Positions 1 through 64,000 of a stretch of DNA of 64,000 bases are shown one piece after another. The notes below the pieces were generated by a model that saw only the letters and a list, made by a program, of their open reading frames with translations, had not been told where the DNA came from and made no database searches. Source of the DNA: Heliopora coerulea (taxonomy: Eukaryota; Cnidaria; Anthozoa; Scleralcyonacea; Helioporidae). How positions within the stretch are numbered: position 1 is the stretch's first letter; every line of letters begins with the position of its first letter. The stretch spans positions 37,068 through 101,067 of the forward strand of contig JASJOG010000588.1 in NCBI GenBank assembly GCA_030142905.1, written 5' to 3'. The position numbers and the translations under genes were made by a program.

Positions 1-1060
1 CGATGGGGCAAGGTTGACTGTACAGAAGTATGGTTTTTACCTCTTGTCAGACTATGTACATAGTTAACCACATTAAATGTTCCGGAATCCCGTTAATACT
101 ATGTAAGTACAAGATTGTCTTTCTAAAGCTCTCAGAGGCAACTAGAAACGATCTCACGTCTAATTTTCAAAAATGTTCCTGAGGAAGCATGCGTCCAGAA
201 CCATTAGAATAACGTGCTTACCACGCTAATGTTCACCCACAAAACATCTACTCAAACTACCACTGAAACCCTCTTCTCAGAAACCTGGATTCGCCAATGT
301 ACTCTTCGTCGAATGTCAAGACTGGGGGCTCTTGAGATTTCAAGATTTATCATCGCGATATTCATTCAGAACTATCAAGGGCTCGTGAAATCTTAAACCT
401 GGGCTTTTCCCGCTCTAAATCAATGATAATTTGTCAAAGAATTACCGTTTTACGAACGAAGAATTGTCGAAAACGACAGTTAACGAAAGTTGACGACATA
501 CAAAACGTGCTCTCGTAGTCGTTGTTGACATATGATTCTGAAGCACTAAATGTGTGTCAATGGCTTCAGCTACGAGTTTTTGAGCCACAGTTTAAACTCG
601 TATGATGGTTTTCGTGCTTGATGTGATATTTGAAGGCCTCCAATTCGGACTAGACTGGGTTTTCAAGTACAAACAATTCGTTCTAGTCCGAGGCGAATCA
701 GTTAGTGTATTGGCACAACGAATTGGCGTATTAGAGTAAATATGTTGATGAGTATGAGTGTATCGATGAGTAAACTGATTGTGTGAAATTATATTTCAAG
801 TTCAAGGACTTGAACCATTATTTCCAGTCCAAGGATTGGAAAAAACAGTTCAAGTCCTTAGCCCAGCACTTCCATGGTATTTCAAGTCCGCTAACGTGGT
901 GCCATTCAGCACGTCTGATTGAATGATACTCATGAATTAAGGACTATGGGAATCTAATAGAAAAATCCGAGCTACGCCACAGCTCTTAATGACGTGATTA
1001 TCGGTAGTTAAGCGATTTCTTATTGACAAAATTAACGAAATATTTTCATTTATTTTTCAG
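1..1060. other. Unassigned flank or intron
   Basis: No coding exon, RNA gene or transposon end is recognisable here. It lies directly upstream of the acceptor of the first cysteine-rich exon, so the missing signal-peptide exon(s) of that gene should be here or further left, but I could not identify one. Confidence 0.4.
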
Positions 1061-1329
1061 GTCACACAAACGTGAAGAGACAAGCGAGGCAACTGGGCGT
1101 CCGCCTTTGCCAGCCCATTTCGAGTTACGATTTGAGCGCATGTCCCAAAGAAAGTAACTGGACTTATATTTGCAGGTTTCCTTCCAGTACTTGTGTGTAC
1201 ACCGTTACTTGCACTTCACTCACCGTCATAAGAGCAAACCGAATGTGCACCGATACCCACTCTATGGTCAGCGTAATTTGCTGCGATTTGGCCTGTAGAA
1301 CTCCGCCGCCAGCTCCACACGGAAAATGA
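1061..1329 (+). CDS. Secreted cysteine-rich peptide A, terminal exon
   Basis: Terminal exon of a small secreted-type protein, family not recognised. It starts at a strong acceptor (pyrimidine tract then TTTTTCAG at 1060) with two bases completing a codon, and runs to a stop at 1327-1329, followed by a poly(A) signal. There is no good ATG in the exon, so an upstream exon must supply the start and presumably a signal peptide. A basic KR pair lies just before the mature-looking part. The mature part has nine cysteines, including one CC pair, with the signatures SSYDLSACP and CCDLAC. It is paralogous to the exon at 10592-10833: spacing, the SSYDLS block, the CTD.H block and the CCDL ending are shared. 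A structural or host-defence-type secreted peptide is possible; toxin-like activity cannot be judged from this exon. Confidence 0.62.
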
Positions 1330-1457
1330 ATTTTCATCAATCCCCGGATGGCTTCTTAATCTTGCATTACTAATGTAACGACTGCTGATTACAGCAGTCG
1401 CTTACCGATGTTGAACAGTCATTGTAACCATTTCAGCTGAACAGTTGAATCCTTTTC

Positions 1458-1463
1458 AATAAA
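1458..1463 (+). other. Poly(A) signal of peptide A
   Basis: AATAAA about 130 bases after the stop codon of the cysteine-rich exon, on the same strand. It fits the 3' end of that gene. Confidence 0.5.
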
Positions 1464-2419
1464 AGAAGGAATGAAAATTATTTGTCTTGAATTCGTTCTA
1501 AGTTTCACTTAAAGTATGACAAAACTTTGATATCAGAGGCAAATCTCGTATCAGTAATGAAAAACAGAAAAATGCTTCATGTTTATTCACTCATTTTAGA
1601 AGTAATTTGTCACAGACCATATTTCATTTAATTCAAGTCTGTCTTTTCCTTTTCATTTAAGAAATATCTAATGGTTTTCAGTGTTTGGATTTAAATTTAG
1701 TCTGAGACTCAGATCTCCAACCACAAAATCATCTAAATGATTTACCCTCCCAAAACTATGCATTATATAAAATGTCTCCAAGTTGCTGCCAAAATTTCCC
1801 GGCAATAACGGTTGAAGATTGTATTACAGGTTTTACTACCCTTCTGATTGTGTTGAACTAGCAGAAGCCATAGCTTTCTATTTAGTTCGGTGTCTCCAAG
1901 GGAACTTGGGAAATGCATTTTCGACTAGAGGTACTTACGTGATACTCAATTTTGCCAACTAAATTTTGTGTTTCTTGGAAACATTGGATACAGTGCAAAC
2001 AGCTTTGTTCAATTGTTCTTGAAGAATGACAATTTTCAAGCGATCGTCAAGTAAATAAACCTTAATAACTCTACACAACACGATTCAGGGCTGGTCCTCC
2101 CTTTAACTCACACAACGCAAATTGATTGGAATCACCGCACACAATGCAAGGTGCCCGAATCCTGCGTCCACTCTGGTACAGTAAATATCTTGCTGTAAGA
2201 AGTATGGGATGACTTGTTCGCAGCTTTGTAACAACATTAATGCCTGCTTCAAACTTTTCAGACGTTGCCCAAGTAGGTATGAAGCTCTTTGCTGGTTCAA
2301 CCACTGTTTGCATTTTGCTTCGTCAACTTGCACTGTTCTGCAGGGGACCAAATTAAGGAATTTTAAAATTGACTACTTGATGGACGATTGCGACGACGAA
2401 TTTAAACCTTTCCTGCCCG
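1464..2419. other. No feature seen
   Basis: I see no gene, repeat with clear ends, or splice-bounded exon here. The short open frames lack family motifs. Confidence 0.4.
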
Positions 2420-2497
2420 AGACCTCTCCCCTTAACGGGCAAAATCGTTTGGCGTTAGAGTAAAATAATAGAAGTCTCATGGCGCCGGGAAAGAGTT
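2420..2497 (-). repeat. Dispersed repeat, 'GCCAGAC' family, copy 1
   Basis: Reverse-orientation copy of a short interspersed sequence whose core reads roughly TTACTCTGGCTAACGCCAG then ACGATTTTACTCG. Related copies lie near 8079, 17232, 20022, 40269 and 59945. All carry the TGGCGTTAG/CTAACGCCA core and often end near a 'gagttaa' or 'gattaag' sequence. Confidence 0.5.
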
Positions 2498-2499
2498 AA

Positions 2500-2930
2500 G
2501 GTTAGGACACACGAGGCGTCAAATCACGGAGACATATCGCTGTGACATGCCTCAGCGACAAATTCCACGGTGTGCACTAAGGAAAACTTTGTCGCGGGGA
2601 CAAAATTTCGACCCCACAACTTGTTACATGAATTCAAATTGATTTGAATTCCTGCAGCAAGTCGTCAGAACAGAAGTGTGTCCCCGCGACATTTCTCTCC
2701 GCGCCAACAGTTCATACGACAAGTTTCATCGATAAAGTCTGAGGACAGCTAACCACTAAGCGTCATTTAATTCTCAACTGACACCCCCTCTCATGTGTAA
2801 TCACTAATTAGAACGAGTCAATCACGTAAATCAAGTCCCCAAGTCAAGTCTCCTCGTGTTTCTGACAAAACGGACACATTCCTGCGACATGTGTCCGCTA
2901 CTTCACGCCACGTGTGTCCCAACTTTTAAG
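2500..2930. mobile_element. Putative MITE with GGACACACG termini
   Basis: Imperfect terminal inverted repeats: the left end reads GTTAGGACACACGAGGCGT, and the right end is the reverse complement of a GTTGGGACACACGTGGCGT-like sequence. Both ends sit next to TTAA. There is no coding capacity inside, and a small AATTCAAATT...AATT palindrome lies near the middle. A non-autonomous DNA transposon is the best fit; the superfamily is not assigned. Confidence 0.5.
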
Positions 2931-3765
2931 CAAAAACAACGGGAACGTCAACACCTTCATACAATAGAATTTTTCGTACGAAACAAAGAAAATGAATAAT
3001 TTTTAGGCACAAGAGTAATCCTATCGTCGTCTTCGTTCTCCATTCAACGTCACTTGGGGTATTTTTACGTGGTAAAGGCGACGTTAACTCATTGAGGGCC
3101 TGAAGAGTTTAGTAGAGTTTGTCGTTGAACTATTGAACAGAATCCCTTTAGATACTTTCAAGCTTTTCGAGGTCGAGGTCGAGATCGAGGTCGAAAAACA
3201 AACATCAAGTATTCGGAGCGAAGTCAATGAACTATGGTTTCTGATCAATTCGAAAATTTTTAGTTGCTTGATTGCCACCTTCGCCGTCTTGGCTTGCTCG
3301 TCGTGAACTTTAGCTTGCTTAAAGTCCCCAAAACTGAAGAAGGAAGTGATTGGAAACCTCTAATCCAACACCATTCGACAACTTCACACAGTATAATTTT
3401 TTTATATCAAGTTCTCTAGTACTAAGGATTTACTTGTATCAGTTTGAAATATGACCACAACATCGTTTGACCAAACAACAACTCCTGAATCCTGATTCCT
3501 TCTTCCTGAGCTCACGTTCTCCGTCTTAAGTGTACTTGATATTTCATCCTCGGCAACCAAATATGGTAACTGGGTATGACCATTCGCCTTTTTGTCGAAC
3601 ATCCTACAGAACAGACCAACCCATGCGAGATTATTTGGGACCTTACGTAAAAACAACTCGAAACTCGAGGACGACCTCCGTTACATAATAGAATTTTTCA
3701 TCCAAAACAGAGTAATGAATGATTTTAGTCCCAAGAGTAATGTCAACTAGTTAACAGACAACAAC
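2931..3765. other. No gene seen
   Basis: Only a short GAGGTC-type simple repeat near 3169-3195 stands out. No exon or transposon protein is recognised. Confidence 0.4.
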
Positions 3766-3844
3766 TATAGTTTAGTCCGACAAAGGCATTTGCACGTTGT
3801 TCTGAGGTCCATCAACTCTGAAATTCCTAAAATAGGTTGTTATA
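3766..3844 (+). repeat. 79-bp direct repeat, left copy
   Basis: Begins TATAGTTTAGTCCGACAAAG and ends AATAGGTTGTTATA. An almost identical copy in the same orientation starts at 5393, immediately after the mariner-type element, with only a few mismatches. The two copies abut the transposon on both sides. Confidence 0.85.
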
Positions 3845-5392
3845 CAGGGTGTCCCAAAAAACCCGAAAACTATTGAAATCACTTATTGTTAAAATTTGAA
3901 TGCCCTACGAAAAAGCTGAACGTAATGATGCGTAAAATATTGTCAAGGTGCATGTATTAAAATTTAGGTAAGAAAATCGCCTTGTAAAGTGCGTGATTTT
4001 TTGCCCGTGGGAATTTAAAGCAAATTATAAAATTCTAACAGAGAAAAACTTTGTGAAAATGATAAAATTCAAGTTAGTCCTGTCATCGCTTCGAAAGAAA
4101 ATGGTACAACTGACCACAGAACAAAGAGTTTTTATTGTGATAAATTATACGCGTACCCAAAGTACAACGAAAGTGCGAAACGTTTTTCAACAAAGGTTTC
4201 TAGATCGAAATCCACCTGCGCCAAGCACAATTTTGAGCAACGTCAGAAAGTATTTAAACGCAGGTACGAGTTTAAACATTAATAAAGGGCATTCTGGCAG
4301 AAGAAGAACTATTCGAACTGCGCAAAATATCGACGCTATAAGAGATCTATTCCAGCAAAATCCTCACGTGAGTGCTCGTCGCAACCCCATTCCGATTTCC
4401 AGAACAAGCTTTAACCGGATAACAGAGGTTGAAATTAAATGGCACCCATACCGAGTGCATGTGCGGCATGAGTTGTTGGCAGGCGACTTTGCACTTCTGT
4501 ATTTAATTTTGAAAGGAGCGATTCTCGCGTACATTTGACGGTTTGGGCAGCACTTTGCGGTAATGGTGTAATGCTTGGTCCTTACTTTTTCGTGGGGAAT
4601 GTTAACGGAATCGCCTATCTTCGAACGCTCAACGAATTTGCCTTTCCACAACTCGCTGAACATTTTAATAACCAATATTGGGAGGGAAGGTTTCGGGGTC
4701 TTTGGTGGGCTCAAGATGGCGCTCCTGCACATCGCCTTATCGCAGTTAGAGATCGCCTCAACGATGTGTTTGGAAATCACCGCATCATAGGTTTAGGTCA
4801 TGATGTTGAATGGCCACCGCGCTCACCTGACTTGACACCATGCGACTTTTTTTTTCGTGGGGGTATATTAAAGATAAAGTATTTGCAACTCCACCGCAAA
4901 ATATTAACGAGTTACGCCAGAGGATCGTCAGGGAGTTCGACGCCTTACGAGAGCAGCCTGCCTTCATTCGACGGGCAGTGAGTGATATGCACAGGCGAAC
5001 AATGCTTTGTGTTGCAAGAGAAAGGGGATATGTCGAAGGTCACGGTGCTTGATTGTATCCATAGTTGTAAATTGTAAATATTGTAAGTAAAAACTGTTTT
5101 GTTTTAATGCACATACTTTTCCTTCCTAAAAGCCTGAAACAGCACAATAAGCACATGTTGATCATGAATACAATCTGATTCCATTGTGTTTAAGCACCAT
5201 AAGACTCCAATAAACAAAAACTACGTAATAACAACATTTTACAGTTTTAGACAGCTTCATTATGTATAAAATTACTTATATCAATCATTTATGGATTCGT
5301 GGGGACCAACAGAGAGCTAAGGCATTAAAATTCTAACAATTAAATTGTTATTGGTGATTTCAATAGTTTTCGGGTTTTTTTGGGACACCCTG
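3845..5392 (+). mobile_element. Mariner/Tc1-superfamily DNA transposon, decayed
   Basis: The ends are inverted repeats of about 40 bp, starting CAGGGTGTCCCAAAAAA and ending with its complement at 5392. It is flanked by TA (in fact TATA) on each side, as expected for the Tc1/mariner superfamily. One decayed transposase gene lies inside. At 1548 bp it is close to full length, though the coding region is broken. Confidence 0.88.
4101..5052 (+). pseudogene. Mariner-superfamily transposase pseudogene
   Basis: The enzyme would cut and join transposon ends in the nucleus. The N-terminal part (4101 to about 4480) has a helix-turn-helix start like DUF4817 proteins (MVQLTTEQRVFIV), followed by a second HTH-like block. 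The catalytic part resumes at 4535 in another frame with WWAQDGAPAH and then SPDLTPCDFF, the second and third acidic positions. They are about 42 residues apart, longer than the DD34D/E of classical mariner and Tc1. The segment around the first catalytic Asp is partly lost at the break near 4480-4535. A second frame change in the T-run near 4847-4858 moves the C-terminus (ending GYVEGHGA) to a third frame. It is not functional. Confidence 0.82.
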
Positions 5393-5472
5393 TATAGTTT
5401 AGTCCGACAAAGGCCACTTGCACGTTGTTCTGAGGTCCACCCACTCTGAAATTCCTAAAATAGGTTGTTATA
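5393..5472 (+). repeat. 79-bp direct repeat, right copy
   Basis: Second copy of the sequence at 3766-3844, starting at the base after the transposon end. It has a few substitutions and extends slightly as TATAAGG. Confidence 0.85.
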
Positions 5473-5948
5473 TAAGGCGCCTTGCTTTTGACCGATTCTT
5501 ACAATAGAATCTCAACAGCTAGCCGACTAGGTAGTCTTTTAAAGTTATAACTGCCCCTTAACCTTCCGGATTTCATTTATAAGTTTTCGTCATGTTTCTG
5601 CGCTATAGCTCTTAAAAACACCAATCCAAGGATGATGTTTGCTTTACGAAATGCCACATACGCTTCAGCAATCATCTGCACTCCGCCTAGTACCCTAAAA
5701 GGACCGATGGTTTCATTATCAATGATTCCACCTCTGAAAATCATTTATCCACATCCTCACTAACTTCTCAATACCTATTGTGCTGCAGAACCTATATGAT
5801 TACTGACCCGAATCAAAACCTATTGTTTTCACTCAGCATTATATCAAATAATGCAGAGAGCAAAAATATGCAAGTCGAGTTTCCAAAATTTTCCTCACTG
5901 TATTCGCTGTTATAACGCAGAGAAAATATAATGTGTTTCGATGAAGGT
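5473..5948. other. No feature seen
   Basis: No exon, RNA gene or transposon boundary is recognised in this stretch. Confidence 0.4.
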
Positions 5949-6085
5949 CAGTAATTATTTAATAGATAATTACTGAGGCACACAGCATTATTGGATATGA
6001 TACATGCAGCTTCGGCTTGCAGCCTCAGCTGTTTGCATTGTATCCAATAATGTTGCGTGCTTTAGTAATTATCTATTAAATAAAC
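5949..6085. repeat. Foldback repeat (MITE-like)
   Basis: An arm of about 55 bp beginning TATTTAATAGATAATTACT is inverted at the right end, with a short GC-richer loop around 6008-6027 (GCAGCTTCGGCTTGCAGCC). It is non-coding and most likely a palindromic MITE. Confidence 0.65.
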
Positions 6086-6477
6086 CAGCCTCTGTTCCAT
6101 TCATGAGGATCATCAAGTGTTTTATCGGTGCATTCCGTGAATGAGGAGGTTTAGAAATCCGTCTTAAGAACTATCGAGCCCAGTAAATCCTCCTTGTCTT
6201 AGGTTTGGCAGTCATCAATGGTAGTTATCTTAACAACACATTGGAGAATTCTTTACCTCGTAATTTGACGATCTATTAAAACTGCATCTTTCCTAAATGT
6301 TTCCTTTATAAAAGACGATTTGCATGCCTACTCGCTTAATTCTTGTCAACTGCCAAGCTGTTGTTGTTTGGTTTTCCCATAATCTCACCGCTTCAGCAAC
6401 AGGATCCTTCTGGTAGAAATATTGTCTTCGAATCTTTTAATCAGGTCTTTGCTGCTTTGCACAGTCTTCCCTGATCA

Positions 6478-6721
6478 GGGGCGGATCCAGAATTTTGAGA
6501 ACGGGGAGGGCGCAAAATCTTTTTACGAATTCATTTCCACCGTGTGGCATTTTAACGGAAGAATTTTTATGCTACTGTCGTTTCCTGTGCTTTTTGAATC
6601 GGAATTTCTTCGTGGTCGATATGTTTAATGGTTGTGTTTTATAACCGAGCAAAAAATCACACGACAACTTATAAAAAAAGGGGTGCGCGTCTGATGCGCA
6701 CCCTCCTAAATCGCGCCTCTG
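6478..6721. mobile_element. Putative hAT-type non-autonomous element
   Basis: The left end GGGGCGGATCCAG and the right end ...CGCGCCTCTG form a short imperfect inverted pair. CTGATCA is duplicated at both edges (6471-6477 and 6722-6728), consistent with a 7-8 bp target duplication. There is no coding content. The inverted repeat is weak, so confidence is moderate. Confidence 0.4.
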
Positions 6722-6729
6722 CTGATCAA

Positions 6730-7065
6730 CATTATTACCATGAATAAAGCCACAATAGAGTGTCCAACGTGCTCTCTTCATTAAAAGTGTTGCGTAGTTT
6801 TTTTTCTGCTTATGAGCAGCCAGATGGGTCACACTTTTAGTTGCTTTCCTTTTGCGTTTAGCTCTTCTTCTGCTCAAATCGCAGCTTTAATATCCTCGTT
6901 AAACCAAGGGACACGTGGTCTATTGACAACATTTCCGGAGTGTAAGGGAGCGTGCCGATCTATCAAGGAAGATAGAAGATGTTGAATTATAACAAGTGAC
7001 AAGCTTATCCAAATCCGTAAATTCATCATTGTAAAGAGAAGAATAATATTAAATGTAATAATCAT
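6730..7065 (-). pseudogene. LINE (CR1/L2-like) ORF2 fragment
   Basis: On the minus strand a frame with LIDRHAPLHSG followed by RPRVPWFNEDIKAAI resembles the linker between endonuclease and reverse transcriptase in CR1/L2-type LINE ORF2 proteins, which normally reads 'DKHAPL... RP..PW.N.eI'. It continues in a shifted frame with a basic RRRAKRKRK stretch. No RT catalytic motif is present, so this is a short, broken fragment. It could also be from a related Jockey-type LINE. Confidence 0.5.
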
Positions 7066-8078
7066 ATAAGCGTCGTATTTTTCTATTGCTGGTTGATGTT
7101 TTGAATCACTTTGATCTATTGAGTTTGTTCACTAACTTAGAGTGGGTCATCTACTTATTCTGTTTGGTCCCTACTCATAAGCTACCACACCTTTTCGACA
7201 AACGGTGTATCATGGGTAAATTGAATAATGATTGGACAATAAGGATAACAAAATACAAACAGTAAAAACGAAAAACAGCAAAAACTATTGACGTTTTCGT
7301 TCTAAACCGGAAGATTGAACTGACGCTACGTCGGGCCAGTCAGTGTACTTTTATCATAATTTCTGGTAATTTCTTGTTTGAACGAAGCCTATTTCAAAAC
7401 TAACTAAAACTTGCCAAGGTGAAGGTGGGTTTTCGATGCAAAGTTGTGCAGTCACTGTCTTTGAGCATAGCTTCAGGGATGTCAGTTTAAATGCATTTAT
7501 TATCTCTGGCGTCTTTACTAACATAACATACATTTATATACATTTAATATGAAGAATATTACTGTATTTTACGCATACATGTCGAACGAGCGAAGGAGTG
7601 ACCATTTGAGTCTTCTTTGCTAATGTAGTGAGTGTTGCATACTATATAACTGTAGCTTCAGACTTTCACGCTGGAAACCAGAAAATGAGAATCGGCGACA
7701 GAGTTTTACTATCTTCCACAATTATTTCTCTACTCTGAACTGGCAAAATCACCATACACTGTGATCAAGAAACTGCGTAACAGCTCAACACGCATTTTAT
7801 TATGGGGAATATTACTCAAAGGCCTGCTTCCCCAAACAATCACTCGAATCTTTATTAAAAAATGGAGTTGAAAGGGCAAAGTTGCAACACCAACAACAGA
7901 CTGCCCCAAATGACACGCTTTCGTTCAACCTTATTATTCAAGAGACAAACACTATACACCAGTACAGAACGTCACATGTCTTTTTATTGTCGTGATCGAG
8001 AAAGGCAATGTCATGCACCTTTCGGCTTACCCGTCAATGGTTCACTCATACTTATCAGCCTTGCATAGCCTTTAACCC
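7066..8078. other. No gene seen
   Basis: AT-rich DNA without recognised exons. Nothing with clear transposon ends. Confidence 0.4.
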
Positions 8079-8152
8079 TTAATTTTACTTTCGTTAACGC
8101 CAGACGATTTTAATCGTCATGGGGAGACCTCTTGGACAGGAAAGGATTAAGG
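8079..8152 (+). repeat. Dispersed repeat, 'GCCAGAC' family, copy 2
   Basis: Contains GTTAACGCCAGACGATTTTA followed by ATCGTCATGGGGAGA, the same core as the other copies in the window. Confidence 0.55.
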
Positions 8153-10591
8153 TAGATGAACTACACGTAGGCGGAGTGGCCTGGGTAGACTGGATTTCTG
8201 CGTTGCATGTCTAATTCAAAATGGGCATAACTTTTTTTTTTATTGATACACTAATTTTGTGAAAGACAGGATTCTTTTCTTAAACAAACAGAAGTTACAA
8301 ACACGGATCTCTGTCTCTTTTCGCCGCACATATTATTTTCCAAGCCAATTCGAAAATGTTTTTGAATGAATTGATGAGAGAAATTTTTTTTGCGCGATCA
8401 CTAGCTGATATACCAGCTGCAATTGATAAGATTTTACGAGACGTACTGGCGATGATTCGTTTAAATTAACATAATATACTAATCCACATACATTCATTTA
8501 TATTTACATGCTCAGATCAAATTCATTTTCTGCAGTGAAATTTGTTTAATAATTTTGTTTTCAAAACGGTTCTTGAACCCTTATTACTTTCAGAAAACTC
8601 TGCTGCTTTTTATTAATTGATCTATGTTTTAAGTTAACAACCATGGAAAAACAAATTACAGAGCGCCATGCCGTTGTTTTGAATATTTAGCGCTGTTGTG
8701 CGTGTCTGTATAACTAAAAAAGATGTTTACCTGCAAGCTGGTCATAATACCCGGAAGATACTTTCGATTTCTTGCTGTTGCGTTCCTTATTATCTATCTT
8801 GAACAACCGAATCTTTCAAACTGACGTACAATAAAGCTGATATTATTGATAGATAAGACGTTTTAATCAATTACCACAACATGCTCCTATCCCTAAAACT
8901 TTTGATTTGCTTTCACAAGAAGATTATTAAGATTTCAGGTTGTGAAATTTTGTGGATGCCAGCGGAAATTTATGGATCATGACTCTTTATATTCGTCGAG
9001 AAGGAGTTCGAGAAATCGGATATTACTGACTTATTTAGAGGCAATCAGTCTAATTTATGTCCTGTTCATTTCGTCCACCTATTTACCACTGGCGTTATGT
9101 TTTTACCGTATTCCGAAGAAAATCTACACAATTAGAACTTGACGAAAATATCTTCCTGGGCTTCTCGTTCCTTGAAGGAGATGTCAAAATCGGAATTTTT
9201 TTCCTATCCCGACAGCATATTGGTTGGAATTGGGAATGTTTAAGCAATATCGGGATAATCCCGACGAAATTGGGATGGTTGGACAATCTAGGGTTTGTTC
9301 ATTTGGAGTAGCCCCAATATCCTTGTCCTTCACCCAAGTACATTATTCCACATAATTATATGAAGGTAGTTGTTTACTGTTATCCTTTGTTGACTTAAGG
9401 CTGTTTCCCACTTGGTGAATTTTATCGCGCGAAGGGACTTTTTCTTTTCTCTCATAGGCTTTCGACTTTAACTAATGACGAACCTAATTTAATTTACACC
9501 AAGAAATGTCGTTAAGCAGTTTTGAGGTGTTTTTATTATATCTCATCATTGATGAGAGAGCAGATGGATAACAGACGCGAGTAGTTGTTTAACAGTAGCA
9601 ATCCAAGAAATCAGACGGGTGATATTGTACGAGATATTGTATGATATTGTAAGTTACATGACAGCTAAACAATAGGATTAAAGTGACAAGATGTAGGGCG
9701 ACAAGATGTAGGGTGACAGGAAAATAGAGATGAAATGAAATGAAGTGAAAAGAGGACCGCGTAGAACTAAAATAAGCGGCTGTCGTGTTCCAACTAAGCG
9801 GATTTGTGAGTTGAAGCGGGCTGGGGGAAGTCGGGAAGACATCGAACTCATAACAAAATACCCAATGTAAGGTGATAGCCACCGCCCTTACTAAAACCTT
9901 AGAGAGTGGCATTGTAATGGACATTTAATCGAAACACGAAGCGTGTTGAATAGGCCCTTGTCATTACAATTGAAACGGTCCTTCAATTTTACATGTCTAT
10001 GCATAGGTGCGTCACAACAATTAAAAGTTCTTTCCAGTAGTTCAATCACTGTGTTCTTGTTGAATTGCTAAAATTTGTAGGGAATTTTGCGCACAGTACT
10101 TAGGCTGTCCGAGAATTTTTCAGCACGTTTCGTTAATGGTCGGTGTGACGTCGCTCCATCAACTCAGTGCAGAATAGTCTCGAACCCAATCTATGTATGA
10201 ATGGTATCGAAAAGATTGACGAATGCCAAAAAATCATTGAAAAAAAACAAATCTACCGTCTATTTTTGTAATTTGTAACTTCATCGGTAAAACCAGCATT
10301 AACATTGAATATAATTTAGCCGAGGGGTGTCTTAACCGGGGAACATTAGGTACACATACCACCCAACATTCTTAAGTCTACCCTTTTTATGATAGAAAGT
10401 ACCTTGTTCTTTCGACGAAATCATAAAATGTCTTTTTGCACAGAATACACAATCACGTTGTGTCTATATGAGGATGTATAAAAGTGCCCATTAAAGCGCG
10501 TGTCCCACCAGTTTGAAGTTGCTTCTTAAGCTCTTGGTTTAGCTGCTCGTGGACTATAAAGGTTAATGAAATATGTTGGTCTATTTTTCAG
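8153..10591. other. Intergenic or intronic DNA
   Basis: No exon is recognised. A short tandem of CGGGATAATCCCGAC-like words lies near 9210-9290. A TATAAAAG sequence near 10478 precedes the second cysteine-rich exon by about 110 bases, but a splice acceptor at 10591 makes it doubtful that this is the gene's promoter. Confidence 0.35.
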
Positions 10592-10833
10592 CACGGAATG
10601 ACAGACGGAAAAGAAGTTCTCAACTGACAGTCAAGCTATGTAAACGTTTATCAAGTTACGATTTGAGCCGATGCCCAAACGAATACGACTGGAATTATGT
10701 ATGTAGGTCTCCTTCACGCCACTGTGTATGCATAGTCATTTGTGAAGGTATAATCAAAGCCAGAAATTCAGGCAGATGCACCGATAGGCATATCCTTGTG
10801 AACGTCCTTTGCTGCGATTTGATTTGCAAATAA
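10592..10833 (+). CDS. Secreted cysteine-rich peptide B, terminal exon
   Basis: Paralogue of the exon at 1061-1329. It begins at an acceptor (CTATTTTTCAG) in the same phase, two bases completing a codon. A perfect furin-type site RRKR precedes the mature part, which contains ten cysteines, one more than peptide A. Shared landmarks are SSYDLSRCP, a CR.PS..C segment, CTDRH and CCDLIC at the end. The protein would be cleaved by a proprotein convertase in the secretory pathway and exported. Upstream coding exon(s) with a signal peptide are not identified. An ATG just before the acceptor would read through the splice site and is not preferred. The family is not recognised; the role is unknown. Confidence 0.62.
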
Positions 10834-12163
10834 ATTCAATTCAAGAATCTGCTCTGTTCAACTGTCGTCACATAAATTTTTTCTTTTCAAGCCCGATTAA
10901 TGAACTTGATTCGTCAATTTAAATGTAATAACATTTTGTAATAACGATAACAGTTTTAACGACAGTAATGCTAGTTATAGTAATAACCACTAATGCTAAT
11001 GTCAGTATTATTGCCAATTAATATCAGTATTAGTATTGGCATTTGTACTGGTTGGTATTGCTACTCACATTTTAATTATCATCATTTCTATAATTATTGC
11101 CTTTGAAATTGAAGATAGAATCTGTATTATCTATTTCCAATCGCTCTCTTGCAATAAAGATGGTTTAAATATACCTGTTTTTCAGTTTTTTACCGGCGTA
11201 AGCAGGAATTTTGGAAAGGGGTATCTTTTACCTCCCAATGCATTTTTGCCGGATAATTGCCGGATAATTGTGATCTTCATTATGAGAATATAGTGGCGTG
11301 CGCAGCTTCTTCACTGAAATTGAATAGTCCTCAGTACCACAGTGGCGTACCCAGACGTCAGGGTATTTGTAAGCCGGGGAGACCGAACAAGCGAACCGAA
11401 CGCACGGCCTCTTTGGCGATTCCGTGAGATTGCTTACCGGAAGTCTTAAGAAATAGGAATTATGGGATCAATTACTCGTCAAAAACTGCTGGATGAGATT
11501 CTTGCTGTCACTGAAATGAGTCGACTTTATCAATGCAACGCTTTTCACTAAAAACAATTTTAAGCTTTGGGGAACTTTTGGCTTGTCGTTTCCTTTAGTT
11601 TGCATCAATTTTTTACCTATTTTATTTCTTCGTACAAACGTTCGCAAGCCCAGGCCTGTGAGCCAGCTGTGGCCAGGCCGCGTTCGCCACTCATCTTCTA
11701 CTTGGTTCCTCTCGACAGCTCATACAACAAAGAGGAAAGTCGCCCGTGCAATTAGGTTCACTTAATGCAAATTCATAGTTTGTGTGAGAAAGAACAGACG
11801 ATCGAAAGCGTTTTAAGCTACCTAACCTAGATAAGTTTGTAGTTCATTACTTACAGTGGTGACACTGAGGTCAAAGAAAAGATGACAGACCGAGAAAATA
11901 ATGGATAGCAGTATGAAATTCAAGATAACATCATCGTACAGACAAACCAGAAGGAAATACCCATTTACCGGTACTACAGAAAGTTTGTTCCCCACAAAAA
12001 CTCTCTAGTCACAGTAATGGACATACACCACTATCAATCAGGCAACACTTATTTAGAATTGGGTTTGCATTAGTCAGTAAGTCAGGTTACATTTTAACTT
12101 CTGTTTATCTGTGTATCGAATGCCCACTAAATGGTGCAATATACACACATAAGAAGTCGTATT
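10834..12163. other. Intergenic DNA between convergent genes
   Basis: Contains a TAATGTCAGTATTA-type low-complexity stretch near 10920-11050 and a solitary hAT-like end motif CAGTGGCGTACCCAG near 11340. No exon is recognised. It separates the plus-strand peptide gene from the 3' end of minus-strand convertase gene 1. Confidence 0.4.
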
Positions 12164-12519
12164 TCAATTACATCTTACTCTGTACCGCCAAGTCAACCAC
12201 ATCGCGTACCACTTTGAATATGCTTGGCCGTTACAACATGACTTATATTTCTTGTTATACACACGACCAGCACAGCATAACTCATTTTCCTTGTCATATA
12301 TACGACCAGAGCAGCATGGTGTGAATTTTGAGTACAGTTGGCCTTGGCAACAAATTTTTCGACATTTGTTATAGGGCTTCGCTCCACACATCGAAACCTT
12401 CTCGACAATTTTACCGTCGTTGCAACATTCGTAAATATCGGAATTATAGGTAATAGACGAAGCACAGCATTTGTTTCCATAACCAACCCAAAATTTTTTC
12501 TTTCCACATTTTATCACAC
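12164..12519 (-). CDS. Gene 1 tail exon: galaxin-like double-Cys domain
   Basis: The acceptor is TTTGCATCTTTAG with a strong pyrimidine tract; the exon encodes about 117 residues then a stop. Six CC pairs are spaced about 14-23 residues apart, with intervening words such as GRIYDKENELCC and GRVYNKKYKSCC, the signature of galaxin and galaxin-like proteins of corals. The exon begins with two bases (GT) that complete a codon, exactly matching the single G left by the last P-domain exon at 14147. The simplest model is therefore that it is the 3' coding exon of the convertase gene. The alternative is an independent galaxin-like gene whose own upstream exons lie in the 12520-14146 interval. Galaxins are secreted matrix proteins; here the domain could anchor or localise the protease. 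Confidence 0.65.
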
Positions 12520-12710
12520 CTAAAGATGCAAAGATTGCAAAAAAAATTTCCATTGGTTCTTTTGTAAACGAACTGAGGAGACATTTCAAATACGCTCAGA
12601 GCCATAACCCAACATCGACATGTGTGTTGAAAAAGAAAAGTGAACTACAATTTGTTGAACGCATTTAGACGGACGAGGAAACACTCTCAGAAGATAGTAA
12701 AAAGTCGATC

Positions 12711-12715
<5 letters not shown>

Positions 12716-12760
<45 letters not shown>

Positions 12761-12762
12761 GA
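12716..12762. repeat. (AAT)n microsatellite
   Basis: About 15 uninterrupted trinucleotide units. Confidence 0.95.
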
Positions 12763-12919
12763 GTAGTTATAGTACCAAAAACTTATTCAAATCTAAACCA
12801 TTTCCCTTGTTTAGTCGTGAACTATAATGAAGTTACGTGAACTCTCTAATTCTGCTGCAAATAACTTCGTTGAACAGGATGAGTAAAGTGTTGACTCATA
12901 ATTATAAAGCCTTGCTCAA

Positions 12920-13340
12920 ATGGGGATGAAAGTTGGTGAGAGTGAAAGGAAATTGACAAAAGTTGACGAGAGTTGATGATGGTTGAAAAGAATTGACAGC
13001 TCGAACGTGAATTTATAAGAATTGGCGAGAGGTGATGAGAATGAGAGTGAATAAAGATTGATAAGAGTTGATGAGAGTGACTGAGGCGTGATGAGGGTTA
13101 GTGAGAGTTGAAGAGAGTTTATGAGAGTCAATGAGAGTTGACGAAAGTTGATGATAGTTGATAAGAGTTGATAACAGTGAACGTAAGTCCATGAAGAGTT
13201 GAATAGAGTGATAAAGGGTTGATTAGAGATGACGATAGTTGAAGAAAGTGAATGAGATTTGACGAGAGTTAATGAGAGTAGACGAGAAGTTGCTTAGAGT
13301 TGATTAGAGTTGATGAGAGCTGAAGAGTATTGGTGAAAGT
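12920..13340. repeat. Degenerate AGTTGATGAG minisatellite
   Basis: More than thirty imperfect copies of a 10-12 base unit (gagagttgatga variants), in the gene 1 intron between tail exon and last P-domain exon. Complementary words (ACTCTCATCA) follow at about 13380-13500. Confidence 0.85.
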
Positions 13341-14146
13341 GGCAACTCACGTTCTAGTTTAACTACCAAACCCATCGACTTTCATGAACTCTCATCATCT
13401 TTGAATCATGTCAAATTTTGGCAAGTGTTCTACGGGAGTTTTGACTTATCTCACCGCTCGACAGCATATTCTAGCGTCATACTCTCATGAACTCTCATCC
13501 TTGTCGAACCGGATCAGTAAGAGCTGCTTCAAGTCTCATACTTGCAACTCTGGTCATTCTACTCTTAGTGACACTCATCCTCGTTTGACTGAGACTCAAA
13601 GGATAAGAGATCAAAATGCTTGCAAGAGCTCTTCATCAGTCATTAGAGGGAGCAAGGACAACCCTAGGCATGTCCAATTAATTTTTGTTCGTCATTAAGA
13701 CCTTCATTTCACTTTTCCCTGTGACCCAGCGAGTATGTTTTTCAAAATCGGCTACTCGTTGCCATATTTTGTCACCAAAATAAGTTCCAAAGGAACCCAG
13801 TAACCATACATTCCATGTACTGGCAATCAAAACTGTTCCAGAAGACCAATGATATAAAAGTAGAGTACAGCAGCAGGTGTGTAAAAAGCCTAAAGGCTCA
13901 GGGAACTGCCGTAACTAATGAGAAGCGACTCTAAGAACAGCTTCTTCAATATTCCCAATCACACTTAATACCGTTAACATTAAGTATGCGTTGCTGCTGA
14001 GCAGTCAAGAGGTATAAAAACAGTACTACCCGCGAAACACGAAATAACAAATAAAAACAGGAGTTGCTGAAAACAACTTAAATTATGGGCATACTTTTTC
14101 AAACCGACTTTTTATACAAGTCATTATAAATAAAACACAGACATAC
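13341..14146. other. Gene 1 intron, nothing else seen
   Basis: Intron sequence between the tail exon and the last P-domain exon. No further splice-bounded exon is recognised. Confidence 0.4.
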
Positions 14147-14227
14147 CAGATGGTAACCGATCTTGATTCCCTGACAAAGGATCTTTTTCCGTGCCGTACA
14201 AAGCAATTTTAAATTTCGAAAGAACAC
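14147..14227 (-). CDS. Gene 1 last P-domain exon
   Basis: 81 bp, from acceptor CAACTAG to donor GTATGT. Reads GVLSKFKIALYGTEKDPL..., the end of the convertase P/Homo B domain, which in furin-type enzymes reads 'L..F.L.LYGT'. Phase is 2 in, 1 out, and the same phases are found in the gene 2 counterpart at 44358-44462. Confidence 0.85.
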
Positions 14228-15440
14228 CTAGTTGAAAAAAAAGAAAAAATAGTTTAAGAACCTATAAGAGCTAAGATGGCGGAAAGGAAACTATAGCAAC
14301 TCAAGTCATACTTTTTAGCGATATTGTACCATTTTCCTCATATTTGTGGCACTCGTTATTATAAAGAAATGCTTATAGCCAAGAGTATTCTTCACGTTAC
14401 TTCTCCAGCTATTAGGAATGTACATTACGAACGCTGCGGTTGCACAGCTTATTCTGGTAAAACAGTCACAAATTTAGAAATTTTCCATCCCCGCAGTGGT
14501 GAGAGAAATATTTTGTTTTTTTCTGCCGGATTAATGAAATCTTCAGAATTCTTGTCTGGTCAAATGCATTTGATTTTCACCAAAGCGACAGTCAAGAAGT
14601 AATATCGCGGAATTTTATGATCAGAAATTGGTATAAAACTGGTATAAAATATGTAGCCACTAAAAGCCACTGTCGAAATCTTTCTAATATTGCAAAATCA
14701 GTTTATTATTAACTCTGACTTATCAAAGGCGTACGAAGGGAGGACAGAGGGGAGAATTGTATCTTCGTACAAAAATAAGGGCACGACATTGCGATATATT
14801 ACATAAATTATACACATGATGCATATAAAAATATACGTACAATATATACATACATACATACTTACAAATACATTAATATTATAAATAAAGTAATAATTAT
14901 ATTGCTAAGGCCATAACTATATTATCCACCCTGTATATTGTTACACAGTCGTTGGCTTCATTTTTGTTATTTATTCAAGTTAACAATAGGGAATGGGAGT
15001 ACCATTAGTTAGGTTTTCCTTTCGGCATCAGTAGTGCTCACTACGCCACTTCGCAGTACTATTTTCTCTACAATTTATCCGAATAGGAACGTGAGCTAAT
15101 CGAGTAATTATAAAAAGTATATTTAGGAGCGAGAGCACTTTTAAGACCCATGACGGTTGCTAAAAATGCAACATAAAGATCTCTGGAGGAACTCATTAGC
15201 GTTTGCAATTTTACATCACACTGACCAGCAAGAAAATCTTATCAATGAAGTTAAGAAAAGTTAGCGCATGTAATGGGTAGAACTGCACGGTCCAACTTCA
15301 TACAGATGAAAATGTATAACTTGAGCTGATTTGGCATTTCAGCAACTTTTAGTTTTTCTTTCCTGCCTTCTCAAAATACCTCATGCAATTCTAAGAGCGC
15401 AAACCCAAATAACTGCAAACATTTCCCTCACGTTTCTTAC
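14228..15440. other. Gene 1 intron
   Basis: AT-rich, with a TATATACATAC run near 14820-14860. No exon or named repeat. Confidence 0.4.
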
Positions 15441-15757
15441 CCGAATGTCCAAACGAAGGCCTTGAGTTTTTAAACGAAACTGTCCAATTTCCATTCGGAT
15501 CTTCTCCCCAGTAGTGCAAGCTTGAAACCACCAAGTTCTTGTATTTGTTTCTTCGAGTTATGGCATCAAAAACACGTGGGTAAAGCAACTGCGATATAGT
15601 TCCACTCGGTGACGTTAAATACATCAACATGAAAGCACGGGGCAAAAACGTCAGACTCAGCTTCACCTTGACGTTTTCAATGTACTTAATCCTTGAACAA
15701 TTGCTATTCAAAGTCGTCTGTATTTTAAACTGTAGAGATTGACCGAAATTTCTTATT
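15441..15757 (-). CDS. Gene 1 main P/Homo B domain exon
   Basis: 317 bp, same length as its gene 2 counterpart. Contains LTSPSGTISQLLYPR, SLHYWGEDPNGNWTV and similar words, matching the P-domain pattern 'L.SP.GT...L..R...D' and 'W.EdP.G.W.L'. The P domain stabilises the catalytic domain in this family. Acceptor is TTGTTAAG after a T-run; donor is GTAAGA. Confidence 0.88.
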
Positions 15758-15875
15758 CTTAACAACAAAAAAAAAATATCAATGTCATTGATCTCAAAGG
15801 ACTTCATTCATGAAGTCTTAACAATAATCATCATTCAAAATCAGTTTTATGCAGATTAAAGTTTAAGCAACTTAC

Positions 15876-15987
15876 GATCTTTCCAACTTAATGAAGCACT
15901 TCGCCTGGGAAGGGACTGTTTTCCAACCAAGAGCCGCGTCAACCAGTTTTTGTGCATTCATTAATCCAAAGCCAACTGAAGGATGTA
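15876..15987 (-). CDS. Gene 1 exon: start of P domain
   Basis: 112 bp. Reads VHPSVGFGLMNAQKLV then LGWKTVPSQAKC. It matches the furin 'S...GyGl.dA..mV..A..W..V..q..C' segment linking catalytic and P domains. Donor GTAAGT; acceptor TTTTTTGATAG. Confidence 0.87.
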
Positions 15988-16402
15988 CTATCAAAAAATA
16001 AATGAAACTGTTATGACATGTACGTTTTGACGAACAGGAAAGGAATTTATTAATCGAAACGTAATATTCGTTTTTCATTAAATAACTTTTTATAAAGTTG
16101 TTGTAAAATAACTCCAAAATCAGCAACCGCCACGAGCAACTCCTACACATTTTTCCTACTATCCCACCGTCCGGCGTGCATTCATTACCCAATGGAGCAT
16201 GCCAAATCATGAATCATTTTGTTAACTTATTTACTTCTGAACTTACTGACTCGTTTATACATTTATTAACATCTACCTGACCACGTACTGTAACTAACCG
16301 ACTTACCTACCTACGTATCAAACTATCTAACCAACCCACCTACAAACCTGCTAACCTATCAAACAATTGAATTAAGAAATTACTACAACGGTACCAACAT
16401 AC

Positions 16403-16512
16403 CCATTAAGCCAGCACCGTTGACAGTCCATTCTTCATGAGGAACATTCAAACCTTTTTGTGTATTTGTTCTCACAATTAGATGTTGGAGGTCACGCCAT
16501 GTTAGCTTTTCA
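16403..16512 (-). CDS. Gene 1 exon: LTWRD segment
   Basis: 110 bp, the same length as in gene 2. Reads EKLTWRDLQHLIVRTNTQKG, the conserved helix after the active-site Ser. The acceptor TTGTTAAG at 16513-16514 was chosen over a later AAAAG because only it keeps the frame open from the previous exon. Confidence 0.87.
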
Positions 16513-17149
16513 CTTAACAAAACAAATGTGAAATGAATAAATTACCATCAAAATAAGCCAGTGCCAAAAACACAAGACGAAATTGAGAAGGTAAAATTTC
16601 GACTATATTATACAGTCACCGTGAAACCTACCAATTTTGTCTGGTGTTTTTACTTATATTTTGAGAACCGAACTGTTTGTTTTCGGAGTTTGTTCCATGT
16701 TATACTTTGTAAAGTTATCGTAAGACATTGGATTTTAAGCAAGAGGCATCTCATACAACAATTACAGAAGAAAAAGGTGAAGCATTAAAAGAAATTGCGA
16801 GAGTCAACAATGAAACAAAAGACCTCCAAACCCTTTGAAACCTGTATGACCAGACTAATTTCAAAATCTCCCAAACCTACGTTATTGAATCCACTTGACT
16901 CAAATTAAAACCATGGTTACCTCAGCGTCTACCATGAAACCATGGTTACCTCTGCTTCCAATTTTCTCGAGGGCAGACTTAATCTCTAAATTCCCTCAAT
17001 AAAGGCAGAATTTTTTATTTTTTCTCTCATTAGCAAAGGCATGACTGCACGTCAAGAGAGAAAAGAATTTTAAACAATACATAAAATTATGTACGGTCAG
17101 TAATCATCGCATAAGAAAACGATACCATGGCGTAAGAGAAACTTGTTAT

Positions 17150-17210
17150 TAAATGTCCCTCACGCCGCGGGAGGGGTTGTAAAACCCTCCCGCGGCATTC
17201 AAGGACATTT
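17150..17210. repeat. GC-rich perfect hairpin
   Basis: CCGCGGGAGGG and its complement are separated by about 10 bases, extended outward by AAATGTCC and GGACATTT with a short mismatch. It stands out in an AT-rich intron; a tiny palindromic MITE is likely. Confidence 0.75.
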
Positions 17211-17231
17211 ATATAGCAAACAAACTGACCT

Positions 17232-17325
17232 TAACTCTTTCAAGGCTGTAGCTCTCCCCTTAACCAGGAAAATAGTCTGGTGTTAGCCAGAGTAAAAGTA
17301 TTACGCCGTCGGAAAAGACTTAATG
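17232..17325 (-). repeat. Dispersed repeat, 'GCCAGAC' family, copy 3
   Basis: Contains GTCTGGTGTTAGCCAGAGTA and flanking 'gctctcccctt' and 'aaaagactta' sequences found in other copies. Confidence 0.55.
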
Positions 17326-17714
17326 CTGTATAAAATAGTCGAATTTGTCCAGGTTACGTCTTTGAAATATCTTAAGTGGTTAGAAAATGCTAAATGAAAC
17401 TCTTTTGAATGCAAATTGTCCTTAATAAGTTTCGCTTAACTTTTAACCAGCCAACAAGGTCGTATACTACCCGCCGTTTGTTCCTCGGGTTTTCATCCAT
17501 GACAAGTCGACAAATCAAACGACCTCGCACAATTTTTGTTGGTGACAACATTGTAATTAAAAAATGACCAAAACAAGCGAGCCGAAGAAGCCCCCGTCTC
17601 TGCTCCTCCCCTTGAAGGGAAAAGTGAGTTCACGGTAGCAGAGTCTCTGCAGAGTCCCACCCACAATGGTGGATTTTTCTTCTATCTATATCCTTTGACA
17701 TTTATATCTTTTCT

Positions 17715-17840
17715 ATTTATATCCTTTCCTTCTTTCTTTCTTTCCTTCTTTATTTCTTTCCTTCTTTCTTTCTTTCCTTCTTTCTTTCCTTCCTTCTTTC
17801 TTTCCTTCTTTCCTTCTTTCTTTCTTTCTTTCTTTCTTGT
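17715..17840. repeat. (TTCC/TTCTT)n microsatellite
   Basis: Long pyrimidine tract of TTTC/TTCC units. It creates open frames on both strands that are not genes. Confidence 0.95.
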
Positions 17841-17988
17841 CTTTAGAAAGACACTTCCGCATGGAAATGGCCTTCCACCCTCGCACGTGAATATGTTTAC
17901 TTTAAACAAGATGTTCCTTTCCCTACAGTTTTTGAACAGTACATGCTAAGAAAGTAAAGATAACGTGACCAAAATAATTGAGACGTAC

Positions 17989-18095
17989 TTGGCTTCCAGT
18001 GCAAGGGCAATGATCCCAGACGCCATTGCAGCAGCAGCTGACGTTGCCCCAAAATTATTAACACATTCAGTGGTACTGAAACCAGAACACGTTAC
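17989..18095 (-). CDS. Gene 1 catalytic Ser exon
   Basis: 107 bp. Reads ECVNNFGATSAAAAMASG then IIALALEA. The nucleophile Ser lies in GATSA; furin-type enzymes have GTSASAP, so the usual Pro is replaced by Ala, as also in gene 2. Acceptor TTGTTCAG; donor GTACGT. Confidence 0.9.
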
Positions 18096-18689
18096 CTGAA
18101 CAAGTGTGAAAAAAAAATACTACAAATTGCATTTGACATAATATTGCGTCATCTCACCGAGCCAAATTTTTGATGACAAGCTCAGCTTTGAAAGTTAAAA
18201 GTAAAGTTTAATTTTCACAAGAATACGATGCTGTCCTTCCGGCGGCTTCTATTGTCTCCCTTGGCGACAATAATTAATTGTCCAAATACTTACCAAATAA
18301 TTAATTGTTTCAGAGTCTATGAAATGAATGACTTCATTTCAATCAGGAAAATTTCCGACGGAAACGTAAGGCCAAATCGAGATTCATCCAATCAGAACAC
18401 ACGTACAAGGCCTGTGATTTTCTTTTACAAAACATGATACAATATAATGCTGTCATTTTGAAATACATAATATAGAGTGAATAAATTATACAAATGCCAG
18501 ATACATACATACCAGTGTTACAATTTACATTAATTACAGTGACGTAGTCGTCAATTGACGCAAACCTGGGATCCATTCCTCTTTCTTTGTTCTAATTCTG
18601 TTACCAAGTCTTAATCCTTTTCCGACTTTTGTTAATTTTTCTCGACGGCATATCTACGCCACTGTAATTACGTGTGAACAGTGTTACTC

Positions 18690-18880
18690 TTCAATATGTA
18701 TCTGTCTTTAGCATAAATTATTCGCTATCTGATGAAGTTATGAGCAGAAGCGAAACATTGGATTTTAAATATTTTAAAACCTTTATTGCAGTTATGCTTT
18801 ACTTCGCGTATTTTGGTGGGCTCCGATTTTTATCTTTCCAATACGCTTCCCGCCTGGTTTTTCCATTGCTACTGTGAAAA
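18690..18880 (+). mobile_element. Penelope-like element 3' fragment
   Basis: Non-coding remnant with CTATCTGATGAAG, then AAGCGAAACATTGGATTTT, and later TTCCCGCCTGGTTTTTCC. This order resembles the terminal region of Penelope-like elements. No protein is left. Identification rests on motif resemblance, including to TTCCCGCCTGG next to the Penelope copy near 55965. Confidence 0.45.
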
Positions 18881-18899
18881 AGCAACGTTGTCATATGAC

Positions 18900-19200
18900 A
18901 TTATGCTATGCCACACCACGTATCGTGAATCATATAACATATAAAACATCGTGTTTCGTGTATTTTGTTATGTCATACATCAGATAATTTTATATCATTT
19001 AACATATCATTTATCAACATATATCATATTAAATCATATACCATACATCATATATTATCGCTTTATGTCAAAACATGCTATAAATATGTCATAACGTATC
19101 ATATTATATTATATTATGTCAGATCTTATATCGTACATCATATTGTATCATATCGCATTAAATCATGCCATATCATATCAAGTCATGTCGTATCGTTTGT
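18900..19200. repeat. Degenerate ATCATAT-rich repeat
   Basis: Many imperfect copies of ATATCAT/CATATCA over about 300 bases. Confidence 0.7.
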
Positions 19201-19289
19201 ATCGCAATCTATTGTATCTGGTTACTTTATATGAATTACTTAAATAAAGAAAAATGAGAGCATGATAACACTTTTTTAATATCACGTAC

Positions 19290-19484
19290 CATGTCGTCGC
19301 CAAAAGTCGAAGCCATGATGGCAGCACAAGACTCGCCATATCTTGGAATCCTTCCATCTTTTCTAACCGCTCCAATGGCTATCGTATAAATACTGTTAAC
19401 ATAACCGTCAAACGCACAACTATCGCCGAATATACCACCATTTCCGCTGGAGAAGACGAAGATAGATCCGCGACCCTTTCGTCC
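19290..19484 (-). CDS. Gene 1 oxyanion-hole exon
   Basis: 195 bp, phase 0 at both ends. Reads [14 protein letters not shown], then [18 protein letters not shown] and PRYGESCA. It matches 'GkGsIfVwAsGNGG...DsC..DGY.NSIYT.' of furin/kexin enzymes; the Asn in SGNGG is the oxyanion residue. It ends in a short TFGDDM segment. Confidence 0.92.
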
Positions 19485-21003
19485 CTAAAATTGATTTAAA
19501 GGGAAAACGATTTGTGGTAAAGAATTTTACTCCTGAAGCAATAATGTGCCAGATCAAACCAAGTGCTCTATTAGTGCCATACATTAAAAAGTACTGAAAT
19601 ATGATCTTCGTCACTGGACATAACTGTGGAATGTGGGGAAGCGGGTAAATTGTTTTATTTATCTTGAAAGAATTCTAAATGTGTATCGTATTAGCAACTG
19701 GAGCTGGACACACTATTGTTATTAAATTATTATTATTATCATTATTACAATTATTATCATTATTTTCATTGTTATCATTATTATCATTAAACTTTATTTC
19801 AAAAAGGTAAAATAACTATCGGCGCAAAAAGAATCTTATATTGGCCGTTCTATAATTTTAAGTTAATGAAAAGGAGATACATAAAGATTATAAATAATTT
19901 AAGGTAGGGTGTAAAATAAAAGCAGGAATTACAAAGTGCCTGAAAAATCTGCTTAAAGGGTTCACATGCCTTTATATATGTATATCCCACAACCATTCAT
20001 TGTCTGTGCACTTTGTTCGCTCCCTTTGAGAATAAAATTGTCTGGCGTTTGCTCGAGTAAAATAATACAAGACATATTGGTGCTGAAAACGACTTTAAGA
20101 CTAACTAGATTTAAAGTACGGAATTGGCTTCAGTAAATCATTTGAAATAACCATCTACTTCGTTTAAAAAGACAAAACAGTCACTCCAACAATGCAATAG
20201 CCTTGGAAGTACATTTGGAGCCGAGAATTTTTCAGGATTCCGTCTCGGAAATTTTCATTGACCTGCCGATTGAGTTAAAAAATTGAAAACAACATCTTTA
20301 TTTGAATATATCATGACCTTTAAGTAAAGATAAGACAGTCAGTATATTAATTTTGAAGGTTCTCAGTTTTATTCAATACCATTGAACGCGTTATAGGTCT
20401 TAGTTACTCTATCGTGTGAAATTTTTTTGTATATTTTTACCATTTCATCTGGTTATATCAATGGTGATTTTTTACAATGTAATTATTTCATACGTCAATA
20501 AGGCATGACGATCCTGCCGCTGCTGCTGATATTGAAGAGGAGTAGGAAGATGATGAAAACGGAATACCTCAGAAAACTGAACAACAGGTGAATGTCAATT
20601 TGACAAAACCTAAATAAATATGACGACGAGAACTGCTCGTGTTTTCGGAAGATAGCAATCCGGTAGATACTTAAAAAAGTATAATAAGGTGGTTGAATAA
20701 GACTGCTCAAAATCACTATTTTGTTTTATTCCGGTAACATAGAGAGGCAAGGCCGTTTAATGTAAGATTTAAGGTGATGCTTCGACTTTGTTCGACAGGG
20801 TAAGATGCTCATTGAAACTGGAATAAGACATCTCGTAAAACTCCACTGAGTGGGAGATTGCATGGAATTGAGAAAAGAGAATCGACGGCCGAATAAAACA
20901 CTCTTTACAGTTATTCAACTGTAATCGAAACACAAACGATACTTTTCATATAAGAAATTTTGTTTTCATTCTGTACGTAAAATTACCCATTGTCAATCCT
21001 CAC
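19485..21003. other. Gene 1 intron
   Basis: Contains an (ATT)n/(ATC)n low-complexity stretch at 19715-19800 and a dispersed-repeat copy near 20022-20068. No exon seen. Confidence 0.5.
20022..20068 (-). repeat. Dispersed repeat, 'GCCAGAC' family, copy 4 (short)
   Basis: Short copy with AATTGTCTGGCGTTTGCTCG followed by AGTAAAATAAT. Confidence 0.45.
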
Positions 21004-21179
21004 CATTATAACGCCAGCTTCCAGCGCCTTTTTTGCCTTCGGTCCAGGACCTCGTACGGAGTAACCATTGTCCAAAGGTCCCCAGCTGTTTGAGTAGATA
21101 TCAACTAAGTTCTGCTTGAATCCAAAAGCAGCTGCTTCTTGAGCGTCACTTGCTCTCGACTTTGTGAAGAGTCGAATCC
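21004..21179 (-). CDS. Gene 1 SNSWGP exon
   Basis: 176 bp. Reads GIRLFTKSRASDAQEAAA then VDIYSNSWGPLDNGYSVRGP, matching 'GvRmLdg..tD..Ea..l....~~iYS.SWGP.DdG..v.gP' of the convertase catalytic domain, which includes substrate-binding residues. Donor GTGAGG. Confidence 0.92.
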
Positions 21180-21621
21180 CTATAATTTTAAATCACTAAC
21201 ATGACAACATTTTTTTTGTAGCAGGAATCGGAGAAAATTCATGACTAGCTTGAAACTTGATTAACCGAATTTATATCAAATTTTGCTGAAGTGAAACAAA
21301 AATCGAGATGTCCAGCAAGTCCACGAACATAATAATTTTTAATAATCGTAATAAACCACAAATTACCCAACAACCCCCCTAAATACAACAGCACAGTAAA
21401 CGAAAGTCGCCAGTATGGAAAAACTAGTGAAGGAAGGTGGTCAGAAATAAGTTGAAACTCAATGGGGCAACATTATGTCATTTTTTCTCCTTGAACACCT
21501 TGAAGAACTTACAAGAAAGTTACATCTTGTTCATGTGATTAATTCGATCAAACCTTTTTGACAAGAAGTTTCCTTATTTAGCAAAAAAGTGCGTTTCTTG
21601 AAAACTTATTTTGAAACCTAC

Positions 21622-21707
21622 CTCCTGCTTTAGCATTATAAGCAATACCAGTCCGGCATGTTCCGTTAAATCTTCCAGCAATAATCCCTGCACATTTTGT
21701 CCCATGT
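21622..21707 (-). CDS. Gene 1 catalytic His exon
   Basis: 86 bp. Begins at the codon before HGTKCAGIIAGRFNG and ends AYNAKAGG; the His of HGTKCAG is the active-site His. Furin-type enzymes read RHGTRCAGEVAA. Donor GTAGGT. Confidence 0.92.
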
Positions 21708-22417
21708 CTAAATTTAAGCAGAAAGTCGGGATAAAATAATTGTACTACATGACTAGTATCATCTCATGTAAAATTAATCAATGTGTTTCGTCATTCAGTT
21801 GTCGAAAATCCGGTATATCTTCTTGCATAACCTACTGCAAACACAATTTTTGCATAGACCAACTAGTTTTTAACGACAAATTTCAGAGAAAATGAACATA
21901 AACTAGATAAATGCACGAGCAGGTGAGAGTTAAACAATTTCATTCCCACCGCAAATGCTCTTAAGGATTCTACTCTGATCTAGGCCAGACAACTTCATTA
22001 AACTGACTGAAATTTCTGTGAGGAAAAAGAAGTTTTGAATACGATTTGTCATTCTGGAACTTCACCATCATACTTTTCATTCATCTCGGTAAAAATAAAA
22101 CCATGGAATAATGTATACATAATCTAAGCAATACAAGGAAATATGGAATCCAAAGCCCAATCTAAATAGTCGAAAACATATCTTTAATGTAAACAAAAAT
22201 CCGAAGAATTGTGACAACATCCTTGATTCAGTAACTAATTTACTGGCTTCGCTTGTTCAAAACTAAATGTGGTATTAACATTCTCTTCTGTCGTGCAAAC
22301 CATATACTTCGCTCGTTTGTAGCCGTCAACGCATCACCTCAGGTTAGATTAGTTAATGTTTAATGTTATACTTGGAGATATGAGATACATACTATTTGTT
22401 TGGAGAGTCAGTCTTAC
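21708..22417. other. Gene 1 intron with shared repeat
   Basis: Holds the 22226-22321 repeat, which recurs near the 3' end of gene 2. Nothing else is recognised. Confidence 0.45.
22226..22321 (+). repeat. 96-bp dispersed repeat, copy 1
   Basis: Starts ATTCAGTAACTAATTTACTG and ends near CGCTCGT. A close copy, same orientation, lies at 42133-42226. Small substitutions only. Confidence 0.8.
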
Positions 22418-22479
22418 CCATTGAAAACTGGACTCGGATAATCATCACCGTCGATGAAGTCATGACTGGCTCGTGGTTC
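22418..22479 (-). CDS. Gene 1 short acidic exon
   Basis: 62 bp. Reads EPRASHDFIDGDDYPSPVF, the loop just before the active-site His that in furin contains 'D.D..P.P'. Phase 0 in, 2 out, as in gene 2. Confidence 0.82.
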
Positions 22480-23016
22480 CTTTTTAAGTGAAATAAGCAA
22501 GAAAATTTACGTAAGGTTGTGACGTCATGGTAGCATGATGGTGTTTATGATAAAGGTCTAATTTCGTCAATGTGTGTCGGCAGAGTTCATGGCTGCAATA
22601 GTCGATACCGTGAGTCTGTAGGCGGTTTATATCTCGGTAGTTCCTTTTCAGCTTATATAATCGAAAGAAAAAAAAAATGTCATTATAACAAAAATAAAAA
22701 TAGGAAAAAGTATTGAGTGTATTGCGAATATTTCAGAAAAATTTTCAGAAAACACTAGGAATGTAGAGAATGAATGCGTTGTGTTATTTATGGACACCTA
22801 GGAAGCTCATGGAATGCACTGGTTATTCGATAATGTGAGCAATATACGTATAATTGTACCATTTCCTTTGGCATATGTTTTAACAATTGGTACAGATCTT
22901 TTGTTTAATAAAGAAATGGAAAACTATCAACAAACAGATTCCATGTAGCACATGAAAATATGATACAGTTTGAAGAAGAGGGCATGTATGCTGTTAATAA
23001 ATTAGTCCTTTTCATA

Positions 23017-23077
23017 TATATACATATACATATACATATACACATACCAATGTATATATATATATATATATATATAG
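23017..23077. repeat. (TA)n / (ACATAT)n microsatellite
   Basis: ATACAT units run into a TATATA tract. Confidence 0.9.
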
Positions 23078-23079
23078 TC

Positions 23080-23170
23080 TATTTGGTTAATGTCTAAGCT
23101 TTGAGCAACTGTCGTTACACGGTGTTTCACGCCTACGCGATCATCAGAGGACTATTAAAGCTCTACACCT
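23080..23170 (-). mobile_element. Penelope-like fragment with hammerhead-like motif
   Basis: On the minus strand: CCTCTGATGATCGCGTAGGC then GTGAAACACCGTG. CUGAUGA followed about 11 bases later by GAAAC is the core of hammerhead ribozymes, which are known in Penelope-like pseudo-LTRs. Stem pairing is imperfect. Assignment is tentative. Confidence 0.35.
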
Positions 23171-23301
23171 TTGTATTGAGCGGTCTCCATTTCAGAGACC
23201 AAACACCTACATTTATAAATATATGTATGTATATGTACCAATATGTACATACATAGAGACAAACACATACTCTAAAATCTATAACTCTATCTAGACTTTA
23301 C

Positions 23302-23430
23302 ATAATTTCCGACGAGATCTTGATGGTGGTAGTTCAGTCCTTCATCAACAACAGCAACAACCACTCCACGTCCAGTGATATTCTTTTCCCAAACTTTATC
23401 AACATTAAGGCTCAGTTCAGTTCCATCATT
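23302..23430 (-). CDS. Gene 1 catalytic Asp exon
   Basis: 129 bp, phase 0 both ends. Reads NVDKVWEKNITGRGVVVAVV then DEGLNYHHQDL. It aligns with furin-type '...aW..GyTG..vvv.ilDDGie..HpDL'; the Asp of VVDEG is the active-site residue, with the second Asp of DDG replaced by Glu. Acceptor CTTATTTAG; donor GTAAAG. This is the most 5' exon I can identify for gene 1. Confidence 0.9.
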
Positions 23431-25143
23431 CTAAATAAGATAAAAGTTTTTCATAAACTATTGTCAAGTATGCATCTAATAAATATCACTATTAGGGAAT
23501 GGATTAACTAAATTTACCCACAACTACCACCAATACCTTTACTTTCTGCAATATAATTACTGACCAGTAAATACAATATAATTATTGATAACTTAGAGAA
23601 ACATCCGCACAAGTAGCAGTTTGTTTTTTTAAAAGGTAAATACATAGTCCACCAGTTAGTGACGTGATGACGAGAAAGCTCATCTCAATGTCCGGTACGT
23701 TTGTTATTCCTTTCGACGACCTCTTATTCACCGTTTGTCTTTTGTCCTAATTAACCCTTACTTAATGCGTGGATTATTTACATGAATACATATATGTACA
23801 CATACTTCACGTATAGAAAATACTTGAGGTTCTCCGTGATGTGACAGAAAACATGAGCGACGTCATTTTGAACAGAAAAATACCTAGTGGAGACACAGGG
23901 TATTTTCTTGTTGAAATGGCGTCATTCATCTTTCTATCACAGTACAGAGAAACTAAAGCTGTTTTCTATTTGTTTTATGAAATAACCAAGGTTTTTTCGA
24001 GTTTTCCTGACGTCATCCATGCCTCTGTAATCTGATATAAAATGAAAACGACACCAGCCGTTTCTCCATATCTGTGCTCTGAGACAAAACGAAGCTCGTC
24101 CAAGCAGAACGTGCATTGAATGCGTGTTATTTGATATATGCATGTATTAGTATAATCATATGTTTAGCATAATTTTAGATTTTATATCACCAATTCCGTG
24201 AATTTCATCGTGCATCCAACTTTCCATTTAGTAACAATTAGTGACCGATAGAGGTCGAGGTGATTATCGATAAACTTAACTGATTATCACCAAGCCTGAG
24301 GTGACTAATTGTCCATGTTAAGTGTCAGAGGTGATTATCAGAGAGTCAAACAAACAAAATTATTGGAAAGATAAACTTTTTATTTACTGTCGTACTGACA
24401 GCGAAACCAACAGCCAAAGGTCGGGCTAAACGCTTGACTTAGTAAAGTTCCTCTTCTAAGACAGCTCACCCTCGTTTTTTATGATCGATAGTCAACTCGG
24501 ACTTTGGCTACAGTTACTACCAGCCCAAAGAAAACTCGGCTGAGTTTTTTCATACTCTCTCGCTATTATCACCCTGGAACACACAGCCTTACCTCGTGCG
24601 AGGGGATCAAGCCATTAAGGAAAAATTCCATGCCTTATAGCAAGTTGAGTGGAATAAAACGGAAAGAAGTTCGCGGATTGCACGTTGAATGGTACAGCAG
24701 AGTTTAAGCAAAACTACTCAAAAGAGCCTTCTTAAGAACAATTCTTCACTTGGAAAGGATATTAAAATAATAGTCCTCAAGTTTTTGAAGAACGATTTTG
24801 AGCCACAGGCCAAGAATTAGGCCTTGACTTTATCTAACCTTTAGAACTCGAACTACCGTTTAACTAGTTAGAATTTCTTTGTAATTAAGGAACAGTTTAA
24901 ATAGTATTTAGGGCGAGTTGTTGAGTAGTATTGTTGGCCGAAAAGGGTAAAACAGGTATATATTAGATGACCAAAAACTCGCGAGCGCATTTTTGAGTCA
25001 TTTTTGTACGAAAACACAAAATCTAAGTTTTAATTGCTCTTGCCTTAATTTTAATCCTGGCTAGAGTAGCAAAATGCGATGTCTATGTTGGTGTGTAAAT
25101 AAATGTTCCGATCACCCTGATAAATATTACTGGAAAGTTTATA
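23431..25143. other. Gene 1 5' side; no exon recognised
   Basis: The missing prodomain and 'QWYL' exons of gene 1 should be here or beyond the Polinton-like element, but no matching reading was found. A GAGGTGATTATC motif recurs near 24252-24340. Confidence 0.4.
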
Positions 25144-25149
25144 CGCTAT

Positions 25150-25367
25150 ACTACGAAGGGGAATGGACCGATTTGTCCCGCAGTTAGTTTGAACGACCTT
25201 AAGGCCAGTTAGCAGGGTTTTCGATGACTTGGGATTTCCAGGATATGATTGTCAGAATAAATGAAGGGGTTTTCGATAAGTTGGTAAACACACAAAAGGT
25301 CTTTACCAGAAAATAATAGGTAGTTGAAAATTCGTGTTGCCTACCCCCTTTGTTCTTTCTTATGAAG
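25150..25367 (+). repeat. Polinton-like left terminal inverted repeat
   Basis: Matches the reverse complement of 35228-35444 with scattered substitutions and small indels, including TCGATGACTTGGGATTTCCA and the AAACACACAAAAGGTC block. Confidence 0.92.
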
Positions 25368-25418
25368 ATAAAAAAAAAATACAATTCAGTGGTTTCCACC
25401 CCATTTGGTGTTGCAGAT

Positions 25419-26578
25419 TTATTGTTTTGATAATAGACGTTTCTCCAATGTTTTTTGTTGCTTCATCATGAAATCCATTGCATCAATGAATGGTATTCTG
25501 GTGTATCTTTTGCACACTTTCACCTTTTTACCATCATCACGGTACTGTATTTGAAGTTCTTTATTCTTCTCATCGTTCTTTATCGCCACCATTTTACCAA
25601 TTCTCTTTAATATTTCCCCTTCTTTTTCTATCTTAAAGCTGTACTTAATCGCGGGTTTATCTTTAATTTCATCGTTTCCACGTTTGTTCAATACTTTCGT
25701 ACCATATTTTTTGGCATACTGATTTATGTATTTCTTTTCGAATGATTCTAATTTATGTTTATTTTCATATGAACAGTCTATTACTAGTGATATTTTTGGA
25801 TCCTTATCTTTGTTGCTGTATACTATGCTCTTTTTTTTTCGGACATATGTTCTTTTAGCCTCATTTTTAGTGTATTTATTGTGGATTCGATGTATATACT
25901 GTTGTTGTCAAACTCTATTTTGTAAATCGTTCCATTTTTATATTCAGTATGGCCAATTGATCTCACTTCATGTTTGTTTTCTACGCTGTATGTATATATT
26001 TTCTGTAGATTTTCCACATGTATGATTTCAAATTTGGTTGTTCTACTTAATACCGTGTATAATTGTTTCTTATTCATGGCACCAGCATCTAGAATGTAGT
26101 AATGTTCGTCAATTTCAGCACCTTGGTATTTCTAAACAGTTATACAGAACGCAAGATTAAACTTCTTACTGAATTCATCCATTCCAAATGTCTTATCATT
26201 CCCTTTTATGGTTACACTTTTACCGCTTATTCTTTTCACAGTAAATATTTGAGAGTTGAACATTTCCCTGTCTTTCATATTGTCTATGCAAATAACAGGA
26301 GTCCCTGAATACACTTTGTACAGTTCTTTCTTTCCATTGTATGAGAAATTGACATTGATAGATCTTTTCCCATCACAGGAAGCATTAGAACTCATCTTGT
26401 TGACCCCAATGCTAGTGCTATTGTAGTAACATATGTTGACCATACTTCCTACATATTTTCCCATTTTGGGTTTTTCTTCCTTAATAGGTAGTTCTTTTTT
26501 AGGAGGCAAAGTGTCTAAATGCCTTATGGGTGGAATTATTGTATTGATTATTTTAGGAGAATCTTTCTTAACACCCAC
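25419..26578 (-). pseudogene. SF1 helicase C-terminus with GIY-YIG domain
   Basis: Decayed gene in several frames. The N-proximal part (26578-26132) contains GTPVICIDNMKDREMFNSQ, as in the nucleotide-bound core of Pif1/RecD-like helicases. Next, around 26080, comes YKYQGAEID, the 'KxQG' motif, and then QLYTVLSRTTKFEIIHV, motif VI. Downstream is GTIYKIEFDNNSIYIES followed by MRLKEH, a GIY-YIG nuclease fold in which the Gly of YIG is replaced by Glu. The last part (25691-25419) is a Lys-rich tail. The helicase Walker A half is not visible, so a deletion is likely. A role in element replication is inferred. Frame changes lie near 26100, 25820 and 25700. Confidence 0.7.
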
Positions 26579-27772
26579 ATAATTGACTGATTAATACCAA
26601 ACTTCATTCCTTCTGTTGCCACTTTTAATCCATTATTGTATCCGATTATTGGATTTTTTAATATGATTAAAGAGCTTGGAAGTAGCCATAATGAAGGTGA
26701 AACAACAGTGTTTAATATAACATTTGTATCACTAATGGCCTTATTCATAATGTTAATATATGTTGAAGTGTCATAGTTAATTATACTATCTTCAATTAGC
26801 TGTCTGAATACTTTTTGAGTCTCTAATGCAGACGCTCCTTCACCATATACACTTTGTTTTTTTCTTGCCTGGGCTCCAAGGATGCAGTAAATAAATGCTT
26901 CTATGGACTGATTCAACAGCTCTGTTCCTTTCTTTGTAAAACCATTGGACTTTGATGCTATGAACTTTTTGAAGTCATTTTTTAAATCCCTTATTCTCTA
27001 GGCACCATCCCATTTTCTTACACTCACAGATATATCTTCTGTATTTTCCACTTCTTGTCATGTCCAATGGGGAATATCACCTTTTAGAGCAGTTGCAGCA
27101 CCAAATGCATTTATTGGGTCTCTGTTACCTGTTTGCAATTCTCTCATTACCCTTCGTACGGTGAAGTAAATATGAAATCTCATTAGTGAAGTTATCTGTT
27201 TGGGTACATCTTGATGGAATGTTAGATGTTGGATAGACACCCCACAGACATAAGATGCAATCCATGCTCCAATAATACTCTGGAAATATGGTTGTTTTAT
27301 ATCAAATCTAGAATCTTCTGTGGGTCCTCCAATTTTATCTATTGTGATGTTTAACTCTGGTAATCTAGACATGAAGTAGTCTTTTCCATTGACATGCAGA
27401 CGGAAATTATTAACTGGATAGTTTAGAATATATTCTGTGGGAAATTCATGCCAATAGTATCCTTTACCAGTAAAATCCACGTCTTCTACCTCTTGGTAAC
27501 TCTTGAATTGTGCCGCCAGTATTCCATAATTTTGGAAAAATCGCTTTTACATTCGAATACAGGTATTTTGTCATTGATTTGTTATTTAGAAATGTGGCAC
27601 TTGTAATGTCTGTGCTAAGATATTGATTGTTCTTAAAGAATATAGTAGTGGAATCGATAGTACCGTCCTGATTAAGATCAACATCGAATTCAAATTTACT
27701 CAAATCGGCATTTGGATACTTTTTAAGGAATTCTACTTTCATTTTAGCTCGTTCTTCTTTACCATTTTCCAT
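26548..27772 (-). pseudogene. Polinton-like element protein, unknown
   Basis: A gene of roughly 400 codons broken into at least three frames (27772-27464, 27480-27058 and 26916-26548), with a stop near 27058 and a bad junction near 27000. Visible words include YYWHEFPTEYILNYPVNNF, IIGAWIASYVCGV and KNPIIGYNNGLK. I do not recognise the family. It is neither the family B polymerase (no DTDS-like motif) nor the integrase. It begins 77 bases from the divergent plus-strand gene at 27849, so a shared bidirectional promoter in 27773-27848 is likely. A structural or replication role cannot be decided. Confidence 0.5.
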
Positions 27773-27848
27773 AGCCTTGTCGTAGTTCTTTCCATAATAT
27801 TTTCTAAGAAGTTGCTCGATTATATAATATACAATATATTATAGAATC
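27773..27848. promoter_or_regulatory. Divergent intergenic region in element
   Basis: 76 bases between two divergent genes, AT-rich with TATATAATATACAATATATT directly before the plus-strand start. It is probably a bidirectional promoter; this is inferred from layout. Confidence 0.4.
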
Positions 27849-28493
27849 ATGAAAAAGATTTCTGTGCTAATAGAAGGAACCAATAAAGTGATCACTCTTG
27901 ACGAGGCGATTTTAATAAATTCAAACAATCCACACATATTGGTTAAAAAGGCCACTGTCTTTTGGAATTATGACAACATAGTTACTAGTGTTAATAATGA
28001 ACTGACCTATAATGGAATTAAGAAGACTATTGAACAAGTCTATTGGACATTCAATATGCTAAAAAAGGAGATTGAAGGTTATGGAACTGTTACTTTAGAG
28101 GCCAATGAATATGATGGAACATACTCTATTACCTCTGACAATGTAATAAACGTAAAGAACTTTGGTCCCATATTAGGGTTCAATAAGGACCAGGTAATAA
28201 GGGCTAACACAAAAACAAAAAGTGGTGGTCCAGTAAATATTAAGAATGGTCTGGAATACATAGAAGTCTCATGTAATCTGGTCAGAATGTCAGATAATAT
28301 TAATACAAATGGCAAGAGAAGTGATATCATGTCCACATTACCAATAACAACCACTCAAACATTGAAAGGAAGTGTTCAACATTACTTTGATATCGAGTCT
28401 AGAGTACCAATATTTAATGGTGTAGTAAATAGAATCGAATTTAATGTGACAAAAAATGTTAGAAATTTACTATTAGAATTATATATAATGTAA
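27849..28493 (+). CDS. Putative minor capsid (penton-type) protein
   Basis: Intact 214-codon frame. The size and a beta-rich pattern, with words such as TLPITTTQTLKGSVQHYFD and VPIFNGVVNRIEFNV, fit a single jelly-roll minor capsid or penton-base protein of Polinton-type elements. In such elements this protein would occupy the vertices of a capsid whose main protein lies at 33157-34390. It has no membrane segment and no signal peptide. The call is by size, context and general resemblance, not by a decisive motif. It is one of two genes here with no break, which is notable in an otherwise decayed element. Confidence 0.5.
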   Translation: MKKISVLIEGTNKVITLDEAILINSNNPHILVKKATVFWNYDNIVTSVNNELTYNGIKKTIEQVYWTFNMLKKEIEGYGTVTLEANEYDGTYSITSDNVINVKNFGPILGFNKDQVIRANTKTKSGGPVNIKNGLEYIEVSCNLVRMSDNINTNGKRSDIMSTLPITTTQTLKGSVQHYFDIESRVPIFNGVVNRIEFNVTKNVRNLLLELYIM

Positions 28494-28497
28494 TGTA

Positions 28498-29600
28498 TAT
28501 GGATATGGATAAAGACACAGAGTCAGAACAAAGTTTGAGAGATATTTACTACAATCCTAAAACTGGATACCAATCTGCACAAAGGTTATATCAAAAAGCA
28601 TTAGAAGATGGTTTAAGTGTTAGTAGAAAACAAATGAAAGACTGGTTAAGATCACAAGACATACACTAGATATAAACCAATTGTCAGAAAACACGAATTC
28701 AGAAAAACTAAAGTTAACTATCTTGGTGAGCAGATACAGATGGATCTCGTTGATATGGGTTCATATAAAAACAAAAATAAAAGTTATTACTGGATATTAA
28801 CAGCTATTGAAATTCTTAGCAGGTATGCATTCGCCATTCCTGTTTATAGAAAAGATACGAATAATATGACAAAAGCAGTCACAGAACTATTGAGGCAATT
28901 TAGAGAAAGATTTGGTCATTACCCTAAATTAGCTCAATTTGATGATGGAAAGGAGTTTTACAATATTGGTGTAAAATCGTTGTTAGAAAAACATGATATT
29001 AAGTATTTCTCCACAAACTCTGATAAAAAGGCAGCTATTGTAGAAAGATTTAACAGAACACTTAAAACTGCTATGTGGAAATACTTTTACAGTAAAGGAA
29101 CTTATCAATGGATTGACATATTGGACCAATTGGTGTATAATTACAACAATACTAAGCACAGCACCATATTAATGAAACCAAAGGATGTTAACAAAAGGAA
29201 TGAAGACGAGGTTTGGACCACTCTATATGGTTATCTCTATGCTGAGTCACCATTACCTAAATTTAAGCTAGGAGACACTGTCCGAATATCAAAATATAAG
29301 AGCATTTTCACGAAAGGCTATGAAGCCAATTTTACTAAAGAACTGTTCGAAGTGGTCAAGGTTATTCGTGGTCACCCTACAGTTTATGGAATAGAGGATC
29401 TAGAAGGTGAACCAATTATTGGGAAATTCTACGAAGAGGAGTTGTCGTCAGGTGTTGATAAAAAGGACGATGTCTATAAAGTTGAAAAAATACTAAAAAG
29501 AAAAAAGGTAAAAGGTAAAAAGATGGTTCTTGTCAAATGGTCAGGTTATGATAGTAAACATAATAGTTGGATTCCAGAAGATGATATACAAAATATATAG
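28498..29600 (+). pseudogene. Retroviral-type integrase with chromodomain (frameshifted)
   Basis: DDE integrase that would insert the element into host DNA. The N-terminal portion (28498-28668, containing YYNPKTGYQSAQRLYQKALE) ends at a frameshift near 28668; the catalytic part is open from 28740 to the stop. Catalytic residues are visible: Asp in QMDLVDM, Asp in AQFDDGKEF and Glu in AAIVERFNRT, about 33 residues after the second Asp. A C-terminal chromodomain (about residues 245-286 of the 28740 frame) reads VEKILKRKKVKGKK then VLVKWSGYDSKHNSWIPE, typical of Polinton and some Gypsy integrases and thought to steer integration to marked chromatin. Only one lesion separates it from an open gene. 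Confidence 0.9.
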
Positions 29601-30587
29601 TAATATACACAAAACATGGCTGAAGGAAGAGTTGATGAATATGAGATGCAAGACTTGGGTGAAAAATACTCTAAATATGATGAGATGAATTATGGAGAGT
29701 TAGTCAATGAATATTATAGTATACAAGATCTATTACTAAATGATGAATTCCAAAAAAATAATTCAGAACAATTTAGAAAATATGAAGAAACCCAAAATTC
29801 ATTATCAAAACTAATTCGTGAAAAGGAAAAGGATTCGTCATTTATAGAAAGTTATGATGGTAAAACAGTAAACATTGAAAAAAACCCATTCGATAGCACC
29901 AGTTAGATAGATGATGATATAACTTATCAACAGGATGACAAAATAGTCATAGGACAAAAGGGTAAAAAGGATAGTATTAATAATTTCATAGGCAACATAT
30001 TCAAACGAGATGGTAACTTTAGGGAAAACAAAAAAAAAAAAATAGGTGGAGACAATATGATTTCGTAAAACTAACCAGATCATTTCTTGCATATGATAGT
30101 GGCGGGGGAACTAGACCACTCCTTAACAATGAGATTGGGCATAATATTTTAAAGAATATTTCCTACAGCAGAGGTGGGGCATTACCTGATTTCAAAACGA
30201 TAATGAGTTACAAAGGTGTTGATGTAATCGAAGTCAATACCACGAGAAACATCCCTTCAAGGAGACTTAACCAAAATACACCAGAAGGTAAAGAGTTCTT
30301 TGGGTTAGTAAATAAACTATTCGGGTATACAAACAAAATTCTTGAAAACGTGTCTACAGAAACAAACAAACCAGAAGAAACCGTCAGGGAAACTGTCAAC
30401 GAAAACGAATACCCCAAGTATGTAGAATTTACAGATGATCAAATAAATGATATGGTTGAAGAAAAAACCACTAATCTTCCACCAGCATAACCACCTGGTA
30501 GTTCAGTAGATGATTTAAGAAGAGAACTACAAAATCTACCTCAATATGTAAATAATGATGATAGTGAATCCATCGAATTATCAAATA

Positions 30588-32442
30588 CAGTATAATCCCG
30601 TTAATTCGAATCAGGATAATTCGAATATTAGCGTAATTCGAAGCTCTGTGCAGGAACCGTTTTTTTCACGTACAATTTGCATGACGCAATTCGAACTTCC
30701 TATGACGTAATCAGTATAATTCGAAGTGTGATTTTGACTGTTACCAGCTGTAAAAGTTGTCGAAAATGAGCAAGAAGGCTGACTCCAAATACTATGCCAG
30801 GACATTCGAAGAGAAGCTCAAGGCACTGAAAGATGTGGACAAGGGAGAGAAGAAGTCAACTGTAGCGAAGAATCTCGGGGTGCCTCTCAGCACGTTGTCC
30901 ACGTGGATAAAGAATCGCGACAAGATCGAGGCAACAGTTTTGGCCACTGGATCGAGCGGACAAAGAAAAAGACAAAGAAACGGGCGTTTTGAGGATGTAG
31001 AACAAGCTCTTCTCAGTTGGTTTCGCGAAGCTCGCAGGAACAGCATTCCAATCAGTGGACCTATCATCGCGGCAAAGGCAACACACCTCGCTGAAAGATT
31101 GGACGTTGAAGATTTTAAATGCTCAGTTGGATGGCTAAACCGATTTAAGGCAAGACACGGAATAACGTTCAGGAAGATTTCAGGAGAAGAAAGGGAGGTA
31201 AACGATGCTGTGCTTTCTTTGTGGAAAGAAAAAATTGCAAGTGATATCCTTGAAAAGTACAGCCCTTCAGACATCTTTAATGCTGATGAAACAGCTTTGT
31301 TCTATCGAATGCTGCCAACCAAGTCATTTGTCGAAAAAGGTGACACCTGCAAAGGTACAAAGCAAAGTAAAGAAAGACTCTCTGTGTTAGTTGCTTGTAG
31401 TATGTCTGGTGAGCGTCTTCCAGTAAGAGAATTTGCCCACTGCATATGATGCCAACAAAAATGCCTGGATAACTGGAGTAATTTTTTCATCATGGATCAG
31501 GACACTTGACAAGCAGATGGCAAAGCAGAAAAGAAAGGTTTGTATGGTGGTGGATAATCGTACAGCTCATCCCCATGTATGTGATTTGACCAATGTGGAG
31601 CTCATTTTTCTTTCTCCGAACACAACTGCAAAATCTCAGCCTTGTGACCAAGGAGTTATTCATAGCCTTAAATCTCACTATCGTAGACAGGTTTTGGAGA
31701 AAATTATTCATCACATTGATCAAGGTCATGAAATGGAAGACATGAAAATTAATGTCTTGGATGCATCGAGAATCCTTCAAGAAGCCTGGTGTCAGGTCTC
31801 AGCCAACACTATTCGGAACTGCTTTCACCACTGCGGTTTTTTCTGTGATACAGATGAAGAAGATCTTGAGAATCCTCAAATTTTCAGTGCCTATGCTACC
31901 TTGCAGGAAAGATCCTGCATTCCTGAAGACATGGATCCAGAAGACTACCTACACATAGATGATGATGTGCCCACATGCGCCATGTCTACTGATGATGACA
32001 TTGTCGAAGCAGTTTTAAGTGCTAGGATGGAGAATGATGACGAACAAGATGATTGCTGCTTGGTGCAACACCAACCCATCAACAAGGCAGAAGCATTTGA
32101 GTGTATTGACAAACTTAAAATGTATTTTGAACAATGTGATCATTTGTCTGATAGCCCCATATCAGCTTTCGAGTATCTTTCCAAAGTACGCAGTGAATTG
32201 ATGCAAACTAGAGACAAGACTAGACAAAGTACACTGGACCAATTTTTTAAAAAAGTTTGAATATTAACTTCATGCAGTATTAGTTTTCATGTTTTCGACA
32301 TATATATGCTTTATCATACTACAGTAATGTTATTCATTGATATTCTTCTTGCATATTAATGATGTTCTCCTAATTCAAATGTATGGATAATTCAAACCTT
32401 TTGTCTTGGCCCGAGGAGGTTTGAATTAACGAGATTATACTG
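30588..32442 (+). mobile_element. Tigger/pogo DNA transposon, nested
   Basis: TIRs are CAGTATAATCCCGTTAATTC at the left and the complement of CAGTATAATCTCGTTAATTC at the right, flanked by TA (30586-30587 and 32443-32444). It is inserted in the membrane-protein pseudogene of the Polinton-like element, so it is younger than that element. It holds one transposase gene. Confidence 0.93.
30757..32260 (+). pseudogene. Tigger/pogo transposase with internal deletion
   Basis: Cut-and-paste transposase with DNA-binding and DDE domains. The N-terminal CENP-B-type HTH (KALKDVDKGEKKSTVAKNLG ... LSTWIKNR) is followed by a second HTH (VGWLNRFKARHGI). The catalytic acids are visible in FNADETALFY, VVDNRTAHP and SQPCDQGVI. 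The frame is lost near 31420-31440: the sequence jumps from MSGERLPV to a shifted frame with TAYDANKNAWITG, and about 40 residues usual in this family are missing. The C-terminus (31433-32260) is otherwise open. Long frames suggest the copy is fairly young. Confidence 0.88.
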
Positions 32443-33156
32443 TATACCGGATAACAGCATAGATCAAATAGTTTCAGATTCAACAGAGAACATACGTGCA
32501 AGGTTACAAGAAAGAGCTCATATCATCGAAGGATTAACCATCAGTGACCATGAGCTAAGAGAGTTTTCAGGAATCTTAAGGCCGGTTGGTAATACTGATA
32601 AAAAAAAGAAATACTCGACAGTGAAACAAATGTATATAGATTAAAAGCCTTGAGAGAGGTGGATAGCAGAAAAGAAAAACTTTATAAAAACATATCTGAA
32701 GCTCCAAATTTAAAATCTGACTTTATAAGAGTAGAAGAAAAGTGTGAATGAGCAGAGCATTTTGAAGCGACTGAAATAATAGAAGAAACAGCAGATGATA
32801 ACGAATCAATTAAGGATCTAACAAGACTAGAACGTTTCAAAAATTGGGCTAAGGAAAATTTAGTCGGTATCTCTGCATTAGCAATCTCCGTCGCTGGCAT
32901 TATAACAACAATCATCGCGGGCGCTGGAGGGCTATAGCTCAAGGTGCTAAGGCCACTAGTAAATTCGCTAAGGCTGTATACAATCTTGGTAAAAAAACTA
33001 GGTGGACTATTAGCACCGTTATTAAACATCATTGCCCAAGCCATATCATGGGGTGCTAAAGGATTGGCGTGGCTGGCGAACAATCTATGGCTTCCAGCGT
33101 TAGCGGTGACATGGTTTATCTACGACCAATACAAACAACGGAGAAAGAAATAAAAT

Positions 33157-34390
33157 GTATGTCATTATATATACAAATGAATAGAACAGAGTTTGAACTT
33201 GAACCTGGATTCAGTAGGTTGGAAAAGAGTACAATAACTGGTCAAACAACGAAACATATTGTAACATTGGAAGGTCATACCGAAATAACACCAGTTGTTT
33301 TGATTTGTCGATCAGTAACACTAAAACTCATTTTCTAAACAATCTTCCCAAGCTTTTGCAAAGTAAGTTGAAAATCACTTTGGCAGGCAAAAATTTATAT
33401 GAAAATGATGCAGAAAGTGTGTATAGCATATATAAGGACCTCTACAAATCAAAATCACAAAGAGGAAACATGAGTCAATATGGGGTTGGATCAACTAACC
33501 TAAGAAAGCTTATCAGTAAAGACGACTCTGGGGCAACAAGTGGAAACACCATAAAGGTATCTGAAAAGTTGTTGTATGGCATTTACGGTACAAAACAGAA
33601 AATATGTTTAGATAAAATCATCGGTAATCATCGGCTCTATCCACCATATGATATGAATCATAATTTCAAATACCATATCAAGTTTCCCAAATGAGAAGAA
33701 ATTTTGGTTGCACAAAACTAGTCAAACACGGGGTGATAATAAAATGGAAAATGTTAAAATGGAATATGAAACTATTGACCACATTGACATTGCCGGAAAT
33801 ACTTCAGATATTTACTCTGTTGGATTATCGTTATCATATGAATGTGTCAAACTCGACAAAGGAGGAATATGGCAGCAAATTTAACTGTGAAAAATCAAAC
33901 TATAAATACACCTCTAAAATCCATCAAAGCCGTCGTTCTTCTGTTTACCAAAAATTCGGGAAGGACAGATAGTGAAGAATTCATATACCCAAACATCAAC
34001 GAAATTAAAATGGAAATCGGTGGAAAGTCAAATAAAGTATACTCAGACCATTTTGAGAAATACAGATTTTATGATGAGGCATTGAGACTACTAGGTTCCA
34101 AAGATGAAAAGGACCAATATATGACTCCAGAAATGTTCTACAAAGACAAGTTCGCGCTTGTAAACGGTCTCAGATCTATCGAAGATATCCAGAAAACAGG
34201 AAATGGGGTAAATGCTATGAATGACAATAAAATTTCACTACAGATCAAAAAGAGTTCACATACAGGAGAATTAAAATGTTATACCTTCTTAGTGTACGAC
34301 GGTGTCAACAACATTATACAAAAAAGGTGGATGTCATTCAGAACTAAATACAATGTACTATATAGATGGAAACACCATTCAACATGATCA
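33157..34390 (+). pseudogene. Major capsid protein-like (double jelly-roll) pseudogene
   Basis: Would form the hexon-type shell of a Polinton-encoded particle. It is broken into three or more frames: a start region near 33178-33310, then 33305-33694, 33691-33850, and a longer 33842-34387 frame. Landmarks are FKYHIKFPK, NQTINTPLKSIKAVVLLF and EEFIYPNINEIKMEIGGKS; the last two match the second jelly-roll of Polinton major capsid proteins, as I recall the family. It sits just before the ATPase fragment, the usual capsid-packaging neighbourhood. At least three frameshifts make it inactive. Confidence 0.65.
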
Positions 34391-34641
34391 TTTGTGGTAT
34401 GACCAATAGTGGAAAGACATATCATTAAACAAAAATATGGGGAAAATATTTTATGAATCACTTTGACTTTATCATTTTAATATGTCCTACCTTCTCATGG
34501 AATAAAACTTATCAACAATGGAAATATAATAAAGATCCAGATCTAGTTACTATTGAGTGTGTACAGGAACATGTCGACAAAATATTACACGTTATACAGA
34601 CCATAAAATATGACCATAAAATTGTTATTTCGCAAAAATAA
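34382..34641 (+). pseudogene. Packaging ATPase (FtsK/HerA-type) fragment
   Basis: Starts MIICGMTNSGKTYH, with the Walker A motif GMTNSGKT, then a stop, then FDFIILICPTFSWNKTYQQW, matching the N-terminal part of Polinton and adenovirus-type DNA-packaging ATPases. It ends near 34641 without Walker B and the arginine-finger region, so roughly the last half or more of the gene is missing. Confidence 0.72.
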
Positions 34642-34663
34642 AATGTACGTTATTATATAGACA

Positions 34664-35227
34664 ATGTCACGCCGCAAAAATACCAAACTTGAAACAACTG
34701 ATGAGGTAACTGAAGAAATGGCATCCGCTGGATCTTATTTCAATGAGGAAGTTAATAATATATTCACTACTGAACTAATAAGACCTGAGTTAGTTGAACC
34801 TAAAGATGACTCCTCTGAATATGAAAAGAAGAGAGATGAACTTTTGAAACTTGCAGAAGATGGCGATCTTGATAAATCTGTTGCATATATTAAGAAAGCC
34901 AGCCATAAGGTCATTAATAAATTATACACGGAGTACGAACGCAAAAGAATTCTAAAAGCTAATGTGTTCCTAATTGATCTTTTAATTAGTAAGTTTTCCA
35001 ACGCTTTGGGAGGTTTTGATGCAATTGAGTCTCCTGATGTGTTGGAAAATGAATTAAAAAAAGGTGAATTCTTAAAAAAGAATGTCCAGTCATTAATAAA
35101 GAAAATCACACCATATTTTCCATTTATTGGTATTTTGTCAGGTGGGATCACAACAGTCAAGCATGTATATGACCACAAATCCAAAACACAGAATCCAGAT
35201 ATCACAAGTGACACAAACACAGTCTAG
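34664..35227 (+). CDS. Unknown membrane-anchored element protein
   Basis: Intact 187-codon frame starting MSRRKNTKLETTD. It is charged and helical for about 150 residues, with a Lys-rich segment KKNVQSLIKKI, then a hydrophobic stretch PYFPFIGILSGGI at about 155-170 and a polar tail. The stop lies right at the inner edge of the right inverted repeat. I do not recognise a family. Its position after the ATPase and its single membrane segment suggest a virion or membrane-interaction role, by context only. Confidence 0.55.
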   Translation: MSRRKNTKLETTDEVTEEMASAGSYFNEEVNNIFTTELIRPELVEPKDDSSEYEKKRDELLKLAEDGDLDKSVAYIKKASHKVINKLYTEYERKRILKANVFLIDLLISKFSNALGGFDAIESPDVLENELKKGEFLKKNVQSLIKKITPYFPFIGILSGGITTVKHVYDHKSKTQNPDITSDTNTV

Positions 35228-35444
35228 TTCATGATGAGGAACAAAGGGCGTAGGCAAAACGAATTTTCAACTGCCTATTATTTTGAGGTAAAGACCTTTT
35301 GTGTGTTTACCAACTTATCGAAAACCCCTTCATTTATTCTGACAATCATATCCTGGAAATCCCAAGTCATCGAAAACCCTACAAATTGGCCTTAAGGTCG
35401 TTCAAACTAATTGCAGGACAAATCGATCCATTCCCCTTCGTAGT
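35228..35444 (-). repeat. Polinton-like right terminal inverted repeat
   Basis: Complement of 25150-25367. The short open frames inside both copies are not genes. Confidence 0.92.
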
Positions 35445-35450
35445 CCCTAT

Positions 35451-37978
35451 AGCAAACGCAACGACTATAACGATGAAGTTACCTACCTGTTGTTCAGAGG
35501 TCAAAGTTTGAGCTGAAACAACAGAGAAAGTTAAAGAAATAATCCATAAAAGTTTACCACAATGAAGCAGTATCATATTTTCCTTTCGAAAATGGTTGAA
35601 TCCTCCAGTCATTAAAAAGTTCAACAGATGTTGTCGCCGGGATTAACCTCCACAAAACCTCGTTTTCGACGAACGCTCAAATACACTTGACTAACAAGGT
35701 TGGTTATAGCTCAAAGGTCTTATTGGTATCCTTTTATAATTAATAGTCACCTATAGCACTCTCAGCATGGGGGAGAATATTTAAAAAATCAAGTTTCCTG
35801 ATTGGCATTTTTAAATATAAGTTCACAATTCCGCTTAGCAAGATGATTTGAATAAACCAACTTATTAACGACCAACGTATCCCAAAAATATAACTAACAT
35901 GTTGTAAATATCATCATTTCAGTTCATAATTTCTCGAATTAATTTAGCATGTGCTCAGATTCGGTATCAAAGATATCCCGCCAGATTCATCAAAACAATC
36001 CCGCCTTCAGCAAACCGTATTAAACGGAGTGTTATGAGGAATTCAGTATTTTCAACTGATTAAACAATACACCATGCTCCTCTAAAGACAAAGCTTTTCA
36101 CAGAAAGTCAAACTAAACAAATTTCTTTCCGCATGAAAATAACATCAAAAACTAACATCAAAAAAATAAACATCAAAAAATTACAAATGAGCCCGCTTTA
36201 ACATGAAAACCGGCAGTGCTTTTAAAACGAAGCTTCTAGTGAAACCTAGGATTGTACCCGGGTCACAAAACACGTAGTCCTGATTTAAATAGGGTAATAA
36301 AATTAATGCCTTTTAGTCTTTAATAGAGTCAGGGTTCGAAGACCTCAGCAGCACCACCCCACTTTAGCTTCCCTGAAGTGTTCCGAATGCATGTCGTCCT
36401 GCCTTAACTCATTTTTGTTGATTGCTTCCGCAAATATGCCTGACATCTTAAGACTGGTTTAATTTGAATCGTTTGCTTCACAAAATCCAGTTTTTAACAT
36501 GACCAAATTTGTATATGACTTACACGGCATCTTAATGATCTGACAGTCTTATATGTTACAGTCAGAAAAAAATAATGTACGATCACAATCACAAGGAGTT
36601 CGAGTGACGATAAACACTACACAAAAATACCTAGGCACAATAAATGATACCTTTGTCTCACACCAGCTGGCTGTCTTGATACGGCGTATTTCCGGTCAGT
36701 AGGGTTTCAACAGTATGCTGAAGGAAGGAAATTCCAGTTTGTTTTTCTAAAATCTATCAACAGCCAGTTTACATCAATCTGTCGTCAGACCGCATTAAAT
36801 GCCACTTGGTTAGTGGCACTTAGAACATTGAACGGACTTTCTACTAGTATTGTAGTAAATAAATAAAAGTAGAGAACGCTGGTGCAAAACCATTTTTTTC
36901 TATAAATAGTTTCTTACACGGACTAAACCGCGTTTGACCCGTTTCAAATGTCGTGTTGTTCTCTTTTTGAATAAATGTTAAACAAAAACTAATTAATTCA
37001 TTTTACTATTCTTTCATTCACGTGAGTTTGACAATACCACGTTTGAAACATGTCCAAAGCCGCGAAAATACGGTGCAACCTTGCACGCAACGTTGCATCA
37101 ACTACTAAATGGGCCAAAATGGAATAGAAGACGATGAGTTCTAAGCACCGCGTAACATTTCGATTAGAATCCGGGTAAGCATTAAAGTCAGATGTCTCCC
37201 CTCAACAGAGTAAAGTCGCCTGGCAACAGGCACAGTAAAATAATTGAAGACTGATTCTGCCGGGAATGGACATCATGATTTATGCAGCCTGAAGTTTTCC
37301 ACGCCTTTCGCTTCGAATTTCGACATCTTGAAATATTCTCCTCGCGAGTACCAAACAGGATTATAAGATATTGCTTGTGATGTTTCATCGTGTGTCACAT
37401 ACTTAACAGCATGTTTAGTTCACTCATTTCAATAGATAAAATTCTGGGACAAATTTTTCAGTAATATAAAAACGATCTGTTCATAGAATGATAATGCAGT
37501 GGGCCTTCGTCATTGCCAATTTTCCTAGTACAGAAACTATAGAAAGAAACATCTGCAACTCAATGGCCTCATGCAAATATATGTAATTCAATTCGTTCTT
37601 GGAATTCGAAATCGAAAACGGACGCACGTGCTCTTTTCAAAACAAAACAAAACATTCATCTCCCTACATTAATCTATACTTCACTTTCCTAGTATATGTA
37701 TTCTGTTCAACTAAAACGATCAGTTTGACCGCCTGGGAATGCATATTTTGAACGCTTTGAAGGTGCGTCGGTTATCTCCGAACATCATGCCCAGACAAGT
37801 CCTTTCCAAGGAATACGCGACAAACTGTAATGTAAGAGTCACTTACTTTAAAACTGCATTAAAACCACGACACTATCTCCGTTAAATTTCTGTCGCTGAA
37901 CATCCTTACAGCATTGTATTTCCCTAGCAAAAAATTAAAATAAAGATTGAAAGTTAGGAAGTCATTTTCATAACTTAC
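35451..37978. other. No gene seen
   Basis: AT-rich, without splice-bounded exons or transposon ends that I can support. Confidence 0.4.
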
Positions 37979-38065
37979 GTTATGCAAATTTATATCTCCA
38001 AAATATAACTTGGCAAACACTACGTCAGTTACGTATGCATCGGGGTCCAGGCTCCCCCAAATATC
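37979..38065 (-). CDS. Candidate internal exon, unrecognised
   Basis: 87-bp open segment between acceptor ACCCAG and donor GTAAGT, reading DIWGSLDPDAYVTDVVFAKL and ending FGDINLHN. The splice sites are good, but the next downstream acceptor (at about 37923) would bring an early stop. It may be part of an unknown or decayed gene; the family is not recognised. Confidence 0.25.
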
Positions 38066-38122
38066 CTGGGTCACCCCAAGTGACAGAGTGATAGTCTTGA
38101 GGAATCATCGAATTAGACCTAC

Positions 38123-38279
38123 CCTCATGGCCAGGCGTACTAGGTGAAATATTAAGTGTTCGTGACGCACCACTTCAAGTCTATTAAATTGTTGGGATTC
38201 AAACAAATTTACTAAGGCCTTTTCAAGGTCCATCAACGGAATCCCACGGACGACACTGATACGCCTGCACGTGCGTACC
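38123..38279 (-). CDS. Candidate internal exon, unrecognised
   Basis: 157-bp open segment from acceptor CCCGCAG to donor GTAGGT, with GIPLMDLEKALVNLFESQQF and ending LVRLAMR. It would splice onto the 38065 segment, since the frame stays open. No family recognised. Confidence 0.25.
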
Positions 38280-39801
38280 TGCGGGCAGGCTCCATCCATA
38301 TAAACATGCATCCGTTTATATGGATGGATTCCTGTACGTGTATAAAAGAGGTCAGGCAAGAGATAGGGCAATAGGCAGGGAGTTTCGAAAATGAGAGACA
38401 TGTGTTTTTCACAATCACACTAGCCCAAGATCCGTCAATCTTCGGCTGATACAAAATTTTCCTCCAACGTGGCTTAGCAACGGCCTTTGACCTTGAAGGT
38501 CATTGGGCGTATATACTGCAGTTTTCGACAGAGAGAAAGCGACGGAGGACAACGGATGGAAACTGGAAAGTGAAGTTGAGGGTGAATGAAAAGTACAGAC
38601 TGCTGGGTTTCTTTAAGAAAAATGTGGAACTGCGAAGTCTTTGTTGCCAAAACTGATAAACGGTGGCATTTTTTGTGGGAACAGCAAAGAATAAATGACG
38701 CCAATCATTGAATTGTACTTCATCCCATCCCAAAAAGTAGCCGTTGGCATCGTTTATTTTTCCGCATCGCGAAATTTGATGTAGTGAGACCGGTAACAGA
38801 TAAACTGTATATAGTTAACTTCGTTGTTAAAGTTGGCTGAGTGTAAAGAGGACAGGAAAAAAGAGGTGGAAGTTGTAAAAGAAGGCAAGGGTGAAGGACC
38901 AAGGGGGTGATGGAGGCAAAGAGAGGAAACGGGGAAGGAGTTAAGTGGAGGGTAATATTACAATGACAACAACAAAAAACGATAACGACGAAGAGAAGGA
39001 AAACGGCAGGAACAACCACAACTAGATCGACAGAAAATTTACCTAAGGTTTAAATAGTATGATAAACAAGAAAACTACACCGCACATCGTAAAAGTACTA
39101 AAAGCGGAAGCGAGAAAATAACAGAGTGCAGTAACTCAAGTATGGTATAGCCCGATTTACGAAGCAATCTACAAAACAAACAAACAAACAAACAAAATCG
39201 ACAGGACGTAGTTCCAGGTCTGTGTATGGAACATGAGAAGTCCACCTCAATTCTATAACAAACGTTTGGCTAAATACATGGAACAAATATTTGCATGGAT
39301 AAGAAGTACCTGGCGCATTTGTAATCCATCAGGTAGAATGTTCGATGTAATTAAATATTATAAGCGAAATATTTGAAACTGATCTAAAATGTTAAAAATG
39401 TATCAAATTTTCGGTTCCTACTGTGAACCTTCTTCAGGATAGACTCTGTACGAATTTTAAATCTGATCTCAATTTATACATTTTGACTAAAAAATGTTTA
39501 CAAAGACTTCAACAATGGAAGGCAGGCTCTAGGGAACTTTTTTCTCTCGTTGACCGAGTTCCTGTCCATAGTAGAGTGCAATGATTCTAAAAATAAGCGT
39601 CTATGATAGTTAATTTCATTTATCTCTATGATCGAGTCACACGTAGGATGTACAATACATGACATGAAGTCTTTTCAGGATATCTGTTACCATCTCTACC
39701 TCATGCTTCTTGTACGAATTTGCACAACCAAAGATTCAACGTTTCCGCACCTATAGAAAGCATTTCTGTTGTCAGGCTTTCAACAACTGACACACCAAGA
39801 C
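38280..39801. other. No gene seen
   Basis: Includes an AAAC-type short repeat near 39170-39195. The open frames lack motifs. Confidence 0.4.
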
Positions 39802-40020
39802 CTAAAACATTGGACTCGGTTCTCGCGTCATCATTACCTCTCTCTTCAAGGTTTCAAAAATACGCATTCCCCATTGAGTTTTGTCGTGGGTAGTCTTCGG
39901 GATGGCACTTCGTAATCTTTTCGAACTTTCCTCTTCGCTCAAAACTTCTCCAAACCGTTTCGCCACATCTTCATACCAGTGAATGCATTCAAGTGTGCAT
40001 GTGTTTGGGTTTGCATACAA
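39802..40020 (-). pseudogene. Crypton/DUF3504-type N-terminal fragment
   Basis: Reads RFGEVLSEEESSKRLRSAIP then KTTHDKTQWGMRIFETL, resembling the 'RF..vseee...l...iPknT...T.wal..F..W' start of Crypton-derived tyrosine-recombinase proteins of the QRICH1/ZMYM type. It ends at a stop soon after, with no recombinase domain. A small broken fragment or a chance match. Confidence 0.4.
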
Positions 40021-40268
40021 TTTGTTTTTTCTTTAAAAAACGATAACTTCTATTCCCTAGACGGCATGAATATTTAATAAATTTGAGAACCCTTTTCTTA
40101 TCCTCGAAGCTGTATTCACAGTAGCACTCTCAATACTCGTCGTTGGTTCACTTTCACTCATATTGAGAACGCTACTGCAAACACAGCCTCTCGGATAAGA
40201 AATAGTACTTAAAAATTACTTTCCAGGTTCGACAGAGTGGGTTCAACTCTTCCCAGACGGGGCAAGAC

Positions 40269-40345
40269 TTCCGTTATTTTACTCTGGCTAATGCCAGACG
40301 ATTTTACTCGTCGAAGGGAGAACTCCCGCTAGCAAAGAGTTAAAA
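40269..40345 (+). repeat. Dispersed repeat, 'GCCAGAC' family, copy 5
   Basis: Clearest copy: TTTACTCTGGCTAATGCCAG then ACGATTTTACTCGTCGAAGG and ending near AGAGTTAAAA. Confidence 0.65.
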
Positions 40346-41836
40346 AGACTACCTCTTGTTCTCACTGAAATCGAAGTCAATTTAAATCCGCTTTAATAGC
40401 CAACTTGGGGACGATGTACTGTTTTGGGTAGACAAGGAATTTCCATGCGCTAGAATAGTTCCCAGATTCTGGTCTTCACGTTACTTCACCACTTTACGTT
40501 CACACACTTTCAGTGCATTTTAATCATGAGAGGTCTCGTCAGATTTTCACCTCAAAGTCAACGTTTCTTGTCCTGTGAGAACAGTGTCTCGCCCTAGGAT
40601 ATCACTCTTTTCCAACGTGTCCTGTAGACAACGCCACACAGCAGTAAGTTCGGCTAGGGTAAATTTGGACGTCAATGTTGTTTTTAAGACCTGCTCGGTA
40701 ACACTGGAAATCGGACGTCCTGGTAAATGACGATGAACTCGATTCAGATTCTGGTACATTTGTACGGAACCTCAAGTTTACCCAATGGAACACGCAAGCC
40801 TTCTCGAAGGGCGGACATGATTGTTGACATAGAGATAAACTACCACAATGTCAATTTGAAAATGGGAGGTGGAGGTATCTGACACGTACTTGAGTGACCA
40901 GAAAGTCAAGGGAGTAGAGGGAAAGTTATCATTTCATTATTTATTATTTGGCGGTATTATTTGGGGTATTATTTGACATAAGATTAGATTGCTGTTCTTC
41001 TTGCAGAAAGAATTTACGATGATTACTGATATTTTTGTCATCCTAGACCGTGAATCACTCTGTTCCTAAACCAGGTGAACAGAGTTCACGCGTGGAACAT
41101 CGAATTCGAGCGGTATCCGTGAAAGAACTTCGAAGAGACAGGCTACCCAATTATTTTGTCAAGTTCGTGTGAAGGAAACACGCAACACAGACCAAATTGC
41201 GTAAATTATTGAAGATATCACTGCCAACCAATATCTCGCTTGATAGTCCAATCAAATCCGAATCACTTTTGACACCTCCAAAAGGGCAACAGTTTATAGT
41301 AAACAATTGTCCTAATTCAAATTCTTTTTTGATTTCTTATTTCAACTTCATTATGAAATTCATGAACTGATTTACTTAAAGGTACTTGTAACCCCAAGCG
41401 TCGGGGGTTACAATATTTACGCTGATATGTGTTATAAGTTAAAAACAGATTATTTACAGTTTACAAATGTGCAGATTTTCCATTATGCATATGTCTCCAA
41501 TTACCGTTATTTTTTGTCTGATTTTTAGTTCTTTGCTCGACAACGTGGCCTGAAGGTGAAAAGTGGTGCTATCCGATTATTCACTAACTTCCATAGCTGA
41601 CTCTCATTTATGGCCTCAATTTGCCGACTTGGCAAATACATGCACGTTTTTGTGAGTTTAGAAGTAACTTTGCATTATAATATACGGATTCACCGGACTG
41701 TGAATGGAATTCGTAAGGTAAATGTACATCCGATCTTGTTCTACCAGGCTAATGATAAAGCTGATAAAGACGTCACAAGCAGTCACGTGATTGCCAGAGT
41801 GACAGCCCACACTTTGCTTGAATACAAAGGAGACTG
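40346..41836. other. No gene seen
   Basis: Downstream flank of convertase gene 2. Minus-strand open frames near 40547-40793 have no recognised motifs. Confidence 0.4.
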
Positions 41837-42060
41837 TTAAACATACGTCTTTTTAGTTCCAGGAAGGGTATTGGATGCTCCAATTTCAACATTTTTGTTA
41901 GGATCTGATGTTGGACCAAGTACCACATCTACTCCTGGAATACGTCGACGTTTTATAGACTGCCACCAGCAATGTATCACAGCTGCGGTTGTTGATAAGG
42001 TTACCACTGCAAAAACGCTAACTAGGGAAACGATCAGTTTAACTTTGGAGCTTGATGACC
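41837..42060 (-). CDS. Gene 2 membrane-anchor and tail exon
   Basis: 224 bp, acceptor CATAATATAG, starting with two bases that complete the Gly codon left open by the previous exon. A hydrophobic stretch (VKLIVSLVSVFAVVTLSTTA, about residues 6-28) is followed by the basic stop-transfer IKRRR and a tail of about 38 residues ending at the stop. It replaces the galaxin-like tail of gene 1 at the same position and phase. Confidence 0.78.
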
Positions 42061-42132
42061 CTATATTATGTACAAAACGTTTAGACGGAAAAAAAATAAT
42101 CAGCTGACAAACCAAATGTTGATCTCAAAGAT

Positions 42133-42226
42133 TATTCAGTAACTAATTTACTGGCTTCGCTAGTTCAAAACTAAATGTGGTATTAATATTCTGCACTATC
42201 GGGCAAACCATATACCTCGCACGTAA
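42133..42226 (+). repeat. 96-bp dispersed repeat, copy 2
   Basis: Close copy of 22226-22321 in the same orientation, located in the last intron of gene 2 just upstream of its tail exon. Confidence 0.8.
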
Positions 42227-44357
42227 AAAGTACAATGTAGTAGTACGTAAAAATTAAATAATACCACAGGGCACGTCACTAACTGCTAGTTTCACTCCGG
42301 GTCACCAGCGTCCCCGCGTTTCAAGCGTCTTACAAAGTTGTCTGAAAAGTTGTCCAGACATCCCACCTTAACAGGGTCCTGGCGTTTGTCCAAAGAAACA
42401 CAAAAGATCGGTGATCCAAAGATCGGTGATCATTAACCACGCAAAAACCTTATTGGTGATGTACCTCACCTTTCCCAGAAGTAGCAACTGTACCGGAAGC
42501 AATAGACGTGGGAGCACCTCGAGTATTACTTGGTGGTTTCGTACCTATTTGAACACTTGTATCCGCAGCAAACTTTAGTCTTACACTAAAGTGTCCTTCC
42601 TTAAAGGACAAAAGTGAGTTTGTCTTTCGTTACGGCGAGTTGGATGTCTAGAACGCGCCTCTAAGCAGGCGACGATGAAGGGTACACTGTATGCAGCGGA
42701 TGAGTAACTCCCTTCAGAAAACGTATCCTTGAAAATAGTTCTGTGAGAGTTATTAGTCATATTTTGAGATTCAGTTTTACTCGCCGTCAGATCACGGGAT
42801 TTTCAGCGAAATTTAATATTACATTGGGAAATTTCAAATTCAAGTCAAAGCAAGTTTGCCAATCATAATGTTATCGTTGTGTAAATCACTTCTATAGTCA
42901 ACTTAAAACTTAGAATGTAGCAAAATGCACATAGCACAGTCCTATAACAGTATGACATGGCAACTGTAGAGCTTAGTACGGTATGGTACGATATATTGTA
43001 GTACATAAGTTGCGTTGCGATATATATGATGGCATCATATGATATACGATATTGACTAATAGCATTTGATCATATATCATATATGCTTCATACAATATAC
43101 ACGATATTACGGTTACAGCTATGACAGTAAAAATTACGGGAACTAAATAAAATGTACCACAACGGTAACTTCGAAAACCGAGGACATGTTTTATTGTGTG
43201 CTCAACGTTTCCAATAAATTGTCGCCGAAGCGTTATATACCCAGTAAAAATGCGACGTTTGCAGTTAGTGGAAAAGGATACGATATAGCAGGGTGTTTAG
43301 TATTGCGGGGTCAACAAGATCGCGGATTTAGTTCAATGCTGCGTCGCCAGCTTCCGGGGTTTTGTGTAGAAACTCAAGTCAGTTTGTTTGTTTTGTTTTA
43401 GACAGTACTACTCACGGTTTCGCTGCTCGAGTTTCCCCGGTTCGGTGGTCCCTACAAAAGGACCATAGCCGGGTTTGATTTCGACGTTCATTCGTCAGAA
43501 AGAAAACAAAGCACATTGCGATGTTTCCAGTTTGAATAAGCTCAACACCGGGAAGGAGAAGATTCGAATTGGATTATTTCCTTCGTTTTAAGACGGCTCT
43601 TTAATGCTCACTTCCAAAAATTCTCAAAAAGAATCTTTCGTGTGCTACGGTCACGGCTCGAGTGCGTCAGTGTGACTAACGGTTTGGCGAGAACAGAAAA
43701 GGTGTCGAAATTCGTTCACTTCGGCACTGATGTTCGTTGGCCGTGGAGTGGAAATATTTTCTGCTAGCGACCTGGCAAGCGATAAAACATCGTCCATTCC
43801 AGCAGTTTGGTGAAGATCATCAAGCCATTTTTGACGTGACTAGAAAGGTCGGTTAGTCCGTCGATAGGTAGATGGATAAGTAGGTGGGTGGGCAGGTAGG
43901 AAGGTATGAAGGTAGGTAGATAAGCGGGTAGACTGGTGAGTATTGGTATGGAGAGGGTGAGGTATGTGGGTAACTAGTAGACGGATAGAATATTGATGGG
44001 TCGACGGATAGGTTGACAGGTTGACAGATGAATGATAAATAGACTCATACATGGATCCATACAATTGTACTAGTGCATTCTTCTCTAGTTGGCTACCAAC
44101 ACCACCTAAGCTAGCTACGCTATTTTTAAACGTGTTAAGCTAGATATGGACAATTTACAACCTGAAGGAAGATCTCGAACGGTATTTATTGTTCTTTCGA
44201 AAGCTGACACTTGGAAACTGACTTTCATAATCCCATAGCCAACCTTGGACGCGAGACCGGGTCAAATTCCTAGAAAGACCCGTAAGCCCAAAACGTAGCC
44301 CATCCTTTTCTTATGTAGTTGGAGAGATCATACAGGCAATGCAAAGAGTGAACTCAC
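42227..44357. other. Gene 2 intron
   Basis: Contains ATATGAT-type low complexity at 43010-43110 and a TAGGTAGGTGGGT-type degenerate tandem repeat at about 43858-44050. No additional exon is recognised. Confidence 0.45.
43858..44050. repeat. Degenerate (GGTAGGTA)n-like repeat
   Basis: Imperfect GTAGGTGGGTGGGCAGG and GACGGATAGAT units. The minus-strand open frame through it is an artefact. Confidence 0.8.
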
Positions 44358-44462
44358 CGTCATCATTAGGATTAATATTGCTTCCATTACCATTAGGAAC
44401 ACTGTTGCCAATAAACGACTCACTTGTTCCATAAAAGATCAAACCAACGTCAGCCAAAGTTC
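44358..44462 (-). CDS. Gene 2 last P-domain exon
   Basis: 105 bp. Reads TLADVGLIFYGTSESF, the closing strand of the P domain, then an Asn/Gly/Ser-rich linker ending NPNDDG. Acceptor ATTCTAG; donor GTGAGT. Phase 2 in, 1 out, as in gene 1. Confidence 0.85.
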
Positions 44463-46205
44463 CTAGAATTTAGTTACAGAAAGAGCATCACGTCAATTGA
44501 GGTAAAAAGTACAAAGGATGGTAACTGAATTCTAGGAATTCTTTGAGATCAGTCACGATAGTTACCAACCTTTGAACTTTTTACCTAATTTAACAATGCT
44601 TACGTAGTATTCTACTTTTATATCATTTAATGTAAATTACTATTAGCCAGTAACATCGCTGCTTCTAGGATTTAGCGGGGAAAAGAGCAAGATTTTCCGG
44701 CACTTTGTTTCTTGGGTCAAAGACGTAAGCAGATGCAATAATTTTACGAGGTATCTTTTACCTAGAAAACATTAGCATGTTATTATTTAGCATGCATTTT
44801 CGTAGTAGTCACTCTTTCATGCATCACATATTCAAATGAGCCGTGTCGCTAGGATACTTTTCTTGAACACAAGCAAACGTCTACACAACCGAGATTTTCT
44901 GAAAAAAACGAAATCTTGCCCAGTAACACTGGATTCCTGGGACGGCCACAGCTTGGTCAACGCCAAGCTGTCCCAAAATAGAGTCACACTTTGTCTCAAA
45001 GGTTTCTTCACAGCGGTTACACCCATCTTTGGATCTACCACTTCAATTATTTCACGCTGCTTTACTTCCCTGGAAAAGTTCCGTGTGATTTTATTCCAGT
45101 TTTTGATTTTCGTCCTTTTCTGATGAATCAAGGAGTAATGAAGTACTGTTATCTGGGCCTCAGTATCGCTCCTACACCTGCTGGACACTGGCAAAAGTTT
45201 ACTCAACAGAGCACTGTTTCGAACTGTTCTCCTCAGAAATTTATAGTAATCAGGTTTAAGAAATTTCTACTTCCTGCCATTAATTCCAAAATGTTCCTCA
45301 TATCTCCATTAATGGTTCGACGTTATTAAAATCTTCATAATAGTAAAAAAAAAAAAAAAAAATATTCCCATTTCCGAGACACTAATGCTGGGGGAGGGCT
45401 ATGGCCCCCTAGGAGTTTGCACTTTTTCGCAATAATTTCAATATATCTCATCATTTGTGATACTGCATCAAACTACTGAGGATTTCAATAAATGGCGAAA
45501 AATCCCGATTTATTCGATTTTAGCTGGCCCACGGTCCCATTCCTTTCGTCTCTTATGTTTCTGACGTTCACTCATGACCATTATCTGTTAAAGGTCCTCA
45601 TATGTCGTTGTCAGTCATAATTAATTATTAACCAAGTAAGTGACGTCTGTACGGAAAAGTGTTTGCCTGATGTTTTCGTACAGATCAAGTGATGAAAGAG
45701 CGAGCCCTGCACGAAAAAACCGAAGTCAAATGCTTTCCTTAAATGACCAAACAACCGAGGTTAATAAAGTATTTATTACATGGGTTTTGGTCCTTTCCTT
45801 CATCGCTTTTAACTAACATTAAAACAAACTTGAATCTAGTTCGTTTGTCTTTCTACATGGAAAACTTATTCCACGACTAGATAGCCAATCAACGCGCATC
45901 ATTTTGTGCACAGACCGTATAACGAACTGAGCCGCATAATAATGTGAAGTATTTATAAAGGATAAATCTAACGTCTACAACACAGTCTTTAAATTGCCCG
46001 CCAGCTGCCCACCCATGTAACTGCAAAAGATTCGAAATGTTTTTAAAATTAGAAAGTCGTGTTTTTTTACAATGGCTGTCAAAATATATAAATCCGCACT
46101 TATGAAACAGAGATTCGAATAACCATAAGAACGGCGTAATCCTAACGGAAAAGACGATCACTGCTAATCGAAGACCGCTTTCATGTTAATTTCGTTATCA
46201 CTTAC
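44463..46205. other. Gene 2 intron
   Basis: No second exon recognised. The plus-strand frames at 44836-45329 lack motifs. An A-run lies at 45344-45362. Confidence 0.4.
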
Positions 46206-46522
46206 CATTTCCTTGAAAGTCGTCAGACAACCCATTTTTGACAGTCACAGACCATGTGCCCAGAGCCGGTTCGCCCCAAAAGTGCAAACTTGTAGTTACT
46301 AAATTGCTATAACTCGTTCTTTCTGTTATAGCATCATACACGCGTGGATAAACAAATCTGGATTTCGTGTTGGATGGTGAAGTGACGTCAATGGCGATAC
46401 CACCACGTCTTGAATACTGCAGATTTACTTTTAGTTGCACGTGTTCTAGACTTTTAATTAGTCCATCTCTACACGAGGACTCTCTCAACGTCAAGGAAAG
46501 TGTGACTGGAATCGGTTTATCT
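46206..46522 (-). CDS. Gene 2 main P/Homo B domain exon
   Basis: 317 bp, identical in length to gene 1's exon. Reads RDKPIPVTLSLTLRE, then SRRGGIAIDVTSPSNT and SLHFWGEPALGTWSV, the P-domain pattern. The acceptor TTATAG was chosen because the frame stays open from the preceding exon. Confidence 0.88.
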
Positions 46523-47185
46523 CTATAACATAGGAATTAGTTTCATGACGAGGCTCCCTGCAGTTTTCTGTTCCAAACCAGCAATTAAAAGACAGCTAAT
46601 TTCAGCAACGCTAATTATAGATATGGAAACTTAAGATGAGCTTTTCAAAAATATAACTAAGCTATTCTATCTTTACAAGAGCTAAACGACTCGAAAATGA
46701 ATCAAAATTCTTTTGGACAGTAAACTAACGCTTCAAAGAGCCAAACGAACATTACTCCTAAAAATAATAGCAACGGGAATTTGTCTTTTTGGTCGCCTTC
46801 TGGTAGGCGCATTTATATCAAGGATATACAGTTTATATTCCTAGTTATCAATTCTAAAACTCGCCTAAGTAGTAGTCAACGAACATAAGAGTAGTAACGC
46901 GATGACTTTACGTGAAATCTACAGCAAGTTTAAACGCATCTCTAATATACACCTTAATTCGACCTTAAATTTAGTGCGAGATGTTTCAGTTGAAAGGGCG
47001 TAACTGCGTTACGGTCTTATTTTGATAAGGATAAAGATGCGCTTCATCTCCTTTTATAATTGCGCAAGACAGGAATCATGACTAAAAAGTGAGCATCGTA
47101 TGTTCTAACACGACCTTAAAACGAGGAATTGTATAAGTTGTTCGCGAATTTCATTGCAAAATTATAATTTAAGCAGTTCTCTTAC

Positions 47186-47306
47186 CTTTCCCCGGTGGCC
47201 AAATCTAGATTACATTTTCTCTGAGTAGGAACGCTGACATTCCATTTCTCTGCATAATTGACTAAAGTCAACGGATCCAGGACTCCAAAGCCCAAATACT
47301 CGCTCA
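47186..47306 (-). CDS. Gene 2 exon: start of P domain
   Basis: 121 bp. Reads VSEYLGFGVLDPLTLVNYAE then VPTQRKCNLDL, counterpart of the gene 1 exon at 15876-15987. Donor GTAAGA. Confidence 0.87.
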
Positions 47307-48980
47307 CTGTATTCACAAAAAAATAAAACCAGAAGGAATGAATGCATTTCTTGCAACTGTCTGGATTACGGGATGATGTTCATTTAAGGTCACCAAACAC
47401 ACAGGCTCGGGCTGTTTGTCTAACAGCCCGAGCACCTAACAAGACCAAAAACTGGCGGCCAAAAAAACCATATCAAATTAAAGCCTACAGAATTGGTAAC
47501 AAGAACTTGCTAACATGTTTATTGAAATGTTTTTGATCCGATAAAGCACGTACTGCGAGTTTTTTTGAACGGCTTTAAAAACAAACTCCGGCCTTATACG
47601 CTAATTGACGAAGAAAGTTTGAAAATTAATGTTTTCTAAGCCGAGAAAATTGGAGGAGGAAAGTGAGCGTGTTTTTATCACATACAAAAACACGACACGC
47701 TTATGACTTTTCTTTATATTTTCCTCATAAATTGTTAATAAGCTTTTTAAGCATAATAATAGATGATCGGCTGTAATGGAAGAAAGATAACGACAATCTA
47801 TGCCAAAGGACATCCTAAAGCAGAGCCTTATAATGAAAAGCCAAAGATTTTGTGACCTAAGATTTCCTATTAATGGTGAATACCTCACTCGTGCATGCAA
47901 CCCCATTACAATTACTGCTCAACCATTTGGTATGACAGCAACTACTCATATTAGTAAATTGTTAAAAAAAAAAAAAAAAAAAATGAAAAAAAGAGCTGTT
48001 TGTGTGATAAAAATTTGATCTATAGTATCAAATCTTCTGAAATGTTAGAGACACTAAAATAGATGCTAGTAAAAATTAAAATTGAGCTGTTTGGGCGATA
48101 ACAAGTTTGATCTATCGCATCAGATCTTCGGATTAAAAGAGACAAAAATGGAAGCCAATAATAAAAAAGAAATAATTTCAAGAAACGCGAATTATAAAAA
48201 TTGTGCTGAAAGTCGTAAAAGTAATGGTTCCACAATATTAATTAAACACAATTATTATCAGCTGTGAAACAATAATTTGAAACTACATTCGCCTAAACCT
48301 ACAACGAACTTCCTATAACACAATTTTTTATATCGTGATGCTGCAACCTGGAACAAGATATCTATCGACATAGTTAAACAAATCAATAACTCTCTCGTTT
48401 TTGCATCTTTTTGCTGATTTTCAAACACATATTTGGATAATTTATAAACTTGTAGCAGTTATTAGTACTAATTACAATTACAATTATTTAGAAACTTTAT
48501 ATTTACCTTCATTTTAGTATTGTATGTCACACTCCTTCGGGAAAACATAGCGATGAAAGGCTACCGTCATAAACAATAAAAATAGTTCTGAACAGCACTC
48601 CAGCCCAATCTTTTAACGTCGATTACCTTGTAAACTTTTAACTTAACGGTTACTCAGAAGCTTGACGATCCATTTGAACCCAATCTATCCTGTTTTAAAT
48701 GAATTAACTCCTATTCTGCAATGAATTTGAACATTTTTCGGGAGAGCATGGAGTTTTCTCCATGCAAAAAGCAGAGAGTAACCTATACCGCATCGCCTTC
48801 ATAAACACTTAAAATACAGGGACGACGTTCGCGATTTTATGGTACTTTTTCGACTGAAGCTTGGTTCTAATCACGACGAGCAGTGATTCCCTATACATAG
48901 TTTCGTTGCATGATTACTACTTCCCTATAACAGCAGAATGAAAACGGTTATATAGAAAGTTTAACTGTACAGCTGCTTAC
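47307..48980. other. Gene 2 intron
   Basis: Holds a GC-rich hairpin (GCTCGGGCTGTTTGTC and its complement, 47407-47433), an A-run at 47966-47982 and an imperfect tandem duplication of about 80 bp at 47993-48165 (GAGCTGTTTG...TTTGATCTAT). The word TAAAGCACGTACTGCGAG at 47543 recurs at 58179. Confidence 0.5.
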
Positions 48981-49090
48981 CAGTAAATCCTGCCTTGTTT
49001 GTTACCCATTTAGCTTCACTATCTTTGACGCCTTTTTGGCTGCTAGATCGTGCTATTAGATGCTGAACATCTCGCCATGACAGTTTCGAA
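48981..49090 (-). CDS. Gene 2 exon: LSWRD segment
   Basis: 110 bp. Reads SKLSWRDVQHLIARSSSQKG, counterpart of 16403-16512 with the same length and phases. Donor GTAAGC. Confidence 0.87.
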
Positions 49091-50385
49091 CTACAGTAAC
49101 GACAAATAAATTGTTCGTCAGCTACCTACAGTGTTTACAACTTCAGTAAATACAACCAAAGCTGGTCAGGACATGCAAAGACGATAGACAAAAAACGTTG
49201 CAACTCATTTCAGATAATTAAAGTTAAGGGCCGTCTACACATGTGATTTTGCACATTAAACATTACATTTCAAGAGACAAGAAGCAACATTGGAAATACA
49301 TAAGGAAACGTTAAATAAATACATTTGATTCTGGATACACAACACCGCTGCTGTCCACTTACGGGTCTGTTTATACGGGAAAAAGCAGTCCCCAGCAGAA
49401 AGCTCCCCTACACCCTGAGCCCCCCTTTGGTGCGCCACTTTTCACACAGTTTTGTATAAACGACAGTAAATTATTCACTTAAGAAACCGTGATATTGCCT
49501 AGGGAGTCTGGGTGACCTTGGGCGGAGTGTCGCTAGGTTTGCAAGATAGGGCAACTCTAACGTGAGACAACGCTCGACATGTCAGGGTGATCCTGTTTTG
49601 AACAATTCTGACGACTGGAAGACTGCTTTGAAATTGATGACGTGAAATCACCGGTTGGTGAGACCTAATTGTCTACAAGCTGGCTCAAGGGGGGGAATTA
49701 AGCATTAGCTCAGAGGAGGACCCGACGTTACTCTATTAACTGAGATAAATTTACTAAATCAGTAAACCTTCGGTAAGCGGTCGGCATGAAGGGAAAAAGT
49801 TGTTCGTTGTTGGACCCTAACACCATGGACAGCTTTTTCCAATGTAAACAGACCATTAAAAACCCGTCGGTTCCTCCCTCTCTCAGTCAAACATTCGCAG
49901 TTAACAATCTTATTTTTGGCTGCTGCTACGATATGAGTTGAAAGCTTATCAGTAGAACAACTGACCGAACTACAAAATATTTCACAAACAGCTAGCTCAT
50001 TTCATTTCATTTCATTTCATTTATGTCACTACGAGGACTAGGCCCAAAGTACTTAGCTCAGTTATTTAACAGCTAGCTATAAAATTACTACATATAGACA
50101 TGAAGGTATGCATGTTTGTGTTATGTACTCTCATTATAGAGCCTGTTGATCTATCCGTTATACAGTCTTTAGGACAGCAACTATCGATCGATATGTAACG
50201 GTACCGACATACACAATTGCCTGATATATTAATCTAAAATTACCAAAACTACTATTATTAGACAGGCATTGTATGAAAGAGAGACAAGAAAAATTTTGAG
50301 AGGAGGCAGGTTAACTTAAAAGTAAAGTTTACACATCGAAAGCTTAGAGGCATTCATTAGAATATAAGCTAACATTATGGCTTAC
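49091..50385. other. Gene 2 intron
   Basis: A (TTTCA)n microsatellite lies at 49997-50022. No exon or clear transposon. Confidence 0.45.
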
Positions 50386-50492
50386 TTCGCTTCCAGAGCT
50401 AATGCAATTATGCCGGAGACAAATGCCGCAGCTGCGGAGGTTTGCCCAAAGTTGTAAACACATTCGGTATCACTCTTATTTGAAACAGTAAC
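50386..50492 (-). CDS. Gene 2 catalytic Ser exon
   Basis: 107 bp. Reads ECVYNFGQTSAAAAFVSGII with the nucleophile Ser in GQTSA, then LALEA. Counterpart of 17989-18095 with the same length. Donor GTAAGC; acceptor TATGACAG. Confidence 0.9.
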
Positions 50493-50679
50493 CTGTCATA
50501 AAATAAACAAATAAATGGTAGGATAATATTGCTTGGACCATTAAGAAACAACTACAACACGATTGACGTTTGAAAAATTTTCCGACTATGTGACTGAATT
50601 AAAACTAGTGACACTAGTGATGCACGCAAGACAATAGGTTAAAGGAGGGTTAGGACTAAATTTTGAAATCATAATTATG

Positions 50680-51710
50680 TTAATGCCCAGCTCAAAATTC
50701 GAATGTGAATAGCCATAACAGGATAAAACACGACAAATAACAAAACATGTTAGTTTAAACAAGCTTTACTGACGTTTCGTTGCTAACGCGCAACATTTTC
50801 AAAGTAATATAGATGATGGATAAGGTAAGGTTATAAATACGATATTTACAAGGTGTGAAAATTAATTAGCCAATGAGAGAGGAGAAAAGGTGTGAGAAAA
50901 GTAGAAGAGGAAGAGCGGAAGGAGAGAAGACTAATTAAAATAAGGCAAGCGGAACAGACCTGATGTTCTCATTAAGGACAGGCTTAAATTTATCAATGAG
51001 TAAACTCTCCCGAATGAGTAACTCAAGGGGCGAGTTACCGGACGAAATAATAGAAAAGTCATCGGCGGAGATGCTGTGATGAGAAGCTTTGGTGTGAGAA
51101 AGGATGCTAGACAGGCTAGTGTAAGATCTTTTCTTCCCCGTTAAAGGCGAGATTCCTAGGTGTTCAGAGATGCGTGTGTGTAGAAGGCGTCGAGTTTGCC
51201 CTATATACGATGCTCCGCAGCATCGACACGTGTATTGATAAACAACATGCGATCTCATTAATTTAGGAATGCTATCCTTGAACCGGAAGAAACTAGACAG
51301 ACGTTTGTTAGACTTAAAGATAACCCGTAGCTCAACTTGAGGAAAACAGGAGAGAAGTTTTGTTAACTGTGAACGGATATGGAGGCAATGTTTCCCCGTA
51401 AATGGCATAGAAAAATAAATGATACGTTTCGAAACATCGTAATTTTTAGCGGAAACTGAAAAAACTTTATCAAGAAATTTACCAAAACAAAGGTCAAAGA
51501 AGGGAGTAGGATACCCATTGTTAGTGAGAAAATTTTTGAGCTTGATGACTTCCGAATGAAAGATGTGGTAGGAGGAGCATATCTTAAAATATCTGTCGAG
51601 AAGGGTGTAGACAAGTCCACGTTTAAATGAAAGTGGGATAAAGCTGTCAAAATTAGTAAAAAGTCCCGAAAAAGTACGTTTACGATAAACCGAAGTGGAA
51701 AAACCGCCAA
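50680..51710 (-). mobile_element. Penelope-like element copy 1 (5'-truncated)
   Basis: Left arm of a large palindrome. It encodes the distal part of a Penelope-type protein on the minus strand and ends in a non-coding tail (50680-50930) with GCTAACGCGCAACATTTTCA. It extends about 165 bp further toward the 5' side than copy 2. Confidence 0.85.
50935..51700 (-). pseudogene. Penelope-like RT C-terminus and GIY-YIG nuclease, copy 1
   Basis: Open on the minus strand through the reverse-transcriptase thumb region (STSVYRKRTFSG, SFIPLSFKRGL, ICSSYHIFHSEV) into the linker and a GIY-YIG endonuclease (VVYQYTCRCCGASYIGQTRR then RISEHLGIS), ending at a stop at 50935. GIY-YIG plus RT is diagnostic for Penelope-like elements. 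The fingers and palm of the RT are absent. Confidence 0.85.
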
Positions 51711-52320
51711 GCTCAAAAATTTTCTCACTAACAATGGGTATCCTACTCCCTTCTTTGACCTTTGTTTTGGTAAATTTCTTGATAAAGTTTTTTCAGTTTC
51801 CGCTAAAAATTACGATGTTTCGAAACGTATCATTTATTTTTCTATGCCATTCACGGGGAAACATTGCCTCCATATCCGTTCACAGTTAACAAAACTTCTC
51901 TCCTGTTTTCCTCAAGTTGAGCTACGGGTTATCTATAAGTCTAACAAACGTCTGTCTAGTTTCTTCCGGTTCAAGGATAGTATTCCTAAATTAATGAGAT
52001 CGCATGTTGTTTATCAATACACGTGTCGATGCTGCGGAGCATCGTATATAGGGCAAACTCGACGCCTTCTACACACACGCATCTCTGAACACCTAGGAAT
52101 CTCGCCTTTAACGGGGAAGAAAAGATCTTACACTAGCCTGTCTAGCATCCTTTCTCACACCAAAGCTTCTCGTCACAGCATCTCCGCCGATGACTTTCTA
52201 TTATTTCGTCCGGTAACTCGCCCCTTGAGTTACTCATTCGGGAGAGTTTACTCATTGATAAATTTAAGCCTGTCCTTAATGAGAACATCAGGTCTGTTCC
52301 GCTTGCCTTATTTTAATTAG
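51711..52320 (+). pseudogene. Penelope-like GIY-YIG nuclease, copy 2
   Basis: Same protein region as copy 1 from the LKNFLTNNGYP segment through CGASYIGQTRR, but a frameshift near 52195 replaces the normal C-terminus (SPLELLIRESLLIDKF in copy 1) with unrelated residues. Confidence 0.83.
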
Positions 52321-52502
52321 TCTTCTCTCCTTCCGCTCTTCCTCTTCTACTTTTCTCACACCTTTTCTCCTCTCTCATTGGCTAATTAATTTTCACACCT
52401 TGTAAATATCGTATTTATAACCTTACCTTATCCATCATCTATATTACTTTGAAAATGTTGCGCGTTAGCAACGAAACGTCAGTAAAGCTTGTTTAAACTA
52501 AC
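51711..52502 (+). mobile_element. Penelope-like element copy 2 (inverted), left part
   Basis: Right arm of the palindrome, almost identical to the complement of copy 1. It is interrupted at 52502 by the hAT element and resumes at 55870-55946 up to GAGCTGGGCATTAA. Confidence 0.88.
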
Positions 52503-53368
52503 CAACGTTGTCACGCCTGGGGTTTTTACGCCAGATCTGGGGTTTTTTTACTTCAACTTGGGGTTCTAGGGTTTTTGTCACGAAATTTAGGGTTTTTCCA
52601 TAAGATCATAATTTTTTATGATTTTAAGAATCAGGTATAATTTCGGGGCACTTGGTGTCCAACGTGTATGTTTATCATCACACTAAAAAATTACGATTTG
52701 ATTATATAAAGTATACCAAAAAATTACTGCTGGTTTTGCGTGCCGCAGACGCACGCAATGCCAATATGTCAATCATCTTACTCTTTCACGTGTTTTTGAT
52801 AATGTCATCCGAAAAAAATAAAAGCTATTCTGCAGGGGAAGCCCTGCTTGGCCCCTCAACAAAAAAAGCCAAAACGTGGTATAAGCAAACTTTCTGTGAT
52901 GCATGGCTACAAGATCCAGAATTAAAAGACTGGCTTGCAAAAGACCCAACAAATAAATCTGGTGCATTTTGTTCAGTGTGTGAATGCAAGTTAAAGGATG
53001 CAAATAAGACAGATTTAATGAGACATAAAGCCACGAGAAAGCATGTCAATACATTCAAAGCAAAACAAAACACACTGCAAGTCAGTTCTTTTTTTAACAA
53101 ATCAGCAAAATCGAATACCGAAGAAATGACCGCAAGAGCCGAAGTCCTGCTAGCTGGGTTTATGGCCAAGCAGAGAATGCCTTTCCTTCAAGCCGATCAC
53201 TTGAGTGAATTGATGAAAAAAATGTTTCCAGATAGCAAGATTGCGCAGAAAATCAAGATCAAGAAGACGAAAGCATCATATGTGATGCAAGAGGGAATCG
53301 CTTGGGAAGAGGTTGAGTCAGTATCTTCAATTTGCAGGGACAATAAGTTCTCTATAATTATAGATGAA

Positions 53369-53864
53369 CAAGGACGTAAATCCTGGGGGGCATCGGGGGA
53401 CATATCCCCCCCCACTTTTTGCAAAGTTCATGACAACTGAAGCCTAATTTCTGTTCCCTCGGCGCTTATGGTTCCATGTTTACCTTCACGATTTTCCGAT
53501 ATAACCTTTTTCAGTCCCAATTCTTACCTAGGGATTGTTGGTTCGAATACATGACAAATTATGAAAATTTGCCAAGTTATTTTACAGTCCGATCGTTCTT
53601 CTTTGGACGCCATTTTGTAAACAGTCAGAAATATTTTGTTTAGTCATACTATAACGTCTTTATTGCTGTTTGGAGGAAATGCATGGCTTCGTTTCGATTG
53701 AAAAATAAGGCATGAATGTTGTTCCAAAGAAACAATCTCAGAATGCCGGAAAAGGCATTTCATAAACATTAGATTTAAAAAAAAAACAACTTTCAGAGGG
53801 AATGCTTCCACATCACTTGGCCGGCTCCGTCCCCCCAACTTTTAGGAAGCAATTGTCGCCCTTG
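53369..53864. mobile_element. Nested MITE 1 (hAT-type)
   Basis: Bounded by a perfect 8-bp duplication TAGATGAA (53361-53368, 53865-53872). Ends are CAAGGACG and CGCCCTTG; internal G-rich and C-rich blocks (CTGGGGGGCAT, ATCCCCCCCCAC). No coding capacity. Confidence 0.82.
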
Positions 53865-55164
53865 TAGATGAATCCACCGACATTTCCGTCTCCCGAATTC
53901 TTGCCATCGTGGTACGATTTTACCACAATAGGAAAGTAACAGACGCCTTACTAGCGGCGATTGAAGTTGAAGATAGCTCTGCTGAAAGTATGTACGCTAC
54001 TGTCAAGGGCCTCCTTCAAGAAAAATCAATCCCTCTGAAGAATATTGTCGGGTTTGGAAGTGATAATTGCTCAGTAATGATGGGGGCAACTACAGGATTT
54101 CAAACTAGTCTGAAAGCAGATGTCCCTGGTGTTTTTGTCCTTTGATGTGTTTGCCACTCCTTCGCCTTGTGCGCAAACCACGCAAGTAAGCATCTCCCTT
54201 CTTGGGTGGAATCGTTTGTTAAAGATGTGTGCTGCTACTTTGCTAGAAGCAGCAAAAGACAGCACCAATTCCGCCTAATCCAGGACGTCGTAGATGCACC
54301 ACGTCATAGAGTTCTCAAAATTTCGCAGACTCGATGGCTGTCCCGTGGTCAAGTCATTGCCAGAATTCTGGAGCAATGGGAGGCATTGGCGCTCTTCTTC
54401 CAGTCTGAGTCCCCATCCGATCGTGTCGACGGAGCTGCCAAGATCTATCAAACGATGAGAACAGCGGGAACAAAGCACATGCTTTTGTTTCTCAATTACA
54501 TTTTGACAAAGGTTGACAAATTGAATATTGAATTTCAATCTGAGCATTTCAAATGGCATACCTTGTACATTACCATCTCGGATGAGTACAGGAGCATTTT
54601 GGCCATGTTTATTCAAGATAACGTGTTGAAAACCAGGCCAGTGAGCGAGATCGATCCTAACAACGCAGAGCTCTACAAGCCCATTAAGGAATTGCACCTT
54701 GGAGAAAGGTGTTTGGCAATGTGCGCGAGAGAGCCTTTGGCTGACCAAGAACGTTTCAGGCAAGACTGCCGTACTTTTCTTATTCAATTATGCAATGAAA
54801 TGAAGAAGAGGTTCACCTTACAAAGTGATTGTGTTCTTGCTATGTTGTCAGCTCTCAACCCAAAAGAAGCGTTGTCAACTCACAGATCATTACCCTCGAT
54901 TATCCCACTAGCAGTGCATTTCTCGTCTTTGGTATCCGAAGAAAACCTAGATGAGCTTAATGACCAATGGCGAGACATACTGTATGCCAAGGCTTCTCTC
55001 AAGAACATGAGTAATTCCCCTACAGAATTCTGGGATGAACTGCGGGCTGTGAAAGATGGAAACAACTTAACAAAGTTTGAGCTTCTTGGCACCTTTATGT
55101 GCAACCCTTTGGTCTTACCGCATTCATCTGCTTGTGTCGAGAGGGTATTCTCGCAAGTCAACAT

Positions 55165-55336
55165 CAGTGGCGTAACGGACTATGGTCAGGGTTAGAGCAA
55201 CTCCTAAGGGCCCCCGATGAATCTGTAAAGACAATTGAGATTAAAGTCTTGAAATATATGTCTATCCTGAGGGGGGTGACGGGGGCCCCCAAACGAAAAT
55301 CTCCTAAGGGCCCCCGGTAGTTCCGTTACGCCACTG
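55165..55336. mobile_element. Nested MITE 2 (hAT-type)
   Basis: 172 bp with TIRs CAGTGGCGTAACGGA and its near-complement TCCGTTACGCCACTG, and a perfect 8-bp duplication GTCAACAT on both sides. It is inserted in the last coding part of the hAT transposase. Confidence 0.9.
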
Positions 55337-55869
55337 GTCAACATGATCAAGACCCCGGCAACAAATAGGCTCCACGCTGCAACTTTGGCCAACAGACTGT
55401 TGGCTAAGCAAGCTATTGCTTGTGAGGGAACAGTGTGCCACACATGGGAGCCATCGAAGAAACTTATTGAAGATGTATGATGTGGATATTGTCGATGGCG
55501 ATATCTTGAGAGATGGGGGCACAGAAGGAGGAAGACGTCATTCATGTATATGACGTTAATGTTATGCCAGATGAATACGATGACATTTGATTTAATACAT
55601 AAGAAATTCTTGCTAAATGTTTGCTTTAGAGTTCCTTTTCATGTTTTGTGCTCTTTAATATAATATATTTTCATAAGTTCTATTCATTTTTATGAAAGTT
55701 TCAATTTTCAAATACTGAAATCAGCAAAGTAAATGTATCAAAATAATTGTTCGCCCCAGTCCCCAACTGTTCCACACCCACGGTTTCCGATCTGGGGTTT
55801 TTCTTTCAATTCTGGGGTTTTTCTCCGGGGTGATCTGGGGATTTTCTCAATTACACGGTGGCAACGCTG

Positions 55870-55946
55870 AAACTAACATGTTTTGTTATTTGTCGTGTTT
55901 TATCCTGTTATGGTTATTCACATTCGAATTTTGAGCTGGGCATTAA
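55870..55946 (+). mobile_element. Penelope-like copy 2, right part
   Basis: Continues the palindrome arm: AACATGTTTTGTTATTTGTC to GAGCTGGGCATTAA, complement of 50682-50760. Confidence 0.88.
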
Positions 55947-56386
55947 TATTCATCCTACGACTACGATTCCCGCCTGGTAAATCCTTGGTCCATAATTATT
56001 ATGTTATTCGCTTCACATCTTGTCGGAATTCAGTCAAACAATCATGTGCACGAATTTAGCTCTCATTTCGTTGTATCTCACAATGACGAAGTTGTGAGCC
56101 TTGACAAGGCGTTAGCTATTCAGTATATTTTTCATATTGGTACTGACTACGTGTTTAATGATATGTTTCACTCGAGTTCTTCGCTGAGCCTTTACCTTTA
56201 TAATTGTAAGGATGAACTTGTATTGTGGTCCATGCTTTTGACGAAGAAAGTTAGAAAATTAACGTTTTCTGAGCAGCAAACGTTTGACGAGAAAAGCGAA
56301 CAGATATTTGTTTCATTTGAAGACATTACCTTGTGATTTTCTCAGGAATTATTAACAAGCTTTTGAAAAGGTAACGAAACACTTAC
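55947..56386. other. Gene 2 intron
   Basis: Contains TTCCCGCCTGGT near 55969, a word also seen in the Penelope fragment at 18848. The plus-strand frame 56001-56336 has no recognised motif. Its segment around 56240 resembles 47598-47645. Confidence 0.4.
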
Positions 56387-56584
56387 CAAGTTATGTGAAT
56401 AAACAGATGTCATAATTGCTCCACAAGGCTCAGAGTGTTTGGGAATCGTGCCGTCTTGTCCAACACTGGCAACAGAGATGGTATAAATGCTGTTCACGTA
56501 ACCATCAAATGCACAGCTATCTCCAAATGGGAAGCCGCCATTACCGGATGAAAAAACGTAGATAAATCCACGTCCACCTCGGCC
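56387..56584 (-). CDS. Gene 2 oxyanion-hole exon
   Basis: 198 bp, phase 0. Reads [14 protein letters not shown], then [20 protein letters not shown] and PKHSEPCG. Counterpart of 19290-19484. Donor GTAAGT. Confidence 0.92.
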
Positions 56585-56761
56585 CTGAGAAAGTAGATTA
56601 ATTATTTAATTACTAATTAGAAATATCAAAGCCCAGCATATCTTTATGAAAGCCATTAAGAAAGAAGTAAAATCATAATAATTAATAGTATTCCAACGTT
56701 TCGTTCTCGCATCACAACATCTTACGAGAATGACTTACATTAGCGCTGAAAGCCTACATAT

Positions 56762-57446
56762 GTGCACCTTTTGCTGTTCATTACCAGAAAATATACTATC
56801 ATTAACGCCAGCCTCAAATTCATTCGCGCAAAAATGCATTCATTTTATTCAATCAACATTCACTAGGGTGGATACGCAACCATTTGCATCGAAAGGCATT
56901 CTATAGCGCCAACAGACGACCATTAACACCATTCTTCGATACATTAGGGATAATAAACTTCAATTAGGCAAGATATATCTCTTGCATAATTAAAATTTTA
57001 TTTTATCTTTATTACACCTTTTGTCGTTCATTACCAGAAAATATACTATCTTTAACGCCAACCTCAAACTCATTAACGCAAAAATACATTCATTTTATTC
57101 CATCGACATTCATTAGCGTAGATACGCAACCATTTGCATCTAAGCGTATTCCATAGTGCCAACAGACGACCATTAACATCATTCTACAATACATTAGGGA
57201 TAATAAAATTTCAATTACGCAAGATATTTCTCATGCGTAATTGAAATTTTATCATCCTTAAAGTATAGTACAAAGGTGTTAATGGTCGTCTGTTGGCGCT
57301 GTGGAATGGCCCTTCAATGCAAATGGTTGCGTATCTACGCTAATGAATGTCGATTGAATAAAATGAATGTGTTTTTGCGTTAATGAGTTTGAGGTTGGCG
57401 TAATGATAGTATATTTTTGGTAATAAAGAGCAAAAAGTGTATTACA
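56762..57446. repeat. Three-copy foldback repeat
   Basis: A unit of about 230 bp (from CACCTTTTG, through CATTACCAGAAAATATACTA and CAACAGACGACCATTAACA) occurs twice in direct orientation (56762-57000, 57011-57245) and once inverted (57250-57446). The last two make a long hairpin. Non-coding, MITE-like. Confidence 0.85.
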
Positions 57447-57475
57447 CAATGCACACACGATTGTTAAATACTAAC

Positions 57476-57660
57476 CATCTGGATGCCTCTTTCCAAGGCT
57501 TTTGCAGCCAAAGTCTTTGGTGCACGTATGGTATATCCGTTATCTAAAGGACCCCAGCTATTTGAAAATATGTCAACCTTCTGTAAAGCGGCATCACTTG
57601 GAAAAAATGCACTGGCTTCTGCTGCATCTGTTGCTAGTTCTTTGTTGAAAAGTCGAACAC
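57476..57660 (-). CDS. Gene 2 SNSWGP exon
   Basis: 185 bp. Reads GVRLFNKELATDAAEASAFF then VDIFSNSWGPLDNGYTIRAP. Counterpart of 21004-21179. Acceptor CCCGGTAG; donor GTTAGT. Confidence 0.92.
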
Positions 57661-58257
57661 CTACCGGGAACGAAAAATACAATGGAAGTATGAATACCAA
57701 TGTTAGTGATGGAAATACGACTTTTTTAGTTGTCTTTTTTGAGTTCTAAGGATTACTACTTGACTGCGGGAACGTAATGTTGAGCCAGTATAAGAGCTGA
57801 AATTTAAGTTTTAATAGTCGTGCAGATGGTAAGATACTGAAAGAGATACCCACTACATTTCGAGTGTTCTAGTGTGGGTCTAGCCTAACAGGGTGAAAAC
57901 TTGGCAGGTCTACATGCCAGGTCCCATTATTTGATCATCCCATCAAGGTTCCTTTGGTTGATCCTCGTGTACTACGGACATGACATGACCTTTGCCATAA
58001 CAGTCAGTTTTATTTATAGAGGATATCATACGTTGTCCACAAGATATGGATCTTTTTTTCGAGGGTCCAGAAAATATCCCACGAATAAGCGCAAGAAACC
58101 AGTAATAAATAATACGAGCAGGAATGCTTTTTCGAATTTAAAACACGAGGTGACAGTCAAGTGTTTTGAATCTGCTAAAGCACGTACTGCGAGTTTTTTC
58201 AGAAATGACTATTATATGATATAAAAACACAAGTTAACTCAACAGTAGAATACTTAT

Positions 58258-58443
58258 AAGAGAAAGGAAATTCCGAAAACGAAGGCCATCTTTTAACTTA
58301 AGATTTAAGTTAACGAAAGTAGAAAACTTTGAAATGGTGATATTGCAATAAAATCGAAATATCATCATTTCACAGTTTTCATCTTTCGTTAACTTAAATC
58401 TTAAGTTAAAAGATGGCCTTCGTTTTCGGAATTTGCTTTCTCT
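58258..58443. repeat. Long near-perfect hairpin
   Basis: Arms of about 72 bp (CCGAAAACGAAGGCCATC and TTAAGATTTAAGTTAACG and complements) around a 40-base loop. A palindromic MITE in a gene 2 intron. Confidence 0.88.
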
Positions 58444-58969
58444 TATATTTTTGAAGTTGTCGGCTCGTCAAGGTTTTTAGTAGAATACTTTATTCCCGAA
58501 AACGTCTTTAAAAATGATAGAGTGTACGAGGTTTGGTTCTTCGACTTGGTATTTTCTTGCTCGTCAGAGAACAATTTAATATTAGCTTCAGTGAACTTCA
58601 CGAATCTACCACTCGTCATTTTTTCAACGGCGTTTAACGTTTTTGCTGAAACAACCGAACAAAAACAAGGCAATGACGTCTAAAATATACTAGTGAGGAT
58701 ATAGAAAACGTTACTAGGGTCCAAAACGTACATTCGTACGAGTTTTACGAGATGTCGATTTCCCAGTAAAACACTCGTGTCTGAGGATGGCTATGGTCAG
58801 GAATTAGGACCTAGGTCAAAGACAAACGTTTCCTACATTCTTTCTCTTTCAACTTTTTTTTTTTTAGCAAATATCAATGGGTCATTCCCACCACCCTTCC
58901 ATTAGGTATGGGTTTGAAACGATATTGCCAGCTATTTGCTTCAATAAAATGTTCTCTAACAATACTGAC
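58444..58969. other. Gene 2 intron
   Basis: No exon recognised; a T-run at 58853-58865. Confidence 0.4.
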
Positions 58970-59061
58970 CTCCTATTGTGGAGTGGTATGCTACACCTAC
59001 TCCACATAAACCATTACCTCCTGCAGCAGCAGCGATCACCCCAGCACATTTCGTTCCATGT
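58970..59061 (-). CDS. Gene 2 catalytic His exon
   Basis: 92 bp. Reads HGTKCAGVIAAAAGGNGLCG and VGVAYHSTIGG, close to furin-type 'HGTRCAGEVAA.ANN.~CGVGVAYna.iGG'. The His of HGTKCAG is catalytic. Donor GTCAGT. Confidence 0.92.
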
Positions 59062-59186
59062 CTTCAGGAAACAAATAAATTTTCTTCATTAATTACACGT
59101 GAAAAGGACATATCGTACAAAACAAATACATATACAGAGCTTTCAAACGTGGTACAGTTCTCGTAGGAGTAACACCAGTCATTTTA

Positions 59187-59438
59187 TAATAACAATAAAG
59201 TAAGGCGTTCTCCGACCATAATATTTTTATTCGAGCTTTCGGCTACCAGTTCTGTGGCCTTCAACAGGAAGACACTAAGGTGAAGTGGGATGAATTGTTA
59301 ATGTGTGAATAGAGGTGAAGGTCGTGACGTAGACAATTATTAAGGTCGTGTGAGGAAGACAATTAAATATAATGGTCGGAGAACGTCTTACTTTATTGTT
59401 ATTATGATTCTACCCGACCGCGCGTTTTCCATATTTTT
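59187..59438. mobile_element. Penelope-type terminal fragment with 13-bp target duplication
   Basis: Inverted arms of 33-34 bp (AACAATAAAGTAAGGCG and TCTCCGACCAT) enclose TTCGAGCTTTCGGCTACCAG. The tail reads GATTCTACCCGACCGCGCG. ACCAGTCATTTTA is present at 59174-59186 and 59439-59451, suggesting a 13-bp duplication. Assignment is by motif resemblance. Confidence 0.55.
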
Positions 59439-59706
59439 ACCAGTCATTTTACTGAATTTGGAGATGATAAGAGAGCCGAGGCAACAGTTCCGCTCATTAA
59501 TGCTGGATACAAGTTGTAGCTTGTACTAATGCCATTTCACACAGTGTGAGGATTAGAAACACATTCATGTGTCTGATGAAACAGTAATAAATGTAACTTT
59601 TAGTAAAGTCTCCATTTTAACGGAGAAAGACGGGATTCTTACATTCTAACTATTTCAATGGAAAACTCAAACAAACTAATGAAACAAAACCCGCTCATTA
59701 ACTTAC

Positions 59707-59759
59707 TCAGATGATGGAGGCCCAGAATCTTGGACTAAATCCTGGCTCACAGACTCGTC
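59707..59759 (-). CDS. Gene 2 short acidic exon
   Basis: 53 bp. Reads DESVSQDLVQDSGPPSS, counterpart of 22418-22479, same phases. Acceptor TTCTTTTAG; donor GTAAGT. Confidence 0.75.
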
Positions 59760-59944
59760 CTAAAAGAAAGATAACTCTTAAAGAAACGCTTCCGGTATGA
59801 ATATTACCAAAGCAAAATTGTTTGTAGAAAATGCTTTTTTGAGTAGCCTATTAAAGAATTACATAAACTTCATTGACTTGGGTCGGTAGCATGTAGTCGG
59901 TCATGATGAGCGACTTTGGGGGACACGATTAATTGATTAATCCT

Positions 59945-60005
59945 TACACAGCTGAGATATCTCACTTTGACGGGTAAAATTGTCCAGCATTAGCCAGAGT
60001 AAAAT
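59945..60005 (-). repeat. Dispersed repeat, 'GCCAGAC' family, copy 6
   Basis: Contains AAAATTGTCCAGCATTAGCC then AGAGTAAAATGATG; 'cggaaaagattt' near 60065 continues the family pattern after a TTTA microsatellite. Confidence 0.5.
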
Positions 60006-60017
60006 GATGAAGTGCGA

Positions 60018-60056
60018 CATTTATTTATTTATATATTTATTCATTTATTTATTTAT
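60018..60056. repeat. (TTTA)n microsatellite
   Basis: About nine TTTA units; inserted in the preceding dispersed repeat. Confidence 0.9.
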
Positions 60057-61412
60057 TCTAATTGCCGGAAAAGATTTGATCACTCCATTATCATGTCTTT
60101 TCTAAATTAAAATACTATTTAATTAGTGTACTATATCAATCCCCTTAACTAAAAACCGAAAGAATTCCCTTTCAAACTTTCCCCATAAGCGTTCGACTAA
60201 TTTTGAATATACACCTACACGACATGGTATAGTTATAAGAACGGTTTCACTTTTTGCGATTGATCGATCATTCGCTGTTGTTACGTCACATTGATCGGTA
60301 ACTAAAGCAATCATAGTGATTGGTGGATGATACACAACGAGCAGTTTATGGCAAATCCTCGAATGAAATGCTGACAAAATTAATAATAAAAAAATAGTAA
60401 TGATCTACAATATATTCATCAATTAAAGAATGGTTTATGGATTAGGGCCCCTTGTCGAGCTTTGAATATACTGGCGACGTTAAGAGTGCACGAAGAAAGC
60501 GTAAGAGTTTCTAGACGCGAAAACCGATCGCATCTCTAGGTTTTGGATTGGAGTGCCAACCCAACTTCCCGAATGTATCCGTAACTGGATTGAGCAAACA
60601 CAGATTTAATTATCTCTTTTATAACAGAGCGTATAACAAAAAAATAACAGATAACAAGTTTTAATTTGCTAATGAAAAAAACGTTAACACGCTCCTGATT
60701 GGTTTTCTGTCGTAATGCACTACCCATCAGAATGATAAGCATGTGTTTCAACTAATCCGATGACTTGTAACGTCAAATGTTTATTATGATGGCTTTTAAG
60801 CAGGCGAACTTACACTCATTGTCGATAAAAATATGTGTATTTCGGTAGGCTAAGGAAACATTACGCAATACTTATATGTATCTCAAGATAGCCCGTAAAT
60901 AATTTTATATTGGTGTGCGCGGTAAGGCTAATAAATATGTAAACATTACTATAAAATTGGACAACTACTTTAATTCCTACGGGTGAAAAGAAGTTTTAGT
61001 TCGATCCATATACTTTAGGGCTAATGTCTCCAGACAAATGATTCAATGCAACAAATCAAGGTGTTCGAAAAGCGAATCCCTAAAATTCTGCCCGATTCAT
61101 TTGTCGAATATTATGAACCTATACATAAAATAAACAAGAAATATTTCTATCTATCCTTCCATATTGTACATAATGTGGACATCGCATAAGGACGATAAAC
61201 GCTGTCACTCAATGCATTGTTTGAGTCACACTCTTCAGGGATAATACCATAAAACGAATTATACAATGCATGAAGGCAAAATAATTAAAAAACAGAATTT
61301 TTTCGCCTGATTTGCTTTGATAGGCATTCTTAATGGAACATTCTTCAAAGACAGTCTCATAAGATGAATTATACAATGTTAACGGACGTTTACATATGTG
61401 ATTTTGAACGTC
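60057..61412. other. Gene 2 intron
   Basis: No exon recognised. An imperfect duplicated segment with ACGAATTATACAATG / ATGAATTATACAATG lies at about 61225-61380. Confidence 0.4.
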
Positions 61413-61742
61413 GAGAAAGTCATCCTGGTGTATGTAATAAACTCATGACAGTCTATGTAGAAAGACATCCGCTTATGATTAGCTTGAGTTTGTCCTCGAC
61501 GCTCGCTTCAATTAAACACATACTCCAAGATGTGAATCGCAAGGAACAAAATAACACGTGTAAACAGCCCTTTGAGGGCGGTTGTCACCCTGGTGTATGT
61601 AATAAACTCGTAACAGTTTATAAAGCGACATATCCACTTATGATTAGCTCGAGTTTGTCCTCGACGCTCTCATCAGTTAAACACATACTCCAAGATGTTA
61701 ATCGCAAGGCACTAAATCGCACCTGCAAACAACTCTTTAAAG
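61413..61742 (+). repeat. Tandem 165-bp repeat with conserved open frame
   Basis: Two units (about 61413-61577 and 61578-61742), roughly 85 percent identical by eye. An open frame 61364-61816 runs through both, each unit encoding HPGVCNKL and HILQDVNRK. It is inside a gene 2 intron. No family recognised; it may be a simple tandem repeat that happens to stay open. Confidence 0.7.
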
Positions 61743-62054
61743 GCGTGGTAACCGAAAAGCAGGCCGACTCTCAAAATTCATATCTGAGTCACTTTTACCT
61801 ATATATTCTCCTCTGACACACGAAAGAGACACGAAATATTCTCACCTGAAGATATATCTTATCGAAATAGTCTTTCGATTAGTCCCTACCAAGCGACTTC
61901 TAGTCTTATTTGCATCCCGACCTGTTTCGTGTTTTGGTACAAATTCTTTTTATAATTTTGTTATGTCATAAATGTATAACATCTGATCAAAAAATAAAGC
62001 CGCTCCCACTGAAAACTCCATGCTGTACCAGACGTCTTACTAAACGCCACTTAC

Positions 62055-62189
62055 GTAACGACCTTCGAATTCCTTATGAGTTTTCCTCACTCCTCCATCA
62101 ATGACAACGACTGTCGTTTTTCTTCCAGTATATCCTTTTTCCCAGACGGCTTCAACATTATGCGTTATCCTTCCAGCAGTCGTCTCTTT
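62055..62189 (-). CDS. Gene 2 catalytic Asp exon
   Basis: 135 bp, phase 0. Reads NVEAVWEKGYTGRKTTVVVI then DGGVRKTHKEFEGRY. The Asp of VVIDGG is catalytic. Acceptor ATTCTTAG; donor GTAAGT. Confidence 0.9.
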
Positions 62190-62226
62190 CTAAGAATGGT
62201 AATAAATGTACGTTTAAATTACATTG

Positions 62227-62686
62227 ATTCACTGGAGGATCCAGGGAGGGGCTAAAGGGGTCATGGCTCCCAGAAACCGGGGGCATTGAGGTAACTGTTG
62301 ATCCATTTCACCCTCTTCCAAACTTGAGTGTGAATCAGCCCCTGTATTGATTACGTCCAAACTGTTGTCACTGTTAATGCCATAACCTTGACGAACCTAG
62401 GATCTTGTCGAAGCGGGGATTTGCCAGGCCAGGTGAGGTCCGAGGATTTTGGGGAGGGGGTGGTTAGCCAGGCTATTGATTATTCTGGGTTTTTAAAGGA
62501 GTGTTGGTTCTTTGATCACTTAAAAGGGTGCACTATTAAAGAAAAAAAGATGCAGATTTTATTTATTGCAAGGATTGTCATGTAAACATCGAGACTATGG
62601 CAAGGAATCACCACGTTGTTCAGTGTTCAACAGGGGGATTTAAACCCCCTGTCCCCTTCCCTTGGATCCGCCACTGATAATTCTTA
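62227..62686. mobile_element. Putative non-autonomous DNA element
   Basis: Ends CACTGGAGGATCCAGGGAGG and the complement of CAGTGGCGGATCCAAGGGAA form inverted repeats. G-rich interior; no gene. No clean target duplication, so the boundaries are tentative. Confidence 0.5.
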
Positions 62687-62830
62687 TCATCCATAATCAT
62701 GATAATCAGTCTTTTCGAACTGGGGGTCATTATCTAGACCAGGTAATTGCCACCAGTTTCAGGCCTCTGTTAAAAGTATAATTAATGGCTGAGCTTTTCA
62801 AAAAATAACATTTTTCGATTTTCATAAATT

Positions 62831-63065
62831 ATTTTACTTAATATAAGATAAAATATATTCCAAAGAGGAACATCTTGAAAACTCAGAATACGAGTCAAAA
62901 TCAAGACGACAGTTGAACCAATTACATTTCGGTTTATTTCAAAACCACAATAAAAATAAAAACAAAATATTACTGATTCAACTTTCATCTTGATTTTGAA
63001 TCGTATTCTGAGTTTTCAAGATGTTCCTCGTAGGAATATATTTTATCTTGTATATTTTACTTAAG
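62831..63065. repeat. Long hairpin (MITE-like)
   Basis: Arms of about 88 bp (AAGATAAAATATATTCC, GAGGAACATCTTGAAAAC, and complements) around a 57-base loop. A non-coding palindrome in the first traced intron of gene 2. Confidence 0.85.
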
Positions 63066-63461
63066 TTTCCTAAGACTTTACTTCATGTAGTTGGTACTTA
63101 AAGATGCAACAAAAACAGGCATTTTTCTGACCTCAGGGCTAGATTGAATGGCCTACAAATGACGAAAAGTAGATCTAACAAGTGGATTTGTTGCGCAACA
63201 GAAACGCGACTTCGAATCTGAAGAAAAAAGCAAACAAACTGCAGGTAGTAATCCATTAAATCATTAATCCAGAAACACATGAGAAGGTTGGAAGACTGAA
63301 GTGAATACTGTTATCTCCCTTAAATTAAGACCTGTTCCAGTAAATTCTATCTTATATACAGTGCATGACTGACAAAAAAACTTCTGTAACAACCAGTTAA
63401 AAGGCACCACTCGGGACCTCACTTTTTTAAGTGAAAAGAAGTTCAAAAAAACGTTTCTCAC

Positions 63462-63551
63462 CAAATACCACTGTCTGTTCCAATCAGCATCGTTAAAAGA
63501 CAGTGATCTTGCACTGTATTCTTCAACTACCTGTTGCTCTACCCATTTTAC
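63462..63551 (-). CDS. Gene 2 exon: prodomain junction to QWYL
   Basis: 90 bp, phase 0. Reads VKWVEQQVVEEYSAR then DADWNRQWYL. It matches the furin segment 'RVKWLQQQ...' through 'QQWYL' that spans the prodomain cleavage site. The expected R-X-K/R-R is absent: only EEYSAR is present. Acceptor AATTTCAG; donor GTGAGA. Earlier exons lie beyond the right edge. Confidence 0.87.
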
Positions 63552-64000
63552 CTGAAATTAATTTAAGATAATTATGCACATAGCATGTTGATATTTGTCA
63601 ACAAATTAGCATGGTTGAAGTCATTGGAAAACAAAAAGTTTGAGATCAGTTTAAATTCCATTTTAAAGAAAAATAAATTAAAGAGTGACAGCTATTTGTT
63701 TACCAACAGACTGCTACTTTAAACTATAAAATTAATGTCTGATTCAGTAAAGGCATCTCCAGTAGGTAACTACCATTGATAATACTTAAGTGTTCGATTT
63801 AGTGCTGCTCTCAAATAAGCACTACAATTAATTATGTGTCATACCTAAGATCAGAATGACTGAAACAGCACTGTACCTTCATATCTGAAGGGTGTGGTTC
63901 ATTTGGAACAATGATAAATCACTGGTCATTGAATTGGGAAAATATATTATATTTGATAAAACACTTTATACACAGCTTTCTGGATGACTTTTCTTCACAT
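63552..64000. other. Gene 2 5' intron, no exon seen
   Basis: No prodomain exon is recognised up to the window edge. Confidence 0.4.

What the first reader, a model, noticed from the sequence alone, without database searches (positions are those of the whole stretch)
25150..35444. Polinton-like element without visible DNA polymerase but with a helicase/GIY-YIG block
The element has Polinton hallmarks: long TIRs, a 6-bp duplication, a chromodomain integrase, capsid-type proteins and a packaging-ATPase fragment. In place of a family B polymerase, the minus-strand arm carries a superfamily 1 helicase C-terminus continuous with a GIY-YIG domain. Either this copy lost its polymerase by deletion, or it belongs to a lineage with a different replication module. 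The missing helicase N-terminus favours at least some deletion. This is my best candidate for an under-described system.
Basis: partly seen in the sequence, partly recalled or inferred. Interest (0 to 1): 0.75.

Follow-up and report, generated by a model that had tools for sequence, protein, structure and literature searches.

The report
Decayed Tlr1-type provirus with hidden polymerase
This is the broken remains of a virus-like jumping element whose DNA polymerase looks absent because, in long relatives of its helicase gene (some from a stony coral), the polymerase is the front part of the same protein, and this copy has lost that front part.

Summary
The element is real: 217-nt terminal inverted repeats (93%), a 6-bp target duplication (5 of 6), a chromodomain RVE integrase, and a minus-strand remnant of an SF1 helicase running into GIY-YIG. 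It is broken by frameshifts, stops, a pogo-type transposon and at least one deletion. The "missing" polymerase is probably explained. Long relatives of the remnant (many 1,220-1,340 aa) carry palm-polymerase motifs just upstream of the helicase; in 41 I aligned: motif A Asp 41/41, motif B Lys 41/41, motif C Asp 40/41 with Asn before Thr-Asp in 34. This matches the published "Tlr1-like helicase" (pPolB-S1H) of Tetrahymena Tlr1, polinton-like viruses and transpovirons. The window copy keeps about the last quarter; no match to the rest was found in the 64 kb. Caveats: the closest relative (71%) starts just after the palm, so its palm was not seen; palm-bearing relatives match the remnant at about 50% or less; integrase and fusion are linked only in this element; capsid calls are unverified; the host genome could not be searched. 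Five of 99 relatives carry an organism name, all the coral Montipora foliosa.

The parts
25144..25149 (.). left target-site duplication CGCTAT
25150..25366 (+). left terminal inverted repeat
   Evidence: 202 of 217 identical to the right arm
25422..25907 (-). C-terminal piece of the fusion gene: rest of GIY-YIG and tail
   Evidence: 70% identical over 98 aa to P0121 residues 409-506; frame changes against the next piece
25826..26131 (-). helicase motif VI and start of GIY-YIG in one open frame
   Evidence: 71% over 100 aa to P0121; the YIG Gly of relatives is Glu here (read directly)
26135..26467 (-). helicase C-terminal half, ending at the presumed deletion junction near 26467
   Evidence: the match to P0121 starts at its residue 205 = window 26467; an in-frame stop separates this piece from the next
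26551..27838 (-). decayed minus-strand ORFs of unknown identity (26551-26997, 27061-27546, 27467-27838)
   Evidence: no Pfam match
27849..28490 (+). 214-aa ORF, unidentified
28505..29597 (+). RVE integrase with C-terminal chromodomain, one frameshift near 28650-28666
29616..30587 (+). unidentified ORFs, interrupted by the nested transposon; may continue after 32443 (inference)
30588..32442 (+). nested pogo/Tigger-type transposon, about 26-nt arms, TA on both sides
   Evidence: (HTH_Tnp_Tc5, CENP-B_N, DDE_1)
33178..34384 (+). broken ORFs in a position where a capsid gene could lie; identity unproven
34384..34638 (+). putative packaging-ATPase fragment (Walker A about 34396-34419), one in-frame stop, cut off at about 34641
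   Evidence: sequence read directly; no Pfam support for 34429-34638
34664..35224 (+). 187-aa ORF of unknown function next to the right TIR
35228..35444 (-). right terminal inverted repeat
35445..35450 (.). right target-site duplication CCCTAT

Best explanation
A degraded, deleted copy of a Tlr1-type integrating element (a polinton-like provirus). An intact element of this lineage would code for an RVE integrase with a chromodomain and, on the opposite strand ending beside the left TIR, one large replicase: variable N-terminus, viral OTU-like domain, protein-primed B-type palm polymerase, Pif1/RecD-type SF1 helicase, GIY-YIG nuclease. Proposed working: the N-terminal part primes synthesis at the TIR ends, the palm copies the linear DNA while the fused helicase opens the strand ahead, the OTU-like domain processes the polyprotein, and the integrase inserts the linear product with a 6-bp staggered cut, the chromodomain steering it to chromatin. 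Shown here: TIRs, duplication, integrase family, homology of the remnant to the C-terminus of the fusion family, conserved catalytic residues in palm-bearing relatives, Pif1/RecD2-like helicase fold of one relative. Inferred: that this element's own ancestor had the palm; priming, polymerase activity, processing, target choice, virion formation. This copy cannot make the replicase itself.
Against: The closest relative, P0121, starts at the equivalent of P0133 residue 549, after the palm, and P0123 too lacks it (residue 523); their contigs could not be read. The next best relatives match the remnant at about 50%. A2 leaves out 62 of 103 proteins, chosen by me with a preference for long rows and including the seven weakest (P0217-P0223); in P0218-P0223 no palm A, B or C string was found. 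By text patterns over all 99 rows: strict motif A 70, motif B 86, motif C-like 77, ordered palm C to helicase motif VI 55. No PDB polymerase is among the 50 rows shown or, nor among the 60 of 64 shown. Pfam: no polymerase among the 7 families of P0133 or the 25 shown of 76 for 27 members. Integrase and fusion are seen together only in this element. Capsid and ATPase genes are unverified.
Confidence: 0.74

Rival explanations
1. An ordinary Polinton with a separate family B polymerase gene that was deleted here, and with a helicase-GIY-YIG gene as an accessory.
For: The integrase has very many relatives (4,197 of 4,607 candidates); bona fide polintons carry a separate pPolB with an RVE integrase (PMC11071308 passage). 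The closest helicase relative shows no palm in its frame.
Against: The remnant is homologous over its length to the C-terminus of polymerase-helicase fusions; no polymerase trace elsewhere in the window with 8 palm-bearing fusion queries or by Pfam in the 30 pieces scanned (one of the 30 is the nested transposase).
Confidence: 0.1
2. The deleted form is itself a non-autonomous family, spread in the genome with a helicase stump and helped in trans by intact elements.
For: Both TIRs and the duplication are kept although the replicase is gone.
Against: No second copy of the element was found in the window. Copy number in the genome could not be tested, so this is open.
Confidence: 0.1
3. A chimera: a Polinton that took up the end of a Tlr1-type element by recombination, so that integrase and fusion belong to different lineages.
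For: Linkage is seen at a single locus; gene exchange is common among these elements (PMC3671162, PMC4642659; passages).
Against: The remnant's stop codon lies about 50 bp from the inner end of the left TIR, a plausible native position; Tlr1 itself pairs an RVE integrase with this replicase.
Confidence: 0.05

Closest known systems
Tlr1 element of Tetrahymena thermophila (PMC11071308: section 10 and passages; PMC3671162: section 7 and passages; PMC4642659: passages)
   Same: RVE integrase together with an SF1 helicase fused to GIY-YIG and, upstream in the family, a palm polymerase in place of a separate pPolB gene
   Different: window content is animal-like (galaxin-like repeat, proprotein convertase P-domains), not ciliate; this copy has lost everything upstream of the helicase C-terminal half; sequences were not compared with Tlr1 itself
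pPolB-S1H fusions of polinton-like viruses and transpovirons (Tlr1-like helicases)
   Same: domain order, changed first Asp of motif C, OTU-position Cys and His, C-terminal homing-type nuclease (relatives)
   Different: most polinton-like viruses are said to lack the RVE integrase; here it is present
Oxyrrhis marina PLV (PMC12721341, passages)
   Same: SF1 helicase and pPolB in one polypeptide, mostly found fragmented
   Different: there the helicase is N-terminal and the exonuclease is kept; in the relatives here the helicase is C-terminal of the palm
Polinton/Maverick and adintoviruses of animals
   Same: TIRs, 6-bp duplication, RVE integrase (duplication length recalled)
   Different: bona fide polintons carry a separate pPolB; none seen here, in a deleted copy

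Membership tests
Tlr1-like helicase (pPolB-S1H fusion) | SF1 (Pif1/RecD) helicase domain | tested here: met
   on relatives; the window remnant aligns to the C-terminal half
Tlr1-like helicase (pPolB-S1H fusion) | palm with pPolB motifs A, B, C just upstream of the helicase | tested here: inconclusive
   met in relatives by residues (41 rows) and order (55 of 99); absent from the window copy and not seen in its closest relative, which starts after the palm
Tlr1-like helicase (pPolB-S1H fusion) | viral OTU domain upstream of the palm | tested here: inconclusive
   Cys 39/39 and His 40/40 non-gap rows in relatives; fold of this part not compared alone; absent from the window copy
Tlr1-like helicase (pPolB-S1H fusion) | C-terminal GIY-YIG or HNH nuclease | tested here: met
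   PF01541 in P0122 E 1.3e-8 and in 10 of 27 members at E up to 10; remnant homologous
Tlr1-like helicase (pPolB-S1H fusion) | no exonuclease domain | not tested
   -
Tlr1-type element | RVE integrase and Tlr1-like helicase in one TIR-bounded element | tested here: met
   this element only, with the helicase gene as a remnant
Polinton/Maverick | RVE integrase | tested here: met
Polinton/Maverick | long TIRs and 6-bp target duplication | tested here: met
   duplication 5 of 6
Polinton/Maverick | separate protein-primed family B polymerase gene | tested here: inconclusive
   no Pfam polymerase in the pieces scanned, but the copy is deleted
Polinton/Maverick | major and minor capsid proteins | tested here: inconclusive
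   no Pfam match, no IMG/VR relative for two ORFs, poor single-sequence model of one
Polinton/Maverick | Ulp1-type protease and packaging ATPase | tested here: inconclusive
   no Pfam match in the pieces scanned; Walker A motif near 34396 read directly

The most novel reading that the evidence does not exclude
Animals carry a widespread, partly intact lineage of Tlr1-type proviruses that replicate with a single polymerase-helicase-nuclease polypeptide whose motif C lacks the first metal-binding Asp, and that integrate with a chromodomain integrase. Surveys that look for a family B polymerase by Pfam-type models would miss it and call such elements polymerase-less.
Probability: 0.48. Interest if true: 0.6.

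Novelty: new member of a known kind. Interest (0 to 1): 0.45.

Why it matters
It turns an apparent oddity (a Polinton without a polymerase) into a testable statement: the polymerase is part of the helicase gene. It suggests that Tlr1-type replicases, which the passages read here report from a ciliate, from polinton-like viruses and from transpovirons, also sit in animal genomes: the five organism-named relatives are all from a stony coral, on contigs of 39-66 Mb. The Pfam listings seen here show no polymerase in these proteins, so catalogues of 'polymerase-less' animal elements may need a second look. The frequent Asn-Thr-Asp motif makes it open to a simple enzyme assay whether this palm is active.

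Tried and rejected
Canonical-Polinton reading with a lost separate polymerase: kept as a rival, low. Sister copies in viral collections: six IMG/VR scans; five found no relative. One search gave 20 loci; eight queries (3 integrases, 5 fusions) gave 35 hits on them, all from fusion queries (P0124 10, P0133 20, P0203 2, P0206 1, P0212 2), for P0133 within residues 543-902, the helicase; none from an integrase. These 20 loci were not studied further. One GTDB scan with the fusion alignment: none. Solved structures with two helicase pieces alone: none up to E 10; with P0133 alone, three weak unrelated rows; with profile A2, helicases first and no DNA polymerase in the 60 rows shown of 64. Structure of the 214-aa plus-strand ORF: mean pLDDT 30, useless. 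Host: not identified; the content seen suggests an invertebrate animal (inference). Papers: the 2016 Virus Evolution paper on this fusion is not held; only its citation was seen.

Full report
Observation. The 10.3-kb element is real. Its ends are inverted repeats of 217 nt with 202 identical positions, bounded by CGCTAT and CCCTAT, a 6-bp duplication with one difference. It lies in a window with animal-like content: a galaxin-like repeat and two proprotein convertase P-domains (that these point to an animal is my inference). The host itself was not identified. A pogo/Tigger-type transposon of about 1.86 kb, with Tc5-type HTH, CENP-B_N and DDE_1 matches and TA on both sides, sits inside the plus-strand genes.

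Integrase. 28650-29597 carries the rve core (E 4.8e-9) and a chromodomain (E 5.2e-13). Its N-terminal part lies in another frame at 28505-28666. The protein search gave 4,197 relatives among 4,607 candidates, the best 85% identical (120 listed). In an alignment of 19, columns D32, D35, D98 and E132 are invariant; that these include the catalytic triad is recalled knowledge. One of the 120 listed relatives carries an organism name, the octocoral Paramuricea clavata.

The helicase/GIY-YIG block. Three pieces on the minus strand, 26135-26590, 25826-26131 and 25422-25907, match one family of large proteins. The middle piece was searched with X padding so that long relatives could be found: 6 of 29 candidates passed. 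One of them, P0124 (1,337 aa), was used for the last search: 99 of 7,988 scored passed. Many are 1,220-1,340 aa; five carry an organism name, all Montipora foliosa, a stony coral, on contigs of 39-66 Mb. In the longer proteins a region with the motif order of B-family polymerases lies upstream of the helicase.

Of the first six relatives, palm motif C is present in P0122, P0124, P0125 and P0126 and absent from P0121 and P0123. P0121 is the closest relative of the remnant (63-71% identical). It begins at the equivalent of P0133 residue 549, in the stretch between palm and helicase. It may be cut there or may lack a palm; its contig could not be read. Palm-bearing relatives match the remnant's pieces at about 35-53%.

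Residue counts in an alignment of 41 of the 103 proteins P0121-P0223: motif A Asp 41/41; motif A Tyr 40/41; motif B Lys 41/41, Asn 39/41, Gly 41/41; motif C Thr 37/41, Asp 40/41, with Asn as the residue before in 34/41; Walker A Lys 41/41; Walker B Glu 41/41; motif VI Arg 39/39 non-gap; GIY Tyr 39/39 non-gap; YIG Gly 37 of 38 non-gap; Cys and His of the OTU-like part 39/39 and 40/40 non-gap. I chose the 41 rows, preferring long proteins; 62 were left out, the seven weakest (P0217-P0223) among them. A looser test by text patterns on all 99 rows found strict motif A in 70, motif B in 86, a motif C-like string in 77, and the ordered set palm C, Walker A, Walker B, motif VI in 55, of which 52 had a GIY string after it. 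P0218-P0223 showed no palm A, B or C string. Some misses are proteins cut at one end; not every miss was explained.

What this copy kept. The match to P0121 starts at window 26467. Against P0124 the kept part is residues 995-1337 of 1337, about a quarter. Nine fusion-family queries, eight of them with a palm, match nothing else in the 64 kb at E 0.01. Between relatives the palm is somewhat less to somewhat more conserved than the kept part (62% against 59% for P0124, 69 against 60 for P0147, 35 against 42 for P0197, 29 against 36 for P0206), so a surviving palm should have been seen. The remnant has an in-frame stop, a frameshift, and Glu in place of the YIG Gly.

Comparison with what is known. 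PMC11071308, section 10 (read whole) and passages, describes Tlr1-like helicases: variable N-terminus, vOTU, protein-primed palm with a changed first Asp in motif C, S1H, and C-terminal GIY-YIG or HNH; and says that Tlr1 of Tetrahymena encodes an RVE integrase and this protein instead of pPolB. PMC3671162, section 7 (read whole) and passages, reports the Tlr1 helicase fused to GIY-YIG; its Figure 7 legend lists Hydra magnipapillata among the species of the helicase and Tlr 6F trees, so an animal member may already have been seen. PMC12721341 (passages) describes an alveolate element with the opposite domain order. PMC10120064 (passages) notes that many protist elements lack a detectable polymerase and have helicase domains fused to an unknown domain, and that cnidarian capsid genes were the only metazoan ones outside the main Maverick-Polinton cluster. 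PMC4642659, PMC10328495 and PMC11071296 were seen in passages. None of the passages read describes this fusion in animal chromosomes (text searches); the paper devoted to it (2016) is not held. The element is best filed as a member of the Tlr1 kind.

Limits. The joint presence of integrase and fusion gene rests on one broken element. The palm of the closest relative was not seen. The host genome could not be searched in ten attempts.

Noticed in passing
33148-33176 and 34636-34664: A 29-nt direct repeat (90%) with a TTATATA.ACAA core stands directly before the ATG of two plus-strand ORFs (about 33178 and 34664); the core occurs nowhere else in the 64-kb window on either strand. It may be a gene-start element; the ATPase-like ORF ends within the second copy.
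   Followed up: partly
30588-32442: Pogo/Tigger-type transposon nested in the element, its transposase in two overlapping frames, with TA flanks.
   Followed up: yes
50938-51792 (-) and 51631-52320 (+): Two ORFs on opposite strands that share long identical protein stretches; the first has a GIY-YIG match (E 0.0011, below Pfam's cut-off). Perhaps the end of a retroelement present as an inverted pair.
   Followed up: no
15394-15807 (-) and 46201-46536 (-): Two proprotein convertase P-domain ORFs about 30 kb apart on the same strand, one on each side of the element.
   Followed up: no
56765-57252 and 61419-61745: Two tandem repeats of long period (250 and 165 bp, about two copies each).
   Followed up: no
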